Source: Collinsella aerofaciens (GTDB taxonomy: Bacteria; Actinomycetota; Coriobacteriia; Coriobacteriales; Coriobacteriaceae). From it: DNA of 64,000 bases. The stretch's first letter is position 1. Each line of letters begins with the position of its first letter. A model generated the notes under the pieces. The model was not told the origin of the DNA and searched no databases. It worked only from the letters and a program-made list of their open reading frames with translations. This document shows, piece by piece, positions 1 through 64,000 of this stretch. The position numbers were made by a program, and so were the translations under genes. The DNA lies in contig NZ_OY725717.1 in NCBI RefSeq assembly GCF_963360655.1, forward strand, positions 1 to 64,000. Direction: 5' to 3'.

Positions 1-26
1 TGGCACACAAGGTCAAAGGCGGCACC

Positions 27-2060
27 ATGATCCTCCTGGTCGACAAGATCGAAAAAAGCTTCGGCGCGCGCGTCCTCTTTAGCGGCGCGTCCTTCCAGAT
101 CAACCCCGGCGAGCGCTTTGCGCTCGTGGGACCCAACGGCGCCGGCAAAACCACCATGCTCAAGATCATCATGGGCATCGACAGCCCCGACGCCGGCCAG
201 GTCCAGTACGCCAAGGACTGCCAGGTGGGCTACCTAGAGCAGGAAACCAACCTGGAGCAAAAGGACACCACCATCCTTGCCGAGGTCATGGCCGCTGCCA
301 AGGAAATCCGCCGCATGGGCGAGCGCGCCAACGAGCTGCAGGCCCAGATCACCGAGCTCTCCGAGCAGGGCAAGGACGTCGACGCCCTCCTCAACGAGTA
401 CGGCCAGGTCCAGGACCGCTTTGAGCATCTGGGCGGCTACGAGCTCGAGAGCAACGCGCGCAAGATCCTGTCCGGCCTGGGCTTTAAGGTCACCGACTTT
501 GAGCGCCCGTGCTCCGAGTTCTCCGGCGGCTGGCAGATGCGTATCGCACTTGCCAAGCTCTTCCTGCGTCACCCCGACCTGCTGCTTCTGGACGAACCCA
601 CTAACCATCTGGACCTCGAGAGCGTCCAATGGCTGCGCGGCTTTATCGCCAACTACGACGGCGCCGTCCTCATCGTCAGCCACGACCGCGCCTTCATGGA
701 CGCCTGCGTCGACCACGTCGCTGCTCTCGAAAACCGTCGCGTTACCACCTACACCGGCAACTACAGCAGCTACCTCAAGCAGCGCGAGGACAACCTGGAG
801 CAGATGCGCGCCAAGCGCGCCGCCCAGGAGCGCGACATCGCCCATATGCAGGTCTTCGTCGACAAGTTCCGCTACAAGCCCACCAAGGCCGCCCAGGCGC
901 AGGAGCGCATCCGCAAGATCGAGCAGATCAAAAAGGAGCTCGTCATCCTGCCCGAGGGCCACAAGCACATTGACTTTAAGTTCCCCGATCCGCCGCGCTC
1001 CGGCGACATGGTCGTGGGCCTCGAGGGTGTATCCAAGTCATACGGCGACAAGCACATCTACAGTGACATCGACCTCAAACTCTACCGTGGCGAGCATGTG
1101 GCGCTCGTCGGCCCCAACGGCGCCGGTAAGTCCACGCTTATGAAGATCCTCGCCGGCCTGGAACCGCCCACTACCGGCACGCGCGGCCTGGGCACCAACG
1201 TCGGCGTCGCCTACTACGCCCAGCACGCACTCGAGGGCATGACCGAGTCCAATACCGTCCTGCAAGAGATCGACACCGTCACGCCCAAGTGGACCGTGCC
1301 GCAACAGCGCAGCCTGCTGGGCGCCTTCCTGTTTAGCGACAACGACGCAATCGAAAAGCAGGTTCGCGTCCTCTCCGGCGGCGAAAAGGCGCGTCTGGCC
1401 CTGGCCAAGATGCTCGTGGCGCCCGAGGCGCTCCTGTGTCTGGACGAGCCAACCAACCACTTGGACATCGACTCGGTGGACATGCTCGAGAACGCCCTGC
1501 AAAACTTCCCCGGCACCATCGTGCTGATCAGCCATGATGAGCACCTGGTACGCGCCGTGGCCAACCGCGTGATCGACATCCGCGATGGCAAGGTCACGGT
1601 CTATGACGGCGACTACGACTACTACCTCTACAAGCGCGAGGACCTCGCAGCCCGCGCCGCCGCCGAGGCGGCAGGGGAGAGCGCACCGGCCACGGCCAAG
1701 TCCGCCAAGGTCGCCGCGGCCCAGCCCGATGCGCCCGCCGCCACCCCCAAACCTGCCGAGGGCAAAAAGACCAAGGAGCAAAAGCGCGCCGAGGCCCAGG
1801 CCCGCGCCGCACTCAACAAAAAGCTCAAGGGCGTGCGCAACCAGCTCAAGAAGATCGAGACGGAGCTCGATAAAAAGCGCGCCCGCTATGACGAGCTTAT
1901 GGAATTGATGGCAAGCGAAGAGCTTTATGCCGATCAGGATAAGTTCAACGCGGCGCTGGGGGAATATAACGGCCTTAAGCAAGAGCTTCCCAAGCTCGAG
2001 GACGAATGGCTGGAGCTTTCCACCCAGATCGAAGAGGAGACCGCGCGTGAACTCTCGTAA
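27..2060 (+). CDS. ABC-F family ATP-binding protein (duplicated ATPase, ribosome-associated type)
   Basis: Soluble 677-aa protein with two ABC ATPase cassettes and no membrane segments, the ABC-F architecture of ribosome-acting translation factors (EttA/Uup/YfmR type). Walker A motifs GPNGAGKTT and GPNGAGKST lie near residues 35 and 360, each followed by an LSGG-type signature and a DEPTNHLD Walker B. A charged linker separates the cassettes. An Ala/Pro-rich spacer leads to a C-terminal coiled coil (about 590-677) like the ABC-F C-terminal domain. The upstream frame reads open to a TGA overlapping this ATG (ATGA), so a coupled gene may lie just outside the window. The ABC-F subgroup cannot be set by eye. 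Confidence 0.93.
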
Positions 2061-2343
2061 GGCCACTGCTGTGGCGATGAGCATCATCGCTATCGCTTGT
2101 CGCATCTGCGGCATCTTTATGAGCGCGATGACCGTGCTGCTGTGCTTTAGCGGCCTGACCGCCAAGCTGCAGATCGTGGGCTTTGTCGTTGAGCTTTCGC
2201 GCGCGCTGCCGAGCGCCATCGCCGGCTACGGCGTCATCACGTCGCCCTTTGGCGGCGTGTTCCGCCTGGATTACGCCATCGTCGCTGTGATCCTGTTTGT
2301 GGCCGATTACCTGCTCACGCGCGCCTCGCGCCGCGTCCGCTAG
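2047..2343 (+). CDS. Small two-helix membrane protein of unknown function
   Basis: A 98-aa protein beginning at GTG 2047, inside the last codons of the ABC-F gene, with GAGGAG placed 7 nt upstream; an alternative ATG is at 2077. It has two hydrophobic stretches (about residues 11-50 and 74-90) around a short polar loop and ends in a basic tail (RASRRVR). The 14-nt overlap upstream and 9-nt gap to the next gene suggest translational coupling. I do not recognise a family; it may be an accessory of the M50 protease that follows, but this rests only on position. Confidence 0.6.
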
Positions 2344-2352
2344 GAGAGCGCC

Positions 2353-3036
2353 ATGTCCAGCAGCTACATCATGAACCTGCTCGCCAGCGCCGTCGCCGTC
2401 ATCGTTGGCATCGTCATTCACGAGAGCGCGCACGCCGCCGCGGCCTGGGCTCTCGGCGACAAAACGGCGCGCTCGCGCGGACGCGTGTCGCTTAACCCGC
2501 TCAACCATATCGACCCGTTTGGCACCATCATCTTGCCGCTGCTCATGCTCGCCGCAGGCGGTCCCGTGTTCGCCTTCGCCAAGCCCGTGCCCGTCTATCT
2601 CAACAACCTCAAGCACCCCAAGCGCGACGAGGTCCTGGTGAGCGTAGCCGGCCCCACATCGAATATCGCACTCGCGTGCCTCGCGGCCGCCCTCATGCAC
2701 GTAACGTACGGCAATCTCTACGCCAGCATGTCCTTTGCCGTGGCGTCCCAAATTATGAACTTCGGCGCCACGTTTATCGTGGTCAACCTGTCGCTCGCGT
2801 TCTTTAACCTCATTCCGATTCCGCCGCTTGATGGCTCGTCGATCATCGTGCCCTTCCTCAAGGGCAAGGCGCTCAACAACTATTACCGCCTGCAGCAATA
2901 CGCTATGCCCATACTCATCCTGGTTCTATACCTGCTGCCTATGTGGACCGGCATCGATGTAATCGGCCGCTATTTCGACGTTACCGTGTATCCGCTTGCT
3001 GAGCAGCTGCTCAACTTCGCAATCGCCGGCATCTAG
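2353..3036 (+). CDS. Site-2 protease family (M50) membrane zinc metalloprotease
   Basis: A 227-aa integral membrane protein of the M50B type. The zinc motif HESAH is at about residues 23-27 in the first helix, and the third ligand motif is probably the NLIPIPPLDG stretch near residue 155, in the usual family position. Short S2P-like proteins without PDZ domains are common in Firmicutes and Actinobacteria and are predicted to cleave substrates within the membrane; the substrate is unknown. GGAGAG precedes the ATG. It sits just upstream of scpA, a frequent arrangement for this family. Confidence 0.9.
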   Translation: MSSSYIMNLLASAVAVIVGIVIHESAHAAAAWALGDKTARSRGRVSLNPLNHIDPFGTIILPLLMLAAGGPVFAFAKPVPVYLNNLKHPKRDEVLVSVAGPTSNIALACLAAALMHVTYGNLYASMSFAVASQIMNFGATFIVVNLSLAFFNLIPIPPLDGSSIIVPFLKGKALNNYYRLQQYAMPILILVLYLLPMWTGIDVIGRYFDVTVYPLAEQLLNFAIAGI

Positions 3037-3120
3037 GGTAAACTTACAGGTCGACCGTGCAAAACGGTCGCAACATGCACCCAAACCGCGCCGCGAAGGC
3101 GCCGTCAAAGGAGGTCGAAA

Positions 3121-3933
3121 ATGTCGTATCGCGTGTCGACGCAGGTCTACAGCGGACCGTTCGACCTGCTCCTGCAGCTGGTAACCCGCCAAAAAGTAGA
3201 TATCGGCGCCATCTCCATCAGCGAGGTGGCCGAGCAATACCTGGCCGAGGCCGAGCGCATCGAGGCGCTGGACCTGGACGTGGCGAGCGACTTTTTGCTG
3301 GTTGCGGCGACCCTTTTGGACATCAAGGCCGCCTCGCTGGTGCCGCAGGAGGCCCCGCGCAAAGTCGATGACGACGATGACGAGTTCGACGAAGACCTCG
3401 AGGAGCTCAGCGCGCTCGACGGCGACGCCTTGCGCGAGGTCCTGATCCAGCGCCTGATTGCATACAAGCAGTTTAAGGGCGCGGCGGCGGCCCTCGGTGC
3501 CCGCATGCAGGCCGAAAGCCGCATGCGCCCGCGTGTGGCCGGTCCCGACCCGGAGTTTTTGGGCCTAATGCCCGACTATCTGGCCGGCATCACCCTGCGC
3601 GGCCTCGCCGTCATCTGTGCCGACCTGGACGGCAAGCGCCAGACCTTCCTGCTGGAGGCCGAGCACGTGGCGCCGCATCGCGTGCCGCTCGACCTGACCG
3701 TAGCCTCAGTCGACCGCTTTACCATGGCGCACCAAACCTGCACCTTCCGCGAGCTACTGGACGGCGATGCCACCACCGAGCAGCTCGTCGTCACCTTCCT
3801 GGCCATGCTGGAGCTCGCCAAGCGCGGCTCGCTCACGCTGAGCCAGGACGAGATCTTTGGAACCATCTGCATCAACCGAATCGAGGGCGCCGAGGCATAC
3901 GTGCCCGGCGAGGGCCCCGAGCTCACCGAATAG
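3121..3933 (+). CDS. scpA: Segregation and condensation protein A (kleisin)
   Basis: ScpA bridges the SMC heads and, with ScpB, forms the condensin that compacts and segregates the chromosome. The 270-aa protein starts with the family signature (YSGPFDLLLQL, about residues 10-20) followed by KVDIGAISISEVAEQYL. A highly acidic linker (poly-Asp/Glu, about 81-98) precedes the middle and the C-terminal winged-helix region. The start has a strong AAAGGAGG. The 84-bp leader carries a 7-bp hairpin (3052-3070). scpB follows after 11 nt. Confidence 0.97.
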   Translation: MSYRVSTQVYSGPFDLLLQLVTRQKVDIGAISISEVAEQYLAEAERIEALDLDVASDFLLVAATLLDIKAASLVPQEAPRKVDDDDDEFDEDLEELSALDGDALREVLIQRLIAYKQFKGAAAALGARMQAESRMRPRVAGPDPEFLGLMPDYLAGITLRGLAVICADLDGKRQTFLLEAEHVAPHRVPLDLTVASVDRFTMAHQTCTFRELLDGDATTEQLVVTFLAMLELAKRGSLTLSQDEIFGTICINRIEGAEAYVPGEGPELTE

Positions 3934-3944
3934 GAGCCGCAACC

Positions 3945-4673
3945 ATGTCAACCCTTTCCACGCTGGAGGCAAACAGCCTCAAAGGTGCCCTCGAGGCGCT
4001 GCTGCTGGTGTCGAGCGACCCGGTGAGTGCGCCCGCGCTGGCCGGCGCACTGGATATCGCCCCCGGCGAATGCGCATCGCTGCTCGCCGAGCTCAAGGTT
4101 GAGTACGAGGAGGCCAACCGCGGCTTTCAGCTGCGCGAGGTCGCCGGCGGCTGGCGCCTGTTTACGCACCCCGCCTACCACGACGTGGTCGAGGCCTATG
4201 TGTTGAGCTGGGACACGCAAAAGCTGTCGCAGGCGGCGCTCGAAACCTTGGCCGTCATCGCATACCACCAACCCGTGACGCGCGAGGTAGTCAAGGGCAT
4301 CCGTGGCGTCAATTCTGACGGCGTCATCGCGTCGCTCGTCGACAAGGGTCTGGTGCGCGAGCTCGGCCGCGACCCCCAGCGCGGTCAGGCCATCATCTAC
4401 GGCACGACCAACGCCTTCTTGGAAAAGTTCGGCCTGCGTTCCACCCGCGACCTGCCCGATCTGGAGCAGTTTGCCCCCGACGAGCAGTCGCGCCAGTTTA
4501 TCCGCGAGCGCCTGAGCGGCCGCAGTATTCAGTCCACGCTCGAGGAGCAGGCCGAGGACCTAGACGAAGAGCGCGAACTGCTCGATACCGATGTTGAAGA
4601 TGTTGAGGCAGTCGAGGACTTGGAGACTCTGGTCGTCGACGTGACCTCGGAGGATTTGCATGACGAGGACTAA
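3945..4673 (+). CDS. scpB: Segregation and condensation protein B
   Basis: ScpB dimers bind ScpA within the SMC complex. The 242-aa product has two winged-helix domains, with the characteristic ALETLAVIAYHQPVTR segment near residues 97-112 and the IRGVNSDGV motif just after it. The last 45 residues are strongly acidic (repeated Glu/Asp with Val), longer than in minimal ScpB proteins. The gene overlaps the next one by 14 nt, so scpA, scpB and rluB are likely translated as a unit. Confidence 0.97.
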   Translation: MSTLSTLEANSLKGALEALLLVSSDPVSAPALAGALDIAPGECASLLAELKVEYEEANRGFQLREVAGGWRLFTHPAYHDVVEAYVLSWDTQKLSQAALETLAVIAYHQPVTREVVKGIRGVNSDGVIASLVDKGLVRELGRDPQRGQAIIYGTTNAFLEKFGLRSTRDLPDLEQFAPDEQSRQFIRERLSGRSIQSTLEEQAEDLDEERELLDTDVEDVEAVEDLETLVVDVTSEDLHDED

Positions 4674-5625
4674 CGAAGTAGGGGAGACGCGCGCCATGGG
4701 CAACGCAGTACCCGTAACCGACGCCCAGCCCGTCTATCCGCACACCATGCGCCTGCAGCGCTTTTTGGCGCGTGCGGGCGTGGCGAGCCGCCGCGGCTCG
4801 GAGGACCTGATGACCGCCGGCCGCGTGACCGTCAACGGCCAGGTCGCGACCGAGCTAGGCACCAAGGTCGATGTCGACCGCGACCACATCGAGGTCGACG
4901 GCATGCCCGTCAAGCTCAACCAGGGCGCCGTGTACCTGATGCTTTACAAGCCGACCGGCTACCTCACCACCATGAGCGACCCGCAGGAGCGCCCTTGCGT
5001 GGCCGACCTGGTCCCCCGCGACCGCTTTCCGGGACTGTTCCCGGTGGGCCGCCTGGACCGCGACACCACGGGCCTTTTGCTCTTTACCACCGACGGCGAC
5101 CTGTCACAGGACCTGCTGCACCCGAGTAAGCACGTCTACAAGACCTATCAGGCGCTCGTGGACGGCCACTTGACCGATCGCGACTTGGAACCGCTCCGCC
5201 GTGGCATCGAGCTCGACGACGGCCTATGCCAGCCGGCGATCTGCCGCGTCATTACCGCGCGCGAGGCCGAGGCCGTGGCTCCGCAAGGCGTCAAGCCCGG
5301 CACCACCGCCGTGGAGGTCATCATCCGCGAGGGTCGCAAGAATCAGGTCAAGCGCATGCTGAGCAAGATTCACCATCCGGTAATCCGTCTGCATCGCTGC
5401 AACTTTGCCGGCCTGGAGCTCGAGGGCGTGGCCAAGGGCTCGTGGCGCGAGCTCACCGACCGCGAGGTACAGGTCCTCAAAAGCGGCGGCATCCCGCCCA
5501 AGCAGGCGAGCGCCAAGTGCAACGGCGGCAAGCCCCAAGACACGCCCGCCAGCCGCACGCGTCACCACGGCAGCCACGGCTCCGCACCCAAGCGCAACAC
5601 CTACCGCGAGCGCTACACGGGCTAG
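4660..5625 (+). CDS. rluB: Pseudouridine synthase of the RsuA/RluB family
   Basis: Modifies uridine in rRNA; linkage to scpB favours the 23S enzyme RluB over RsuA. An N-terminal S4 RNA-binding domain (MRLQRFLARAGVASRR onward, about residues 30-80) is followed by the catalytic domain with the GRLDRDTTGLLLFT motif, whose Asp is the family nucleophile. The C-terminal 45 residues are basic and low in complexity. Start: ATG 4660 has GGAGGA just upstream and overlaps scpB; an alternative ATG at 4696 would shorten it by 12 residues. Confidence 0.93.
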   Translation: MTRTNEVGETRAMGNAVPVTDAQPVYPHTMRLQRFLARAGVASRRGSEDLMTAGRVTVNGQVATELGTKVDVDRDHIEVDGMPVKLNQGAVYLMLYKPTGYLTTMSDPQERPCVADLVPRDRFPGLFPVGRLDRDTTGLLLFTTDGDLSQDLLHPSKHVYKTYQALVDGHLTDRDLEPLRRGIELDDGLCQPAICRVITAREAEAVAPQGVKPGTTAVEVIIREGRKNQVKRMLSKIHHPVIRLHRCNFAGLELEGVAKGSWRELTDREVQVLKSGGIPPKQASAKCNGGKPQDTPASRTRHHGSHGSAPKRNTYRERYTG

Positions 5626-5691
5626 GCAACCCGCCGCGCCCTAACGCCCGCGAACCATACCAGCACGTCAATCATCGAAAGGAAGCATTGC

Positions 5692-6378
5692 ATGATCGTC
5701 GCCATCGACGGCCCCGCCGGTTCCGGCAAGTCCACCATCGCCAAGGAGATCGCCCGCCAGCTGGGCTTTAACAAGCTCGACACGGGCGCCATGTATCGCG
5801 CCGTCACCTTCGCCGCGCTCGACCGTGGCATCGATTTGGACGACGAGGCGGCAATCGACGCCCTCGCCGAGCAAATCGAGATCCGCTTTACCAACGGCAC
5901 CGGCGAGGACACGCGCCTGACCATTGACGGCCAGGACGCTTCGGCCGCCATCCGCACCCCGCAGGTCGACGCCAACGTGTCCAAGGTCTCGGCCTATCCG
6001 GGCGTGCGCGCCGCCATGCTCATCCACCAGCGCCGCGCCGCCGAGGACCGCGATATCGTCGCCGAGGGTCGCGACATCGGTACCGTCGTGTTCCCTAACG
6101 CGCAGGTCAAGGTCTTCCTGACCGCCGACCCGCGTGAGCGCGCCCGCCGCCGCGTGCTGCAGCGTCACCAAAACGACGCCCAGCCGCTCACGTCCGAGCA
6201 GCTCGAAGCCGAGGTCGACGAGACCCTCGACGCCCTTAAGCAGCGCGACAAGCTCGACAGCAGCCGCGAGGTCGCCCCGCTCGTGCCCGCCGAGGACGCC
6301 GTGCACGTCGACTCCACCGCCCACACCATCGACGAGGTCGTCCGCATTATCGAGGACCTCATCAACCAAAGGAGGTAG
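5692..6378 (+). CDS. cmk: Cytidylate kinase
   Basis: Phosphorylates CMP and dCMP with ATP in pyrimidine nucleotide synthesis. The 228-aa cytosolic protein opens with IDGPAGSGKST (P-loop, residues 5-15) and then LDTGAMYRAVT, the cmk family signature; RDIGTVVFPNA near residue 124 is also typical. AAAGGA lies 8 nt before the ATG. It is followed after 3 nt by an acyltransferase gene, as in many Firmicutes. Confidence 0.97.
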   Translation: MIVAIDGPAGSGKSTIAKEIARQLGFNKLDTGAMYRAVTFAALDRGIDLDDEAAIDALAEQIEIRFTNGTGEDTRLTIDGQDASAAIRTPQVDANVSKVSAYPGVRAAMLIHQRRAAEDRDIVAEGRDIGTVVFPNAQVKVFLTADPRERARRRVLQRHQNDAQPLTSEQLEAEVDETLDALKQRDKLDSSREVAPLVPAEDAVHVDSTAHTIDEVVRIIEDLINQRR

Positions 6379-6381
6379 CCC

Positions 6382-7110
6382 ATGCGCCTGTTCAATCAGA
6401 CGCCCGAGGATTATTACAACGCTCCTTATGCAGAGTTCCCGGCGCTCATCCGCGGCACCATAGTCGTAGTCATGGCCATCCTTTGGGCTTTCTCCAAGCT
6501 CATGTGGCGCTGGAAGGTCGAGGACGCCGATCTGCTGTTTGAGCGCCAGGAAGACCGCGGCAGCGTGGTCATCTGCAACCACACCTCAATGGCCGAGCTC
6601 TTGGCCGTAGAGACGGCGCTGTTCTTTGGCGGCCGCCGCATTCGCCCCATTTTTAAGTCCGAGTTCGCCAAGAGCAAGATCGTACGCTGGGCCTTTAGCC
6701 GCGTGGGCGGCATCCCCGTGGAGCGTGGTACTGCCGATATGAAGTGTCTGCGCGCCGCCCAGCATGCGCTGCAGCGCGGCGAGGACGTTCTGATCTTCCC
6801 CGAGGGCACGCGCATCCGCTCGCGCGAGATCAAGCCCGAGGTCCACGGCGGCTTTGCGCTCATCGCCCAGATGGGCAAGGCACCTGTGAACCCGCTCGCC
6901 ATCTGCGGCTGGTCCGATATCACGCCCGCGGGCAAAAAGATCATGCGTCCCAAGAAATGCTGGATCCGTGCTGGCAAGGCCGTCTCGCTTTCCGACGCAC
7001 CGGCTGGGCTTAAGCGCACGGAGCGCCTGGAATGGTTTGAGTCCGAGGCCATGAACCGCGTCTACGCTATGCGAGACGATCTGTGCGCCGAGCATCCGGG
7101 CAGGTTCTAG
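6382..7110 (+). CDS. plsC: 1-acyl-sn-glycerol-3-phosphate acyltransferase
   Basis: Predicted to acylate lysophosphatidic acid at the membrane, giving phosphatidic acid. The 242-aa protein has one N-terminal hydrophobic helix (about 25-42), the acyltransferase block I at residues 66-72 and block III FPEGTR at 139-144. Block I reads NHTSMAE, so the usual catalytic Asp of NHx4D is Glu here. AAAGGAGG precedes the ATG. With plsY and gpsA 4 kb downstream, the operon contains much of the glycerophospholipid entry pathway. Confidence 0.92.
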   Translation: MRLFNQTPEDYYNAPYAEFPALIRGTIVVVMAILWAFSKLMWRWKVEDADLLFERQEDRGSVVICNHTSMAELLAVETALFFGGRRIRPIFKSEFAKSKIVRWAFSRVGGIPVERGTADMKCLRAAQHALQRGEDVLIFPEGTRIRSREIKPEVHGGFALIAQMGKAPVNPLAICGWSDITPAGKKIMRPKKCWIRAGKAVSLSDAPAGLKRTERLEWFESEAMNRVYAMRDDLCAEHPGRF

Positions 7111-7112
7111 CC

Positions 7113-8012
7113 ATGAGCGAGAACGTGACGAACACCGCCGCGGCTGCGTCCGACCAGGAAACCGCGCCTACCATCGAGATCGCCGCCCACGCCGGCACTT
7201 GCTACGGCGTGCAGCGTGCGCTCGATATGGCGCAGGCCGCTGCGCCGCAGGCAGGGGAGTGCGCTCAGGTCCATACCTTGGGTCCGCTCATCCATAACCC
7301 CATCGTGGTGCGCGAGCTTGCTGAGGCAGGCGTTGGCCTGGCCGAGAACCTGGACGACGCCGCATCGGGCACCGTAATCATTCGCGCGCACGGAGTGGTG
7401 CCGCAGGTGATCGATGCCGCTCGCGAGCGTGGCCTTAACGTCGTCGACGCCACCTGCCCTTACGTGAAGAAGGTCCATATGGCAGCCGAGCGCCTGGTGC
7501 GCGAGGGCTACCGCGTGGTGGTCGTAGGCGAGCCAGGTCACCCTGAGGTGGAGGGCATCCTGGGCCACGCCGGCACTGATGCGCTGGTCGTGAGCTGTGC
7601 CGCCGACGCCAACGCCTTGTCGTTCAAGGGCAAGGTAGGCCTCGTCGTGCAGACCACCCAGACCGCGCAGAACCTCGCCGAGGTCGTGGCAGCTATCACC
7701 CCGCGCGTGCAGGAGCTGCGTGTGATCAACACCATCTGCGCCGCCACGAGTGAGCGTCAACAGGCAGCAGCCACACTTGCCAACCGCTGCGACTGCATGG
7801 TCGTCGTGGGCGGCAAGAACTCGGGCAACACCCGCCGCCTGGCGCAGATTTGCGCAGACGCCTGCGAGCGCACGCATCACATCGAGGAAGCTTCAGAGCT
7901 TGAGACCGCTTGGTTTACCGACGCTCACCACATCGGCATCACCGCCGGAGCCTCCACCCCGCAAGAACACATCGAGCGCGCCGTCGAGCGCATCAAGGAG
8001 CTTTGCCGCTAA
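7113..8012 (+). CDS. ispH: 4-hydroxy-3-methylbut-2-enyl diphosphate reductase
   Basis: Last enzyme of the non-mevalonate isoprenoid pathway, an iron-sulfur protein that makes IPP and DMAPP. The 299-aa product has the three cluster cysteines in GTCYGVQRAL, DATCPYVKKVH and NTICAATSERQ, and the conserved GEPGHPEVEGILGH and SGNTRRLA blocks. I chose ATG 7113, right after the plsC stop; a GTG at 7083 would lie inside plsC. Only a weak ribosome site is visible, so translation may be coupled to plsC. Confidence 0.96.
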   Translation: MSENVTNTAAAASDQETAPTIEIAAHAGTCYGVQRALDMAQAAAPQAGECAQVHTLGPLIHNPIVVRELAEAGVGLAENLDDAASGTVIIRAHGVVPQVIDAARERGLNVVDATCPYVKKVHMAAERLVREGYRVVVVGEPGHPEVEGILGHAGTDALVVSCAADANALSFKGKVGLVVQTTQTAQNLAEVVAAITPRVQELRVINTICAATSERQQAAATLANRCDCMVVVGGKNSGNTRRLAQICADACERTHHIEEASELETAWFTDAHHIGITAGASTPQEHIERAVERIKELCR

Positions 8013-8014
8013 TC

Positions 8015-9457
8015 ATGGACCAGACCGTACCCGCATACGCCGCCGAGGTGGCCGATTACGGGCGCAGCCGCGACCCCGAGCCGGGTGAGGGCGCGCTCGT
8101 AAAGAACGTGCGTCCCGAATCGCCCGCGTGGGATGTGGGTATCGAGCCGGGCATGCGCGTACTCACGGTCAACGGTGAGGCGCTCACCGACATGATCGTG
8201 TGGCTCTGGGAGGCCGACGACGACACCGTCGACCTCGAGGTTTTCGACCCGCGCGACAACAGCGTCACCCCCGTCGAGCTCGACCGCTTCCCGGGAGAGG
8301 ACTGGGGCCTTGAATTCGATGGCCCCATCTTCGATGGTATGCGCACCTGTGTGAACGCCTGCGTATTTTGCTTTATGACGATGCTCCCCAAGGGCGGCCG
8401 CTCCACGCTCTATATTCGCGACGACGACTATCGCCTAAGCTTTTTGCAGGGCAACTTCGTCACGCTCACCAACCTCACCGACGAGGACGTGCAAAACGTC
8501 ATCCAGCGCAACATGAGTCCCATGAACGTATCGGTCCACGCCGTGAGCCCCGACGTCCGCCGTCGTATGATGGGCCGCAACGCCCAGCGAGGCATGGACG
8601 TGCTCGAGACCATCATGGCCGCCGGCATCGAGATACACGCGCAGATCGTGTTGTGCCCCGGCATGAATGACGGCGAGGAGCTGGAAAAGACCCTGCGCTT
8701 TTGCGAGGAGCACGAGCAAATCACCAGCCTGGGCATTGTGCCGCTCGGTTTTACCAAGCATCAGAACCGTTTTAGCTGGTCCTACAGCGACAAGCCCGAG
8801 CTGGCGCGCGAGACTATTGCCATGATCCGACCGTTCCAGGACCGTGCCTTCGAGCGCTTTGGCCGCCACACCTTCCAGATGAGCGACGAGTTCTATCTGG
8901 ACGCCGGCATCGATCCTCCCGAGGCAGACTTTTACGACGGTTACCCGCAATACTACGACGGCATTGGCATGATCCGCTCGTATCTGGACGAGACCGACGA
9001 TGTGCTTGCCGCCGACGCCGAGCGCCTGCGTCGCGTCCGCGAGGCCATCGCCGCCCGAGGCCAGCACCTGCTGTGCCTCTCGGGCGCCAGCGCACGCGAT
9101 ACGGTAGCCCGCTTTGTGGAATCGCCCAAGGGACTCGCCGGCACCGTCACGGCCATCAAGAACCGCTACTTTGGCGGCAACGTGGACGTGACCGGCCTCA
9201 TCGTCGCGTGTGACATTCTGGAGCAGCTGCCGCAGGACCTCTCGGGGGTTATGCTCTTTGTGCCTAAGCTCATGTTCAACGCTGACGGCATGACGCTTGA
9301 CGAGTATCATCGTGACGATTTACTCGCAAGCCTTACCAGTCGCGGCGCCGAGGTTCATGTGGTGTCGACCATGCCGCATGAGCTGCTCGATACCCTGGAG
9401 CACATCCTTGGCATTGTGCCCGCGGACTCTAACATTTCCACTGACCCTACCCATTAA
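8015..9457 (+). CDS. DUF512 / PDZ-radical SAM protein
   Basis: A 480-aa protein with an N-terminal PDZ-like segment (about 25-85; GALVKNVRPESPAWDVGIEPG), a radical SAM-type cysteine motif CVNACVFC near residues 111-118, and the C-terminal DUF512 region. Proteins of this layout are widespread in anaerobes and usually lie next to der, as here; their reaction is not established. The ATG follows the ispH stop by 2 nt, with AAGGAG inside the end of ispH. Confidence 0.9.
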   Translation: MDQTVPAYAAEVADYGRSRDPEPGEGALVKNVRPESPAWDVGIEPGMRVLTVNGEALTDMIVWLWEADDDTVDLEVFDPRDNSVTPVELDRFPGEDWGLEFDGPIFDGMRTCVNACVFCFMTMLPKGGRSTLYIRDDDYRLSFLQGNFVTLTNLTDEDVQNVIQRNMSPMNVSVHAVSPDVRRRMMGRNAQRGMDVLETIMAAGIEIHAQIVLCPGMNDGEELEKTLRFCEEHEQITSLGIVPLGFTKHQNRFSWSYSDKPELARETIAMIRPFQDRAFERFGRHTFQMSDEFYLDAGIDPPEADFYDGYPQYYDGIGMIRSYLDETDDVLAADAERLRRVREAIAARGQHLLCLSGASARDTVARFVESPKGLAGTVTAIKNRYFGGNVDVTGLIVACDILEQLPQDLSGVMLFVPKLMFNADGMTLDEYHRDDLLASLTSRGAEVHVVSTMPHELLDTLEHILGIVPADSNISTDPTH

Positions 9458-9467
9458 AGGAGTGCAG

Positions 9468-10802
9468 ATGAAACCTATCGTCGCCGTCGTCGGACGCCCC
9501 AACGTGGGCAAGTCCACGCTCGTTAACCGCCTGGCCCAGACCTCGGACGCCATCGTCCACGAGTCCCGCGGCGTCACGCGCGACCGCTCGTACCACACGG
9601 CCGATTGGAACGGCCGCGAGTTCACCATCGTCGACACGGGCGGCATCGAACCGCTCAAGAGCGATGACGTCTTCGCCACGTCCATTCGCGACCAGGCCCT
9701 CGCCGCCGCCGAGGAAGCCGCCGTCATCCTGTTTGTGGTCGACGGCCGCACCGGCGTCACCGAGGAGGACGAGTCGGTCGCCCGCATGCTCAAGCGCTGC
9801 GACAAGCCGGTCTTTCTGCTGGTGAACAAGCTCGACAACCCCGATCGCGAGAACGACAGCATCTGGGAGTTCTATTCGCTCGGCATCGGTGAGCCCACGC
9901 CGCTCTCGGCCCTGCATGGTCATGGCACGGGCGACCTGCTCGACGATATCGTGGCCCTGCTTCCGGAGGAAGAGGACGAGGTCGCCGATGAGTTCCCCGA
10001 CGCGCTGAACGTCGCCATCATCGGCCGCCCCAACGCCGGTAAGTCCTCGCTGTTCAACCGCATCCTGGGCGCCGACCGCTCCATCGTGTCCAACATTGCC
10101 GGCACCACGCGCGACGCCATCGACACGGTCGTCGAACGCAACGGCAAGCACTACCGCATGGTCGATACCGCGGGCATCCGCAAGAAGAGCACCGTGTACG
10201 AAAACATCGAGTACTACTCGATGGTCCGCGGCCTGCGCGCCATCGACCGCGCCGACGTGGCGCTGCTCGTCGTCGACGCCTCCGTGGGCGTCACCGAGCA
10301 GGACCAGAAGGTCATGGGCTTGGCCATCGAGCGCGGCTGCGCCATCGTGGTGCTGCTCAACAAGTGGGACCTGCTCGACGATGACCGCAAGCGCGAGGCC
10401 TGCATGGAGACCATCGACCGCCGTCTGGGCGTCATGGCTCCCTGGGCCCAGTACCTGCGCATCTCTGCCCTCACCGGCCGCAGCGTCGAGAAGATCTGGG
10501 CGATGGTCGACGCCGCCGAAAAGACGCGCTCGCAGAAGATTAGCACCTCGCGCCTCAACACGTTCCTCACCGATCTGCGCGAGTTCGGTCATACCGTGGT
10601 GGACGGCAAGCGCCGCCTGCGCATGCACTACGTGACCCAGACGGGCGTCAACCCGCCGACGTTCACGTTCTTCGTCAACCACAGCGATCTGGTCAACGAC
10701 ACCTATCAGCGCTACGTGGAGAACCGCATGCGCTCGACCTTCGACTTTGCCGGCACACCCATTCGACTCTTCTTTAGGAAGAAGGAGCAAAAGGATGCAT
10801 AA
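9468..10802 (+). CDS. der: Ribosome-assembly GTPase Der (EngA)
   Basis: Double-GTPase factor needed for 50S subunit maturation. The 444-aa protein has two G domains with P-loops GRPNVGKST (about residue 8) and GRPNAGKSS (about 184), DTGG and DTAG G3 motifs, NKLD and NKWD G4 motifs, and a C-terminal KH-like domain. AAAGGAG is 6 nt before the ATG. Its last 8 nt overlap the start of plsY. Confidence 0.98.
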   Translation: MKPIVAVVGRPNVGKSTLVNRLAQTSDAIVHESRGVTRDRSYHTADWNGREFTIVDTGGIEPLKSDDVFATSIRDQALAAAEEAAVILFVVDGRTGVTEEDESVARMLKRCDKPVFLLVNKLDNPDRENDSIWEFYSLGIGEPTPLSALHGHGTGDLLDDIVALLPEEEDEVADEFPDALNVAIIGRPNAGKSSLFNRILGADRSIVSNIAGTTRDAIDTVVERNGKHYRMVDTAGIRKKSTVYENIEYYSMVRGLRAIDRADVALLVVDASVGVTEQDQKVMGLAIERGCAIVVLLNKWDLLDDDRKREACMETIDRRLGVMAPWAQYLRISALTGRSVEKIWAMVDAAEKTRSQKISTSRLNTFLTDLREFGHTVVDGKRRLRMHYVTQTGVNPPTFTFFVNHSDLVNDTYQRYVENRMRSTFDFAGTPIRLFFRKKEQKDA

Positions 10803-11478
10803 TCCGATTCTGCTGACCGTCATCTGCGCCGTGGTCTCGTTCTTTATCGGGGCGATTCCGTTTGGCCTGATCCTGGGCCGCGTGTTCAACCACACCGACA
10901 TTCGCAAGGCGGGCTCCGGCAACATCGGCACCACCAACGCGCTGCGTGTGGCCGGTCCCAAGGTGGCCGCGCTCACGCTGCTGCTCGACTGCCTTAAGGG
11001 CGCCATCTGCGTTGTCATCGCCCGTCCGCTCATCGCGAGCGTGGGCTATGGATTTCCGCCGAACATCATGGCGCCCGGAGCCCCCGGCGACTGGATGCTC
11101 GGCGTCATTTGTCTGGCAGCCGTATGGGGCCACATCTTCTCGCCCTACCTCAACTTCCATGGCGGCAAGGGTATCGCCGTGGGTCTGGGCGTTATCCTCG
11201 CCTGGTACTGGCCCATTGGCCTGTCGCTGCTGGGCATGTTTATCGTGGCCGTCGCCATCACCAAGTTTGTGTCGGTGGGCTCGCTTGCCGCCGCCATCGG
11301 CCTTCCCATCGCAGCCTGTGCGGTCTTTCCGTACAGCAGCCTAGGCCTTAAGTTTTGCATGGCGCTGATCGGCATCACCGTGGTGTGGGCCCATCGTGCG
11401 AACATCAAAAAGCTCATGACGGGTAAGGAGTCCAAGCTCTCGTTTACCAAGCGCGTCACCGAGCCCGACGATAAGTAG
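10795..11478 (+). CDS. plsY: Acyl-phosphate:glycerol-3-phosphate acyltransferase
   Basis: Integral membrane enzyme that makes 1-acylglycerol 3-phosphate from acyl phosphate. The 227-aa protein has several hydrophobic helices and the family motifs: SGNIGTTNALR near residue 42 and FHGGKGIAVGLG near residue 120. The start overlaps the end of der by 8 nt with AAGGAG upstream, indicating coupling. gpsA follows after 9 nt and supplies glycerol 3-phosphate. Confidence 0.97.
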   Translation: MHNPILLTVICAVVSFFIGAIPFGLILGRVFNHTDIRKAGSGNIGTTNALRVAGPKVAALTLLLDCLKGAICVVIARPLIASVGYGFPPNIMAPGAPGDWMLGVICLAAVWGHIFSPYLNFHGGKGIAVGLGVILAWYWPIGLSLLGMFIVAVAITKFVSVGSLAAAIGLPIAACAVFPYSSLGLKFCMALIGITVVWAHRANIKKLMTGKESKLSFTKRVTEPDDK

Positions 11479-11487
11479 GAGAGAGTC

Positions 11488-12495
11488 ATGAATGTTGCGC
11501 TGATTGGCTCCGGCTCCTGGGGAACCGCCGTCGCCGGCCTTGCCGCCGCGCGAGCCGTGCGCGTGACCATGTGGGCCCATAGCGAGCAGACGGCCGCCGG
11601 CATTAACGGTGAGCACCGCAACCCCCGCTACCTTGTGGGCTACGAGCTGCCGAACAACGTGGTAGCAACGACCGAACTCGCCCAGGCGCTCGACGGTGCC
11701 GATGCGATCATCTTTGCCGTGCCCTCCACGCACTTGCGCGACGTGTGCCATCGGGCAGCGCCCTTTATCGCCGCCGATACCCCGGTGCTCTGCCTCACCA
11801 AGGGTATTGAGCCCGAGTCTGGCCTGCTCATGAGCGAGGTCATCGCCAATGAGATCGGCAACGAGGCACGTGTCGCGGCGCTTTCGGGCCCCAACCATGC
11901 CGAGGAGATCTGCCGCGGCGGACTTTCTGCCGCCGTCATCGCCAGCAAAGACGCGCAGGTAGGGGAGACCTTTAAGAACCTGCTCCTATCCACGGCCTTC
12001 CGCATCTACCTGTCGCAGGACATGACCGGTGTCGAGGTCTGCGGCGCCATGAAAAACGTTATCGCCATCGTGTGCGGCATCTCCGCCGGCACCGGTGCCG
12101 GCGACAACACGCTCGCCCTCATCATGACGCGCGGCCTGGCCGAGATCAGCCGTCTGGTGCATGCCCGCGGCGGTCAAGCTATGACCTGCATGGGACTTGC
12201 CGGCATGGGTGACCTCATTGCCACCTGCACCTCGGAGCATTCGCGCAACCGCACCTTTGGCTACGAGTTTGCCCACGGCGTGTCGCTCGACGAGTATCAG
12301 ACGCGCACGCATATGGTGGTCGAGGGCGCCGTCGCGGCCCGCAGCGTGAGCGAGCTTGCCCGTTCACTGGGCGTAGACATTCCGCTCACCTTTGCCGTGG
12401 AGCAAACGCTCTACAACGGTGTTACTTTGGATAGGGCGCTCGAGATTCTTACCGACCGCGTACCCTCCCAAGAGTTCTACGGACTCACCGACTAG
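11488..12495 (+). CDS. gpsA: Glycerol-3-phosphate dehydrogenase [NAD(P)+]
   Basis: Reduces dihydroxyacetone phosphate to glycerol 3-phosphate for phospholipid synthesis. The 335-aa protein begins with an N-terminal Rossmann motif (GSGSWGTAVAGL), has the substrate-loop segment LSGPNHAEEI, and the C-terminal catalytic Lys in GAMKNVIAI near residue 187. AGGAGA precedes the ATG. The der-plsY-gpsA order is shared with many Firmicutes. Confidence 0.97.
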   Translation: MNVALIGSGSWGTAVAGLAAARAVRVTMWAHSEQTAAGINGEHRNPRYLVGYELPNNVVATTELAQALDGADAIIFAVPSTHLRDVCHRAAPFIAADTPVLCLTKGIEPESGLLMSEVIANEIGNEARVAALSGPNHAEEICRGGLSAAVIASKDAQVGETFKNLLLSTAFRIYLSQDMTGVEVCGAMKNVIAIVCGISAGTGAGDNTLALIMTRGLAEISRLVHARGGQAMTCMGLAGMGDLIATCTSEHSRNRTFGYEFAHGVSLDEYQTRTHMVVEGAVAARSVSELARSLGVDIPLTFAVEQTLYNGVTLDRALEILTDRVPSQEFYGLTD

Positions 12496-12513
12496 CGCAG
12501 AAAGGCTTCTACC

Positions 12514-13185
12514 ATGGGTTCCATTAAAATCGCTCCGTCCATCCTTTCGGCCGATATGGCCAACCTCAAGGGCGACCTCGACAAGATCGCCGGCGCCGAC
12601 TACGTGCACTTCGACGTCATGGACGGCCACTTTACCGGCAACCTCACCTTTGGCGCTGACATCCTTAAGGCCGTCAAGCGCTCCACCGATGTACCGGTCG
12701 ACGCGCACCTGATGGTATCGAACCCCGACGAGACGGTCGATTGGTACGCCGACGCCGGCGCCGACATGATCACCGTGCACTACGAGGCTTCCACGCACCT
12801 GCACCGCACGCTCACGCATCTACAGCAGCGCGGCGTCAAGGCCGGCGTTGTGCTCAACCCCGCCACCCCCGTGTGCGTGCTCGAGAGCATCATCGACGTC
12901 GTCGATATGGTACTGCTCATGAGCGTGAACCCAGGCTTTGGCGGCCAGAGCTTTATCCCGGGCACCATCGCTAAGCTCCACGAGCTCAAGGCCATGTGCG
13001 AGCGTCACGGCGTTTCGCCCCTCATCGAGGTCGACGGTGGCATTTCTTCCAAGAACATTGCCGAGGTCGTCAAGGCCGGCGCAAATGTCCTGGTGGCCGG
13101 TTCTGCCGTATTTAAGTCCGAAGATCCCACTGCCGAGGTTGCGCTGCTGCAGAAGCTGGGCAACGAGGCTGCACAGGAGGCATAA
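12514..13185 (+). CDS. rpe: Ribulose-phosphate 3-epimerase
   Basis: Interconverts ribulose 5-phosphate and xylulose 5-phosphate in the pentose phosphate pathway. The 223-aa TIM-barrel protein shows the family strings IAPSILSADMANL, HFDVMDGHF (metal His and Asp), MSVNPGFGGQSFIP and EVDGGI (catalytic Asp). AAAGG lies upstream of the ATG. It begins 18 nt after gpsA and is the only carbohydrate enzyme in this operon. Confidence 0.97.
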   Translation: MGSIKIAPSILSADMANLKGDLDKIAGADYVHFDVMDGHFTGNLTFGADILKAVKRSTDVPVDAHLMVSNPDETVDWYADAGADMITVHYEASTHLHRTLTHLQQRGVKAGVVLNPATPVCVLESIIDVVDMVLLMSVNPGFGGQSFIPGTIAKLHELKAMCERHGVSPLIEVDGGISSKNIAEVVKAGANVLVAGSAVFKSEDPTAEVALLQKLGNEAAQEA

Positions 13186-13191
13186 ACCCTT

Positions 13192-14370
13192 ATGACCGCA
13201 GGTCAAAACCGCATACCCGTGAATCTTGACTACGCCGCCTCGACGCCCATGCGCGCCGAGGCGCGCCTTGCGCAGCGTGAGTACGACGATAGCGAGCTAG
13301 CAGGCGTCAACCCCAACTCGCTGCACTCGCTCGGCCGCAAGGCTGCCGCGCGTCTGGAGGTTGCACGTCGCGAGATCGCCCGCAGCTTTGGCGCGCGCGT
13401 TCGCCCGTCTGAGATTGTTCTGACCAACGGCGGCACCGAAGCCAACCAGCTGGCGCTACTCGGTCTTGCCGAGGGTGCACGTCAGCGCGACCGTAAGCGT
13501 AACCGCGTGATCGTATCTGCCATCGAGCACGATTCGATTCTGGACAACCTGCCGCTGCTGCGTGCCGCAGGCTTTAGCGTCGACCTGGTGCAGCCCTGCC
13601 GCATGGGCTACATTGAGCCTGCCACGCTTGTCGAGCTACTAGGCGACGACGTGGCGCTCGTGAGCATCATGGTTGCCAACAACGAGACCGGCGTGGTGCA
13701 GCCCATCCGCGAGCTGGCCGCCGCCGCACATGCTGCCGGCGCCCTGTTTCATACCGATGCCATCCAAGGCTACTTGCATATTCCGCTCGATGTCACAGAG
13801 CTGGGCGTCGATGCTATGTCCGTCGCTGCCCACAAGATTGGCGGTCCTGTGGCATCCGGCGCGCTCTACGTTAAGACCCGCACCCCGCTGCGCCCGCGCA
13901 TCTTTGGCGGAGGACAGGAAGCCGGACGACGTGCCGGCACGCAGGACCTGCGCACGCAGCTGGCCTTTGCCGCTGCCGCTTCCGCGCTGTTACCGAATGT
14001 TGCCCAGGAGCGTACAACACTGCAGGCCTTATCCGAAAAGCTCTACGCCACGCTTACGGCTCATCCGCGTATTCATGCCACCATGGGCGACTACGCACAG
14101 GCCGATCGTCTGCCGGGTATGGTTTCGATCTACGTCGACGGCATGGACTCCGAGGAGCTCATCGTCAAGCTCGACGCCGCCGGCTTTGAGGTATCGGCAG
14201 GCTCGGCATGCTCGAGCGGCAGTATGGACCCCAGCCATGTTCTAAGCGCCATGGGTATTGGCCACGAACAGGCCCTGGGTGCACTGCGTATCTCCTTCGA
14301 TGACCGTGTGGACCCGGGCGATTTGGACGAGTTTGCCCAGACGCTGCTCTCGATCGTGGGTGCCGCATGA
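13192..14370 (+). CDS. Cysteine desulfurase (NifS/IscS-like)
   Basis: PLP enzyme that removes sulfur from cysteine for Fe-S cluster or tRNA thiolation pathways. In the 392-aa protein the PLP Lys lies in SVAAHKIGGP (about residue 217) and the persulfide Cys in SAGSACSSGS (about residue 339), with TNGGTEANQLAL near residue 82. No iscU, thiI or mnmA lies next to it, so its acceptor is unclear; with ispH and three methylthiotransferases in the window there are Fe-S clients. It overlaps the next gene as ATGA. Confidence 0.94.
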   Translation: MTAGQNRIPVNLDYAASTPMRAEARLAQREYDDSELAGVNPNSLHSLGRKAAARLEVARREIARSFGARVRPSEIVLTNGGTEANQLALLGLAEGARQRDRKRNRVIVSAIEHDSILDNLPLLRAAGFSVDLVQPCRMGYIEPATLVELLGDDVALVSIMVANNETGVVQPIRELAAAAHAAGALFHTDAIQGYLHIPLDVTELGVDAMSVAAHKIGGPVASGALYVKTRTPLRPRIFGGGQEAGRRAGTQDLRTQLAFAAAASALLPNVAQERTTLQALSEKLYATLTAHPRIHATMGDYAQADRLPGMVSIYVDGMDSEELIVKLDAAGFEVSAGSACSSGSMDPSHVLSAMGIGHEQALGALRISFDDRVDPGDLDEFAQTLLSIVGAA

Positions 14371-15176
14371 TCGTCGCCGAGCTCGAGCGTGCCCTGCTGG
14401 CACGCTATCCCAAGACGGATGCCGAGCCCTGGGACCACGTAGGCTTATCCGTGGGCGACCCTGCCGTGGAGATTACCGGCGTTGTCTGCGCGCTCGATGC
14501 GACCGAGGCTAATGTTCGCCGCGCACAAGAAGCCGGCGCCAACGTGCTGCTGACGCATCATCCTATATACATCAAGGCACCCGAGGCCTTTTGTCCGGCG
14601 GATGCCACGCGCCCCCAATGCAGCGCGGCACTCTACGAGGCAGCGCGTTGCGGCGTGAGCATCATATCGCTCCACACCAACCTGGACCGCTCGCACGAAG
14701 CCCGCGTCTGCCTGAGCGAGCTGCTGGGTGCCGCACCCGTGAGCTCACTGGAGCACGTGGACGACCCCGAGTCCACCGGCCTGGGTGCACTCGCGACCCT
14801 CAACAACCCCTGTAGCCTGCGCGATCTTGCCACCCGTGCTGCCACGGCCTTCGGCAGTGACCCGCGCGTGTGGGGCGAAGCCGAGCACGCATGCCGTACC
14901 GTCGCTATTTTGGGCGGCTCCCTGGGCGACTTTGGAGAGCTCGCCATCGCCGCGGGCGCAGATGTCATCGTAACCGGCGAGGCAGGCTACCACGTGGCGC
15001 AAGACCTTGCCTTGCGCGGGCTGCCGGTGATCTTGCTCGGCCACGACCGCTCCGAAGAGCCGTTCGTTGATATATTGATGAACTCTGCAGTTGACGCCGG
15101 GGTCGACCCCCGTCATGCGATTAAAATACTGAACCCTTGCCAATGGTGGACTGTGACAAAAGGAGAGAACTTATGA
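14367..15176 (+). CDS. NIF3-like dinuclear metal-binding protein (DUF34)
   Basis: A 269-aa Nif3/YqfO-like protein. Visible family features are the N-terminal DHVGLSVGD, the metal-binding LLTHHPIYIK (about residue 65), SLHTNLDRSHEA (about 102), and the C-terminal ITGEAGYHVAQD/GHDRSEEP-type ligands. Family members are often annotated GTP cyclohydrolase 1 type 2, but the cellular role is unsettled. It is coupled on both sides: ATGA with the desulfurase and ATGA with the zinc-ribbon gene. Confidence 0.92.
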   Translation: MIVAELERALLARYPKTDAEPWDHVGLSVGDPAVEITGVVCALDATEANVRRAQEAGANVLLTHHPIYIKAPEAFCPADATRPQCSAALYEAARCGVSIISLHTNLDRSHEARVCLSELLGAAPVSSLEHVDDPESTGLGALATLNNPCSLRDLATRAATAFGSDPRVWGEAEHACRTVAILGGSLGDFGELAIAAGADVIVTGEAGYHVAQDLALRGLPVILLGHDRSEEPFVDILMNSAVDAGVDPRHAIKILNPCQWWTVTKGENL

Positions 15177-15892
15177 GCGCCGGCGCTACGCTACTCAAGC
15201 TGCAACAGATCGATTTGGAGCTCGCCCGCAACAAGAGCGAACTTGCCAATATGCCGGAGCTCAAGGAGCTCGCTTCCAAGCGCAAGACCTATGTGAAGCT
15301 CAAGTCCGAGATGACCAAGCTCTACGCCCAGCGCAAGGATCTGGACATTGAGCTCGACGATCTCAACACCACCGAGATTCAGACCAACAACGCCATCGAG
15401 GCTGCCAAGAAGCGCCATGTCGACGGCTCCGACTACCGCGAGGTTCAGGACCTGGAGAATGAACTCGCAACCCTGGCCAAGCGTCTGGACAAGATTGAGC
15501 ACACCCGCAAGGATGTCGTCATCGCCCATAAGGAGGCGCTCGACCGCGAGGCCCGCGCGCAGGCAATCATCGCCAAGTTCGAGGAGGGCGTAAAGGCCGA
15601 TACCAAGGCCGCCCGCGCCAAGGCCACCGACCTCCAGGCCCAGATTGACGCCGCCGCTAAGGAGCGCACTGCGCTGGCTGCCACGCTGCCGGCCGACGTG
15701 CTCACCGACTACGAGCGTCTGCTCAAGCAGTTCCGCGGCCTGGCCGTCGAGACCATCCAGGGCAACATCCCCACGGTCTGCCACACCGCGCTGCAGGCAT
15801 CGTCCATGAGCGACCTTAACCACGACGGTAGCGAGATTACGCACTGCCCGTACTGCCACCGTCTCCTGGTGCTCCCGAGCAAGGAAGCTTAA
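15173..15892 (+). CDS. Coiled-coil protein with C-terminal zinc ribbon
   Basis: A 239-aa protein that pairs with NIF3-like genes in many bacteria. Residues about 10-190 form a long heptad-rich coiled coil; the C terminus carries a zinc-ribbon CPYC followed by HRLLVLPSKEA. The upstream knuckle, normally CxxC, reads VCHTALQ with one Cys, so metal binding may use Cys and His or be altered. AGGAGA precedes ATG 15173, which overlaps the previous stop. Function is unknown; a scaffold or nucleic-acid role is conceivable. Confidence 0.88.
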   Translation: MSAGATLLKLQQIDLELARNKSELANMPELKELASKRKTYVKLKSEMTKLYAQRKDLDIELDDLNTTEIQTNNAIEAAKKRHVDGSDYREVQDLENELATLAKRLDKIEHTRKDVVIAHKEALDREARAQAIIAKFEEGVKADTKAARAKATDLQAQIDAAAKERTALAATLPADVLTDYERLLKQFRGLAVETIQGNIPTVCHTALQASSMSDLNHDGSEITHCPYCHRLLVLPSKEA

Positions 15893-15895
15893 ACG

Positions 15896-17107
15896 ATGGC
15901 GGCATCCAACAATTCAATGCAACTTGAGGGAAAAACGATCCTGCTGGGCATTACCGGCGGGATCGCCGCCTATAAGTCGTGCAATATCGTGCGCCTGTTG
16001 CAAAAGCGCGGCGCGCGCGTGAAGGTCGTTATGAGCGAGCATGCCACCGAGTTTGTGGGGCCGCTTACCTTCCGTGCGCTTACCAACGAGCCGGTCGCGG
16101 TGGGCCTGTTCGACGATCCCTCCGACCCCATCCACCACATTTCGCTTGCGCAGGAGCCCGATCTGGTGGTCGTGGCGCCCGCGACGGCCAATATCATCGC
16201 CAAGATGGCTAACGGCATCGCCGATGACCTTATTTCCACCACGCTGCTGGCAACGCCGCGACCCATCGTGATCGCGCCGGCCATGAACAATGGCATGTGG
16301 AAGGCGCCGGCGACACAGGCCAACATGTCCACGCTGCGCGAGCGCGGTGTCCATGTGGTGGGACCCGGCAGCGGCTACCTTGCCTGCGGCGACGTGGACA
16401 CGGGACGTATGAGCGAGCCCGAGGACATCGTTGAGGCCGTCTGCGAGGTGCTCAGCCCCGTGCCCCAGGACCTTGCAGGCAAGCGCATCGTGATCACCGC
16501 CGGTCCTACGCACGAACCGATCGACCCCGTGCGCTTCATCGGCAACCGATCGTCGGGCAAGATGGGCATCGCCCTGGCGGGGGAGGCCGCTCGCCGTGGT
16601 GCTGAGGTCACGCTTGTGCTGGGGCCGACGTCACTCGACGTGGGTCGCGGCGTGGAGTGCGTGCGCGTGCAAACCGCCGCAGAGATGCTCCAGGCGGCCC
16701 TGAGCGCCTTCCAGACGGCCGATGCGGCAATTTGTGCGGCCGCCGTCGCCGACTACACCCCCGCGGCCCCTGCCGACCATAAGCTCAAAAAGTCCAACGA
16801 GCGCTTGGATCGCATCGAGCTTGTCGAGACGGTCGATATTTTGGGCGAGCTCTCGCGCCAAAAGGGCGAACGATACGTGATCGGCTTTGCGGCCGAGACC
16901 GATAACGTCCTGGAGTACGCACAGCGCAAGCTCACCCGCAAGGGTTGCGATGCCATTATCGCCAACGATGTCTCGCGCGCCGATTCGGGCTTTGGAACCG
17001 ACACTAACAAGGCCTGGATTGTGAGCACAACGGGCACGCAAGAACTTCCCGTGCTAACAAAACCCCAGCTCGCAGATACAATTTTGGACTTGCTCAAAAA
17101 TAATTAA
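15896..17107 (+). CDS. coaBC: Bifunctional phosphopantothenoylcysteine decarboxylase / phosphopantothenate-cysteine ligase
   Basis: Makes 4'-phosphopantetheine in coenzyme A synthesis. The 403-aa protein has an N-terminal flavoprotein CoaC domain (LLGITGGIAAYKSC; PATANIIAKMANGIADDL; substrate clamp around ACGDVDTGRM) and a C-terminal CoaB domain from about residue 195 (ITAGPTHEPIDPVRFIGNRSSGKMG). Length is normal for the fusion. It ends the long plus-strand operon; the tRNA-Pro promoter lies directly behind it. Confidence 0.97.
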   Translation: MAASNNSMQLEGKTILLGITGGIAAYKSCNIVRLLQKRGARVKVVMSEHATEFVGPLTFRALTNEPVAVGLFDDPSDPIHHISLAQEPDLVVVAPATANIIAKMANGIADDLISTTLLATPRPIVIAPAMNNGMWKAPATQANMSTLRERGVHVVGPGSGYLACGDVDTGRMSEPEDIVEAVCEVLSPVPQDLAGKRIVITAGPTHEPIDPVRFIGNRSSGKMGIALAGEAARRGAEVTLVLGPTSLDVGRGVECVRVQTAAEMLQAALSAFQTADAAICAAAVADYTPAAPADHKLKKSNERLDRIELVETVDILGELSRQKGERYVIGFAAETDNVLEYAQRKLTRKGCDAIIANDVSRADSGFGTDTNKAWIVSTTGTQELPVLTKPQLADTILDLLKNN

Positions 17108-17115
17108 AAAAGTTC

Positions 17116-17145
17116 TTGCACAAGGCCAAAGTTTCGGGTTAATAT
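17116..17145 (+). promoter_or_regulatory. Putative promoter of tRNA-Pro
   Basis: TTGCAC at 17116-17121 and TAATAT at 17140-17145, separated by 18 bp, lie about 40 bp before the mature 5' end of the tRNA. Read by eye as a sigma-70-type promoter. Confidence 0.6.
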
Positions 17146-17187
17146 ACTCCCTGTTGCGAGCGAGAGCAGAGCAACAAACAAAAGCTT

Positions 17188-17264
<77 letters not shown>

Positions 17265-17273
17265 GAAGTTTGC

Positions 17274-17304
17274 AGGTCAGGCACCTAGTGCCTGACCTTT
17301 TTTT
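17274..17304 (+). terminator. Rho-independent terminator after tRNA-Pro
   Basis: A perfect 11-bp stem (AGGTCAGGCAC at 17274-17284 with GTGCCTGACCT at 17288-17298), a 3-nt loop, then a run of T to 17304. Confidence 0.9.
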
Positions 17305-17719
17305 AAGCAATTGCTTAATTTTGATTAAGCAACAGGATGCCAAAAATCTACCTGCGCGATATTCGCTTTTTTCAGTTACTTGCGCGTTTTGCACGCGCTT
17401 GTGCCGATTTATTAACGCGATATGAATCTACATACGCGTAGCTGGTATACAGCCGAGTACAGGCTGTATTTATCGCGGCGATTTACACAGATATAGCCAC
17501 TGTAGCGAACAAGCGTGTCGCTGTATTTATTCCAGCAGTTCACTTGATCGGTGGACAAGTGGGCGATTGCAACGATATGCCAAACGGGATAGTCTCTATA
17601 CGAGAACGCAGCAGAGGCAATGGGGGGAGTGCGGCAGGCGCCCTGAGAGCCGCTGTATGACCCCATGTCTCCTTAACTCGATTATTTGTGTTTCAAGCCA
17701 CGAATCGGTCGAGCAATTG
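17305..17719. other. Non-coding AT-richer gap with degenerate repeats
   Basis: No convincing gene in about 400 bp between tRNA-Pro and the accessory operon. It holds a 9-bp inverted repeat (TTGCTTAAT, 17311-17332), an 8-bp inverted repeat (ATACAGCC, 17447-17469), a GCGA/TCGC hairpin followed by six T (17356-17372), a repeated GCTGTATTTAT (17463 and 17520) and two loose copies of AATCTAC next to CGCG and GCGATAT (about 17346-17443). Base composition contrasts sharply with the neighbouring operon. It could be a remnant of the acquisition event or a regulatory stretch. Confidence 0.5.
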
Positions 17720-17755
17720 CCAAAAGAAAGGCCCATGCAGGATTGCACGGGCCTT
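17720..17755 (-). terminator. Terminator of the histidine-kinase operon
   Basis: On the minus strand a 12-bp stem with one mismatch (17728-17739 with 17744-17755) and a 4-nt loop is followed by TTTCTTTT. It lies about 110 bp beyond the kinase stop. Confidence 0.75.
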
Positions 17756-17865
17756 ACATCAGATCAAATTTGAGCTAGAAGCACCAAATGGGGCAGACGC
17801 AACACCATCTCGTCGCGGCCTCGGCGAGCGACATATCGCAGTCGAGGTAAACATCGAGGAAGTCG

Positions 17866-19263
17866 TCAGGCCCCGCACAGGGGGACCGCGATGGTGGCCA
17901 CCGCGCCGCCCGAGGGGCTGTTGGCGAGCGAGGCGGAGCCCCCGTGGGCGCTCGCGGCCTCGGAGGCGACGTGGAGGCCGAGCCCGTAATGGCGGCCTCC
18001 GTCGCGCGAGGAGCGGGAGGAGTCGTCTGTGAAGAGGCGCTCGCAGCCGCGTTCGAGGGCGGCGGGAGAGAAGCCCGGTCCGTCGTCGGACACCTCGAAG
18101 ACGAGGTGTCCGCCCGCGACGTCGCAGGAGACCGCCACGCGCGAGCGCGCGTGCTCGGCGGCGTTGGCCACGAGGTTCGCGGCGGCTCGCGCCAGGGCGG
18201 TTCGGTCGAGCGGGGCCTCGGGCGCGCCCGCGACAGCGGGGCCCGTGGCCGCGTCGAGCGTCACGCCTCGCGCCCGGGCGATCTGGGCGGCCTCGGCGAG
18301 GACCTGCTCGCAGAGCTCGGCCGGCCGCATGGGGGCCCTCTCCGCCCCGCCGGACCCGCGCGAGGCCTCGATGAGCAGGCGCACGTAGCCGTCGAGCCTT
18401 TCGACACTGCCGGCTATGTCGCGCGCGGCGGCCGCGAGGTCGGCGTCTTTCTCGTCTTCCAGCTCCTCCGCCACGAAGTCGGCGTTGGCGCGCAGCACGG
18501 TGAGCGGCGTCTTGAGGTCGTGGGCGAGCGACGCCACCTGCTCGCGCTGCCCCCGCTCCGCGGCCCAGCGGGCCTCGAGCGACTCGGCGAGGGAGGTCCG
18601 CATGGCGTCCATCGCGGCGAGGACGTCGTTCACCTCGCGCACGTTGGTGCTGCCGACCGCGAAGTCGAGCTCCCCCGCGCCGACGCGCCCCGCCGCCTCC
18701 GCGAGCGGCGCCATCTTGCGCGAGATCACGCGGCTCGCGCGGCGCGCCACGAGCGCGAGCGCGAGCGCGCTTCCCGCCGCGGCGCCGACGAGCATGAGGT
18801 TCTGCGGGTTGGGAAGCAGGCCGGCGAGGTCGCGCGAGACCCACTGCGGCAGGTACTCGCTGACGAGCGCGCATGCCCCGCCGCCCTTGAGCGGGAACGC
18901 GGCGTAGGTGAGGCCCGAGCCCCCGCCCTCGATCTCCACTGTGCCCGGATCAGCGGCGAGTGCCGCACGGGCCATTTCCGTCGCGTCCTCGAGCCGCGTG
19001 CCCTCGAGGTCTGTCATCAGCACGTATCCGTCCTTGTTCAGGATGAGGTAGCGGTACGCCGTCGGCACGTCCTGCTGCCCGCAGACTCCGTCGCGTGCCA
19101 GGCCCTCCGCGACCTCGCGCGCATTGGCCGGCCCCCAGCTTGCCTCGTAGACGAAGCCCGCGTTGATCGCCGCGGAGAGCGCCATGAACGAGGCGAGCCA
19201 CGCCGTGGCGACCGCCGCGAACGCGTAGGCGAAGTAGCGCGCGATGACGAAGGAGAGCGGCAT
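17866..19263 (-). CDS. Sensor histidine kinase of the LanFEG-linked two-component system
   Basis: Membrane sensor kinase of 465 aa: a TM helix near the N terminus, an extracytoplasmic domain of about 130 residues with three Cys, a second TM (about residues 163-180), HAMP, an H-box with SLAHDLKTPLT, an N-box with NLVANAAEHA, DDGPGF and a GLGLHVA G2 box. It presumably phosphorylates the response regulator encoded upstream. An overlapping GTG at 19302 is an alternative start; ATG 19263 begins right at the hydrophobic segment. It is in a GC-richer operon with an antimicrobial-peptide-type ABC transporter, so a bacteriocin or cell-envelope signal is the likely input (inference). Confidence 0.93.
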   Translation of the reverse strand: MPLSFVIARYFAYAFAAVATAWLASFMALSAAINAGFVYEASWGPANAREVAEGLARDGVCGQQDVPTAYRYLILNKDGYVLMTDLEGTRLEDATEMARAALAADPGTVEIEGGGSGLTYAAFPLKGGGACALVSEYLPQWVSRDLAGLLPNPQNLMLVGAAAGSALALALVARRASRVISRKMAPLAEAAGRVGAGELDFAVGSTNVREVNDVLAAMDAMRTSLAESLEARWAAERGQREQVASLAHDLKTPLTVLRANADFVAEELEDEKDADLAAAARDIAGSVERLDGYVRLLIEASRGSGGAERAPMRPAELCEQVLAEAAQIARARGVTLDAATGPAVAGAPEAPLDRTALARAAANLVANAAEHARSRVAVSCDVAGGHLVFEVSDDGPGFSPAALERGCERLFTDDSSRSSRDGGRHYGLGLHVASEAASAHGGSASLANSPSGGAVATIAVPLCGA

Positions 19264-19289
19264 GCCCCCGCGACCTCGCGCCCCGGTCC

Positions 19290-19952
19290 TCAAAGCTGCC
19301 ACTTGTACCCCATCCCCCAGACGGTCGCGATCGGATCGGCGCCGGCCTCGGAGAGTTTCCTCCGGGCGCGGCTGACCTGCATGGATATGGCCGCGTCGTC
19401 GGCGTCGCTCTCCCAGCCGAGCACCGCCTCGCGGATCTGCGCGCGGCTCATGACCTGCCCGGGGTGGCGGGCGAGGTACTCGCAGATGGCGTACTCGGTG
19501 GGCGTGAGCGGCACGGCCTCGTCGCCCACGGCGAGGCCGCGCGCCCCGAGGTCGATCCGCACCTCCCCGAAGGAGAGGGCGTGCGAGCGCGGCCGGCGCT
19601 CACGGCGTAGATGGGCCGCGACCTTGGCGCGCAGCTCCGCGGCCCCGAAGGGCTTGCGGACGTAGTCGTCGGCGCCCAGGCCGTAGCCGGCCACGGCGTC
19701 CTCCTCGGCCACGCGCGCGGTCAGGAAGATGATGGGCCCGTCGAAGTCCGGGCGGATCTGCCGCACGAGCTCGAAGCCGTCGAGCCCCGGCATCATGACG
19801 TCGCAGAGCACGAGGTCGAAGCGCGAGAGGTCCGTCCCCGGGACCGCCGTCGGGTCCGCTGCCTTGACGACCTCGTGGCCGTCGCGGCCGAGGACGCGCG
19901 CGAGCGCGTCGAGGATCGCCCGCTCATCATCCACTGCCAGTATCCTCGCCAT
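19290..19952 (-). CDS. OmpR-family response regulator
   Basis: A 220-aa regulator with a receiver domain (acidic pocket DDE near residues 6-8, phospho-Asp in LVLCDVMMPGLDG, Lys in VRKPFG) and a C-terminal winged-helix domain (LTPTEYAICEYLARHPGQVMSRAQI). AGGAGG lies upstream of the ATG. It likely controls its own operon in response to the kinase; no operator could be identified. It follows the 62-aa gene by 45 nt. Confidence 0.95.
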   Translation of the reverse strand: MARILAVDDERAILDALARVLGRDGHEVVKAADPTAVPGTDLSRFDLVLCDVMMPGLDGFELVRQIRPDFDGPIIFLTARVAEEDAVAGYGLGADDYVRKPFGAAELRAKVAAHLRRERRPRSHALSFGEVRIDLGARGLAVGDEAVPLTPTEYAICEYLARHPGQVMSRAQIREAVLGWESDADDAAISMQVSRARRKLSEAGADPIATVWGMGYKWQL

Positions 19953-19997
19953 GTTCGACCTCCTGAAACTCCCGTCGGCATTGTACTTGCGCCGCGC

Positions 19998-20186
19998 TCA
20001 GCGGTCCAGAGCCCCGCGCGCAGCCGCGGGCGCGGGCGCCCACATGGCGATCTCAGGGTTGGGCAGCACGCGGTCGGCGATCGAGCGCGGCGCCGACCCC
20101 CAGCCGGCGTCGAGCAGGGCATTCCCGCCCAGGACGAGCGCTGCGGAGAGGAGGGCGAGCACGGCGGCGAGCGGCTTCCTACGCAT
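19998..20186 (-). CDS. 62-aa single-pass membrane peptide between the transporter and the two-component genes
   Basis: Its ATG overlaps the stop of the upstream permease (ATGCGTAG) and has GGGAGGG just before it, so it is very likely translated. Residues 1-4 are basic (MRRK), 5-22 are a hydrophobic helix or uncleaved signal, and the remaining 40 residues are Ala/Pro-rich with Trp at two places. There is no lipobox Cys, so it is not a LanI-type lipoprotein. I do not recognise a family. It could be a transporter subunit, an immunity peptide or a kinase modulator. Confidence 0.6.
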   Translation of the reverse strand: MRRKPLAAVLALLSAALVLGGNALLDAGWGSAPRSIADRVLPNPEIAMWAPAPAAARGALDR

Positions 20187-20994
20187 CTGCCCTCCCGTCC
20201 TCGAAGCGGCAGAACCAGGCGAGAAGGACGGCGGCGGCTGCCAGGGTGAGCACGAGGCCAGCGAGCGCAGTCGTGAGGAGAGGGCCCGCCGCGCGTGCGG
20301 CGTCGATGAAGGCCTCTACCCCGAGCGACCCCAGGCGCGCGGGCCAGGCGAGCGGCACCCAGCTCAGGGGTGTCGCCAGGGCACCGGTGAGCTCGCCGGT
20401 CATGAGGCCGTGCGCAAGTCCGCCCACTGAGAAGAACGCGAGGAGCATCCCCGCCGCGCCGGCGCCGATGGCGGCGTTGCGGCCGAGGCGCAGGGCCACG
20501 CCGAGCCCCAGCGCGTAGAGGGGCAGGCTGCCCAGCACGATGCCCGCCCAGGCGGCCGCAAGCGGAGCGGGCCCGAGCGGCAGGCGCCCGGCGACGGCGA
20601 GCACGGCCCCGAACACGCCGAGCGCCACGGCCAGCGCGCCCGCGCCGAGCACCGCAAGGGCGAGCAGCTTCGCCGCGACGGCGCGCCCGCGCGAGGGGAC
20701 CGCCGTGAGGTTGGCGAGGCGCCCGGCAGCGCGCTCCTCGTCCACGGCGAGCCCGCAGACGATGGCGGACATGAGCGGCATGAGGGCGCCGAGGAACTGG
20801 GCGTAGGCGTCCGCGCCCAGCGCCGGGTCCCATCGGGTAACGGAGAAGTACTCGCCGCAGGCAAGACCGGCTGCCAGGCCGCAGACGAGGTGCACCGCCG
20901 TGAGCGGGGAGCGCGCCAGGCGCAGGGCCTCGGAGAGCAGGGCCCGCGAGAGAGTCATGCGCGGCGTCGGGTCGGGGAGTCGTGTCACGGCCAT
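20179..20994 (-). CDS. ABC transporter permease, second LanE/LanG-type subunit
   Basis: A 271-aa membrane protein with about six hydrophobic helices and no ATPase motif, the third gene of an ATPase-permease-permease set as in lantibiotic immunity transporters (LanF-LanE-LanG). Its ATG overlaps the preceding permease stop by one base (TGATG). The first helix region carries ARSPLTAVHLVCG. It is extremely rich in Ala, Leu and Gly with nearly all G/C third positions, unlike the housekeeping genes. Confidence 0.85.
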   Translation of the reverse strand: MAVTRLPDPTPRMTLSRALLSEALRLARSPLTAVHLVCGLAAGLACGEYFSVTRWDPALGADAYAQFLGALMPLMSAIVCGLAVDEERAAGRLANLTAVPSRGRAVAAKLLALAVLGAGALAVALGVFGAVLAVAGRLPLGPAPLAAAWAGIVLGSLPLYALGLGVALRLGRNAAIGAGAAGMLLAFFSVGGLAHGLMTGELTGALATPLSWVPLAWPARLGSLGVEAFIDAARAAGPLLTTALAGLVLTLAAAAVLLAWFCRFEDGRADA

Positions 20995-21764
20995 CACCTC
21001 TCCTCGGAGCGCGCGAACCAGGCCGCGCCCGCCGCCGTGAGCGCGGCGAACGCGAGCGCGCAGACCGCAAGGCCCGCCAGCGTGAGCATGCCGTCCGCCG
21101 CGAGCGCCCCGCCGAGCGCCATGTCCGCCGCGAGCGGCTCGCCGCTCGGCAGCACGGGGATGAAGCTCGTAGGGATGACCATGCTCGCCGACGGCGGAAA
21201 GAGCTGCGGCAGCGGCACCAGCGACCAGGCGAACCCGCCCATGAGCTGCGCGGCGAGCGGGCAGAAGATGCCCGCGAGCATGCCGAGCCGCGCCGTGAGG
21301 AAGAGCCCTGCGGGAATCATCCACGCCGCGGTCACCGTGTTGGCGAGCGCGCAGAGGAGCATCGTGAGCGTGCCCGCGGCCGTGAGGCCCTGCGAGGAGA
21401 ACGCCGATCCCGCGAGGTAGATGCCGAAGACCACGAGGTTCGAGAGCGTGCAGAGCGCGAGGCACCAGAGCGCCTTGGCCCACCAGGCGCGCCCGAGCGG
21501 GAAGCCCAGGCCCAGAAGCCCCCGCATCCGCGTGCGCGCGTCCGCCCGCGCGACGCACGCCACCACGAGCGAGAGAGCCACGGGCAGGAAGAGCGCGTAC
21601 CAGTAGTTCCACGCGCTGAAGATCTGCACGCCCCGGTAGGGCATCGAGCCGAGCAGCGGCATCGGCAGCGCCATGAGCACGGCCAGACGAACCGGTGCCG
21701 CGTGGCGCGACTTCAGGGCCTCGGCGCGCAGGCCCGCGAGCAGGCCGCCTTTCTCACCCGTCAT
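20994..21764 (-). CDS. ABC transporter permease, first LanE/MutE-type subunit
   Basis: A 256-aa protein with about six TM helices. The cytoplasmic N terminus (LRAEALKSRHAAPVRLAVLM) resembles the start of lantibiotic-immunity permeases, and the SAWNYWYALFLPVALSLV loop is typical of the MutE/EpiE group. The start overlaps the ATPase gene stop by 4 nt. Such transporters move lantibiotics or similar peptides away from the membrane, giving self-immunity or resistance. Confidence 0.88.
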   Translation of the reverse strand: MTGEKGGLLAGLRAEALKSRHAAPVRLAVLMALPMPLLGSMPYRGVQIFSAWNYWYALFLPVALSLVVACVARADARTRMRGLLGLGFPLGRAWWAKALWCLALCTLSNLVVFGIYLAGSAFSSQGLTAAGTLTMLLCALANTVTAAWMIPAGLFLTARLGMLAGIFCPLAAQLMGGFAWSLVPLPQLFPPSASMVIPTSFIPVLPSGEPLAADMALGGALAADGMLTLAGLAVCALAFAALTAAGAAWFARSEER

Positions 21765-22489
21765 GCCGCCACCTCCCCGCGCGCTCGACGCCCCTCCCGG
21801 CAGACGCTCATGAAGAGCTCCTCAAGGTCCTGCCCGGGCCGAAGCGCATCCTCGTAGGCGAGGCGCCCCCCGCAGATGATGCCGATGGTGTCCGCCATCT
21901 GCTGCACCTCGGAGAGGATGTGGCTCGAGACGATCACCGTCGTGCCCGCCGCCGCGAAGCCGCGGATCTGGTCGCGCAGCTCCTCGATGCCGATGGGGTC
22001 GAGGCCGTTGGTGGGCTCGTCGAGCACGAGCAGGCGCGGCCGGGCGATCAGCGCCAGCGCGAGCCCCAGGCGCTGCCGCATGCCCATCGAGAAGCGCCCG
22101 GCGCGCTTCTTCCCGGTGTCCGCGAGGTCCACGGCGGCGAGCACCTCATCTACGCGGCTCTCGGGAAGGCCCAGCAGCGTGGTGCGCACGCGCAGGTTCT
22201 CGCGCGCGGTGAGGTTGGGGTAGAGCGGCGCGTCCTCGATGAGGCTGCCGATTGCGTAGAGGTCCTCGCGGCGCCAGGCGTGCCCGGCAAAGAGGATCTC
22301 CCCGGCCGTCGGCCGCAGCATCCCGCAGATCATCTTGAGCGTTGTCGACTTGCCGGCGCCGTTGGGACCGAGCAGCCCGTACACCTCGCCCTTGCGGATA
22401 TGAAGGCTCACGTCGGCCACGGCGTCCTGCGCCTGGTCGCCGCGGCCGAAGCGCTTGGTGAGCCCGCGCGTCTCGAGCATGTAACCCAT
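21761..22489 (-). CDS. ABC transporter ATPase, LanF/BcrA type
   Basis: A 242-aa ATPase with Walker [10 protein letters not shown] (about residue 40), Q-loop, signature FSMGMRQRLGLA, Walker B VLDEPTNGLDP and H-loop SSHIL, in the form typical of lantibiotic or bacitracin protection transporters. First gene of the six-gene minus-strand operon. AAAGGA is 7 nt before the ATG. No lantibiotic precursor or synthetase gene is nearby, so this looks like a stand-alone resistance module. Confidence 0.93.
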   Translation of the reverse strand: MGYMLETRGLTKRFGRGDQAQDAVADVSLHIRKGEVYGLLGPNGAGKSTTLKMICGMLRPTAGEILFAGHAWRREDLYAIGSLIEDAPLYPNLTARENLRVRTTLLGLPESRVDEVLAAVDLADTGKKRAGRFSMGMRQRLGLALALIARPRLLVLDEPTNGLDPIGIEELRDQIRGFAAAGTTVIVSSHILSEVQQMADTIGIICGGRLAYEDALRPGQDLEELFMSVCREGRRARGEVAA

Positions 22490-22700
22490 GGGTTTATCCT
22501 TTCTCTTCCGGGCGCGCAGGCCGAGTCGCCGTGCCCGCGCGCCTTACCTTTCGGGTTCACCATCCATGGTGGGGCGCGTTTCTAACGAAGCCGTAACGGC
22601 CGTTGGGTTCTTTTGGCGCCAACCCTTCTCGACCCGCACATCATGATTAATTTGCTTAAGGCAACAACTTTCCCGATCGTTGTATTCACCGAATCAAAAC
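22490..22700. other. Leader region of the ABC/two-component operon
   Basis: Non-coding. GC-rich close to the ATPase start and AT-rich beyond 22620. A palindrome AACGGCCGTT lies near 22590-22605. No clear -35/-10 pair could be assigned on the minus strand; this is the place to look for the response-regulator binding site. Confidence 0.35.
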
Positions 22701-22757
22701 GTGTACATCAGCCACCAAAGATGACGAAAAATGTCGTTTTTGGTGGCTGATGTACAC
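22701..22757. repeat. Perfect 19-bp inverted repeat (intergenic hairpin)
   Basis: Arms at 22701-22719 and 22739-22757 are perfectly complementary; the left arm begins GTGTACATCAGCC. The 19-nt loop contains a further ACGA/TCGT stem, so the whole unit folds as one hairpin. No T-run follows, so a simple terminator is unlikely. It lies at the edge of the GC-rich operon and 129 bp before a lipid-synthesis gene. Confidence 0.85.
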
Positions 22758-22885
22758 AAATGCAGAATCCCGCGCACCCCAGAAGCACCCTCCATATGTC
22801 TGGACTCTCTATGCTTACGCTGGATAGACATCGCCGGAACGGGTATAGTATCGAAAGTTTTGTCGTTAACCAGCGGGGGAGTCCT

Positions 22886-23590
22886 GTGGGCATCAAAAAG
22901 AAGATCAAAAAGGAGCTTATCGGCACTTCCGATTACCCGTCGAATAAGATCTTTACGATCTCCAATTTCATCACCTTTACGCGCCTGATCCTCACCCTGG
23001 TATTTCTGTACCTGTTTGTGACGGATAACAACCGCGTCATCGCCATCGCTATCTACGCCGTTGCCGCCTCCACCGACTGGATGGACGGGCAGATCGCCCG
23101 CATGACTAAGACGGTCTCGTGGCTCGGCAAGGTCATGGATCCCATTTGCGACCGCGCGCTGCTGTTCACCGGCGTGCTGGGACTGGTGGTCCGCGGAGAG
23201 CTGCCCATCTGGGTCTGCGTGCTCATTATTGGCCGCGACATCTATCTGGGCATCGGCACGCTTATCGTGCGTCATTATCACCGTCGCCCCATCGATGTCG
23301 TCTTTCCCGGAAAGATTGCCACTGCGCTGCTCATGACCGGCTTCTCGCTCATGCTGCTCGGGTTCCCCGTTGTTGACGGCCTGCACCTTTTACCTTCAAC
23401 CCTTACGGCCTTCCCGGGCCTCAACGGAAGCTCGGTGCCCCTCGGCATCTTCTTTGTGTACGGCGGCGTGATCTTCTCCATGCTCACGGCTGTCATCTAC
23501 TCCATTAAGGGCGGAGTGGCCATTAAACAGGCTCTCGCGCATCCCGAGGACGAGGACATCGACTTTCTGAACCCTGAAATCGAAGACTGA
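22886..23590 (+). CDS. CDP-alcohol phosphatidyltransferase (PgsA2-like)
   Basis: Membrane enzyme of 234 aa that transfers a phosphatidyl group from a CDP-lipid to an alcohol. The metal-binding motif D(x2)DG(x2)AR(x8)G(x3)D(x3)D is complete at about residues 62-87. There are about five hydrophobic helices. Start: GTG 22886 with GGGGA upstream; earlier in-frame starts run through the promoter and hairpin region. The order with the FHA and MerR genes matches pgsA2-garA-ftsR regions of actinobacteria. The acceptor alcohol is not evident; a second paralogue (pgsA) is at 43.8 kb. Confidence 0.9.
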   Translation: MGIKKKIKKELIGTSDYPSNKIFTISNFITFTRLILTLVFLYLFVTDNNRVIAIAIYAVAASTDWMDGQIARMTKTVSWLGKVMDPICDRALLFTGVLGLVVRGELPIWVCVLIIGRDIYLGIGTLIVRHYHRRPIDVVFPGKIATALLMTGFSLMLLGFPVVDGLHLLPSTLTAFPGLNGSSVPLGIFFVYGGVIFSMLTAVIYSIKGGVAIKQALAHPEDEDIDFLNPEIED

Positions 23591-23656
23591 TTCGTTGGGG
23601 TATGATTACGTACGGTTCATTATTTGCGGCACGTCCGCGATAAGTTAGGGGTTGTC

Positions 23657-24091
23657 ATGGACAACATGGTTAACAATATGCCTCAGAATGATAAGACTGC
23701 TGACGCTACCTGCGTATTCCGCGTGCCTTCAAGCGACGTCACCGTTCCCGACCTCATGGCCAACGTGCGCATCACCGCCCCCGTTCTGTCCATCGTCAAG
23801 GGTCCGCAGACTGGTGCCGCCTTTGAGCTCGAGGACGACGTGACCACCATCGGCCGCGATCCCGCGAACGGCATCTTCCTCAACGACATGACTGTTTCGC
23901 GCAGCCACGCGCGCATTATTCGCGAGGGCCTCGGCGCTCGCATCGAGGACCTGGGCTCGCTCAATGGTACCTGGGTCGACGGTGCCATTGTCAATGCAGC
24001 CCCGCTGCACGACGGTTCTTCCGTTCAGATCGGTACGTTTACGCTCATCTACCACGAGAGCACGCCGGAGCGCATCGAAACCGGTGAGTAG
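23657..24091 (+). CDS. garA: GarA-like FHA-domain protein
   Basis: A 144-aa protein with one FHA domain (about residues 53-128; GRDPANGIFLNDMTVSRSHARI and SLNGTWVDG are the phospho-Thr-binding loops). The N-terminal tail contains TCVFR at residues 18-22, matching the kinase-target T-x-VFR motif of mycobacterial GarA, where phosphorylation closes the FHA domain on its own tail. In actinobacteria GarA controls 2-oxoglutarate/glutamate metabolism. It sits directly before a MerR gene, as in mycobacteria. The symbol is by analogy. ATG 23657 follows AGGGG. Confidence 0.85.
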   Translation: MDNMVNNMPQNDKTADATCVFRVPSSDVTVPDLMANVRITAPVLSIVKGPQTGAAFELEDDVTTIGRDPANGIFLNDMTVSRSHARIIREGLGARIEDLGSLNGTWVDGAIVNAAPLHDGSSVQIGTFTLIYHESTPERIETGE

Positions 24092-24094
24092 GGC

Positions 24095-24973
24095 ATGGCC
24101 GAACGCAACTATCTGAGTATCGGCCAAGTCGTCAACCTACTTCGAGGCGCATACCCCGATCTTTCGAACTCAAAAATTAGATTTCTAGAGGATGAGGGGC
24201 TCATTACCCCTCATCGTACGCCTAAGGGATACCGTCAGTACTCTAAGGAGGACGTTGATCGCCTGGAGGTCATCCTGCACTTGCAGAAGACCCGCTACAT
24301 GCCGCTCAACGTGATTAAGCAGCGCTTGGAAAACGCCACGGACTTGTCAACGCTCGCCTACGAGGTGGGCTTGCTGTCCGATGTTCCGCTCAAGACGGAG
24401 CCCAAGGAGACTAAGCAAAAGCTGCATCCCATCGAGACCATTCCCGATATGCTGGGCGTCGAGATTTCGTTTATCCGTTCGCTCGCCGAGAACGACCTCA
24501 TTCGCATCATCAAGAGTCCGCAGAATCGTGAGCTCGTCGATGGTCGCGATTTCCCGATCATCCGCTACTGCTCCGAGCTGTCACGCTTCCATATCGAGCC
24601 GCGCAACCTGCGTCAGTACGTGTCTTCCGCCAACCGCGAGTCCTCGATGTTTGAGCAGGTGCTCGTGAGCATGCTCGGCATGGATACTTCCGATGACGAG
24701 CGTGACGCCAAGCTCGAGCGTGCGTTTAAGAAGCTTCACGACCTGACGGAGGGCGTGCACACCGCGCTGCTCAAGAACCGCGTTTTTGAGTCGCTCAACG
24801 CCGTGGTCGAGGACGCCGACATCGATGCACTCGATGAGGAAATCACTCGCTCCGAGTCCACCAAGGCCAAAAACGAAGAGACAGTCGCGCCGGCTTCACA
24901 CGAGGATTCTCTCGTAAAGCCGCTCAAGGTCGTCGCCCCTTCGCAATCCGGCACCGTCACCGCGGGCAAGTAA
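24095..24973 (+). CDS. ftsR: MerR-family regulator (FtsR-like)
   Basis: A 292-aa regulator with an N-terminal MerR helix-turn-helix (LSIGQVVNLLRGAYPDLSNSKIRFLEDEGLI; YRQYSKEDVDRL) and a long C-terminal part with a second helical region, like the FtsR group next to garA in actinobacteria, where it activates ftsZ in Corynebacterium. The last 40 residues are polar and probably disordered. It starts 3 nt after the FHA gene. No Cys metal-binding set is seen. Confidence 0.85.
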   Translation: MAERNYLSIGQVVNLLRGAYPDLSNSKIRFLEDEGLITPHRTPKGYRQYSKEDVDRLEVILHLQKTRYMPLNVIKQRLENATDLSTLAYEVGLLSDVPLKTEPKETKQKLHPIETIPDMLGVEISFIRSLAENDLIRIIKSPQNRELVDGRDFPIIRYCSELSRFHIEPRNLRQYVSSANRESSMFEQVLVSMLGMDTSDDERDAKLERAFKKLHDLTEGVHTALLKNRVFESLNAVVEDADIDALDEEITRSESTKAKNEETVAPASHEDSLVKPLKVVAPSQSGTVTAGK

Positions 24974-25013
24974 CAGCTGCCGCTTATCCGGCAACCCATT
25001 GAAAGGTCATGCA

Positions 25014-25544
25014 ATGTACGACTTCGAATCTCAAATCGTCGACATCCCCGACTATCCCGAGCCCGGAGTCATCTTTAAAGACATCACGCCGCTCTTCGGC
25101 AATTCCGAGGCGCTCAAAGCCATGACCGATGCCCTCGCCGAGCACTTTGCCGGCATGGGAATCACCAAGGTCGTAGGTCCCGAGGCTCGCGGCTTTATGG
25201 TGGGCGTTCCCGTGGCCGTCGCTCTGGGCGCCGGCTTTGTTCCCGCACGTAAACCGGGCAAGCTGCCGCGCGAGACCGTAAGCCAGAGCTACGAGCTCGA
25301 GTACGGCACCGATTCAATTGAGATCCATGCCGACGCTATCAGCTCTAAAGATACCGTGTTGATTCTGGACGACTTGGTCGCGACGGGCGGAACCGTCGAG
25401 GCAACAGGTAAACTGGTGCGAGATATGGGCGCAAAGCTTGTGGGCTACGGGTGTATCCTTGAGCTTGCGTTTCTCAACCCGCGCGAGAAGCTCACGTCGA
25501 CTGACGACGATGTTGAGCTCTTTAGCCTGGTGACGGTGGACTAG
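25014..25544 (+). CDS. apt: Adenine phosphoribosyltransferase
   Basis: Salvages adenine to AMP using PRPP. The 176-aa protein has the N-terminal VDIPDYPEPGVIFKDITPLF segment, GPEARGFMVGVPVA, and the PRPP-binding motif VLILDDLVATGGT near residue 120. GAAAGG lies before ATG 25014. It stands between the regulator gene and a cell-wall hydrolase, with short gaps on both sides. Confidence 0.97.
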   Translation: MYDFESQIVDIPDYPEPGVIFKDITPLFGNSEALKAMTDALAEHFAGMGITKVVGPEARGFMVGVPVAVALGAGFVPARKPGKLPRETVSQSYELEYGTDSIEIHADAISSKDTVLILDDLVATGGTVEATGKLVRDMGAKLVGYGCILELAFLNPREKLTSTDDDVELFSLVTVD

Positions 25545-25576
25545 CCGTTACCCTTAGTTACTGGAAAGGAAGCTAC

Positions 25577-26704
25577 ATGCGCACAGCAAACACGCACAAA
25601 AACATGGCACGCTGCGCTGCTACGGCAACCCTCGCTTGTGTTTTGGGCTTGGGCCTCGCGGCTCCTGCCTACGCCGATACCGCATCCGACCTTGCCGCTG
25701 CTCGTACGAAGCTCGAGCAGATCGGTACCCAAACCCAGCAGATTTACGATGAGCTCGCCACGCAGACGCAGGCGCTCGATCAGACTGCTGGCGAGATCAC
25801 GCAAAAGCAGCAGGAGATTGCTGACGGTCAGGCCAAGCTCTCGACCTATGTCGCCGGCGAGTACAAGACCGGCGGTCTGAGCCTGCTTCAGGTTCTAACG
25901 GGCGTTGACGACCTGAGCGATATGCTCAACCGTCTGTTCTACTACGGCAAAGTCTCCGATAAGCAAGCTCAGACCATTCAAGAGGTCAAGGAGCTTAAGC
26001 AGCAGCTCACCGATAAGCAGTCCGAGCAGGAAAAGAACGTCGCAGCCACGCAAAAGAAGGTCGACGAGCTTAACGCCCAGCAGGCTGAAGCACAGAACGT
26101 CGTAAACTCCTTGGATTCGCAGCTGCAGGCCGAGCTTGCCGCAGAGGCCGAGGCCAACGCCGCGCTGCAGGCCGGCATCAACGCCAGCACCGCCGAGAAG
26201 GCCACGGTGAGCAACGAGACTGCCGGTACGACCGAGAACACCAACAACGGTGGTCAGACCAGCAATAACAACAACCAGGGCGGCAACACTCCGGCTCCTA
26301 CGCCGGCACCTGCTCCGACGCCGCAGCCCTCTCCGCCTGCTCCGGCTCCGACGCCTTCTGCTCCGAGCCAGTCCGTCGATGGCGGTTCTGTTGTCTCGCG
26401 TGCATACAGCAAGCTTGGTTGCGCTTATTCCTGGGGCGGAATTGGCCCGAACAGCTTCGACTGCTCTGGTTTCGTTAGCTATTGCCTCACTGGTCGCTAT
26501 TGCCGCCTGGGCACCACGGGTACCTTTATGGGCTGGACGCGTGTGTCCGATCCGCAGCCCGGTGACGTTGTGGTCAACTCGTACCACACCGGCATTTACA
26601 TCGGTGGTGGCCAGATGATTCATGCTTCCGACTACAACACGGGTGTTATCATCAGCTCCGTTGCCGCCGGCATGAACAACAACTATATCTTCGTGCGTTA
26701 CTAA
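25577..26704 (+). CDS. Secreted NlpC/P60 peptidoglycan hydrolase with coiled coil
   Basis: A 375-aa exported endopeptidase. It has a signal peptide (about residues 1-33, ending APAYA-DT), a long coiled coil (about 35-200, CwlO/RipC-like), an Asn/Gly/Thr-rich linker and a Pro/Ala linker (about 235-265), then a C-terminal NlpC/P60 domain with catalytic Cys in FDCSGF and His in YHTGIYIG. Coiled-coil hydrolases of this kind are usually controlled by FtsEX, which is not in this window. A terminator follows. Confidence 0.95.
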   Translation: MRTANTHKNMARCAATATLACVLGLGLAAPAYADTASDLAAARTKLEQIGTQTQQIYDELATQTQALDQTAGEITQKQQEIADGQAKLSTYVAGEYKTGGLSLLQVLTGVDDLSDMLNRLFYYGKVSDKQAQTIQEVKELKQQLTDKQSEQEKNVAATQKKVDELNAQQAEAQNVVNSLDSQLQAELAAEAEANAALQAGINASTAEKATVSNETAGTTENTNNGGQTSNNNNQGGNTPAPTPAPAPTPQPSPPAPAPTPSAPSQSVDGGSVVSRAYSKLGCAYSWGGIGPNSFDCSGFVSYCLTGRYCRLGTTGTFMGWTRVSDPQPGDVVVNSYHTGIYIGGGQMIHASDYNTGVIISSVAAGMNNNYIFVRY

Positions 26705-26728
26705 GTCATCTTACACAGCGTGTGAATG

Positions 26729-26769
26729 TGGACCCCGTGGCTTTAAGTCGCGAGGTCCATTCTTTTTTC
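26729..26769 (+). terminator. Terminator of the NlpC/P60 gene
   Basis: TGGACC at 26729-26734 pairs with GGTCCA at 26754-26759, with mostly paired bases between and a 3-nt loop, followed by TTCTTTTTTCT. Confidence 0.8.
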
Positions 26770-26777
26770 TCTAATCT

Positions 26778-26816
26778 TGTACGGCTATCTAGTATTCAAA
26801 ACTAGATAGCCGTACA
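26778..26816. promoter_or_regulatory. 16-bp palindrome upstream of degV (possible operator)
   Basis: Perfect inverted repeat, arms 26778-26793 and 26801-26816, containing TATCTAGT and ACTAGATA around a 7-nt spacer. A TATAAT -10 lies at 26835-26840, so the right arm would cover the -35 area. The same octamer occurs once in the promoter region of the DUF1836 gene at 28459-28466. Confidence 0.6.
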
Positions 26817-26869
26817 TTCAGTTTGCAAGATGGCTATAATTGTTGAAGAACAATTAGAAAGGACCCTCT

Positions 26870-27736
26870 ATGAACTGGGCACTTATCTCAGATTCAAGCT
26901 GTAACCTCCGCGATTGGCAACCGACCGCGCCCCATACCACCTTTGCATTTGCGCCCCTCAAAATTCGAGTGGGGGAGCGTGAATTCATCGATGACCTTTC
27001 GCTCGATGTTCATGAGCTCAACTGCGCTGTTCAGGCGGAGACGAACGCTTCTTCGAGCGCTTGTCCCAGCGTAGGGGAGTGGGCCGAGCTCTTCAAATTG
27101 GCAGACAAGACCATCTGCATGCCGATCTCTGAGGGCGTGTCGGGCAGCTACAACGCAGCAGCCACGGCTCGCGATATGGTTCTTGCCGAGGAGCCCGACC
27201 GGCAGATTCACCTAGTCAATTCGCGCGCAGCTGGCGGCAAAATGGACCTCATTTTCTTGCTGTTCGACCGCTATCTTGCAAGCAATCCGGATGTCTCATT
27301 CGAGGACGCTTGCGCATACTTCGATAGCCTTGAGCAGAACAGCAAAATCCTCTTCAGCTTGTGCAATTACGAAAACCTGGCCAAAGCCGGACGTATCCCT
27401 AAGGCAGCCGGCGTCATTGCCAACAAGCTCAATATCCGCATTTTGGGCACGGCGAGCGAGGCCGGTAAAATCGAACTCGTCGGGCACACGCGTGGCGAAA
27501 AGAAGATGCTCAACAAGATCATCGATACCATGGAAGCCGAGGGTTTTACGGGCGGCGAGGTCGTCATTGATCACGTTGAGAACGAAGCTGGAGCCCAGGC
27601 GCTTACTGACCGCATAGTCGAGCATTGGCCCGGCTCCAAGACCATCATCATGCCCTGCAACGGCCTGGATTCCTATTACGCCGAAATGCACGGCCTCATC
27701 ATCGGCTACGGCATGGGCGTAGCTTCGGGCAAATAA
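26870..27736 (+). CDS. DegV family fatty-acid-binding protein
   Basis: A 288-aa DegV/FakB-like protein. Family members bind a fatty acid and, with the kinase FakA, present it for phosphorylation. SDSSCNL at the N terminus, PISEGVSGSYNAA (about residue 84) and the VNSRAAGGKMDL stretch fit the family. No fakA is visible nearby. AAAGGA precedes the ATG; a good -10 is 30 bp upstream. Confidence 0.92.
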   Translation: MNWALISDSSCNLRDWQPTAPHTTFAFAPLKIRVGEREFIDDLSLDVHELNCAVQAETNASSSACPSVGEWAELFKLADKTICMPISEGVSGSYNAAATARDMVLAEEPDRQIHLVNSRAAGGKMDLIFLLFDRYLASNPDVSFEDACAYFDSLEQNSKILFSLCNYENLAKAGRIPKAAGVIANKLNIRILGTASEAGKIELVGHTRGEKKMLNKIIDTMEAEGFTGGEVVIDHVENEAGAQALTDRIVEHWPGSKTIIMPCNGLDSYYAEMHGLIIGYGMGVASGK

Positions 27737-27749
27737 AGTCCAACCAAGC

Positions 27750-27801
27750 AAAAAAACGGGCGGACAAAGCGACAGATGGCTCTTTGTCCCGCCCGTTTTA
27801 T
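27750..27801. terminator. Bidirectional terminator between degV and the DUF1836 gene
   Basis: AAAACGGGCGGACAAAG at 27753-27769 pairs with 27782-27799 with one bulged C; A and T runs flank the stem on both sides, so it can end transcripts from both convergent genes. The loop contains CGACAG. Confidence 0.88.
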
Positions 27802-27808
27802 ACGTCGG

Positions 27809-28420
27809 CTAGCTATTAAACCCGTTGAACTTGAGATAGCTCATCAGGTACGCCTTCGAAACGAAGGACGATACCGCACTGCGCACAAGCAGCGACTCAC
27901 GTGTGACCTGATGCGCTGTATCGGGTACAGGCGTCTGCTCGACGGAAAACGCCGCACGAATCGATGCCTCAAGTTGATCGACTACATAATCGAAAGCCGT
28001 CGGAGCATCGTAGCTCAAACGCTGAATATTAAAGAGCGCCTGGACCGCAGCGATGGGCAGCACCTGCTTAAAGATACAAATGGCGATGAGACGCGTAATC
28101 TGCTCGCGGCCATATTGCTTTTTGACCGGAGCAGGCACCAGGCCGACCTTCACGTAGTTATTGATCATCGATGGCGTAATGATAGGCTGCTCAACGCAAA
28201 GGGACAGCGGCTCCATCCACAGCGCAACATACTCAATGACCTGGTCGCGGTAGAGCGTCACATTGGGCAACTGGTCATAGCGCGGCAGACTCAACGTATT
28301 GAGTTTGCGCACGATATCGGACTGAATAAATGCATCAGGCAGCACAGTGGGCTGAATATCCTCAGGCTTAATGCTGACCGACGAATCAGACATCGGAATA
28401 ACGTGTTTAACGTGGTTCAT
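27809..28420 (-). CDS. DUF1836 domain protein (putative MerR-like regulator)
   Basis: A 203-aa protein. The middle contains a MerR-like reading-head segment (ITPSMINNYVKVGLVPAPVKKQYGREQITRL, about residues 80-110), the mark of DUF1836, and no transmembrane segment is seen. Such proteins are predicted DNA-binding regulators and often lie beside degV-type genes. ATG 28420 has GGAGG 7 nt upstream; longer in-frame starts run into the promoter. A TACAAT -10 lies just upstream, with ACTAGATA between it and the -35 position. Confidence 0.85.
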   Translation of the reverse strand: MNHVKHVIPMSDSSVSIKPEDIQPTVLPDAFIQSDIVRKLNTLSLPRYDQLPNVTLYRDQVIEYVALWMEPLSLCVEQPIITPSMINNYVKVGLVPAPVKKQYGREQITRLIAICIFKQVLPIAAVQALFNIQRLSYDAPTAFDYVVDQLEASIRAAFSVEQTPVPDTAHQVTRESLLVRSAVSSFVSKAYLMSYLKFNGFNS

Positions 28421-28573
28421 AAAGGTCCTCCGTTCATTTTCTATATTGTATTCTACGTTATCTAGTTTTGCATACCACATAGCAGGCAAGAAAATTGGTG
28501 GGACAACGCACTGATGCATCATCCCACCATTTAGTTAATTGATAACAACCTTACATAAGATATATTATCGTAC

Positions 28574-29512
28574 TTATTCACGGAGAAATGCGTATGCGCT
28601 GGTTGCCGCGATGGCTCCATCAGAAACGGCGGTCACAACCTGGCGTAAACGCTTGGAACGAATGTCGCCAGCGGCAAATAGACCTGGCGTGCGGGTCGCC
28701 ATGGAATCATCAGTAACAATACCGCCGTCCGGCGCCAAATCAACTAGATGCTCAACAAGCTCGGCATGGGGTTGCGTTCCGGTAAAGACAAAGATGCCAA
28801 ACGAGCCGGGCTCAAATGACTCGATATGAGTCTCACCGGATGCATTGTCCTTAAAGGTGATCGTTGTTGGCATGGTTTCGCCCGAGAGCTCCGTAATACT
28901 AGTTTGGTACCTAACTGTAATATTGTCCTTTGCGAGTACTTTCTGAACAACACCATCAGGTGCACGGAACTGATCGCGACGCAGCACGATGGCCACGCTG
29001 CTGGCAATGTCAGACAGGAACAGTGCCTCCTCACATGCCGAATTGCCGCCGCCGATGACAAAGACCTGCTTGCCGCGAAAGAACATGCCGTCGCACGTCG
29101 CGCAATACGAAACGCCGCGACCGCGATACGTATCCTCGCCAACAAAACCAGCAGATCGCGGCGTGGCACCCATGCAAGCGATAACGCTCGAGGCCAACGT
29201 ATCGCCCAAATCGTGATGCACCGTAAACAGCGCTGTATCGGCATCGTAATCGATACCCGTAACCATGCTCCATGCGACCTGCGCTCCCAGGCCCTCTGCA
29301 TGCTGCTGAAAACGCTCGCCGAGTTCGGCGCCACTCAAGAGCGGAATGCCCGGATAGTTCTCGACTTCATTGGTCGTGGCGATCTGTCCGCCCGACATGC
29401 CCTGTTCAATCACGGTCGTCGTTAGGTTGGAGCGCGCCGCATAAATGGCCGCAGCATAGCCCGCAGGGCCGCCACCGATAATCGCAACATCGATCGGCTG
29501 ATCGGTAGTCAT
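28574..29512 (-). CDS. trxB: Thioredoxin reductase
   Basis: Flavoprotein of 312 aa that reduces thioredoxin with NADPH. It has an N-terminal FAD motif GGGPAGYAAAIYAAR, the redox pair CATC at residues 137-140, an NADPH motif GGGNSACEEALFL and the C-terminal ATRTPGLFAAGD. AGGAGG is 9 nt before ATG 29512; earlier in-frame ATGs lack a ribosome site. No thioredoxin gene is adjacent. Confidence 0.96.
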   Translation of the reverse strand: MTTDQPIDVAIIGGGPAGYAAAIYAARSNLTTTVIEQGMSGGQIATTNEVENYPGIPLLSGAELGERFQQHAEGLGAQVAWSMVTGIDYDADTALFTVHHDLGDTLASSVIACMGATPRSAGFVGEDTYRGRGVSYCATCDGMFFRGKQVFVIGGGNSACEEALFLSDIASSVAIVLRRDQFRAPDGVVQKVLAKDNITVRYQTSITELSGETMPTTITFKDNASGETHIESFEPGSFGIFVFTGTQPHAELVEHLVDLAPDGGIVTDDSMATRTPGLFAAGDIRSKRLRQVVTAVSDGAIAATSAYAFLRE

Positions 29513-29629
29513 GAAGAGACCTCCTGTCGAAAGATTGGCGTTCTTTGCGCTCATACCCAAATTTAGGCAAACGTGACACTCATGCACTACAATGATTCTT
29601 TGCGAAACAAAGATTAAGGGGAGTTATCG

Positions 29630-30931
29630 ATGGATCAAACGCAGACGGGCAATAGCGCCCCCCTGCCCATTCAAGCCACTCCCCAACCGGAGCAAATGAC
29701 CGTTTTACCTGCACAAAAACCCCTTGTAACCATTGTGCACGCATCGGTTGGATCGGGCCACAAAGCCGCCGCCAACGCGATTGCACAAGCATTTGACCTT
29801 ATCCGCGGCACCAAGGGAATCCCTGAGGATATTGAAACTGAAGTGCTCGATATCCTTGATTTTGGACGTATTAAGTTCGACGGCAATAAGACCGCGGCTT
29901 CTTTTACGGGAGCCACGCGTCCCATTTACGACCTGACCTGGCGATATACGCTTACGGGGCATCTTCTCTGGGGTGGCGGCACGGCATGGTCGCGTATTAT
30001 GTTCCCCGCCTTCAACGAATATGTCCGCAGCCGCAGGCCCATAGCCGTGGTCGCAACGCACATCACGGCGGCCAACGTCGCTGTGGGTGCCCGCGTCATC
30101 ACGGGTATCGATTATCCGGTCATCTGCGTGCCGACCGATTACGAAGTCGAAGGCTTTTGGCCCCACAAGGACACCGACCTATTCTGCGTAGCCAACGAGT
30201 TTATGGCCGAAACGCTGCGCCCGCGCAAGGTTCCCGAGTCAAAGATCCGCATAACGGGCATCCCCATTCGTGCCGGTTTCGATTCAAATTACGATCGCGA
30301 GGAAGAGCTGAAAAAGTTCAATTTGCCGGCAGGCAAGACGGTCGTGCTGGTTATGGCTGGCGCCAGTCTGCCGCAGCCTTACGTGCGTTTTCGTGCCGCG
30401 ATGGACCACACCCTCCCCTTCTTACGCAGCTTTGAAGACATGCACTTTGTCTTTTTACCGGGCAAGGATAAGGAATACGCCACCCGACTCAAGACGCTCT
30501 TCGACGCCATGAAGCTCGAAAACGTCACGGTTCTGGACTACGTGGACGACATGGCAGCCCTCATGCACGGCTGCGACCTGGCAATCCTCAAATCGGGCGG
30601 ACTCACCGTCACCGAGTGCCTGTGCGCGCATCTGCCGATGATCCTACTGGGCAAATCATACGGTCAGGAAAAGGCCAACACAACGATGCTCACCGGTATG
30701 GGCGCCAGCATGCATGTCACCACCGCACGAGAACTCATCGTTACCCTGCGCCATCTACACGATCATCCCGAGTCGCTCAAGGCACTGCTCATCAATGGCG
30801 AAGTGCTGCGCCGTCCACGCGCAGCCGAGGACATCGCCATCGCAACCATGGAGCTCGTAGGCAAGCCCCAAAAGCGCAAACGAGCCTTTTGCCGCTTCTA
30901 CTGGGGCGGGAAACCCGCGCATACCCGCTAG
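29630..30931 (+). CDS. Processive diacylglycerol / MGDG-synthase-type glycosyltransferase
   Basis: A 433-aa GT28-like enzyme related to UgtP and MurG. The N-terminal MGDG-synthase domain holds VHASVGSGHKAAANAIAQ (about residues 36-53), and the C-terminal UDP-sugar domain has VLDYVDDMAALMHGCDLAILKSGGLTVTEC. It probably makes glycosyl-diacylglycerol, a membrane lipid or teichoic acid anchor. GGGGAG precedes the ATG. It is divergent from trxB. The fold-back elements lie directly downstream. Confidence 0.92.
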   Translation: MDQTQTGNSAPLPIQATPQPEQMTVLPAQKPLVTIVHASVGSGHKAAANAIAQAFDLIRGTKGIPEDIETEVLDILDFGRIKFDGNKTAASFTGATRPIYDLTWRYTLTGHLLWGGGTAWSRIMFPAFNEYVRSRRPIAVVATHITAANVAVGARVITGIDYPVICVPTDYEVEGFWPHKDTDLFCVANEFMAETLRPRKVPESKIRITGIPIRAGFDSNYDREEELKKFNLPAGKTVVLVMAGASLPQPYVRFRAAMDHTLPFLRSFEDMHFVFLPGKDKEYATRLKTLFDAMKLENVTVLDYVDDMAALMHGCDLAILKSGGLTVTECLCAHLPMILLGKSYGQEKANTTMLTGMGASMHVTTARELIVTLRHLHDHPESLKALLINGEVLRRPRAAEDIAIATMELVGKPQKRKRAFCRFYWGGKPAHTR

Positions 30932-30941
30932 TCGAATGTCC

Positions 30942-31045
30942 GCCGTTCTGCCGGAGCCGCCCTTATATCATTCCATGCTCAAACATTCTCGCTGCGCTGC
31001 GAAACTGCGCGTGGAACGATATAAGGGCGGCTCCGGCAGAACGGC
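30942..31045. repeat. Fold-back element A (family 1)
   Basis: Perfect 28-bp arms at 30942-30969 and 31018-31045 enclose a 48-nt core. The core starts ATTCCATGCTCAAAC and ends GCGCGTGGAAC, extending the stem with TTCCA/TGGAA. The same core occurs inverted in element B, but the outer 22 bp of the arms are unrelated between the two copies. It begins 10 bp after the glycosyltransferase stop; no T-run follows. Confidence 0.9.
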
Positions 31046-31122
31046 TGCGTTTACTTACTAGCAGCTACTTCGGTATCCCCTCCATTAGAACCTGCAAAGG
31101 CAAAACAAGAAAATATAAATAC

Positions 31123-31171
31123 AGTAAGCCGATGCGACAAAGGGACAGCCCCTTTGTCGCATCGGCTTACT
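31123..31171. repeat. Perfect 22-bp hairpin between fold-back elements A and B
   Basis: Arms 31123-31144 and 31150-31171 with a 5-nt loop; the stem includes GACAAAGGG. The loop region reads GGGACAG, a string also found at 52654-52660 between elements C and D. Confidence 0.9.
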
Positions 31172-31204
31172 AGAAAAGTAAATATTGTTTCAAGCGAGTA
31201 GCCG

Positions 31205-31307
31205 CCCGCCCGGGGCTTACCTATATCGTTCCACGCGCAGTTTCGCAGCGAGCGAAGCGACGCGAGAATGTTTGAGCATGGAATGATATAGGTAAGCCCC
31301 GGGCGGG
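31205..31307. repeat. Fold-back element B (family 1, inverted relative to A)
   Basis: Perfect 23-bp arms at 31205-31227 and 31285-31307 enclose a 57-nt core. Read on the minus strand the core matches element A from ATTCCATGCTCAAAC through CTGCGAAACTGCGCGTGGAAC, apart from about 9 extra bases in the middle. Only TATATC next to the core is shared between the arms of A and B. It ends 16 bp before the dut stop codon. Confidence 0.9.
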
Positions 31308-31323
31308 AGGGATACGAGCGCCC

Positions 31324-31767
31324 CTAAGCGACGCCGCTGGAGCCGAAGCCTCCGTTGCCTCGGTCGGTTTTGTCTAGTTCGTCTACCTCTATGAGGTTGA
31401 CCGTGGGGACTTCTTGGATGACGAGTTGGGCTATGCGGTCGCCTTTATTGATTTGAATGTTAATGGAGGGATCCAGGTTGATGAGGATAACCTTGAGTTC
31501 TCCTCGGTAGTGGGCGTCGATGAGCCCCGGCGTGTTGACTATAGACAGGCCCTGCTTGATGGCCAAGCCGCTGCGGGGCTGAACGAAGCCGGCGTAGCCA
31601 TCGGGCAGGGCGATGGCCAGCCCCGTAGAGACCAGACGGCGTTCGAAGGGCTTCAGGACGCAGTCCTCGTTGGAGCGCAAATCCAAGCCGGCATCGGTGG
31701 GATGGGCGTATTTGGGAAGCTCGACGGTGGGGTCGAGACGCTTTATGTTGACGGTAATGTTGGACAT
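31324..31767 (-). CDS. dut: dUTP diphosphatase
   Basis: Hydrolyses dUTP to dUMP, keeping uracil out of DNA. The 147-aa protein has the trimeric dUTPase motifs: [16 protein letters not shown], the [10 protein letters not shown] uridine pocket with its Tyr, GDRIAQLV and the C-terminal [10 protein letters not shown] loop. It follows nrdR by 4 nt in an nrdR-dut pair, both acting on deoxynucleotide supply. Confidence 0.97.
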
Positions 31768-31771
31768 GGAA

Positions 31772-32215
31772 TCACCTTAGCTTGTCGAGCTCTTGCAGAA
31801 ACTCATCGACGTCTTTGAAATCACGGTAGACCGAGGCAAAACGGATGTACGCAACCTTGTCGATCTTGGCCAAGCGCTTGAGCACCATGTCACCCAACTC
31901 ATGGGACGTGACGGCCGTCAGCGTGCGAGAGCGCAGCTCGACCTCGATGTCATCGATAATCTCATTGAGCTTCTTAGTGTCGATATCGCGCTTGATGGTG
32001 GCTCGCATCAAGCCGACGAGCAGCTTATTGCGATCGAACCGCTGCTTGGTTCCGTCTGACTTAATGACCTCGATAGGGTCCTCGCATCGCTCGAACGTTG
32101 TAAAGCGGTAGTTACACGAGCAACATTCGCGACGGCGCTTAATGGTGTTATTTGACTCCTGCATACGGGAATCAACGACGCGGGTATGTGCCTTGCCGCA
32201 TTTGGGACAGCGCAT
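31772..32215 (-). CDS. nrdR: Transcriptional repressor NrdR
   Basis: Zinc-finger/ATP-cone repressor of ribonucleotide reductase genes. The 147-aa protein has the N-terminal zinc ribbon MRCPKC...CCSCNYRF (residues 3-34) and the ATP-cone domain starting at about residue 49 ([20 protein letters not shown]). AGGAGG precedes the ATG. Its target nrd genes are not in this window. Confidence 0.97.
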
Positions 32216-32266
32216 GGTACCTCCTCTTAAACGATAACAAGGGTACCATGCGCAGCGCGATAATGA

Positions 32267-32719
32267 TTACGAACGAGCAGGAACCTTAAGATGCGCACCG
32301 GCGGCGAGCGAACCATGCTCCAGATGATTGACGCTACGGATCATGTCGGAAGTCTCTTGCGTGGAAAGGCCTTCGATTGGATATTCTTCGGCAAGCGACC
32401 AAAGAGAATCGCCAGGCTGAACGCGAATGGTCCCGTAGGTAATGTTGGAAACGGACTCGGCATACGCGGCGTGACGAGCGCTAAAGACCGACATAGCGAG
32501 GACAAAGAAGAGCGTAAGCGCAACGGCGACGGCGACAATCGTCGGAACCTTCAGGGCAACGCGGGCCGGCGCGACTACAGCCTGCTGATTGCGCGCAGGC
32601 TTTACGGTCAAAGGCTGAAAGCCGGAGCGGCCACCCTGAACAACCGTAAAAGTGGGTTCTGCAGGCGTCTCGAGCTTAAGGGCGAGGTTTCCCTGGACCA
32701 TATTCGTTACGTTCATCAT
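32267..32719 (-). CDS. SOS-linked LysM membrane protein (YneA-like division inhibitor)
   Basis: A 150-aa protein: a cytoplasmic N-terminal region of about 50 residues, one TM helix (about 58-80) and an extracellular LysM domain (about 97-148, RVQPGDSLWSLAEEY). TM plus LysM, divergent from lexA, is the arrangement of the SOS-induced division inhibitor YneA of Bacillus. Its promoter (TTGACA-17 bp-ATAATA on the minus strand) has an SOS box in the spacer. The N-terminal extension is longer than in YneA. Function is inferred from context and architecture. Confidence 0.82.
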   Translation of the reverse strand: MMNVTNMVQGNLALKLETPAEPTFTVVQGGRSGFQPLTVKPARNQQAVVAPARVALKVPTIVAVAVALTLFFVLAMSVFSARHAAYAESVSNITYGTIRVQPGDSLWSLAEEYPIEGLSTQETSDMIRSVNHLEHGSLAAGAHLKVPARS

Positions 32720-32786
32720 GTTCTCCTCTCGCGTGTTTTGCTGAGAACAGTTTTATCAAGCCGCGCGGACAAAAATGTCTAGCGCG

Positions 32787-32856
32787 AGAACGAATGTTCG
32801 GTTATTATTATCTTCGAACAGTTGTTCCTGTCAAGCAAAATTCGAACATTTGTTTG
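32787..32856. promoter_or_regulatory. Three SOS (LexA) boxes and the divergent promoter
   Basis: Matches to CGAAC-N4-GTTCG occur at 32787-32800 (AGAACGAATGTTCG), 32815-32828 (CGAACAGTTGTTCC) and 32843-32856 (CGAACATTTGTTTG), spaced 28 bp apart, so they lie on nearly one face of the helix. The minus-strand promoter of the LysM gene (-35 at 32829-32834, -10 at 32806-32811) brackets the middle box. Confidence 0.88.
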
Positions 32857-32879
32857 ACATGGGTAGAGAGGATGCCCTG

Positions 32880-33524
32880 ATGGCTCGCAAAATTACCAAG
32901 CGTCAGCAGCAAATTTACGACTTCATCAAGGAATATCAGCAGGAGAAGGGTTATCCGCCCAGCGTGCGCGAGATGGCTTCTGCCGTGGGCCTTTCCTCCC
33001 CCAGCACCGTGCACGCCCATCTCTCTGCCCTGGAGGCGCGCGGGCTACTCAAGCGCGATGCCACCAAACCGCGCGCCCTGGAACTCTTTAACGAGGACGG
33101 TTCCTCTGTCTCAATTTCTAAATCTGACGAGCCCACCGCACCTCGCGGAACGGTCTCGCTACCGCTCGTTGGTCGCGTCGCGGCAGGGATTCCCATTCTG
33201 GCCGAGCAGAATATCGAAGACACGTTTACTATCCCGACCGAAATCGCCACTGATCAGGGTTCCTTTATCCTTGAGGTGCATGGGAGCTCAATGATCAATG
33301 TCGGCATCTTCAATGGCGATTACATCATCGTCCGTGAACAAAAGAGTGCCATGAACGGCGAAATTGTCGTGGCCATGATTGATGGTTCAGCGACCGTCAA
33401 GACGTTCTACAAGGAGCAGGGGCGCGTGCGCTTGCAGCCCGAGAACGACACTATGGAGCCCATTTATGCGACGAACCCCGTTATTTTGGGTAAAGTTGTC
33501 GGTTTAATGCGCCGGTTCTCGTAA
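32880..33524 (+). CDS. lexA: LexA repressor
   Basis: SOS repressor of 214 aa. It has an N-terminal winged helix (KRQQQIYDFIKEYQQEKGYPP; SPSTVHAHLSALEARGLL), the self-cleavage site Ala102-Gly103 in GRVAAGIP, and the catalytic Ser137 (HGSSM) and Lys174 (ATVKTFYK). ATG 32880 follows AGAGAGG and lies downstream of all three SOS boxes; a start at 32775 would run through them. The stop overlaps the next ATG (TAATG). Confidence 0.98.
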   Translation: MARKITKRQQQIYDFIKEYQQEKGYPPSVREMASAVGLSSPSTVHAHLSALEARGLLKRDATKPRALELFNEDGSSVSISKSDEPTAPRGTVSLPLVGRVAAGIPILAEQNIEDTFTIPTEIATDQGSFILEVHGSSMINVGIFNGDYIIVREQKSAMNGEIVVAMIDGSATVKTFYKEQGRVRLQPENDTMEPIYATNPVILGKVVGLMRRFS

Positions 33525-34228
33525 TGCAAAAACGCATCACCATCTTTGATACCGTCCGCGGGTTTACGATGATTTCTATGGCAGGATTTCACGCTTGCTA
33601 TGATCTCGCCTACCTGTACGGCTGGGATATGCCCTGGTTTACCCAGTCAGTCTTTCAAGACATCTGGCGCGCCAGCATCAGCTGGGTATTTTTGTTTATC
33701 GCGGGTTGGATGTGCACCCTTTCGCGCAACAATATCAAACGTACCGCCAAATACGCCTTAGCAGCACTCGTCGTCTGGTTGGCAACAACACTTGTCTCAG
33801 TCGACGATTCGGTTAATTTTGGCATCATCTACTGCATGGCCGCATGCACCGGCATCGTGGCGTTGACCGATCCCGTCCTTAAGCAGATAACGGCGAGATG
33901 GGGCATGCCCCTATGCCTTGTGTTGTTCGCCCTCACCTGGAGCATCCCCAAAACGATCTACCCTGTCCCTTACCTGGCGTGGCTGGGATTTCCGAGCCCT
34001 GGGTTTGTCTCAGGTGATTACTACCCCATCATCCCGTTTATCTTTATGTATCTTGCAGGATACTTCGCCGCACACATAGCGCAGGGAATCGATAAGACCG
34101 TCCCTAGCTGGGCCTACGCCAACCCCCTGCCGGTGCTCGCCGGCCTTGGACGTCACGCACTCCCCTTTTATCTGCTGCATCAGCCCATCATTCTGGGCAT
34201 TTTGGAGCTCGTCTACTCGGTGCGATAA
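33524..34228 (+). CDS. DUF1624 (heparan-alpha-glucosaminide acetyltransferase-like) membrane protein
   Basis: A 234-aa integral membrane protein with about seven helices and the DUF1624 start pattern (RITIFDTVRGFTMISMAGFHACYDL). Some family members are acyltransferase-like, but a specific substrate is unknown. It shares one base with lexA and so may be co-expressed in the SOS response. Its 3' end overlaps convergent hflX by 16 bp. Confidence 0.88.
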   Translation: MQKRITIFDTVRGFTMISMAGFHACYDLAYLYGWDMPWFTQSVFQDIWRASISWVFLFIAGWMCTLSRNNIKRTAKYALAALVVWLATTLVSVDDSVNFGIIYCMAACTGIVALTDPVLKQITARWGMPLCLVLFALTWSIPKTIYPVPYLAWLGFPSPGFVSGDYYPIIPFIFMYLAGYFAAHIAQGIDKTVPSWAYANPLPVLAGLGRHALPFYLLHQPIILGILELVYSVR

Positions 34229-35502
34229 CGCTCGAGCCGCGGTGCAATACGAGCCGGCAACTTCGCCACAATGCGAACGCCGTCCTCGAGATATTCCTCA
34301 TGCAGAAGGGTTCCCTGCTCATGCACCAGCGTGATGAGAGCGCCCTCGCGATACGGAATATCAGCGGAGAGCAACACATCGGTGGCAGCTGCCTCGCGAG
34401 CAATGCGATCGACGAGATCGTCGAGCCCCTCGCCCGTTTGGGCCGAGAACAGAACGGCTTCCGGATAGCGACGACGGAAACTCAATCGATCAACGCTATC
34501 GAGAAGATCGATTTTATTGAATACGGTCAGCGTTAAACGCTCTCCGGCGCCGATCTCATCAAGCACGCGGTCGACAGCCTCCAGCTGCCGCTCATAGTCC
34601 TCGTCAGACGCATCTACGACTTTGAGAATTAGATCGGCACCCAAAACCTCGGACAGCGTCGATTTAAAGGCATCGACCAGACCATGGGGCAGCTTTTGAA
34701 TAAAGCCGACGGTATCGGTAATCGTCATGCCGCGACCGCCGGGCAGACGATACGAACGCGTCGTCGGGTCGAGCGTAGCAAACAGCTTGTCCTGCGAAAG
34801 TACCGTAGAGCCGGTCAGACGATTGAGCAACGTCGATTTACCGGCATTGGTATAACCGGCTAACGCGACGCGAAACGCCGGTGACTCAATGCGGCTCTTG
34901 GATTGAACATCGCGACGCTGTTCAACCTGCTTGAGCTCACGACGAAGCGCAGCGATCTTATTACGAATGAGGCGACGGTCGACCTCGAGCTGACTTTCGC
35001 CCTGACCAAAACGTGAGCCGATGCCGCCGCGCGTCTGCTCCTTGGCAAGATGGCTCCACATGCCACGCAGGCGAGGCAACAAATATTGAAGCTGTGCCAG
35101 CTGTACCTGCAGGCGTCCCTCACGCGTCTGAGCATGCAGGCCAAAGATATCCAGGATCAGTGCCGTACGATCGATAATCTTTACCGGCTCGCCCACGGCT
35201 TTCTCCAAATAGGATTGCTGCGAGGGGGTCAGGTCGTCGTCAAAAATAACGACATCGGCATCCATGCGATGCACCAGGCCGCACAGCTCTTCAACCTTAC
35301 CGGAACCGATAAACGATTTAGGATACGGCTTTACCAAACGCTGCGACAAGCGTGCCACGCACCGGGCACCAGCTGTGTGGGCAAGACGCTCCAGCTCATC
35401 AAGCGAGCGATCGAGCGGCCATGCATTGTCGCGCCACTCAACACCAACTAAAATGGCACGCTCGGGCTCGGGTGCCGTGGGAACAAGGGGGAAACGGGCC
35501 AT
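34213..35502 (-). CDS. hflX: GTPase HflX
   Basis: Ribosome-associated GTPase that splits stalled or hibernating ribosomes. The 429-aa protein has an N-terminal HflX domain, a coiled segment with the GGIGSRFGQGESQLEVDRR pattern, and a G domain with GYTNAGKST (about residue 216), DTVGFIQKLP and NKID. It starts in a one-base overlap with miaA (TAATG) and is the last gene of the rny-to-hflX unit. Confidence 0.97.
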   Translation of the reverse strand: MARFPLVPTAPEPERAILVGVEWRDNAWPLDRSLDELERLAHTAGARCVARLSQRLVKPYPKSFIGSGKVEELCGLVHRMDADVVIFDDDLTPSQQSYLEKAVGEPVKIIDRTALILDIFGLHAQTREGRLQVQLAQLQYLLPRLRGMWSHLAKEQTRGGIGSRFGQGESQLEVDRRLIRNKIAALRRELKQVEQRRDVQSKSRIESPAFRVALAGYTNAGKSTLLNRLTGSTVLSQDKLFATLDPTTRSYRLPGGRGMTITDTVGFIQKLPHGLVDAFKSTLSEVLGADLILKVVDASDEDYERQLEAVDRVLDEIGAGERLTLTVFNKIDLLDSVDRLSFRRRYPEAVLFSAQTGEGLDDLVDRIAREAAATDVLLSADIPYREGALITLVHEQGTLLHEEYLEDGVRIVAKLPARIAPRLERYRTE

Positions 35503-36440
35503 TAGGCAGCCTCAATACGATGCAGGATATCCTCAACGACCTCATCGATCGTACATTCATCCATATCAAACCACACGATACGGTCATCGCGCTTAAACCA
35601 CGAAAGCTGACGCTTGGCATAACGACGCGAACGCATCTTAATGAGTTCGCGAGCCTCATCCATGCTCATCACGCCATTGAAAGCATCAATGATCTCTTTA
35701 TAGCCAATTGCCTGCATCGACGTCAGGGCATCTCCCAGCCCCTGGGCCATAAGACCGCGGACCTCATCGACAAGACCCTGCTCAAACATCAGATCGACGC
35801 GCAGATTAATGCGCTCGTAGAGCACCTCGCGATTGCGCGTCAGACCAAACCACAGAGCATGATAATGCTCGCGCGGAACACTAAACTGAGACTTTTGCTG
35901 CGCGTAGGACACTCCATCATCGTGCATTTCGAGCGCGCGAATCACGCGACGAACATTATGGGGGTGGATGACCGCAGCGGACTCGGGGTCACGCTCGGCA
36001 AGCAGCGCGTGCAGCGCTTCCTCGCCTATGCGCTCGGCAAGTTCCTGATACCCCGCGCGACGATCGTCCTCAAGCTCGCCCGAGGGAAAATCCATCTCAT
36101 CAAGGGCAGCCTTAAGATACAGCCCCGTACCTCCGCAAAAAACCGGCAGGCAACCCGAACCAAGGAGACGTTCAACATGCGCGCGAGCGTCAGCCTGATA
36201 AAGCGCAGCAGAATATGCCACACCCGGCTCTACAATGTCGACGAGACGCAGCGGCGCCGTACACTCATTGGGCGCCATCTTTGCGGTGCCGATGTCCATG
36301 CCGCGATAGATTTGCATCGCATCGCACGACAGCACTTCGGACGAAAGACGAGCGGCCAAACGGTCGGCAACATCACTCTTACCAACCGCCGTCGGACCGA
36401 CGATCGCAACGGCGGAAAGACCTGCCCCGGGAGAAACCAT
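35502..36440 (-). CDS. miaA: tRNA dimethylallyltransferase
   Basis: Adds the isopentenyl group to A37 of tRNAs reading U-starting codons, the substrate for MiaB. The 312-aa protein has the P-loop GPTAVGKSDVA, DAMQIYRGMDIGTAK and FCGGTGLYLKAAL signatures. One-base overlaps with miaB upstream and hflX downstream support tight coupling. The DMAPP donor is supplied by the IspH pathway, also in this window. Confidence 0.97.
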   Translation of the reverse strand: MVSPGAGLSAVAIVGPTAVGKSDVADRLAARLSSEVLSCDAMQIYRGMDIGTAKMAPNECTAPLRLVDIVEPGVAYSAALYQADARAHVERLLGSGCLPVFCGGTGLYLKAALDEMDFPSGELEDDRRAGYQELAERIGEEALHALLAERDPESAAVIHPHNVRRVIRALEMHDDGVSYAQQKSQFSVPREHYHALWFGLTRNREVLYERINLRVDLMFEQGLVDEVRGLMAQGLGDALTSMQAIGYKEIIDAFNGVMSMDEARELIKMRSRRYAKRQLSWFKRDDRIVWFDMDECTIDEVVEDILHRIEAA

Positions 36441-37816
36441 TAGCGCGGCTCGCCCACAACGGAGCCGGACAAATACCAGGTCTTGGCAACGTCAACGTCA
36501 ACATCAACGATCTTGCCAACAAGCTGATCGATGCTGTAACCCTCGGGAATAGGCGCATGCACGGTCTGATTCTTGGGACTCTTGCCCAGCAGGACCGCGT
36601 CGTTCTTTTTACTCGTTCCCTCAATGAGCGCCGGCACCACAGTATGAAGCTCGCCCTGGTTATACTCGTGTGCCGTGGTCTCGATAACCTTAACCAGGCG
36701 GTTGAAACGCTCGAGAATAACCTCATGCGGCGTAGGATCGTCAATCTCGGCGGCCGGGGTACCGGCGCGCTTGGAATAGATGAAGGTATAGGCCTGAGCA
36801 TAGCGGACCGTCTCAGCAAGTGAGAGCGTCTGCTCAAAGTCTTCTTCAGTCTCGCCCGGGAAGCCAACGATAATGTCGGTCGAGAGCGCGATGTCGGGCA
36901 TGCGGTTGCGAATGCGATCGACAAGGCCAAGATAGTCCTCGCGTGTATAACGGCGATTCATCTCTTTGAGGATCCGTGTCGAGCCCGACTGAACTGCCAG
37001 GTGCAGCTGCGGCATAACGGCAGGCGTCTCTGCCATAGCGTCGATAGTCTCGGGCAACAGGTCTTTGGGGTGCGAGGAAGTAAAGAAAATACGCTCTACA
37101 CCCGTATCGCCCACGGCACGCAAAAGGTCGGCAAAGCGCGGCTTGCCAAACAGATCGCGACCATAGGAGTTGACGTTTTGACCCAGAAGCGTGACCTCAC
37201 GCACGCCCTGGCGCACTAGACCGGTGACCTCGTCGACAATCTCCTCGAAAGGGCGGCTCTTTTCGCGACCGCGCACATACGGCACGATGCAATAGGTGCA
37301 GAAATTATTGCAGCCTGTCATGATGGGCACCCAGGCGTGATACTGGGTCTCGCGATGCCACGGCATGCTCATGGCATCCGTATCCTCATGCTCGTTGGTG
37401 CGGATATGACGCTTACCATCAAGGAACGCCTCGGCAATGAGCTCGGCCACATGTGCGATGGAATGCGTGCCAAAGATAACATTGACGTTATCGACGTTGG
37501 TGAGCAGGCCCTCACCATCACGCTGCGCGATACAGCCACCCACGGCAACCACGCGCTTGCCCGAAGGCGAAGGCGGCAGGCTTTTGCAGGAATTGCACTG
37601 ACCGTACAGGCGAGTATCGGCGGCCTCGCGCACGCAGCATGTCATGAAGACAACGATATCGGCATGCTCGGGATCGAGCGCCATGAGACAGCCATACGAA
37701 TCAAGCAGACCGCTCACGCGCTCGGAATCGTGCTGATTCATCTGGCAGCCAAAGGTGCGGATAAAGTAGGTTTTACCGGCAAGAATATCGCGTACGGAAC
37801 GCTGGTCCATGTGCAT
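36440..37816 (-). CDS. miaB: tRNA-2-methylthio-N6-dimethylallyladenosine synthase
   Basis: Radical SAM methylthiotransferase that thiomethylates i6A37 made by MiaA. The 458-aa protein has an N-terminal UPF0004 domain (FGCQMNQHDSERV) with its three cluster Cys, the radical SAM motif CNNFCTYC, and a C-terminal TRAM domain. ATG 37816 has AGGA upstream; an in-frame extension to 38005 would overlap spoVS and is rejected. Confidence 0.97.
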   Translation of the reverse strand: MHMDQRSVRDILAGKTYFIRTFGCQMNQHDSERVSGLLDSYGCLMALDPEHADIVVFMTCCVREAADTRLYGQCNSCKSLPPSPSGKRVVAVGGCIAQRDGEGLLTNVDNVNVIFGTHSIAHVAELIAEAFLDGKRHIRTNEHEDTDAMSMPWHRETQYHAWVPIMTGCNNFCTYCIVPYVRGREKSRPFEEIVDEVTGLVRQGVREVTLLGQNVNSYGRDLFGKPRFADLLRAVGDTGVERIFFTSSHPKDLLPETIDAMAETPAVMPQLHLAVQSGSTRILKEMNRRYTREDYLGLVDRIRNRMPDIALSTDIIVGFPGETEEDFEQTLSLAETVRYAQAYTFIYSKRAGTPAAEIDDPTPHEVILERFNRLVKVIETTAHEYNQGELHTVVPALIEGTSKKNDAVLLGKSPKNQTVHAPIPEGYSIDQLVGKIVDVDVDVAKTWYLSGSVVGEPR

Positions 37817-37859
37817 AAGTCCTAACGATGGAAGGGAGGCGAATCGAGGCAAGCAGAAG

Positions 37860-38177
37860 CTATGCCACTGGCTTAACATCATCCATGACGACGTTATCCA
37901 TAGCAGCTCGATTGATCTGGTGAACGTAGATAGAAAGGCGGATGGCCGTGCGCGACTCCCCGTTAATGAGGATGTCGGAGAACACGGGCGCACAGGAAAT
38001 ATCAAAACCGGTTGGAATCAAAAAACCGCGCGCGATAGCCACGGCCTTAATGGCCTGGTTGACAGCACCAGCGCCGACACACTGGATGTTGACGGGTACA
38101 CCATCCTTGACCATGCCGGCGATGGCGCCGGCAACGGACGCGGGCGATGATTTGCTTGATACCTTCAGGCAATCCAT
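37860..38177 (-). CDS. spoVS: Stage V sporulation protein S (SpoVS/Alba-like)
   Basis: A 105-aa SpoVS protein: LKVSSKSSPASVAGAIAG at the start and NIQCVGAGAVNQAIKAVAIARG in the middle are strongly conserved. The fold is Alba-like and probably binds nucleic acid. It is found in both sporulating and non-sporulating bacteria; no sporulation genes are seen here. AGGAG precedes the ATG. Placement between rny and miaB matches Firmicutes, hinting at a link to RNA metabolism. Confidence 0.95.
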   Translation of the reverse strand: MDCLKVSSKSSPASVAGAIAGMVKDGVPVNIQCVGAGAVNQAIKAVAIARGFLIPTGFDISCAPVFSDILINGESRTAIRLSIYVHQINRAAMDNVVMDDVKPVA

Positions 38178-38251
38178 GAAGAAACTCCTGCGTTTAAAAG
38201 TACGTTTTAACTGCAATAACTGTATCGTACCGAGTGGACTCGGTAAAGGCA

Positions 38252-39337
38252 CTATTCCTCTTTGGCAAGATCGAAGGTCACAGTGATTCGATCACGCGAA
38301 ACACGAATCTTTGGGTCACCGCAAAGGTTGAGATAGTACCGGGCGGCAAGGTCATTAAAGTCACGCTCCACGGCACGCGAAAACTGTGCCATGTCATCCT
38401 TGGCAATACGTAGCCCGCGTCGATCCTTCGCGAGATCGACAGGAGCCGGCGCATGCGAGGACGAATCACGCTCACGCAGCAGACGCGCGGTCACACCGCG
38501 AACGGGCTTAATCTGCCCTGCCAAAATGCGATGGGCCGTGCGCTCGGACATCTCAAGACCCAAACCCGAACAGATACGGATAAAGTCCTCGGCATCAGAG
38601 GCAAGGCCTAAACGGTCGACAACCGGAAGCTCGCTCTCGTCGTCAATGAACAGGAGACGAGACGTATCGAGCCGACTTGTCGCCTGAGCATAAAGGGTCG
38701 CGGCAATCTCAGACGGAGAACCAAGATAGACATCGCAACCACGCAGTTCCTCGAGCGCAAACTCACAGGCAGCGCGAATAATATTATGCGGGCCGCGAGC
38801 ACAGACATAACGTCCGTCCTCATCCTTGACGGCCTGGGGCCAGCTGGACTGATCGGCACGCTCGCTGAGGCGGTCGGCTGCAACGCTCACCTTAAAGGCT
38901 GAACCAAGATCGACGCCGGACGTGACCACACGGGCCTCGTCGGTGTTCTGCTTGATCGAAAACAATGCCATGCCACGACCGTGAACGCCCCAACGGTCCA
39001 TCTTCATGCTCTCAAGCTTGGAGGTAACGCGGGCATCGAAGATTCGCTCTTGCATATCCTGCGGAACGCCCGAACCGTTATCCAGAAAGACAAGCGTGCG
39101 AACGCCATCTTCCTTGGTCGTAGCGAGATAGACTTTGTCGGCGCCGGCATCGCGAGCATTACGGAGCATTTCGATGACGATATCCTCGACATGCTGAATG
39201 TCGTGCTTTGCCTGGCGCCGCTCGGCCTCCGAAACGCGGAGGCGGACATACCCCTCGCCAAGGTTCTCCTCGACGCGAAGGTTGCCCTCCCCCGACATCG
39301 ACGCGATAAATGAGATGAGCTCGTTCGCGTCGCTCAT
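38252..39337 (-). CDS. GHKL ATPase-domain protein (HATPase_c-like) of unknown role
   Basis: A 361-aa protein with an N-terminal GHKL ATP-binding fold: N-box VIEMLRNARDAGAD (about residues 52-65), G1 DNGSGVP (about 90) and G2 GVHGRGMALFS (about 118). The rest lacks kinase H-box, MutL or gyrase features. It starts 1 nt after the rny stop (TAAcATG), so it is probably translated with RNase Y and might modulate it or act on the same RNA; that is inference. I do not recognise a named family. Confidence 0.82.
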   Translation of the reverse strand: MSDANELISFIASMSGEGNLRVEENLGEGYVRLRVSEAERRQAKHDIQHVEDIVIEMLRNARDAGADKVYLATTKEDGVRTLVFLDNGSGVPQDMQERIFDARVTSKLESMKMDRWGVHGRGMALFSIKQNTDEARVVTSGVDLGSAFKVSVAADRLSERADQSSWPQAVKDEDGRYVCARGPHNIIRAACEFALEELRGCDVYLGSPSEIAATLYAQATSRLDTSRLLFIDDESELPVVDRLGLASDAEDFIRICSGLGLEMSERTAHRILAGQIKPVRGVTARLLRERDSSSHAPAPVDLAKDRRGLRIAKDDMAQFSRAVERDFNDLAARYYLNLCGDPKIRVSRDRITVTFDLAKEE

Positions 39338-39338
39338 G

Positions 39339-40895
39339 TTATTTAGCGATATCGACAGCGCGGCTCTCGCGAATCACGACGACGCGCACCTGACCGGGAT
39401 ACTCCATCTCTTCCTCGATCTGATGGGCGATATCGTGAGCCAGGACCGTGGACTGGGCATCGGAGATCTTGTCAGGCTGAACCATAACGTGGACCTCGCG
39501 ACCAGCCTGCATGGCATAGGTACGCTCGACGCCGTCATGGGAGTTGGCGATCTCCTCGAGCTTCTCAAGACGCTTGATGTAGTTCTCGGCAGACTCGCGA
39601 CGGGCACCGGGGCGAGAGGCAGAGACAGCATCGGCGGCCTGTACCAGGACATCGAGCACCGTGTTGGGGTCGACATCGGCATGGTGAGCCTCGATAGCGT
39701 GGACGATAACGGGCTTCTCGCCATAACGGCGGGCCAGCTCGGCGCCGATGACGGCATGCGGGCCCTCGACGTCATGGTCGATTGCCTTGCCCAAGTCGTG
39801 CAGCAGGCCGGCGCGCTTAGCGGTCACAACGTCCAGGCCAAGCTCGGAAGCCATCACGCCGCACAGATCAGAGACCTCGAGGGAGTGCTGAAGCACGTTC
39901 TGACCAAACGAGGTACGGTAGCGCAGGGCACCAAGGGTCTTGACGATCTCGGGGTGTAGGTCGTGGATGCCGGTATCGAAGGCAGCCTGCTCGCCAGCCT
40001 CGCGCACGCGCTGCTGAACCAGGTCGGCAGCCTTGTGATACATCTCCTCGATGCGAGCGGGGTGAATGCGGCCGTCAGCAATGAGGTTCTCGAGGGCTAC
40101 GCGGGCAGTCTCACGACGGACCGGGTCAAAGCTCGAAAGCACGACGGTCTCGGGCGTGTCGTCGATCACGAGGTTGACGCCGGAAACCTGCTCGAAGGTG
40201 CGGATGTTGCGACCCTCGCGGCCGATGATGCGGCCCTTGAGGTCATCGGAGGGAATGTGCACGGAGGTAACGGTGACCTCGGCGGTGTGGTCGGCGGCGC
40301 AGCGCTGAATCGCCATGGAGAGGATCTCCTGAGCGGTCTTGTGGCACTCTGCGCGAACCTGCTGCTCGGACTCGCGGATGATCGTGGCGGCCTCATGGGT
40401 AACCTCGCCACGGACCTTATCGAGCAGCTCCTTGTGGGCGTCCTCGCGGGTCAGGTCGGCGATGCGCTCGAGCTCGGAGGTCTGCTTGGCGCAAAGCTCC
40501 TCGAGCTCGCGGGAGCGCTTCTCGACCTGGCCGGCCTGGCTGGACAGCTGATGCTCGCGCTTGTCGAGAGCGTCGTTGCGGCGATCGAGGGATTCCTCGC
40601 GCTGCATCACGCGGTTCTCGAGCGTACGAATCTCGTTCTTACGCTGCTTGTCCTCGGCCTCTGCGGCCTGCTTGTTCTTGATGATCTCCTCTTTAGCCTC
40701 GAGCAGAGCCTCTTTTTTGAGGGTCTCGGCCTGACGCTTGGCATCACCGATCAGGGACTCAGCCTGTGCGTGTGCCGACTGGATTTTTTCGTCGGCCTCG
40801 TGAAGACTACCCTGCTTGGCGGTGCGCATGTAGGCAATGGCGGCGATGGCACCCAAAACGATGCCAACGAGCGCTGCGATGATAGGCATGCTCAC
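39339..40895 (-). CDS. rny: Ribonuclease Y
   Basis: Membrane-anchored endoribonuclease that starts mRNA decay. The 518-aa protein has an N-terminal TM helix (about residues 3-21), a long coiled coil to about residue 190, a KH domain (IIGREGRNIRTFEQVSGV) and an HD domain (HDLGKAIDHD). Length is normal. AAAGGAG precedes the ATG. With RNase J and PNPase in the window, the main Gram-positive-type decay enzymes are represented. Confidence 0.98.
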   Translation of the reverse strand: MSMPIIAALVGIVLGAIAAIAYMRTAKQGSLHEADEKIQSAHAQAESLIGDAKRQAETLKKEALLEAKEEIIKNKQAAEAEDKQRKNEIRTLENRVMQREESLDRRNDALDKREHQLSSQAGQVEKRSRELEELCAKQTSELERIADLTREDAHKELLDKVRGEVTHEAATIIRESEQQVRAECHKTAQEILSMAIQRCAADHTAEVTVTSVHIPSDDLKGRIIGREGRNIRTFEQVSGVNLVIDDTPETVVLSSFDPVRRETARVALENLIADGRIHPARIEEMYHKAADLVQQRVREAGEQAAFDTGIHDLHPEIVKTLGALRYRTSFGQNVLQHSLEVSDLCGVMASELGLDVVTAKRAGLLHDLGKAIDHDVEGPHAVIGAELARRYGEKPVIVHAIEAHHADVDPNTVLDVLVQAADAVSASRPGARRESAENYIKRLEKLEEIANSHDGVERTYAMQAGREVHVMVQPDKISDAQSTVLAHDIAHQIEEEMEYPGQVRVVVIRESRAVDIAK

Positions 40896-41055
40896 TCCTT
40901 TTTATGGATTCGTTACACAACAAAGCGAACCGTCCTTACGAACGGCTCGCGACATTTGAGTAATATGGGCGCAGCTTATGCGGGTCGGATACAGATAAAC
41001 ATATAAACAAACTCATCACAGATGAGCACATATCACAAAGCAAATGACAGTGTTT

Positions 41056-41084
41056 ATCGTACGTTGAACCACAACAACTGTCAA
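41056..41084 (-). promoter_or_regulatory. Strong promoter upstream of rny
   Basis: On the minus strand TTGACA (41079-41084) and TACGAT (41056-41061) are separated by exactly 17 bp. Transcription would give a leader of about 150 nt before rny, containing a hairpin at 40926-40951 (GCGA-CCGT with ACGG-TCGC, one mismatch). Confidence 0.75.
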
Positions 41085-41146
41085 ATAAATGGCCCCAGCA
41101 CGGCGGCTAAAACACGGTGAACGGCAGGGCCACAAAACGCATACGC

Positions 41147-41839
41147 CTAAACCGCACATTCCTCACGTTCGGCATCGAGACGTGCCTTAACGGCATCGGC
41201 GGCGATGTGATACGAGAAGCCCTTGCCCATCAAAAACCGAACCAGTTTTTCGAATCCGCGCGTCTCTGGAACACGCCGCTTGGCGAGCAGGGCTGACGCA
41301 CGCGCCAAATCGTCTTCGACGGCAAAATAATCCTCGGGATAACCGGGAATGTCGTCGAGCACGACATGACGGCGCTTGAGCTCGGTCTCGATTTTTCGCT
41401 GTCCCCAACCACGCCGCTTGCGTTCCTCGATAAAGTACGAGCAAAAGCGGTTCTCGTCTAAAAAGCGATACTCGGTGGCGCGCTCGACGGCGAAATCGAT
41501 CGCGGACTGTTGAAAGCCGTAGCGAGCCAGCTTGTCACGGACCTCACCCGTCGCATGGTCGCGGCGCGATAACATCTCGGTCACCATGGTAAGCGCACAT
41601 TTACGCTCGATGAGCTGCACCGCCTCACGAAAGTTGTCCCAATCACAGGGAAGATCGGGGCGGTTTTTGACATACAGCCGCGCGACCCGCACGGGAATCC
41701 AAATGGACCGCTCAAAACCGCCCTCAAGCTCACAATCGATATGTGCGCAAGGCTTTTTGGACGCATACCCGCTCGAGAACGAGGAGGCCGACTTCTTATC
41801 GGGAAAGACGACCGTAGCCTCGGTCACCGTATACGACAT
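41147..41839 (-). CDS. recX: Regulatory protein RecX
   Basis: Inhibits and remodels RecA filaments. The 230-aa protein carries the three-helix RecX repeats, including MLSRRDHATGEVRDKLARYGF and RFCSYFIEERKRRGWGQRKIETELKRR. It follows recA by 11 nt and is presumably on the same SOS-controlled transcript. The N-terminal 60 residues are a less conserved extension. Confidence 0.95.
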   Translation of the reverse strand: MSYTVTEATVVFPDKKSASSFSSGYASKKPCAHIDCELEGGFERSIWIPVRVARLYVKNRPDLPCDWDNFREAVQLIERKCALTMVTEMLSRRDHATGEVRDKLARYGFQQSAIDFAVERATEYRFLDENRFCSYFIEERKRRGWGQRKIETELKRRHVVLDDIPGYPEDYFAVEDDLARASALLAKRRVPETRGFEKLVRFLMGKGFSYHIAADAVKARLDAEREECAV

Positions 41840-41850
41840 GAGCGCAACCG

Positions 41851-42999
41851 CTACTCGTCATCATCATCGAGCATGGCGGAACCATCGATGGCATAAAGCT
41901 CGTCAAACTCCTCAGGCGCAGGCTGATCGGTCAACTCGACCTCGGACGGAGCATCGTCATCAAACTCAAGCCCGCAGGCGAGGCGGACCTTATGCTCAAT
42001 CTCGTCGGCGCAATCGGGGTGTTCGCGCAGGAACGCCTTGGCGGCCTCGCGACCGTTGCCGAGCTTGTCCTCGCCATAGGCAAACCAGGAGCCCATCTTC
42101 TTGCAGATGCCGCACTCGACAGCCATGTCCAGAATCGAGCCCTCCTTAGAGATGCCCGTGCCGTACATGATGTCGAACTCAGCAGAACGGAACGGAGCTG
42201 CCACCTTGTTCTTAACGACCTTGGCGCGCACGCGGTTACCGATAACCTCGTCCTTAAGCTTAATGCTGTCGATACGGCGAATGTCGATACGCACCGAAGA
42301 GAAGAACTTAAGGGCGCGGCCGCCCGTCGTGGTCTCGGGGTTGCCGAACATGACGCCGATCTTCTCACGCAGCTGGTTAATGAAGATGCACGTCGTGTTG
42401 GACTTGGACAGCGAGCCGGCGAGCTTGCGAAGCGCCTGGCTCATCAGGCGAGCTTGCAAGCCGACCGTGGTATCGCCGATTTCTCCCTCGATCTCGGCAC
42501 GCGGGGTCAGCGCGGCGACGGAGTCGACGACGATGGCATCGATGGCGCCGGAACGCACGAGCATGTCAACAATCTCGAGCGCCTGCTCGCCCGTATCGGG
42601 CTGGGAAATGAGCACCTCGTCGATATCCACGCCGATGCGCGCGGCATACGTGGGATCGAGCGCATGCTCGGCATCGATAAATGCCACGACGCCACCCATT
42701 GCCTGGGCCTCGGCCAAGATCTCGAGCGAAAGCGTCGTCTTACCGGAGGACTCGGGGCCGTAAATCTCGACGATACGGCCGCGCGGCACACCGCCGATAC
42801 CCAGCGCGGCATCGAGTGCCAGAGCGCCCGTAGGGATGGCCTCGACCTCGAGCTCGGGGCCACCGTCGCCGTACCTCATGATGGAACCCTGGCCGAATTT
42901 CTTCTCGATCTCGGCCTTGGTGGTGGCGATCATCTCATCGCGCTCTTTACCCGTCGTGCGAGCATGAACGGTACGTACGGGACCTGAATTCTTGGCCAT
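41851..42999 (-). CDS. recA: Recombinase RecA
   Basis: DNA strand-exchange ATPase that also triggers LexA self-cleavage. The 382-aa protein contains Walker [19 protein letters not shown]-type N-terminal segments (seen as [16 protein letters not shown]), the [20 protein letters not shown] loop 2 region and an acidic C-terminal tail. ATG 42999 follows GAGGAGG. Its promoter carries an SOS box. Confidence 0.99.
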
Positions 43000-43029
43000 G
43001 AATAGCCCTCCTCTTAACAACCTGCATCG

Positions 43030-43058
43030 ATAATAAACGAACGGCTGTTCGTGGTCAA
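43030..43058 (-). promoter_or_regulatory. recA promoter with SOS box in the spacer
   Basis: On the minus strand TTGACC (43053-43058) and TATTAT (43030-43035) are 17 bp apart. The spacer contains a perfect SOS box, CGAACAGCCGTTCG (43038-43051), so LexA binding would block polymerase directly. Confidence 0.92.
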
Positions 43059-43225
43059 CCGTTCAGATAAATCATATGCAGCCGACCTTTCCAAAACCCA
43101 ACCAAACGCCGACCAAACACTGGCCAAAAACTTGACCGCAGGCGAACCAAGAAAATCATGGCGAGGAAAAATACGACAACTACCTGCACAAAGATAAAAT
43201 TCGCCGGAGGTCCCTATCTCCACAA

Positions 43226-43249
43226 TTAAGGGGCCCGGAGGCCCCTTAA
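43226..43249. terminator. GC-rich hairpin after cinA (possible terminator)
   Basis: TTAAGGGGCC (43226-43235) pairs with GGCCCCTTAA (43240-43249) around a 4-nt loop, 8 bp beyond the cinA stop. The T-run on the minus strand is poor, so efficiency is uncertain. Confidence 0.55.
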
Positions 43250-43256
43250 AACACGT

Positions 43257-43787
43257 CTATTCCATAGAGTTGAGCACAAGGACAATGCGACCCAATGCCT
43301 CCGTGACCGCATGGGCACGAACACACGAACGGTCGCCCTCATAGTGGCAGCGCACAGAGTCCACGACCGGCACTCCCCCATCGGCGGAACGATGTGCCCA
43401 GCCAATATAGAAAGTGCCAGCAGGATCGTCCTCAGTACCACCGCCGGGGCCGGCATAACCCGTTGCGCTCACTGCAATATCGCTCTGGTACAGTTCCAGC
43501 GAACCCGACGCCATCTCGCGCGCAGTTTGATGCGACACCGCGGTGTAGCGGTCGAGCGTCTCCTGCTCAACACCCAGCACGCGATGCTTAATCTCATCGC
43601 AGTAGGTCACCGCACCGCCACGCAGCACCGCCGAGGCGCCCGGGATATCCGCAATCGTCGAGGCGATCATACCCGCCGTCAGCGACTCAGCCGTCGAAAC
43701 CGTCACACCCCGAGCGCTCGCGCGCTCGACGATATCGCGCGCCAGCTCCTCGTTATGTGCGGAAATCTGCTCAAAAGAGTCCGTCAT
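43257..43787 (-). CDS. CinA C-terminal-type nicotinamide-nucleotide amidase
   Basis: A 176-aa stand-alone CinA C-terminal (PncC-like) domain, which deamidates NMN in pyridine nucleotide recycling. Conserved segments are VSTAESLTAGMIASTI and GYAGPGGGTEDDPAGTFYIG. The CinA N-terminal MoaB-like domain is absent. ATG 43787 is chosen; GTG 43793 is also in frame. Its position between pgsA and recA matches the pgsA-cinA-recA order of Firmicutes. Confidence 0.93.
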   Translation of the reverse strand: MTDSFEQISAHNEELARDIVERASARGVTVSTAESLTAGMIASTIADIPGASAVLRGGAVTYCDEIKHRVLGVEQETLDRYTAVSHQTAREMASGSLELYQSDIAVSATGYAGPGGGTEDDPAGTFYIGWAHRSADGGVPVVDSVRCHYEGDRSCVRAHAVTEALGRIVLVLNSME

Positions 43788-43799
43788 ACCCACCAGGAC

Positions 43800-44438
43800 C
43801 TAGACCGAAAAGACGATCTTGCGGCAGTTCCAGAAGTACTGGGCGCCCGAGATAACGGTCAAGACAACGGCAACGGCATACAGGAAGCGCGACACCGAGT
43901 AGATGCCGAGCGTCAGCGCCACCGGGCCAAGGTGCAAGCCGGCCATAGCAAAAACGCACAGGTAACCGCAGATGGAGACCATCGTGGTCGCCGTCTTGTA
44001 CTTGCCGAGCTTATCGGCCGCAACGACCACACCGGCCGCACTCGCGACCATGCGAAGGGCGCTCACCAGAAGCTCACGGAACAGGATAATGAACACGGAC
44101 CACACGGTCACCGCGCCAAAATCCAAGAACAGCAGCAGGGCCGAGAACACGAGCAGCTTATCGGCGATGGGGTCCAAGAATTTACCGAAGTCGGTGATCT
44201 CGTTGCGCGAACGCGCCAGATAACCGTCGACCTTATCGGTGCACGACAGGATCACATACAGAATGAAGGCAGCGGCGGCGAGCGGGCCGTCGAAGATGCT
44301 CCAATCCGTACCGGCAACACTAGTGTGAGAAAGCGCCGACACGATCATGAACACCGGGATAAAGACGATGCGAACGCACGTCACGATGTTGGCGGGCGTC
44401 CAAACACTCGTCAGTTCCTTATTGCTCTCGTTTGCCAC
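43800..44438 (-). CDS. pgsA: CDP-diacylglycerol-glycerol-3-phosphate 3-phosphatidyltransferase
   Basis: Makes phosphatidylglycerol phosphate. The 212-aa membrane protein begins with LTSVWTPANIVTCVRI and has the full CDP-alcohol motif CTDKVDGYLARSRNEITDFG onward to DPIADK. About five TM helices. GTG start 44438 with GGAG upstream. It follows rimO by 9 nt, as in many Gram-positive genomes. Confidence 0.95.
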   Translation of the reverse strand: MANESNKELTSVWTPANIVTCVRIVFIPVFMIVSALSHTSVAGTDWSIFDGPLAAAAFILYVILSCTDKVDGYLARSRNEITDFGKFLDPIADKLLVFSALLLFLDFGAVTVWSVFIILFRELLVSALRMVASAAGVVVAADKLGKYKTATTMVSICGYLCVFAMAGLHLGPVALTLGIYSVSRFLYAVAVVLTVISGAQYFWNCRKIVFSV

Positions 44439-44447
44439 GATGCTCTC

Positions 44448-45797
44448 CTACTCCACAACATGGCCGATAAGCTCATAGCAGAAGCTATCGGTAAACTCGA
44501 CAGTCAGAATATCGCCCACGGACGCCTCACTGGCGTCCAAGTGGACCGCGCCATCGGAATCGGGCGCCTGGAACCAGGCATGGCCGATCAGCTCGGTGCC
44601 GTCCTCGGTTTCTTCGATACCGTCGACGATCACCTGGGCGCGCTCGCCCACATGTGCGGCGGTGGCGGCAAAACCGAGCGACTCGGCCAGGTCCATGGCC
44701 TCCTGGGCGCGCTCGAGCTTGACCTCATCGTCGACCTGACCCTCCATCTTAGCGGCCAGGCTGCCCTCCTCCTGCGAGTAGGCAAAGACGCTCGTGTAGT
44801 CAAAGCCGACGGTGTCCATAAAGTCGATAAGGTCGCGGAACTCGTCGTCGGTCTCGGTCGGGAAGCCGACCATAGCCGTGGAACGGATCACGATGCCGGG
44901 GATACGCTCACGCAGATCGCGGAACAGGTCCTCGAGCTCCTGGCGCGAACCGGAACGGCGCATAGCCTTGAGGATGCGCGCGTCGCAGTGCTGCACGGGG
45001 ATATCGATATAGGGCAGCACCTCGGGCGTATCGCGAATCGTATCGATAAGCTCATCGGTCATGCCCTCGGGCTGCAGATAGAGCACGCGGACCCAGACGT
45101 TGTGCGGGCGCACGGCCTCGGCGACGGCACGCAGCAGCTGCGCCAGATTGCGCGGCGAGCCCTCGGCGACATCCTCGTCAGTAAAGTCGGTGCCCCAAAT
45201 ACCCGTGTCCTGGCCGATCAGCACGATCTCGCGCACACCGCCGGCAACCAGGTCGCGTACCTCGGAGATAATGCTCTCGGCATTGCGCGAATGATAGCGA
45301 CCGCGAATATAGGGGATCATGCAGAAGCTGCAGAAGCGGTTGCAGCCATCGGAAATCTTGACGTAAGCAACGGCGCCCTCGACGGTACGCTTGACCTGAG
45401 GGATATAGGCCGCGATCTCACGCTCGACACCCAGTACGCCATCGATGACCGCCACGATGCCGTCCTCCTCGTCGGCCTTCACAAAGGCAGCGACCTCGGG
45501 CAGCTCGTCGGGCAGGTCGTCGCCATAGCGCGACGGCACACAGCCGCACATGACGATGGGGCAAGAACGAACGCCGTCCTGAACCTCATTGGCGAGCTCG
45601 AGCGTGGTCTCGATGCTCTCGGACGTTGCGGAGGCGAGGAACGAACATGTATTGACGATGGCGATATCGGCATCCTGCGGGTCGAGTGCTTCCTCGTAGC
45701 CTGCGGCGGTCAAAAGAGAACGCATGCGGTCGGTGTCAACCTCGTTCTTAGCGCACCCGAGGGTGATGTAGAGCACGGAGCCCAACGGTGTATCCAT
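44448..45797 (-). CDS. rimO: Ribosomal protein S12 methylthiotransferase RimO
   Basis: Radical SAM enzyme that thiomethylates the conserved Asp of ribosomal protein S12. The 449-aa protein has the UPF0004 N-terminal domain (ITLGCAKNEVDTDRM), the SAM motif CNRFCSFC and a C-terminal TRAM domain. The LGCAKN form and the link to pgsA mark it as RimO rather than MiaB or MtaB. AAAGGA lies 12 nt before the ATG. Confidence 0.97.
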   Translation of the reverse strand: MDTPLGSVLYITLGCAKNEVDTDRMRSLLTAAGYEEALDPQDADIAIVNTCSFLASATSESIETTLELANEVQDGVRSCPIVMCGCVPSRYGDDLPDELPEVAAFVKADEEDGIVAVIDGVLGVEREIAAYIPQVKRTVEGAVAYVKISDGCNRFCSFCMIPYIRGRYHSRNAESIISEVRDLVAGGVREIVLIGQDTGIWGTDFTDEDVAEGSPRNLAQLLRAVAEAVRPHNVWVRVLYLQPEGMTDELIDTIRDTPEVLPYIDIPVQHCDARILKAMRRSGSRQELEDLFRDLRERIPGIVIRSTAMVGFPTETDDEFRDLIDFMDTVGFDYTSVFAYSQEEGSLAAKMEGQVDDEVKLERAQEAMDLAESLGFAATAAHVGERAQVIVDGIEETEDGTELIGHAWFQAPDSDGAVHLDASEASVGDILTVEFTDSFCYELIGHVVE

Positions 45798-45824
45798 GTT
45801 GGAGAGCGGTCCTTTCGAATGATA

Positions 45825-46322
45825 TTAGCGGTAGTTGGTGAACTGTAGCGGCTGGCCGTAATCCTGGTCGCGCAGGAACTGAATCACGGTCTGCAACACG
45901 TCCTTCGAAGCAGAGGAAACACGCAGCTTGTCGGCCTCTATGGTCACCTTGACCTTGAGTTTTTGGTCCTTGATGTCCTTGTTGATCTTCTTGGCGGTCG
46001 CCTGGTCGATGCCCTCGACGATATGGCCGAGCACGCGCACGGTGCCGCCCGACGCCGCCTGCGGAGCATCCCACGAGACAGCCTTGAGGTCGATGCCGCG
46101 CTTGATGAGCTTGGAGCTCAGCACGTCGATAATCTGCTTAGAGACAAAGTCAGCCGGGGCGCTGATCGTAAAGAGCTTGTCGCCCTTCGAAAGCTCGATC
46201 GTGGCGCCGGAATCCTTAAGGTCATAGCGCTGGGAAATCTCGCGCGTGGTCTGCTGGAAGGCGTTGTCGACCTCTTGCATGTTGACCTCGGACACGACGT
46301 CGAAGCTGGAATCTTTAGCCAT
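45825..46322 (-). CDS. YajQ family nucleotide-binding protein
   Basis: A 165-aa protein of the UPF0234/YajQ family (SSFDVVSEVNMQEVDNAFQQ at the N terminus; IKDQKLKVKVTIEADKLRV near residue 112). Related proteins bind tRNA, GTP or cyclic-di-GMP; the role here is not determined. AAAGGAAA precedes the ATG. It lies between the RodZ-like gene and rimO. Confidence 0.95.
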   Translation of the reverse strand: MAKDSSFDVVSEVNMQEVDNAFQQTTREISQRYDLKDSGATIELSKGDKLFTISAPADFVSKQIIDVLSSKLIKRGIDLKAVSWDAPQAASGGTVRVLGHIVEGIDQATAKKINKDIKDQKLKVKVTIEADKLRVSSASKDVLQTVIQFLRDQDYGQPLQFTNYR

Positions 46323-46348
46323 GATGTTTCCTTTCGCGTACGAGCGGC

Positions 46349-47860
46349 TTAGTAGCTATCGTACGAATAGTCGGTAGAATCGGTGGGTGTCTGACCGTCA
46401 GTTGCGGTATCGGCGCCATCCGTGGACTGGGCATCGGTAACGTCGGTGGTATCGGCACCATCGGTGGTGTCGGTACCATCAGAACTTTCACCATTCTCGG
46501 AATCAGTCGTCTCCTTCTTGGGAACGGTGATCGTCACACGCGCCACGCCCGAGGTCTTGGTATCGTAACGGACCTTTTCACCGTTCTTGGTAACGGTGAC
46601 ATCGGAAGGCTTGGACGTGGTGATCTCGATCGAGGACTCGGGCGTGTACTCCTGCTCAAAGGGGCCAGTCGCTTGGGCGCCATAGACCGACTTGCCGTCG
46701 ACCTTGACCTCAATCCACGCGGTCTTTCCCTTGGCAACGGAGACTTTGACCTTCGTGACCTCGTTCTCTTCCTTCTTGGCCGTCGTCTTGGTAGCGTCCG
46801 AGTCAGTCGACTCATTCGTCGCCTCATCGGTGTCTTCGTCCTCGTCGACCGTTTCGGTCTTCTTAGAAGACTTCTTGGTCGTCGTCTTGGTAGCAGTGGG
46901 CGTCTCGGGCGTGGTCTCGGGCACCGAAGATGCGCAGCCGCGCAGAAGCACCACGATGAGCACAATCAACAGCAGCGCAACGGCACCGATGCCGGCGTAG
47001 ACGATACGCGGATCGAGCCCGTTGTTTTGAGGAGTACGTGATCCGCCGCGTCCACGATTGGAACTGCTGCGGCCGCCTCCCTGAGGCATACGACCACGAT
47101 TGCTATCGGAACGGCCGCGATAGCCACCCTGGCCCTGAAGGCTGCGCTGACCCGAGCGGGGCGCAAGTTCACCGCGGCCTTGATAGCCACGCTGGCCCGA
47201 ACGCGGAGCCGAAGAGCGCTGGCCATACGGCTGTGATTGAGAGCGAAGACGCGGCGTCACCTGCGTGGTATCGGCATCCGCATAGCCACCGCGAGAGCGT
47301 CCCGTAGAGGCACCACGGTAACCGCGATCGGAATAGCCGCCGTCGCCGTAGCCGGCACGAGGGTCACGCGCCACGCCTCGGGCAGCGGGAAGTGCACGGT
47401 CCTCGGGCATCGGCGTACTGCGGAACCGGTCACGCTGTGAGCGAATCTCCTCGCCCGAACCCGTCTCGGTAATATAACCGGCCTGCTGAGGACGCTGTCC
47501 ATAGCGGGTCGAACGACCGCCCTGAACCATCAGGAAGCGCCCGTTATCGACCGAGGAACGCGAATTGACGTAGCCGGCGGCGTCCTGAAAACGACCGCCC
47601 TGCTGCGACGTCTCGCGTTCGTATGCCATCAGATCGTCAAAGTAGGCATTGACGACCTCGCGCGGATTGAGGCCCAAAAAGCGAGCATAGCTCGAAATCA
47701 TGCCCTGCGCATAGCCGCGCGGCGGCATCGAAGCAAAGTTACCGGTCTCGAAAAACTCGATGATCTGCGGCCTGATTTTGATGGTGTTGGCGACTTGCTG
47801 AATGGAAAGGCCCATTCGGCGACGCTGCTCGAGCAGCATGTCACCAAAGCGTGCAGCCAT
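46349..47860 (-). CDS. RodZ-like HTH membrane protein with Arg/Gly-rich linker
   Basis: A 503-aa protein with an N-terminal RodZ-type helix-turn-helix (about residues 5-75), a long cytoplasmic linker, one TM helix (about 286-307), a Thr/Lys/Asp/Glu-rich extracellular stalk and a DUF4115-like beta domain (about 370-455), followed by an acidic Thr/Asp-rich tail. RodZ ties MreB to the cell wall elongation machinery; relatives without MreB are known. Linker residues about 160-275 are unusually rich in RG and RSGQRG-type repeats. Its start overlaps the ftsK stop (TGATG). Confidence 0.88.
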   Translation of the reverse strand: MAARFGDMLLEQRRRMGLSIQQVANTIKIRPQIIEFFETGNFASMPPRGYAQGMISSYARFLGLNPREVVNAYFDDLMAYERETSQQGGRFQDAAGYVNSRSSVDNGRFLMVQGGRSTRYGQRPQQAGYITETGSGEEIRSQRDRFRSTPMPEDRALPAARGVARDPRAGYGDGGYSDRGYRGASTGRSRGGYADADTTQVTPRLRSQSQPYGQRSSAPRSGQRGYQGRGELAPRSGQRSLQGQGGYRGRSDSNRGRMPQGGGRSSSNRGRGGSRTPQNNGLDPRIVYAGIGAVALLLIVLIVVLLRGCASSVPETTPETPTATKTTTKKSSKKTETVDEDEDTDEATNESTDSDATKTTAKKEENEVTKVKVSVAKGKTAWIEVKVDGKSVYGAQATGPFEQEYTPESSIEITTSKPSDVTVTKNGEKVRYDTKTSGVARVTITVPKKETTDSENGESSDGTDTTDGADTTDVTDAQSTDGADTATDGQTPTDSTDYSYDSY

Positions 47861-50640
47861 CAGAATCCTCCAAACTCACGATCTTCACGTGCCATCTCGG
47901 CGTCGACAGATTCCAGCGCGGCAAGCCCCTCCTCGTCCAACAGGACCTCGCGCGGCTTGGAACCGTCGGGCGGGCCGACGACACCCTTTTCTTCCAGCAT
48001 GTCCATAATACGCCCGGCACGCGCATAGCCAACCTTCAGGCGGCGTTGCAGGCCAGATGTGGAGCCAAGCTGCGATTCCACCACAATATGGGCGGCTTCC
48101 CAAATGAGCGGATCATCGTCTTGCGGCTCGGCGACTCCGGTGCGGACAATACCGCCGCCACCCGCCATGGACATGGAAGCGGGCGCCACGGCGGACAGAA
48201 TCTCCTCGTGGTAGTCGGGCTCGCTCTGCGACTTGACGAACTCGACAATCTCGTTGATTTCGTCGTCCGAGACAAAGCAGCCTTGGATACGGCGGGGCTT
48301 GCCCCAGTCGACCTTGGAGAACAGCATGTCGCCCAAACCGGTGAGCTTCTCGGCACCCATCTGGTCGATGATGACGCGCGAGTCGATGCCCGTAGCGACG
48401 TTAAAGGCGATGCGGTTGGTAATGTTGGCCTTGATGAGGCCCGTCACCACGTTGGAGCTGGGGCGCTGCGTGGCAACGATAAGATGAATACCGGCGGCAC
48501 GGCCCAGCTGTGCAATACGCACGATCGAGGCCTCGACATCCTTACCGGCGACCATCATCAGATCCGAGAGCTCGTCGATGATAATGACCAGGTAGGGCAT
48601 CTTTTGCGGCGGGTTGTCGTAATGCTCAAACTCGCCGGCGGCCTGCTTTTCGTTGTAGGTCGAGATCTTACGCACGTTGAGACGTTCGAAGACCTTCAGG
48701 CGACGCTCCATCTCGGACACGGCCCATTGCAGAGCGCTCGCGGCTTGCTTGGGCTCGGTCACCACGGGCACATAGAGATGCGGCAGACCGTTATAGCCCG
48801 CAAGCTCAACGCGCTTGGGGTCGACCATGATCAGGCGAACGTCCTCGGGAAGGGCGCGCATGAGCAGGGTCGTGATGATGGAATTGATCATCACCGACTT
48901 ACCAGAACCGGTCGTACCGGCGATCAACAGGTGAGGCATCTTGGCGAGGTCGGCGACAACAGGCGTGCCCTCGGCGTCGCGGCCGATGGCAAGCTCGAGC
49001 GGACCGCCCTTCACATAGGGCAGCACGTCGCCCAGATTGACGTTCTGGCGCTTGCGGTTGGGAATCTCGATGCCCACGAGCGAAGTGCCGGGAATCGGGG
49101 CAAAGATACGCACCGACTGGGCAGCGAGCGAAAGCGCGATATCGTCCTCGAGGCTCGAAATCTTGCTCACGCGCTCGCCCTCGCCAGGTTGCAGCTTAAA
49201 GGTCGTCACCGTGGGGCCGGCGATCCAGCCGACCACGCGGGCACTGCGGCCAAACTCAAGCAAGGTGGATTGCAGTGACTCAGCGGTCTGCTCCAGCTCC
49301 TTGTCCGAAGACGCGGCGGAAGCCGACTGCGGGTTGGCATGCAAGATTTCGAGCGGCGGAAGCTTGAGGCCGTCCTCTTCTTCAACCTCGTTATCTGCGG
49401 AGGCGCTGTCCGCTCCCCCATCGCTAGCAGCAGACGCCTCGATGGCGCTCGCGACAGACGCATCGGCGACCTTGGGATGCTTCAGGAAGTCGGGAATCTG
49501 CGGTGCTGCCGAAACAGGGTTCACGGCAAACGGAGGCTCGGACTCGTCAATCTTGGCCGGATCATCTTCCATCGAAAGCTGGCCGGCCACCTGTCCGCGC
49601 TTGGTATGGCGGCGAGGCAGCAAGGTCGTCTTGGCACTCTCAATCGGAGTCTCATCGTCCTCGTCATCGTCCTCGGTAAGCTCAATCTCGCTCTCGGACC
49701 ACGACGGATCGGGTTCACTTGTGTTGAGTTTGGGCGCAGCCTTGCCCTTCTTGGCGTGGCGACGCGGCAGCAGCGTTGTCTTGGCGCGTTCGGCTTCTAC
49801 AGCATCGGATACATCGACAAACGGGTCCTCATCCTCGTCCTCATCGTCCAGAATCGGATCGACCTCGCTGCCCATAACCGTAGTCACGGCAGCATCAGAG
49901 CCCTTTTGACGCAGAATGCTCAGGTGAGGGCGGGCGATACCGGGAACCGAAAGTGCCTCATCGTCACCCCAGGGGCTCTCGTTGACATCGGCACGACGGC
50001 GCTCGGCAAAATCGGCCGCACGGTCGCGGGCAGAGCGCAAGACGCCGCCCACCGAAAAGCCGATGATGACAAAGCCAACGACCGCCAAGCCCAACAGGAC
50101 CACCATCGCAATGGGCTTACCCAAGGCATTCTGCAACGCACTCGCAATAAACGCACCGATGTAGCCACCCGAGGCGGACAGGTTTTGCGGCGTGAACATA
50201 AGGTCACACGAGTCACTGGTACCCGGCACCATAAGCGACAAGATAGAGACAACGGCGACAAAGACCACAGCGCCGCCCGCAACGGAGCGCACATTGAGCG
50301 GCGAATCATCGCCCAAAAAGAGCGTGGCGGCAAACAGCAAAATAACGATCGGCAGCACGTAGGCACCCAGGCCAAAGCCCAGGTGATAGAAACCGGCAAC
50401 CGCAGCCGTCACAGGTGCGGTCGCCGGCGAAATCACGGCGATGAAGGACGCAATCGCCAAAACAGCGATGACCACGCCGGCGATATCTCGGTTGGCCGAA
50501 GGCTCGACCAGAGGCTCAAAATCGTCTAACTCAGCCTCGTGGCCCTTATTGGCACGAAGATGGGAACCGGCACCCTTAGCAGATGCCGGCTGGTTGTTGG
50601 CTTTATTGCCTTTGGCGTTTTGTGCAGATCCGCGCGCCAA
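47860..50640 (-). CDS. ftsK: DNA translocase FtsK/SpoIIIE
   Basis: Septal DNA pump of 926 aa that moves chromosome termini at division. Four N-terminal TM helices (about residues 53-198), an acidic linker, then alpha/beta motor domains with GTTGSGKSVMIN and VIIDELSDLMM, and a C-terminal winged-helix gamma domain (TSGLQRRLKVGYARAGRIMDMLEEKGVVG). The start is TTG, 1 nt after the rnj stop, with GGAGG 6 nt upstream. The linker carries an identical decapeptide AKTTLLPRRH at residues 286-295 and 336-345. Confidence 0.97.
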   Translation of the reverse strand: MARGSAQNAKGNKANNQPASAKGAGSHLRANKGHEAELDDFEPLVEPSANRDIAGVVIAVLAIASFIAVISPATAPVTAAVAGFYHLGFGLGAYVLPIVILLFAATLFLGDDSPLNVRSVAGGAVVFVAVVSILSLMVPGTSDSCDLMFTPQNLSASGGYIGAFIASALQNALGKPIAMVVLLGLAVVGFVIIGFSVGGVLRSARDRAADFAERRRADVNESPWGDDEALSVPGIARPHLSILRQKGSDAAVTTVMGSEVDPILDDEDEDEDPFVDVSDAVEAERAKTTLLPRRHAKKGKAAPKLNTSEPDPSWSESEIELTEDDDEDDETPIESAKTTLLPRRHTKRGQVAGQLSMEDDPAKIDESEPPFAVNPVSAAPQIPDFLKHPKVADASVASAIEASAASDGGADSASADNEVEEEDGLKLPPLEILHANPQSASAASSDKELEQTAESLQSTLLEFGRSARVVGWIAGPTVTTFKLQPGEGERVSKISSLEDDIALSLAAQSVRIFAPIPGTSLVGIEIPNRKRQNVNLGDVLPYVKGGPLELAIGRDAEGTPVVADLAKMPHLLIAGTTGSGKSVMINSIITTLLMRALPEDVRLIMVDPKRVELAGYNGLPHLYVPVVTEPKQAASALQWAVSEMERRLKVFERLNVRKISTYNEKQAAGEFEHYDNPPQKMPYLVIIIDELSDLMMVAGKDVEASIVRIAQLGRAAGIHLIVATQRPSSNVVTGLIKANITNRIAFNVATGIDSRVIIDQMGAEKLTGLGDMLFSKVDWGKPRRIQGCFVSDDEINEIVEFVKSQSEPDYHEEILSAVAPASMSMAGGGGIVRTGVAEPQDDDPLIWEAAHIVVESQLGSTSGLQRRLKVGYARAGRIMDMLEEKGVVGPPDGSKPREVLLDEEGLAALESVDAEMAREDREFGGF

Positions 50641-50641
50641 A

Positions 50642-52312
50642 CTAAACCTCCATGACGACCGGGATGATCATCGGACGGGTGCGCGTACGGCTCCAGATAA
50701 AGTTGGAAAGCGAGTCGCGCACGGCCTTGCGAACGGCATCGGAGCCGCTGCTCGTAAAGCTGAACTTGCCCTTCTCGATCGTCTTCATGATGGACGCGGA
50801 GGCATCCTCGGAGAACTGATCGTCGATGGCAAACGAGACACCGCGGCCCGAGAACTCGATGGCCTCGATCTTCTTGTGCTTAAGAGAGACGATAGCGACA
50901 GCCGTGACCATACCGTCGTTGGCGAGCTTCTGGCGATCGCGCAAGACAATGGGGTCGGTATCGCCGATACGCAGGCCGTCGACGTAGACGACGCCAGACT
51001 CAACGGGCGTACCACGCTTGACGATACCGCCACGCATCTCGAGCGTGTCGCCGTTGTCGAGGATAAAGATGTGGTCGTCCTTGAGCCCCATCTTGCGCGC
51101 CAGCTGGGCATGAGCGCGCAGGTGAACGGCCTCGCCGTGGACCGGCATAAAGTACGTGGGCTTAGCCATGGCCATCAGGAGCTTGAGCTCCTCCTGGCTG
51201 CCGTGGCCCGAGACGTGGACGAGGGCACGGTTCTTATCCCACACGTCGCAGCCAAGCTTAGCCAGGCTGTTGACGACCTGCTGGACGGCCTTCTCGTTGC
51301 CAGGAACAGGAGTCGCCGAGAGAATGACGGTGTCGCCCTCGTGGATGGAAAGCGTCTTGTGCTCGCCGTTAGCCATGCGCGACAGAGCCGACAGCGGCTC
51401 GCCCTGAGAGCCGGTGCACATGACGACGATCTTGTCGTCGGGCAGGTTGTCGATATCGAAGGCATCGATGATATCGGCATCATCGATGTTGAGGTAGCCG
51501 AGCTCGCGAGCCACACGGGTGTTGGTGAGCATGGAGCGACCGGTCACGACGACCTTGCGGCCGCACTTGCGCGCGGCGTCGCAGATCTGTTGCAGACGAT
51601 GGATGTGGCTCGAGAACGACGCGACGAACACACGGCCCGGGGCATTCTTGATGGCGTGCAGCAGATTGGGACCAACCTCGGCCTCAGACTTGGTAAAGCC
51701 GGGAACCGTAGCGTTGGTGGAGTCGGAAAGCAGCAGGTCGATGCCCTGCTTGGCAAAGCGACTGATAGCGGCATAGTCGGGCGTGACGCCGTCGATGGGC
51801 GTCTGGTCGAGCTTAAAGTCGCCGGTGTGCATGACGGTACCCTGGTTGGTGCGGATGAACACGCCCAGAGCACCCGGAATGGAGTGCGTCATCGAGAAGA
51901 AATCGAGCGAGATGCCGCCAAGATTAACATGGCTGCCGCCCTTGACTTCGCGGAACTTAGGCGTACGGATGCGGAACTCGGAGAGCTTGCCCTCAATAAA
52001 GCCAAGGGTCAGCTTGCTGGAGAAGATAGGCACCTTGTTGTTGAGGTCCTGCAGCAGGTACGGAAGCGAACCGGTATGGTCCTCATGACCGTGGGTGACG
52101 ATGATGCCGCGGAGCTTTTCCTCGTTCTCCAGAACGTAGGTGTAGTCGGGCAGTACCAGGTCGATACCGGGCTGAGAGTCGTCGGGGAACATGAGGCCAG
52201 CGTCGACGAGCACCATGTCGTCGCCGCACTCGAAGACCGTCATGTTCTTGCCGATACCATCAAGGCCGCCGAGCGGGATGATCTTCAAGGGAGATGATTT
52301 TTTAGCTGCCAT
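50642..52312 (-). CDS. rnj: Ribonuclease J
   Basis: Metallo-beta-lactamase endo- and 5'-3' exoribonuclease of 556 aa. THGHEDHTGSLPYLL near residue 80 gives the metal ligands, with HTGDFKLDQTP, CTGSQGEP and VSGHGSQEELK in the beta-CASP part. ATG 52312 (MAAKKSS) is preferred; longer in-frame extensions have no homology. The upstream gap holds fold-back elements C and D. ftsK follows at once. Confidence 0.96.
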   Translation of the reverse strand: MAAKKSSPLKIIPLGGLDGIGKNMTVFECGDDMVLVDAGLMFPDDSQPGIDLVLPDYTYVLENEEKLRGIIVTHGHEDHTGSLPYLLQDLNNKVPIFSSKLTLGFIEGKLSEFRIRTPKFREVKGGSHVNLGGISLDFFSMTHSIPGALGVFIRTNQGTVMHTGDFKLDQTPIDGVTPDYAAISRFAKQGIDLLLSDSTNATVPGFTKSEAEVGPNLLHAIKNAPGRVFVASFSSHIHRLQQICDAARKCGRKVVVTGRSMLTNTRVARELGYLNIDDADIIDAFDIDNLPDDKIVVMCTGSQGEPLSALSRMANGEHKTLSIHEGDTVILSATPVPGNEKAVQQVVNSLAKLGCDVWDKNRALVHVSGHGSQEELKLLMAMAKPTYFMPVHGEAVHLRAHAQLARKMGLKDDHIFILDNGDTLEMRGGIVKRGTPVESGVVYVDGLRIGDTDPIVLRDRQKLANDGMVTAVAIVSLKHKKIEAIEFSGRGVSFAIDDQFSEDASASIMKTIEKGKFSFTSSGSDAVRKAVRDSLSNFIWSRTRTRPMIIPVVMEV

Positions 52313-52501
52313 AAGTGAGTGTTGTTTCCTTTCTTCGAAACAGGGTCTGGAACAACCGACGGGGCGCTTCTGGCAAACCGACCGCCGGGAACGTACAACA
52401 ATGCATCGCAGAGTCGATGCAATAACCATAGTATGATACCCATTTGTACAACAACAGACCACCCATGCATCAAAGCCCCATCTGAACCGGTCTATCCCGC
52501 C

Positions 52502-52644
52502 GGTCTGGGGCCATCGGGGGCCGGGGCGGGTTAAGTTTGCTGCTCTACAGTCCTGCACAAGACGGAAAGCACATTAAGTGCTTTCCTTTGCGTGCGGAAC
52601 TCGCGACAAACTTAACCCGCCCCGGCCCCCGATGGCCCCAGACC
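52502..52644. repeat. Fold-back element C (family 2)
   Basis: Perfect 38-bp arms at 52502-52539 and 52607-52644 enclose a 67-nt core. The core starts CTGCTCTACAGTCCTGC and ends CGTGCGGAACTCGCGA; in its centre a 9-bp hairpin GGAAAGCAC/GTGCTTTCC surrounds ATTAA. The outer arm is very GC-rich, and the arm ends in TTAAGTTTG next to the core. GGGACAGG stands 10 bp outside the right arm. Confidence 0.93.
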
Positions 52645-52771
52645 TGCCAAAAAGGGACAGGTTTATTTTGGTCGGTTTTAACTGGGGATATGCCAAGAGC
52701 ACGGCTATCGACAATTCAGAAAAAAGAAAACTGAATAGACTGTCTGACAAAATCGAAACCCGCACCAACCA

Positions 52772-52920
52772 GCCCTTTTGCTATTCCCGGCGGGGTCCGC
52801 GGATAAAGTTTATCGCGAGTTCCGCACGAACAGGAGGCCACTTAATGTGGCCTCCGTCGTGAGCAGGACTGTAGAGCAGGAAACTTTATCCGCGGACCCC
52901 GCCGGGAATAGCAAAAGGGC
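52772..52920. repeat. Fold-back element D (family 2, inverted relative to C)
   Basis: Perfect 40-bp arms at 52772-52811 and 52881-52920 enclose a 69-nt core. On the minus strand the core matches element C at both ends; the central hairpin is GGAGGCCAC/GTGGCCTCC around the same ATTAA loop, so four pairs differ from C with compensation. The arms are unrelated to those of C except for AAGTTT at the core. The outer 8 bases of the right arm are part of the pnp terminator. Confidence 0.93.
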
Positions 52921-52943
52921 GATCCCTGTCCGGAGTCGCCCTT
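52912..52943 (-). terminator. Terminator of pnp
   Basis: On the minus strand AAGGGCGACTCC (52943-52932) pairs with GGATCGCCCTT with one bulge, then TTTTGC. It begins 24 bp beyond the pnp stop. Its 3' stem and T-run are shared with the right arm of fold-back element D. Confidence 0.85.
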
Positions 52944-52966
52944 GTTGAGCTGCTTATGTGCGGCTA

Positions 52967-55213
52967 TTACTCGGCGTCGTGGTGACGGCGGGGCTTGCGG
53001 CCTCCGTTGTCGCCGGGACGGCGCGGGCGGTCGCTGCGCTCGGAGCGCTCGCGACGCGGACGCTCACGGCGCTGGAAGTGCTCGCCGTCGCCCTCGGAGG
53101 CACCCTCGACGCGAGCCGGGGCCTCGGGCTTATCCAGACGATCGAGCGAAATCTTGCCGCGATCGTCGACCTCGATGACGACGACCTTGACCTCGTCGCC
53201 CACGTTGAGGACGTCCTCGACCTTCTCCACGCGGCCCTTGGCGACGCGGGAGATGTGCAGCAGGCCGTCCTTACCGGGCAGCAGGTTGACGAAGGCGCCG
53301 AAGGGCTGGATGGAGACCACGCGACCGGTGTACTCCTCGCCCGGCTCGGGAACCTTGATAATGAGCTTGATACGCTCGACGGCCTGGTCGACAGACTCGC
53401 CGGTGCCGCCGACAAAGACGGTGCCGTCCTCCTGGATGTCGACCGAGGCGCCGGTCTCGTCCTGGATACCGCGGATGACCTTACCGCCGGAACCGATGAC
53501 GTCGCGGATCTTGTCGGTCGGAACCTGGATGGAGACGATGCGCGGGGCGGTGCTGCGCGTGGTGTGGCGCGGCTCGGGGATCACATCGAGCATCTTCTGC
53601 AGGATGAAAGCGCGACCCTCCTTGGCCTGCTGCAGGGCGCGGGCCAGGATGTCGAAGGTGAGGCCGGTAGCCTTGTTGTCCATCTGCAGGGCGGTGATGC
53701 CCTCGGTGGTGCCGGTGACCTTAAAGTCCATGTCGCCCAGGAAGTCCTCGAGACCCTGGATGTCGGACAGGACCACGGTCTTGCCCTCCTCCTGGATCAG
53801 GCCCATGGCGATACCGGAGACCGGGCGCTTAATGGGCACGCCGCCGTCCATAAGGGCGAGCGTGGAGCCGCAGGTCGAAGCCATCGAAGAGGAGCCGTTG
53901 GACTCCATGACCTCGGAGACGACGCGGATGGCGTAGGGGAACTCGTTCTCGTCGGGGAGCACCGGAAGCAGGGCGCGCTCGGCCAGGTTGCCGTGGCCGA
54001 TCTCGCGGCGCTTGGGGCTGCCCATGCGGCCAGTCTCGCCGGTGCAGAACGGCGGGAAGTTGTAGTGATGCATGTAGCGCTTGCCCTCGGTAGGCTCGAT
54101 GGTATCCAGACGCTGGCCCTCGTTGAGCATGCCGAGCGAAAGAACCGAGAGCACCTGGGTCTGGCCACGCTGGAACAGGCCGGAGCCGTGAACGAGCGGC
54201 AGGTAGTTGTCCTTCACCATGATGGGGCGGATCTCATCGGCGGCACGGCCGTCGACACGCTCACCGGTCTCGACGACCATGGTGCGCATGGCCTTCTTCT
54301 CGAGCTTCTTGAGCGCCACGGGGATCTCGCGCTCCCATGCGGCCTGCTCCTCCTCGGTGAACTCGGCGCGGATGGACTCCTTCAGAGCCTCGACCTTACC
54401 GATACGGGAGAGCTTGTCGGCGTCACGAAGGGCGGCTGCCATCTCGTCGTAGTGGGCGAAGATGCGCTCCTGGACCTCCTCGACGGGCTGGTCGAGCGGG
54501 TACTCCTTCTTGACGATGGGGCCGTTGACCTGCTCCCACTCGGCGACGAACTCGTCCTGAGCCTGGCAAAAAGCGGCAAGGGCCTCCTGGCCAAACTTCA
54601 TGGCGGCGAGCATGTCGTCCTCGGAGATCTCCTCGGCGCCGGCCTCGACCATCGAGATGAAGTCGGCGGATCCGCCCAGCTCCAGGTCCAGATCCGAGTT
54701 CTCGCGCTCCTCGTAGGTGGGGTTGACGATAAACTCGCCTGTCTCCACGTTACGGCCGATGCGCACGCAGGCAAGCGGGCCCTCGAAGGGCACGCCGCCA
54801 AGCGTCATGGCCAGGGATGCACCCATGACGTTGATGACATCGAAGGGGTTGACCTGGTCGGCGACGAGCGAGGTGGCAACGATGTGCACCTCGTTGCGGA
54901 AGCCATCCGGGAAGCTCGGGCGAATCGGGCGATCGATCATGCGGGCCGTGAGCGTGGCCTTCTCGCTGGGACGGCCCTCACGCTTGAGGTAGCCACCCGG
55001 GATGCGGCCGGCTGCGTACATCTTCTCGTTGAAGTCGACGGTCAGCGGGAAGAAGTCGTAGTTCTTGCGCTCCTTGGAGACGACCACGGTGTCGAGCATC
55101 GTGGTGTCGCCCTGCTTGACCAGGCAGGCGCCGGTGGCCTGCTTGGCAAGCTCGCCCGACTCAAAGGTGTAGGTCTTGCCGTACAGCTCAAAGGTCTTGG
55201 ATACGAGTGTCAT
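52967..55213 (-). CDS. pnp: Polyribonucleotide nucleotidyltransferase
   Basis: Phosphorolytic 3'-5' exoribonuclease of 748 aa. It has two RNase PH domains, a KH domain (RDVIGSGGKVIRGIQDETGA) and an S1 domain (GEEYTGRVVSIQPFGAFVNLLPG), then a charged Arg/Glu-rich tail of about 50 residues. ATG 55213 has AAGGAG 6 nt upstream; the in-frame extension to 55318 runs through a leader hairpin and is rejected. It follows rpsO, the common order. Confidence 0.98.
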   Translation of the reverse strand: MTLVSKTFELYGKTYTFESGELAKQATGACLVKQGDTTMLDTVVVSKERKNYDFFPLTVDFNEKMYAAGRIPGGYLKREGRPSEKATLTARMIDRPIRPSFPDGFRNEVHIVATSLVADQVNPFDVINVMGASLAMTLGGVPFEGPLACVRIGRNVETGEFIVNPTYEERENSDLDLELGGSADFISMVEAGAEEISEDDMLAAMKFGQEALAAFCQAQDEFVAEWEQVNGPIVKKEYPLDQPVEEVQERIFAHYDEMAAALRDADKLSRIGKVEALKESIRAEFTEEEQAAWEREIPVALKKLEKKAMRTMVVETGERVDGRAADEIRPIMVKDNYLPLVHGSGLFQRGQTQVLSVLSLGMLNEGQRLDTIEPTEGKRYMHHYNFPPFCTGETGRMGSPKRREIGHGNLAERALLPVLPDENEFPYAIRVVSEVMESNGSSSMASTCGSTLALMDGGVPIKRPVSGIAMGLIQEEGKTVVLSDIQGLEDFLGDMDFKVTGTTEGITALQMDNKATGLTFDILARALQQAKEGRAFILQKMLDVIPEPRHTTRSTAPRIVSIQVPTDKIRDVIGSGGKVIRGIQDETGASVDIQEDGTVFVGGTGESVDQAVERIKLIIKVPEPGEEYTGRVVSIQPFGAFVNLLPGKDGLLHISRVAKGRVEKVEDVLNVGDEVKVVVIEVDDRGKISLDRLDKPEAPARVEGASEGDGEHFQRRERPRRERSERSDRPRRPGDNGGRKPRRHHDAE

Positions 55214-55226
55214 TGTTCTCCTTAAC

Positions 55227-55249
55227 CCCGCAGACCCCTTGTCTGCGGG
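55227..55249 (-). promoter_or_regulatory. Hairpin in the pnp leader
   Basis: CCCGCAGAC (55227-55235) pairs perfectly with GTCTGCGGG (55241-55249). It ends 14 nt before the pnp start, just ahead of the ribosome site. In E. coli a hairpin in the pnp leader is cut by RNase III for autocontrol; a similar role is possible here but unproven. Confidence 0.55.
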
Positions 55250-55315
55250 CTTCTCATGTGACGCGGGCCCCCTGCCCCCGCCACGCTTCAGAGCGTGATT
55301 GTTCGCGCCCTTACA

Positions 55316-55348
55316 CAAAAAGAGCGCCCCGCTGCGCAGGACGCTCTT
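55316..55348 (-). terminator. Terminator after rpsO
   Basis: On the minus strand AGAGCGTCC pairs with GGGGCGCTCT (one mismatch) around a short loop, followed by TTTTTG. It lies 14 bp beyond the rpsO stop and would separate rpsO from pnp. Confidence 0.82.
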
Positions 55349-55362
55349 AGCATGTACAAATC

Positions 55363-55641
55363 CTACTGGATGTTGTCGCGGATGCCCAGAGCCTTGATGA
55401 GCTCACGGTACTCGACGATGTCGTTCTTCTTGATGTAGGAGAGAAGACGACGACGACGGCCGACGAGCATGAGCAGGCCACGACGGGTGTGGAAGTCCTT
55501 CTGGTGGGACTTCATGTGCTCGGTCAGCTCCTTGATGCGCTCGGACAGGATGGCGACCTGAACCTTGGGGTTGCCGGTGTCGACCGGGGTGTTACCGAAC
55601 TGGGCAGTCAGCTCCGCCTTGCGCTCTTTGGAAACAGTCAT
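55363..55641 (-). CDS. rpsO: 30S ribosomal protein S15
   Basis: A 92-aa primary 16S rRNA-binding protein. Family strings are DTGNPKVQVAILSERI, HQKDFHTRRGLLMLVGRRRRLLSYIKK and the YRELIKALGIR C terminus. AAAGGTG lies before ATG 55641. Length is a few residues above the usual 89. Confidence 0.99.
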   Translation of the reverse strand: MTVSKERKAELTAQFGNTPVDTGNPKVQVAILSERIKELTEHMKSHQKDFHTRRGLLMLVGRRRRLLSYIKKNDIVEYRELIKALGIRDNIQ

Positions 55642-55779
55642 TGTTTCACCTTTCGTTTTACGTCGCCATCGGGCGACTCGATTCGCCTCGGACTGGGAAG
55701 CCGCCGGTGGAGCGAGCAACCAAGGTCGAGGTACCAACAGGTCGGTATGTTACCACAAGCAGCCCGCGCCTGCGCATCA

Positions 55780-56529
55780 TCACCGACCCAACATGAATTC
55801 CATCGCACGGAGGCGCTGGTCGGTATGCGTCGCCGCCCACACATGCGAAAGCCCGAGCAAGAACGCCGCCGTATGCGGGTCGATTTTCTCGGCCATAAGC
55901 GCATCGAAGGTCATGGACATGAGGGCGCGCAGCCATGCGGTCTCACCGGTCGACACCAGTTCGGCACCTGGAACGCTCGACGCGCACGACCCGCACATGA
56001 GACCGCCCGCCTGGGCTGAAAAATACGACAGCATGGGGTCTCCGCACAGCACACAGGCCGAAAAATCGGGACGATAGCCAACGTGCGATAGCAGCTTAAA
56101 GACATATGCCGCCACAAGTAGGTCCATATGTGCCGTATCAAGCCCGCTGCCCACCAGGGCAAGCGCTCGCTGCGTTATGGCAAAGGCAAACGGGTCCTCG
56201 GCGTCCTCGAACGAGCACACGCGCGCGACCTCGGCGATCGCGCTTGCGGCGCAGGTCGTCTCGTAATCGGGCGCAGCGCCGAGCGGCGCCTCCATAAGCT
56301 CGGCCTGAGAAACCACGTCGAGTGACCGTCCATGTGCGAGCAGCATATCGACCGTACAGAACAGCTCGCAGCGCGCAGCCAGGCGTCCGCCGGGTTTGCG
56401 GGCGCCCTTTGCCACTGCACGAACCTGCCGTCCCCGCTCGTCAAGCATCGTCAAGATCAGGTCGGTCTCTTTGAGCTTAGTCTTATCGAGCACGAGCACT
56501 TTCGTGCGATATGTCCGGGAGCCTGCCAT
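55780..56529 (-). CDS. recO: DNA repair protein RecO
   Basis: Loads RecA onto SSB-coated DNA with RecR. The 249-aa protein has an N-terminal OB fold (YRTKVLVLDKTKLKETDLILTMLDERG) and a C-terminal helical domain with the zinc-type CVLCGDP...CGSC set (about residues 155-182). It follows era by 15 nt, the usual era-recO order. Confidence 0.95.
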   Translation of the reverse strand: MAGSRTYRTKVLVLDKTKLKETDLILTMLDERGRQVRAVAKGARKPGGRLAARCELFCTVDMLLAHGRSLDVVSQAELMEAPLGAAPDYETTCAASAIAEVARVCSFEDAEDPFAFAITQRALALVGSGLDTAHMDLLVAAYVFKLLSHVGYRPDFSACVLCGDPMLSYFSAQAGGLMCGSCASSVPGAELVSTGETAWLRALMSMTFDALMAEKIDPHTAAFLLGLSHVWAATHTDQRLRAMEFMLGR

Positions 56530-56544
56530 GCGCGCCGCGCGTCC

Positions 56545-57612
56545 TTAGTCCTCGGCGTTATAGCCAAAGCGGCGAATCTGGGCCTCGTCGTCGCGCCAGC
56601 CGGACTTGACCTTCACGTCCAGCTCCAAAAAGACCTGCGTGCCAAAGATGCGCTCAAGATCGCGACGGGCGTCGATACCGATATGCTTGATCATCTCGCC
56701 GCCTTTGCCGATGATGATGCCCTTTTGGCCCTCGCGCTCGACGTAAATGGTGGCGTGCACGCGCAGCACCTTCTTGGTCTGCTCGAGCGCATCGCAGATC
56801 ACGCCAACGGAGTGCGGGATCTCATCACGGGTGCGGCGCAAGACCTTCTCGCGCACAAACTCGGCAACGAGCGTCTCATCGGAAGCGTCGGTACCCATAT
56901 CCTCGGGGAACCAACGCGGACCCTCGGGCAAAAAGTGCGCAACGGTCTCGATAAAGGCATCGACGTTGAAGTTCTTGACCGACGACGTCACGATCTCGTC
57001 GTCATATTCCATGAGCTCGTGGGCGGCCTTGAGCTGTTCCATAACCTGGGCGGGATCGGCCTCATCGGCCTTGGTGAGCACCAGGACCTTCTTGGAACGG
57101 GAGCATCTGACGCGCTCGGCAACCCAGGCGTCTCCCCTGCCGATCGGCTTGGTGACATCAATCAAAAACGCGACGACATCGACATCGTTCAGCTCGAACA
57201 GCGCGCTCTTGTTGAGCTCGGACCCCAGGCCGTCCTTGGGTTTGTGGATACCCGGAGTATCGACAAAGACCAGCTGGTAGCCGGGACGGTTGACGACGGC
57301 GCGCATGCGGCGGCGAGTCGTCTGGGCCACCGGCGAGGTGATGGCGACCTTTTTGCCATAGCAGGCATTAAGCAGCGTGGACTTGCCGGCGTTGGGACGA
57401 CCGACCAGGGCCACAAAACCGCTGCGGAAACCGGGCTCCACGTCACCAAAGCCCGCGAGGCTGTCGCCCTCGTCGCACAGGGCGTCGAGCTCCTCGTCGC
57501 TCATGCCCTCAAACGGGTCGAACTCCTCGACATCCTCGAGCTCCTCGGTATCCACCGCATCCAGGACCTCGTCATCCAAAACTTCATCGGTAGGCTGCAT
57601 ATTGTCGGACAT
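56545..57612 (-). CDS. era: GTPase Era with acidic N-terminal extension
   Basis: Assembly GTPase for the 30S subunit that binds 16S rRNA. The G domain starts near residue 60 (GRPNAGKST, DTPGIHKPKDGLG, TKAD) and is followed by a KH domain (GIIIGKGGEMIKHIG). At 355 aa it is about 55 residues longer than usual: the N terminus is a strongly acidic tail (repeated Asp/Glu with few basic residues). AAAGGGA precedes the ATG, which supports translation of the extension. Confidence 0.96.
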   Translation of the reverse strand: MSDNMQPTDEVLDDEVLDAVDTEELEDVEEFDPFEGMSDEELDALCDEGDSLAGFGDVEPGFRSGFVALVGRPNAGKSTLLNACYGKKVAITSPVAQTTRRRMRAVVNRPGYQLVFVDTPGIHKPKDGLGSELNKSALFELNDVDVVAFLIDVTKPIGRGDAWVAERVRCSRSKKVLVLTKADEADPAQVMEQLKAAHELMEYDDEIVTSSVKNFNVDAFIETVAHFLPEGPRWFPEDMGTDASDETLVAEFVREKVLRRTRDEIPHSVGVICDALEQTKKVLRVHATIYVEREGQKGIIIGKGGEMIKHIGIDARRDLERIFGTQVFLELDVKVKSGWRDDEAQIRRFGYNAED

Positions 57613-57624
57613 GGGAATCCCTTT

Positions 57625-58002
57625 CTAAATAAAGCCGAGCGCGCGGGCAAATACCAGCACGCCCACAATCGCGGCGGTGATGGAAAGAACGTATACAGAG
57701 GCGGCGGCGATGTCCTTCGCACGCTTGGCCAGCGGATGGAGCTCCTGGGTCGCTAGGTCGACGATAGCCTCCATAGCGGTGTTGCACAGCTCGCCGTGAA
57801 TCACCAGGCCACAACAGATGATAATCGTGGCCCACTCGGCAATGTCGAGCCCCACGATACAGCCGGCGATGACGGTACACACGCCCGCCACGAGCATGAC
57901 CTTAATGTTGCGCTCGGTCTTGACGGCGGTGACGAAGCCCTCCATGGCGTAGGAAAACGACTTTAAGAAGGACGGATGGTCCTTGTTCGATCCGGGAATC
58001 AT
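57625..58002 (-). CDS. dgkA: Diacylglycerol/undecaprenol kinase family protein
   Basis: A 125-aa membrane kinase of the DgkA family with three TM helices. The catalytic region contains GELCNTAMEAIVDLA (about residues 71-85) with the conserved Glu and Asn. Gram-positive members phosphorylate undecaprenol to recycle the cell-wall lipid carrier. It lies between ybeY and era as in Firmicutes. Confidence 0.95.
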   Translation of the reverse strand: MIPGSNKDHPSFLKSFSYAMEGFVTAVKTERNIKVMLVAGVCTVIAGCIVGLDIAEWATIIICCGLVIHGELCNTAMEAIVDLATQELHPLAKRAKDIAAASVYVLSITAAIVGVLVFARALGFI

Positions 58003-58011
58003 AGACGGCTC

Positions 58012-58521
58012 CTAGTCGTGGGCGTGGTTGGTGATGGGGCCGACGTGGACTAGCTTAGGGTCCTCGCCGCGCTCGAGCGCCAGATCGCGCAGGATGGCGT
58101 CCTCGCGGGCCTCCATGACCTCGGCCTCGTCGTCCTCGATGTGGTCATAGCCCAGCAGGTGCAGCATTCCGTGTACGAGCATCAGACGGCACTCGTCAGC
58201 GGGGCTATTGCCAAAACCGGGGGCCTGACGGGCAATAACCTGCGGGGCCAAGATAATATCGCCGAGCTCGAGCGTCTCATCGGCGGGAATGTCATCGTCG
58301 AAGGCCGAATCGCACTCAAACGAAAGCACATCGGTGGTGCGGTCGATACCGCGCCACTCGTGGTTGAGCTCGTGCATCTCGTCCTCATCGACATACGAAA
58401 GGGAAATCTCGACTTCACGCTCAACGCCTTCGGCGGCAAGCACGACCTCGCAGATGTGTTCTACCTCCTGCGCGTCGAGCAGCGTATCGAGCTCGGCATC
58501 GTTGCTGATCAATACACTCAA
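58012..58521 (-). CDS. ybeY: Endoribonuclease YbeY
   Basis: Metal-dependent RNase for 16S rRNA maturation. The 169-aa protein has the zinc motif HGMLHLLGYDH (about residues 119-129) and LGDIILAPQ. The start is TTG, sharing three bases with the phoH stop (TTGA), with AAAGGAG upstream. The C-terminal 25 residues after the motif form a short charged tail. Confidence 0.96.
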   Translation of the reverse strand: MSVLISNDAELDTLLDAQEVEHICEVVLAAEGVEREVEISLSYVDEDEMHELNHEWRGIDRTTDVLSFECDSAFDDDIPADETLELGDIILAPQVIARQAPGFGNSPADECRLMLVHGMLHLLGYDHIEDDEAEVMEAREDAILRDLALERGEDPKLVHVGPITNHAHD

Positions 58522-59504
58522 CGGGACTCCTTTCGGTCGCGCGGGCGCTGCTCGCGCACGTCATCATAAGCATCATATGCCTCGACGATACGTCCCACCA
58601 GGGCATGGCGCACCACGTCGGCACGCTCGAGGTGAGAAAATGCGACATCGTCGACACGGCCCAAAATCTTCTCGACATCCGCCAAGCCACCACGACGGCC
58701 CACCAGGTCACGCTGGCTCAGGTCGCCGGTAATCACAAACTTGGAGTTAAAGCCCAGGCGCGTCAGAAACATCTTCATCTGCTCGGGCGTGGTATTTTGG
58801 GCCTCGTCGAGCACCACGAAGGCGTCGCTCAGCGTGCGGCCGCGCATGTAGGCAAGCGGGGCGATCTCGATCACGCCGCGCTCCATGAGCTCATCGGTGC
58901 GCTCGCGATCCATCATGTCAAAAAGGGCGTCGTAGAGCGGGCGCATGTACGGATCGATCTTTTCCTCGAGGGTGCCGGGCAAAAAGCCCAGGTTCTCCCC
59001 CGCCTCGACAACCGGACGCGTCAAGATCAGACGGCCCACCTCGTGACGCTTGAGTGCGGCAACAGCGAGCGCCATGGCCAGATAGGTCTTACCGGTACCG
59101 GCAGGACCCAGGCCAAACGTGATGGTATTTGAGCGGATGGCATCCACATAGCGCTTTTGACCGAGCGTCTTGGGGCGAATGACGCGACCGCGATACGAAA
59201 GCAGCACGTCATCGCGAAGCGACGTAGCCTCGTGCTCACCGTCGCGCAAGACGGCCAGGCAGCGAGAGACATCGTCGGCAGAAAGCGTGCGCCCGGAAGC
59301 AGCCTCACGAAAGGCATGTTCGAAAAAACGCGCGACCAGTTCGACCTCGTCCGGGTCACCGCTCACGGCGATGCTGTCGCCACGGGCGACCACGTGGGCG
59401 CGAACTGAGCTCTCCAGCGCACGAAGGACGCCGTCGCCGGCACCCAAAACGCGCGAGGGGTCAATACCCTCGGGAACGGTAAGTCTAATCTTCGAGGCTT
59501 CCAT
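58518..59504 (-). CDS. phoH: PhoH-like ATPase
   Basis: A 328-aa cytosolic P-loop protein of the PhoH/YbeZ family: GLGPAGTGKTYLAMALAV (about residues 137-154), VVLDEAQNTTPEQMKMFLTR and TGDLSQRDL. It works with YbeY in RNA processing in several bacteria. ATG 59504 follows GGGAGG; it overlaps the mtaB 3' end by 20 nt. Confidence 0.96.
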   Translation of the reverse strand: MEASKIRLTVPEGIDPSRVLGAGDGVLRALESSVRAHVVARGDSIAVSGDPDEVELVARFFEHAFREAASGRTLSADDVSRCLAVLRDGEHEATSLRDDVLLSYRGRVIRPKTLGQKRYVDAIRSNTITFGLGPAGTGKTYLAMALAVAALKRHEVGRLILTRPVVEAGENLGFLPGTLEEKIDPYMRPLYDALFDMMDRERTDELMERGVIEIAPLAYMRGRTLSDAFVVLDEAQNTTPEQMKMFLTRLGFNSKFVITGDLSQRDLVGRRGGLADVEKILGRVDDVAFSHLERADVVRHALVGRIVEAYDAYDDVREQRPRDRKESR

Positions 59505-60777
59505 GAACCTCCCTGCGTGCATGGACCAAGCCGGAATCATCGACTCCGATGATAGCAACATCGAGCAGGCACGGGGCTGTGAGTCCACGGGTATCGTCTA
59601 GACGGGCATGATGGAACGAACCAAGCGTCAGGTTGTCGCCATACTCGAGCACGGCACGCTCAACGGTGCCCACGCGACGGCGAGCGTCGGCAATGGCGAG
59701 CTCCTGCGCAGCGGCTCGCATACGACGGCTACGCTCGGCCATGACCTCGGGCGGCACCTGGTCGGGCATATCGGCAGCAAGAGTACCAGGACGTTTGCTG
59801 TAACGGAACACGTGCATACGCGAAAAGCCCACGCGGCGGCACAGCGCCAGCGACTCCTCAAACTCCTCGTCCGTCTCGCCGGGAAAACCGACGATGACAT
59901 CGCACGAAAGGGACGCCTGAGGCAAGTTGGTGCGAATCATGCACACCGTCTCCTCGAAGGCCTCGGCGCTATAGGGACGGCCCATGCGATGCAGCGTCCG
60001 TGTGCAGCCGGACTGCACGGGCAGGTGTAAAAACGGGGCGATGCGCTGCGGATAGCGCGCCATGACCTTAAGCAGGGACTCGGAGATATCCATGGGCTCG
60101 ACCGAGGAAATGCGCACATGCGGAATAGACGTGCGCTCCATAATCGCCTCGAGCAGCTCATCGATCTCGACGTGTTCATCAGTCGCGCTCTTGCCATCGT
60201 AGGCGCCCAGGTTCACACCTGTCAGCACCACCTCGGGCACGCCGGCCTCCTGGGCCTCGCGAACCTGCTCGAGCACGGACTCGACCGGCACAGAGCGCTC
60301 GGGGCCGCGGGCCTTCCACACAATACAATAGGTGCAACGATGGTTGCAGCCGTCCTGGATCTTCACGCCCAGACGCGAGCGACCGAGTGCATCGACCACC
60401 TCGCCGTCGCTGCAGGCGGGAACATTATCGGACTCAACGCCCAACACCTCGCAGACGCGTTCGGCAACATCAATCTTGGACGGCTCGGCGATCACGCGGT
60501 CCGAAAGCTCCAGCAGCTCCTCGGGGTGCAGATTGACCACGCATCCGGTCACGACCACATAGGGCTCGTTTGGATAGCCCAGCGCATGGCGAACGGCCTT
60601 ACGGGTCTTGGCCTCGGCCTCGCCCGTAACGGCACAGGTGTTAATGACAATCAGCTCAGCATCCTGAGGCTCCACCATCGCAAACCCCAGGCGCATAAGA
60701 TCGGCAGTGATACGGTCGGACTCAACCCGGTTGACGCGGCAGCCGAGGTTGACGACAGAGATATGAGGTGCGAGCAC
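59485..60777 (-). CDS. mtaB: tRNA (t6A37) methylthiotransferase
   Basis: Radical SAM enzyme that turns t6A37 into ms2t6A in ANN-reading tRNAs. The 430-aa protein has VVNLGCRVNRVESDRI at the N terminus (MtaB-type), the SAM motif CNHRCTYC and a short C-terminal TRAM-like domain. GTG start with GGAG upstream. Its position downstream of dnaJ matches the yqeV locus of Bacillus. Confidence 0.95.
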   Translation of the reverse strand: MLAPHISVVNLGCRVNRVESDRITADLMRLGFAMVEPQDAELIVINTCAVTGEAEAKTRKAVRHALGYPNEPYVVVTGCVVNLHPEELLELSDRVIAEPSKIDVAERVCEVLGVESDNVPACSDGEVVDALGRSRLGVKIQDGCNHRCTYCIVWKARGPERSVPVESVLEQVREAQEAGVPEVVLTGVNLGAYDGKSATDEHVEIDELLEAIMERTSIPHVRISSVEPMDISESLLKVMARYPQRIAPFLHLPVQSGCTRTLHRMGRPYSAEAFEETVCMIRTNLPQASLSCDVIVGFPGETDEEFEESLALCRRVGFSRMHVFRYSKRPGTLAADMPDQVPPEVMAERSRRMRAAAQELAIADARRRVGTVERAVLEYGDNLTLGSFHHARLDDTRGLTAPCLLDVAIIGVDDSGLVHARREVHGSLED

Positions 60778-60786
60778 GCGGGCTCC

Positions 60787-61935
60787 TTAATCGAGGATGT
60801 CGTCGAGAGCGCTCTTGATGCGATCAGTTACCGACTTCTTACCGGAAGCGACGTCATCGCCCATCTCGTCGGCAAAAGCGCGAAGCAGCTCGCGCTGCTT
60901 GTTGGAGAGATTGGTGGGGACGACCACGCGCAGCTGCACGATCAGTCGACCGCGTGAGCCGCCACCGCCGATGCGCGGCATGCCGAAATTGTTGACGCTG
61001 ACGGTGTCGCCGTACTGCGTACCGGCGGGGACCGTCACCTTGACGACTTCGTCGGGCATAATGCCCTCGACCTCAATCTCGCAGCCGAGCGCAGCCTGCG
61101 CAATCGAGATATCGCTCACCAGGTACAGGTCATCACCGTTGCGCTTAAAGCGCTCATGGTCGGCAACGCGCACGTTGACGATCAGGTCGCCCGAGGGCTC
61201 GCCGCGAAGGCCTGCCTCGCCAAAGCCGCTCACGCGCAGCTGGCGACCGGTCGAAACGCCGGCGGGAATATCGATGTCGATCTTTTCATGCGAAGGCGTG
61301 CGGCCCTGACCGTCGCAGGTCTCGCAGGGATGGTCGATAACCGTGCCCTCGCCGTGGCAGTCAGGGCAAGGCGAAGAGGACTGAACCTGGCCCAGGAACG
61401 AGCGCTGGACCGTCGTGACATAGCCCGTGCCGTGGCAGCGGCTGCACTGCTTTTCCTGTGCGCCCTCGGCCCTACCGGTGCCGTTGCAATCCTCGCAGGG
61501 GGCAAGGCGGTCATAGCTGATCGTCTTTTTGCAACCGAGTGCCGCCTCCTCAAGGGTCACCGAAAGGGAGATGGCCATATCGCGGCCGCGACGACGCTCA
61601 CGGCGATTTCGGGCGCCACCGCCGGCACCGCCGCCAAAGAACGACGAGAAGAGGTCGTCCATGCCCATGCCACCAAAGATATCGTTGATGTCGACATAGC
61701 CAGAGCCACCGGGGCCGTCCGCGGTGCCGTAACGGTCGTAGTTAGCACGCTTCTGCTCGTCGGAAAGAACGGAATACGCCTCGTTGAGCTCTTTGAACTT
61801 GGCCTCGGCCTCGGGGTCGTCCGAAACGTCCGGGTGTACGGTACGGGCCTTCTTTAGAAACGCGCGCTTAATCGTCCGCGCGTCGGCATCCTTGTCGACG
61901 CCAAGTACCTCGTAGTAATCCCTATTTTCCGACAC
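60787..61935 (-). CDS. dnaJ: Chaperone protein DnaJ
   Basis: Hsp40 co-chaperone of 382 aa. J domain (residues 5-70, with HPD), Gly/Phe-rich part, four CxxCxGxG zinc repeats (CEDCNGTG, CSRCHGTG, CPDCHGEG, CETCDGQG) and complete C-terminal substrate domains. I chose GTG 61935 with AAGGA 8 nt upstream. hrcA, grpE and dnaK are not in the window and no CIRCE or HAIR operator was seen before it. Confidence 0.97.
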   Translation of the reverse strand: MSENRDYYEVLGVDKDADARTIKRAFLKKARTVHPDVSDDPEAEAKFKELNEAYSVLSDEQKRANYDRYGTADGPGGSGYVDINDIFGGMGMDDLFSSFFGGGAGGGARNRRERRRGRDMAISLSVTLEEAALGCKKTISYDRLAPCEDCNGTGRAEGAQEKQCSRCHGTGYVTTVQRSFLGQVQSSSPCPDCHGEGTVIDHPCETCDGQGRTPSHEKIDIDIPAGVSTGRQLRVSGFGEAGLRGEPSGDLIVNVRVADHERFKRNGDDLYLVSDISIAQAALGCEIEVEGIMPDEVVKVTVPAGTQYGDTVSVNNFGMPRIGGGGSRGRLIVQLRVVVPTNLSNKQRELLRAFADEMGDDVASGKKSVTDRIKSALDDILD

Positions 61936-62016
61936 GACCGAATCCTTCCGACTTTCATTATTGTCACAGTGCGTCCTATACCCAAGCTGGGCCGGCCGCA
62001 AACAGAGGGGTTGATG

Positions 62017-63120
62017 TTATTGCATTGCGTAGGGCGAAAGCATGGCACGTTGCGAGCAGCTCGCAAACCAAACCGACACGAGCGCAAACATAAATCCGTT
62101 GGCAAAACCGTTGGCAAACTGCATCGCGCCGCGCTTCCACCACAGCAGGCTGCGGTGCAGCACGCCGTCCGAGACCACCATGAACAGGCCCATGGCAAAC
62201 GGAATAAAGCACATCACGGCAAAGGCCGAGAACACGCCCGAGATGGCCGACAGCACCAAAAACGGCGCCACGATGCCCATCAGGTAAAAACCGGTACGGG
62301 CCTTGCCCTCCAGACGCTCGGCCTCGACATGAGCGCGGCCGACCAGATCGCCACCCGAGGCACCGTTGGTGCCGGCGTGACCCATGCCGCCAATGCGGAC
62401 CTCGTCGCCATCGTGCGTACCGGCAGGAAACTCAATCGTCTGCTCGGAGGTCACACGGACACGGCCGCTGCCGCCGCAATCGGGGCAGGGGTCGGCGACG
62501 ACCTTACCGGAACCGCCGCACTCGGGGCAGACCGACTGAAACGTGCCGGCACCGAACAGGAAGGACAGGTCGACATCGATGTGGCCGCGACCACCGCAGC
62601 TCGGACAGGTATGTGCATGCTCGGACGAAACAGAACCCGAGCCGCCACAGTGGCCACAGGTATCGAAGCGCGTATAGCGGACGGTCTTGCGGGCACCGCC
62701 CTTGGCCTCCTTAGCGTCGAGCTTGATATCGACGACCACGTTGGCGCCGTTCTCGGGATTATAGGCAGCCTGCCCGCGACGCGGCTGGCCCCAGGCGCCA
62801 CCAAAGGGAAAGCCGCCCTCAAAGGGATTGCCATAGCCTGCGCTGCCGGCGTAGCCGCCGCCATAGGGCGAAGCCGTAGGAGCGCCGGCGAAGGGGTTGC
62901 CCGAGCGCATGGCGTCGTAGCGCGCACGCTTCTGCTCGTCCGAAAGCACGGCGTAGGCCTCGGAAACCTCTTTAAACTTTTCCTCGGCATCAGGTTCTTT
63001 GTTGACGTCCGGATGGAGCTTGCGGGCCTTTTGCTGGAAGGCCTTCTGTATATCACGCGAGGTGGCGTCCTTGGAGACACCCAAAATCTCGTAGTAATCT
63101 TTTTCGTTCATCGTCGCCAT
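62017..63120 (-). CDS. Membrane-anchored DnaJ-like protein
   Basis: A 367-aa second Hsp40. It has a J domain with HPD (residues 7-70), a Gly/Phe/Pro region, four CxxCxGxG repeats (about 155-219) and only a short piece of C-terminal domain (to about 270). The rest is replaced by three hydrophobic helices (about 277-300, 301-318, 331-353). It would recruit Hsp70 to the membrane. ATG 63120 has AGGAGG 9 nt upstream; ATG 63111 is an alternative. Confidence 0.9.
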
Positions 63121-63178
63121 GCGCGGCAACCTCCTGCTCACAGCAGCGTATATATTGCGGTAATTCTACCCGAGCGGC

Positions 63179-64000
63179 CTAAGCTAGACCCCAAAACAGC
63201 TCGAACAGCACATTTCCATCGAGCCAGCCCAAGTGGGTGGGCGCTAAACGGGCGTGGGCACGACCTGCGATAACGTCTTTCGAGGCGACGCACCCCGCAT
63301 GCCCCTCGACATAATCGGGCACCCAAGTGGCAAGACCCAACTCGAGCGCACGGTCACAGGCCGCCACCAGCTCGTCTGCAGCGATCACGCTTGCCGAGCG
63401 AACCAACAGATCGGGTCCAATGCCACGCGTCATGCGGCAGGCGAGCATCAAATCCTCGGCCGCAGCCTCGCGCTGCGACAGATACTCGGCATCAAACGTC
63501 GTCGCGGCGTCGTCGCGTTGCACCAAGCGCACGCGATACGCATCGCCGCGAGCAGGCACGTCGGGAAACAGCCCGGCCAAGCGATCGAAATCCTCGGCGT
63601 CGAGCATACCGGCGGCAGAGCGGCCCAAGCCCAGATAGCCCCGTCCTGTCCAATAGGCAATGTTGTGGGCACACTCATGTCCGTCGAGCGCGTAGCTTGC
63701 CACCTCATACGGGTGATAGCCGGCCGCACCCAGGCACTCACGCGCCGCGTCCATGCACGCAGCCTGAAAATCCTCGTCGGGCTCGAGCGACTCGTCGCGA
63801 CACGCCATGTGGTAGAGCGGCGTGCCCTCCTCGAGCGTGAGCGGGTACACCGACACATGATGCGGCGCCGCCGCCAGCACGCCATCGAGCGTGCGTTGCC
63901 AGCTTACGGCGGTCTGCCCGGGAAGTCCGCACATCAGGTCGCAGGACACATCGAGCCCAGCGTCCTTAACCGTCGTGATGGCAGCGAGCGCCCGATCGGC
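63179..64000 (-). CDS. hemW: HemW-like radical SAM protein (C-terminal part, cut by window end)
   Basis: About 273 residues of the HemW/oxygen-independent coproporphyrinogen oxidase-like family, open at the window edge, so the radical SAM cysteines are missing from view. CDLMCGLPGQTAVSW, HHVSVYPLTLEEGTPLY, the GYHPYEVASYALDGHECAHNIAYW segment and a winged-helix-like C terminus fit HemW. HemW upstream of dnaJ-type genes is the usual Firmicutes order; it handles heme delivery rather than oxidation in studied cases. Confidence 0.93.
   Translation of the reverse strand, partial: ADRALAAITTVKDAGLDVSCDLMCGLPGQTAVSWQRTLDGVLAAAPHHVSVYPLTLEEGTPLYHMACRDESLEPDEDFQAACMDAARECLGAAGYHPYEVASYALDGHECAHNIAYWTGRGYLGLGRSAAGMLDAEDFDRLAGLFPDVPARGDAYRVRLVQRDDAATTFDAEYLSQREAAAEDLMLACRMTRGIGPDLLVRSASVIAADELVAACDRALELGLATWVPDYVEGHAGCVASKDVIAGRAHARLAPTHLGWLDGNVLFELFWGLA

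Follow-up and report, generated by a model that had tools for sequence, protein, structure and literature searches.

The stretch of DNA analysed here (the window) covers positions 1 to 64,000 of contig NZ_OY725717.1 of Collinsella aerofaciens, and between its genes pnp and rnj two long inverted repeats, elements C and D, keep their internal pairing rather than their sequence. Paired changes are commonly taken as proof of folded RNA. The question raised by this locus is whether such symmetry is maintained by selection on an RNA or by copying within DNA. The features of the locus, in window positions, are:

52499-52647, + strand: element C, whole inverted repeat with 41-nt arms
52502-52539, + strand: 5' arm of C, forming 38 perfect pairs with 52607-52644
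52540-52606, + strand: conserved core of C
52542-52553, + strand: left half of the loop motif of C, GCTCTACAGTCC
52564-52572, + strand: 5' side of the inner stem of C, with the loop ATTAA at 52573-52577
52578-52586, + strand: 3' side of the inner stem of C
52596-52605, + strand: right half of the loop motif of C, GGAACTCGCG
52607-52644, + strand: 3' arm of C
52772-52920, - strand: element D, whole inverted repeat with 40-nt arms
52881-52920, - strand: 5' arm of D in core orientation, its outer end overlapping the 3' half of the terminator-like hairpin of pnp
52812-52880, - strand: conserved core of D
52847-52855, - strand: 5' side of the inner stem of D in core orientation, with the loop at 52842-52846
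52833-52841, - strand: 3' side of the inner stem of D in core orientation
52772-52811, - strand: 3' arm of D in core orientation
52967-55318, - strand: pnp (polyribonucleotide nucleotidyltransferase), which shares the strand of D and lies upstream of it
50642-52312, - strand: rnj (RNase J family), downstream of C and D

A sequence-only reading of this locus had described C and D as fold-backs whose cores are alike at both ends, and both points are borne out: 38 perfect pairs are present in C and 40 in D, the arms of C extend over 52499-52539/52607-52647 (41 nt, 98%) and those of D over 40 nt (100%), and each strand of C and D folds about 15 SD better than its dinucleotide shuffles, with 0/200 shuffles folding equally well. 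The inner stems are GGAAAGCAC/GTGCTTTCC in C and GGAGGCCAC/GTGGCCTCC in D, so that three base pairs, rather than the four reported in that reading, are changed on both sides; the two elements are convergent, and the gap between them measures 124 bp instead of about 130-160 bp. D comes after the terminator-like hairpin of pnp, which its outer arm overlaps. Two facing copies occur at five places of the genome; a copy is truncated at one of these, and at one the copies are separated by 2.2 kb. At two of the five (L020 and L025), each copy sits after the stop codon of its own gene. A composite transposon was considered at L025 and rejected, as no recognised transposase was found by reading among the ORFs of the 2.2 kb between the facing copies. 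Positions 630-2640 of L025 hold a segment of about 2 kb with two ORFs, flanked by near-identical terminator hairpins and missing in genome G013; by eye, an ORF of L025 resembles a nucleotidyltransferase module. Next to C, at 52642-52686 of the window, there is a second small repeat (GACCTGCCAAAAAGGGACAGGTTTATTTTGGTC...), found at about 23 other places of the genome, some of them close opposite pairs.

The conserved core is about 70 nt long and asymmetric, with a two-part loop motif, GCTCNRACA...RAACTSGC, around the inner stem. From outside to inside, the layers are private arms (median length 29 bp, 10th-90th percentile 20-40), then the two-part loop (left half GCTCNRACA, right half RAACTSGC), next a short helix, AGTCC/GGAACT, in which one A is bulged (by eye), and finally the inner stem, roughly 9 bp long. 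The same loop motif is found in a second inverted pair of the window, at 31 kb:

30942-31045, + strand: element A, a short-form relative with the same loop motif
31202-31310, - strand: element B, a short-form relative with the same loop motif

The motif of this pair, TGCTCAAACA...AACTGCGCG, occurs twice in the window but never in 100 shuffles; it is common to the 31-kb pair and to members in other genera, being alignable with copies from Ellagibacter, Slackia and others, and two more copies of the short form are present in the genome. Since the loop motif is common to the 31-kb pair and the C/D family, both pairs belong to one superfamily; the opinion that the two cores are unrelated is thereby refuted, while the proposal that C/D and A/B form one class of element is supported. 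Between A and B, at 31123-31171 of the window, lies a hairpin AAAGGGACAGCCCCTTT with GGGACAG at its centre, and about eight similar places exist in the genome.

A search model built from 25 of the genome's copies (25/26 in the alignment, one truncated copy omitted) found 28 strong and two weak copies in the window's genome. Genes next to the copies match contigs of Collinsella aerofaciens, in keeping with a Collinsella genome. With copies on both strands counted together, matches were obtained in 41/58 related genomes and in 33/35 within Collinsella; the control genomes G001 and G025 gave no match. A pattern taken from both core ends occurs at at least 120 loci in named genomes, 80 of which were read more closely together with their gene ends, and 13 of the 120 obtained are labelled as coming from outside Coriobacteriia. 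The genera among the matches listed are Collinsella, Slackia, Adlercreutzia, Gordonibacter, Ellagibacter, Enorma, Parvibacter, Paraeggerthella and Aphodovivens, along with an Atopobium bin. Loci L123, L130, L136, L140, L143, L151, L160, L164 and L165 were set aside as chance matches before the counts, L204, L205 and L206 have no arms, and L217, from a Corynebacterium bin, is a proper element and was included. The Corynebacterium label of L217 reflects either transfer or mis-binning. The plasmid and phage collections contained no match to C, a single viral-contig match has no arms and was rejected as a member, and three hits with E of at most 10 came from Rfam, each scoring far below its gathering threshold. 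The family is one of dispersed chromosomal fold-back elements of Coriobacteriia.

The arms of the copies are private. Own arms pair at 0.93 (lowest 0.44), compared with 0.33 (highest 0.83) for arms swapped between loci, in a test of 91/98 arm groups that omitted copies at most 70 nt from a sequence end or with an arm score below 9. Across 16 genomes, the pnp-rnj site carries D in 15/16, and C is seen in 13, either whole or interrupted by the end of the contig, with G030 and G028 not readable for C; G013 has neither element, and its element-free allele may be a deletion between CCGGCGGG repeats rather than the ancestral state. At this site D occurs in two haplotypes and C with three types of arm, and the spacer varies along with them; the arms differ between genomes yet match internally, apart from hybrids with mismatched arms in G008 at C and in G026 at D. 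Among the nrdD loci read, an element follows the stop codon in G006, G028, G029, G005 and G032 with different arms, another fold-back occupies the spot in G021 and G016, and no copy of the C/D family is present there in G012 and G027. In other Collinsella species (L245, L249 and L071), another fold-back family (TTCCGCGGTTCTACCGAACCGCGGAACTG..., with different inner arms) sits at the same gene ends. Among same-locus pairs, arms and inner part are alike in 103 and both different in 157, the arms are intermediate in 65, alike arms accompany a different inner part in 22, and different arms accompany an alike inner part in 39; it can be seen that arms and inner part vary partly independently. The core orientation is never flipped at a locus (0/159). 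G000 holds a truncated copy that is similar to a complete one in G013 (L022 370-421 and L278); a deletion, about 5 kb in size, apparently has one end within the element.

The view that structure is kept rather than sequence, at the inner stem and at the outer arms, holds over 204 distinct copies. There are 63 distinct inner stems among 137 distinct cores, and with wobble-tolerant placement in 136 distinct cores, 1208 of 1224 inner-stem cells are Watson-Crick, 5 are G-U, 7 are A-C and 4 are other, so the inner stem stays paired in the other copies. G-C and A-T are both common at the same positions (57 and 78 at position 8, plus 2 G-T). For comparison, 22 of 340 pairs (6.5%) are G-U in 16 tRNAs from the same sequences. 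The outer-arm mismatches, comprising 41 G-T, 32 A-C and 48 other, are without wobble excess; an apparent bias of the arms to the other strand in a first count (G-T 63 vs A-C 108) was discarded, as it stems from the innermost ten positions (14 vs 66), where the A-C surplus is interpreted as a mismatch fixed in the motif. Comparing same-locus alleles that differ at no more than three positions gives 67 paired changes against 80 unpaired, the 80 single changes between the closest alleles being 35 G-T, 27 A-C and 18 other, and these counts are phylogenetically non-independent because the allele comparisons share ancestry. If pairing were under RNA selection, G-U would be expected as a common stage, and the mark of a structured RNA, covariation that passes through G-U intermediates in the strand being transcribed, was not found. 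The near-absence of G-U, together with paired changes in near-alike alleles, is read as homogenisation in DNA. Of the earlier proposal that covariation here would support a folded RNA or ssDNA, the paired changes stand and the RNA part is doubtful, given that G-U is nearly absent and the arm mismatches have no G-U preference. The data favour DNA-level homogenisation via hairpin template switching over folded-RNA selection alone.

Bacterial intergenic DNA often has fold-backs, and C and D might be just such inverted repeats, belonging to no family; this is already contradicted by the 28 strong copies, the core conserved across several genera and the shuffles, and it is virtually out of the question. 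A possible, if doubtful, explanation is a structured 3' UTR RNA, in which the core would be co-transcribed and fold, a protein on the loop motif would protect or mark the mRNA end, and pairing would be selected in RNA. With gene ends called by codon score, a same-strand stop codon lies at most 93 nt upstream in 55/95 arm groups, 42 of the 55 at 32-62 nt, compared with 13/95 having a stop on the antisense side, and 35/95 have one on neither side. This sense position close after stop codons is as expected of an RNA element. The loop motif is also conserved across genera, and a canonical terminator-like site lies within 350 nt at 14/33 element-bearing gene ends, being 3' of the element at 13 of these 33 ends, so that the element would be inside the transcript. 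However, 40/95 arm groups have no same-strand stop in reach, some copies are antisense directly upstream of a start codon (one such place is common to six species), no Rfam family scored above its gathering threshold, and the inner stems and arm mismatches lack the G-U pairs seen in the tRNAs. Stop-codon recoding was considered and dropped, as the stops before elements (TAG 29, TAA 20, TGA 6) are like the background (TAG/TAA/TGA 30/25/16 in the window and 97/70/30 in the Collinsella loci). That the elements are themselves an unusual type of transcription terminator is improbable: at one gene, a copy in G013 does occupy the place where G000 has a canonical terminator, but no T-run past the 3' arm was seen by eye in the copies read, and separate canonical sites accompany the elements at the gene ends just described, compared with 33/117 element-free non-coding gene ends.

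The elements could also be non-autonomous and mobile, REPIN-like, with a Y1 (HUH) transposase acting in trans to move them, an explanation that we consider quite unlikely. Over 58 genomes, Y1_Tnp and the element tend to be found together (33 with both, 8 with the element only, 4 with Y1 only and 13 with neither; p 7e-5), as they do inside the genus (30, 3, 0 and 2 in the same order; p 0.017), and the location of the copies is as described for REPs in PMC3733652. However, no association is present outside the genus (3, 5, 4 and 11; p 0.66), and the overall one is confounded by kinship; G005 (12 copies) and G032 (24 matches) carry the element and have no Y1_Tnp; and no genuine copy was found beside Y1 genes in the eight stretches scanned, which cover a subset of these genes, nor any match in plasmids or phages. 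A loose core match with four mismatches near a Y1 gene, L261, looked like chance. The motif GGGGACAG lies ahead of one Y1 transposase gene (L314), an arrangement known from TIRYT repeats (PMC3733652). In G000, a 1755-bp stretch (L292, C1:80900-82654) has 97.9% identity to Ellagibacter isourolithinifaciens, likely through horizontal transfer. Inside it, at 81840 of contig C1, lies a weak, decayed copy with uncompensated arm mismatches, which suggests that copies can travel with transferred DNA.

The family is similar to known repeats. According to PMC3733652, REPs and BIMEs are dispersed intergenic palindromes, often in opposite pairs and varying by paired changes, located near 3' gene ends between convergent or same-direction genes, and the C/D family likewise lies near gene 3' ends, as the 55 arm groups show. 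Unlike REPs, which have a GTAG/CGTC tag, the family has no consistent tag by eye, with CTAC/GTAG in some cores (CTGCTCTACAG) and GGAC, GGGC, GAAC or AAAC in others; REPs are given there as 20-40 bp, whereas the C/D family has longer arms and the asymmetric core, and its private outer arms differ from the shared stem and loop sequence that defines REPs. RAYT and TIRYT systems are recognised by copies flanking a Y1 gene, which were not seen in the eight stretches scanned. TIRtrons and TIRYT repeats (same source) resemble the family in being inverted, in some cases self-complementary and of moderate copy number, and Collinsella has Y1 genes; their GGGGWSAS motif is absent from the C/D core and fits the separate GGGACAG hairpins of these genomes. 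Quasipalindromes with template switching (PMC8604942; PMC7202029) share with the family one-step arm matching and clustered paired changes. As treated in PMC8604942, such switching is a mutation mechanism rather than the upkeep of a dispersed family, and the spacer inversion associated with it is not seen in the C/D family.

The explanation we prefer, with confidence and doubt evenly balanced, is that C and D belong to a REP-like family of fold-backs kept symmetrical by DNA copying through template switching, with a putative recognition factor for the folded core. The hairpin would form when replication or transcription leaves the DNA single-stranded, and DNA synthesis would then jump between the arms or the stem sides, carrying any change in one half over into the other. 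Such switching would hold arms and inner stem in Watson-Crick pairing during sequence drift and would yield paired changes in one step, with no G-U stage. Copies would also exchange with each other, spreading core variants, and arms and cores would therefore change partly independently. The loop motif and its orientation are presumably held by selection, with the putative factor recognising the folded core in DNA or at the transcript 3' end; any effect on gene expression would be equally conjectural. Several observations weigh against template switching. It has been reported (PMC8604942) that template switching homogenises arms and also inverts spacers, and since no inverted core was found, the explanation needs selection on orientation as well. 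In the closest alleles, single changes are slightly more numerous than double ones (80 vs 67). The scarcity of G-U could instead come from unusually strong selection for RNA stability, and an RNA role at gene ends could coexist with DNA copying. A rather unlikely variant is palindrome growth, in which about 86 nt (the core and the innermost 9 bp) would be copied and new outer arms would arise by fold-back synthesis, the flank being inverted across the core. In its support, four places in the genome share these 86 nt at 98.8-100% and have unrelated outer arms, and the 5' arm of D continues in line with the element-free allele of G013; against it, the arm sequence was not found in the element-free allele at two other places, and the G013 allele could be a deletion.

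Human-microbiome structured-RNA candidates have been reported (PMC8040213), 250 of them palindromic and 20 of these not predicted terminators. The sole Collinsella passage found there describes a 51-bp candidate before the L7/L12 gene, and the C/D family may be among the candidates of its supplementary table. The C/D family is a repeat at gene ends for which no earlier description was found in the open-access literature, its host belongs to a major group of gut bacteria, and it represents a natural test of how far DNA hairpin copying imitates RNA covariation.
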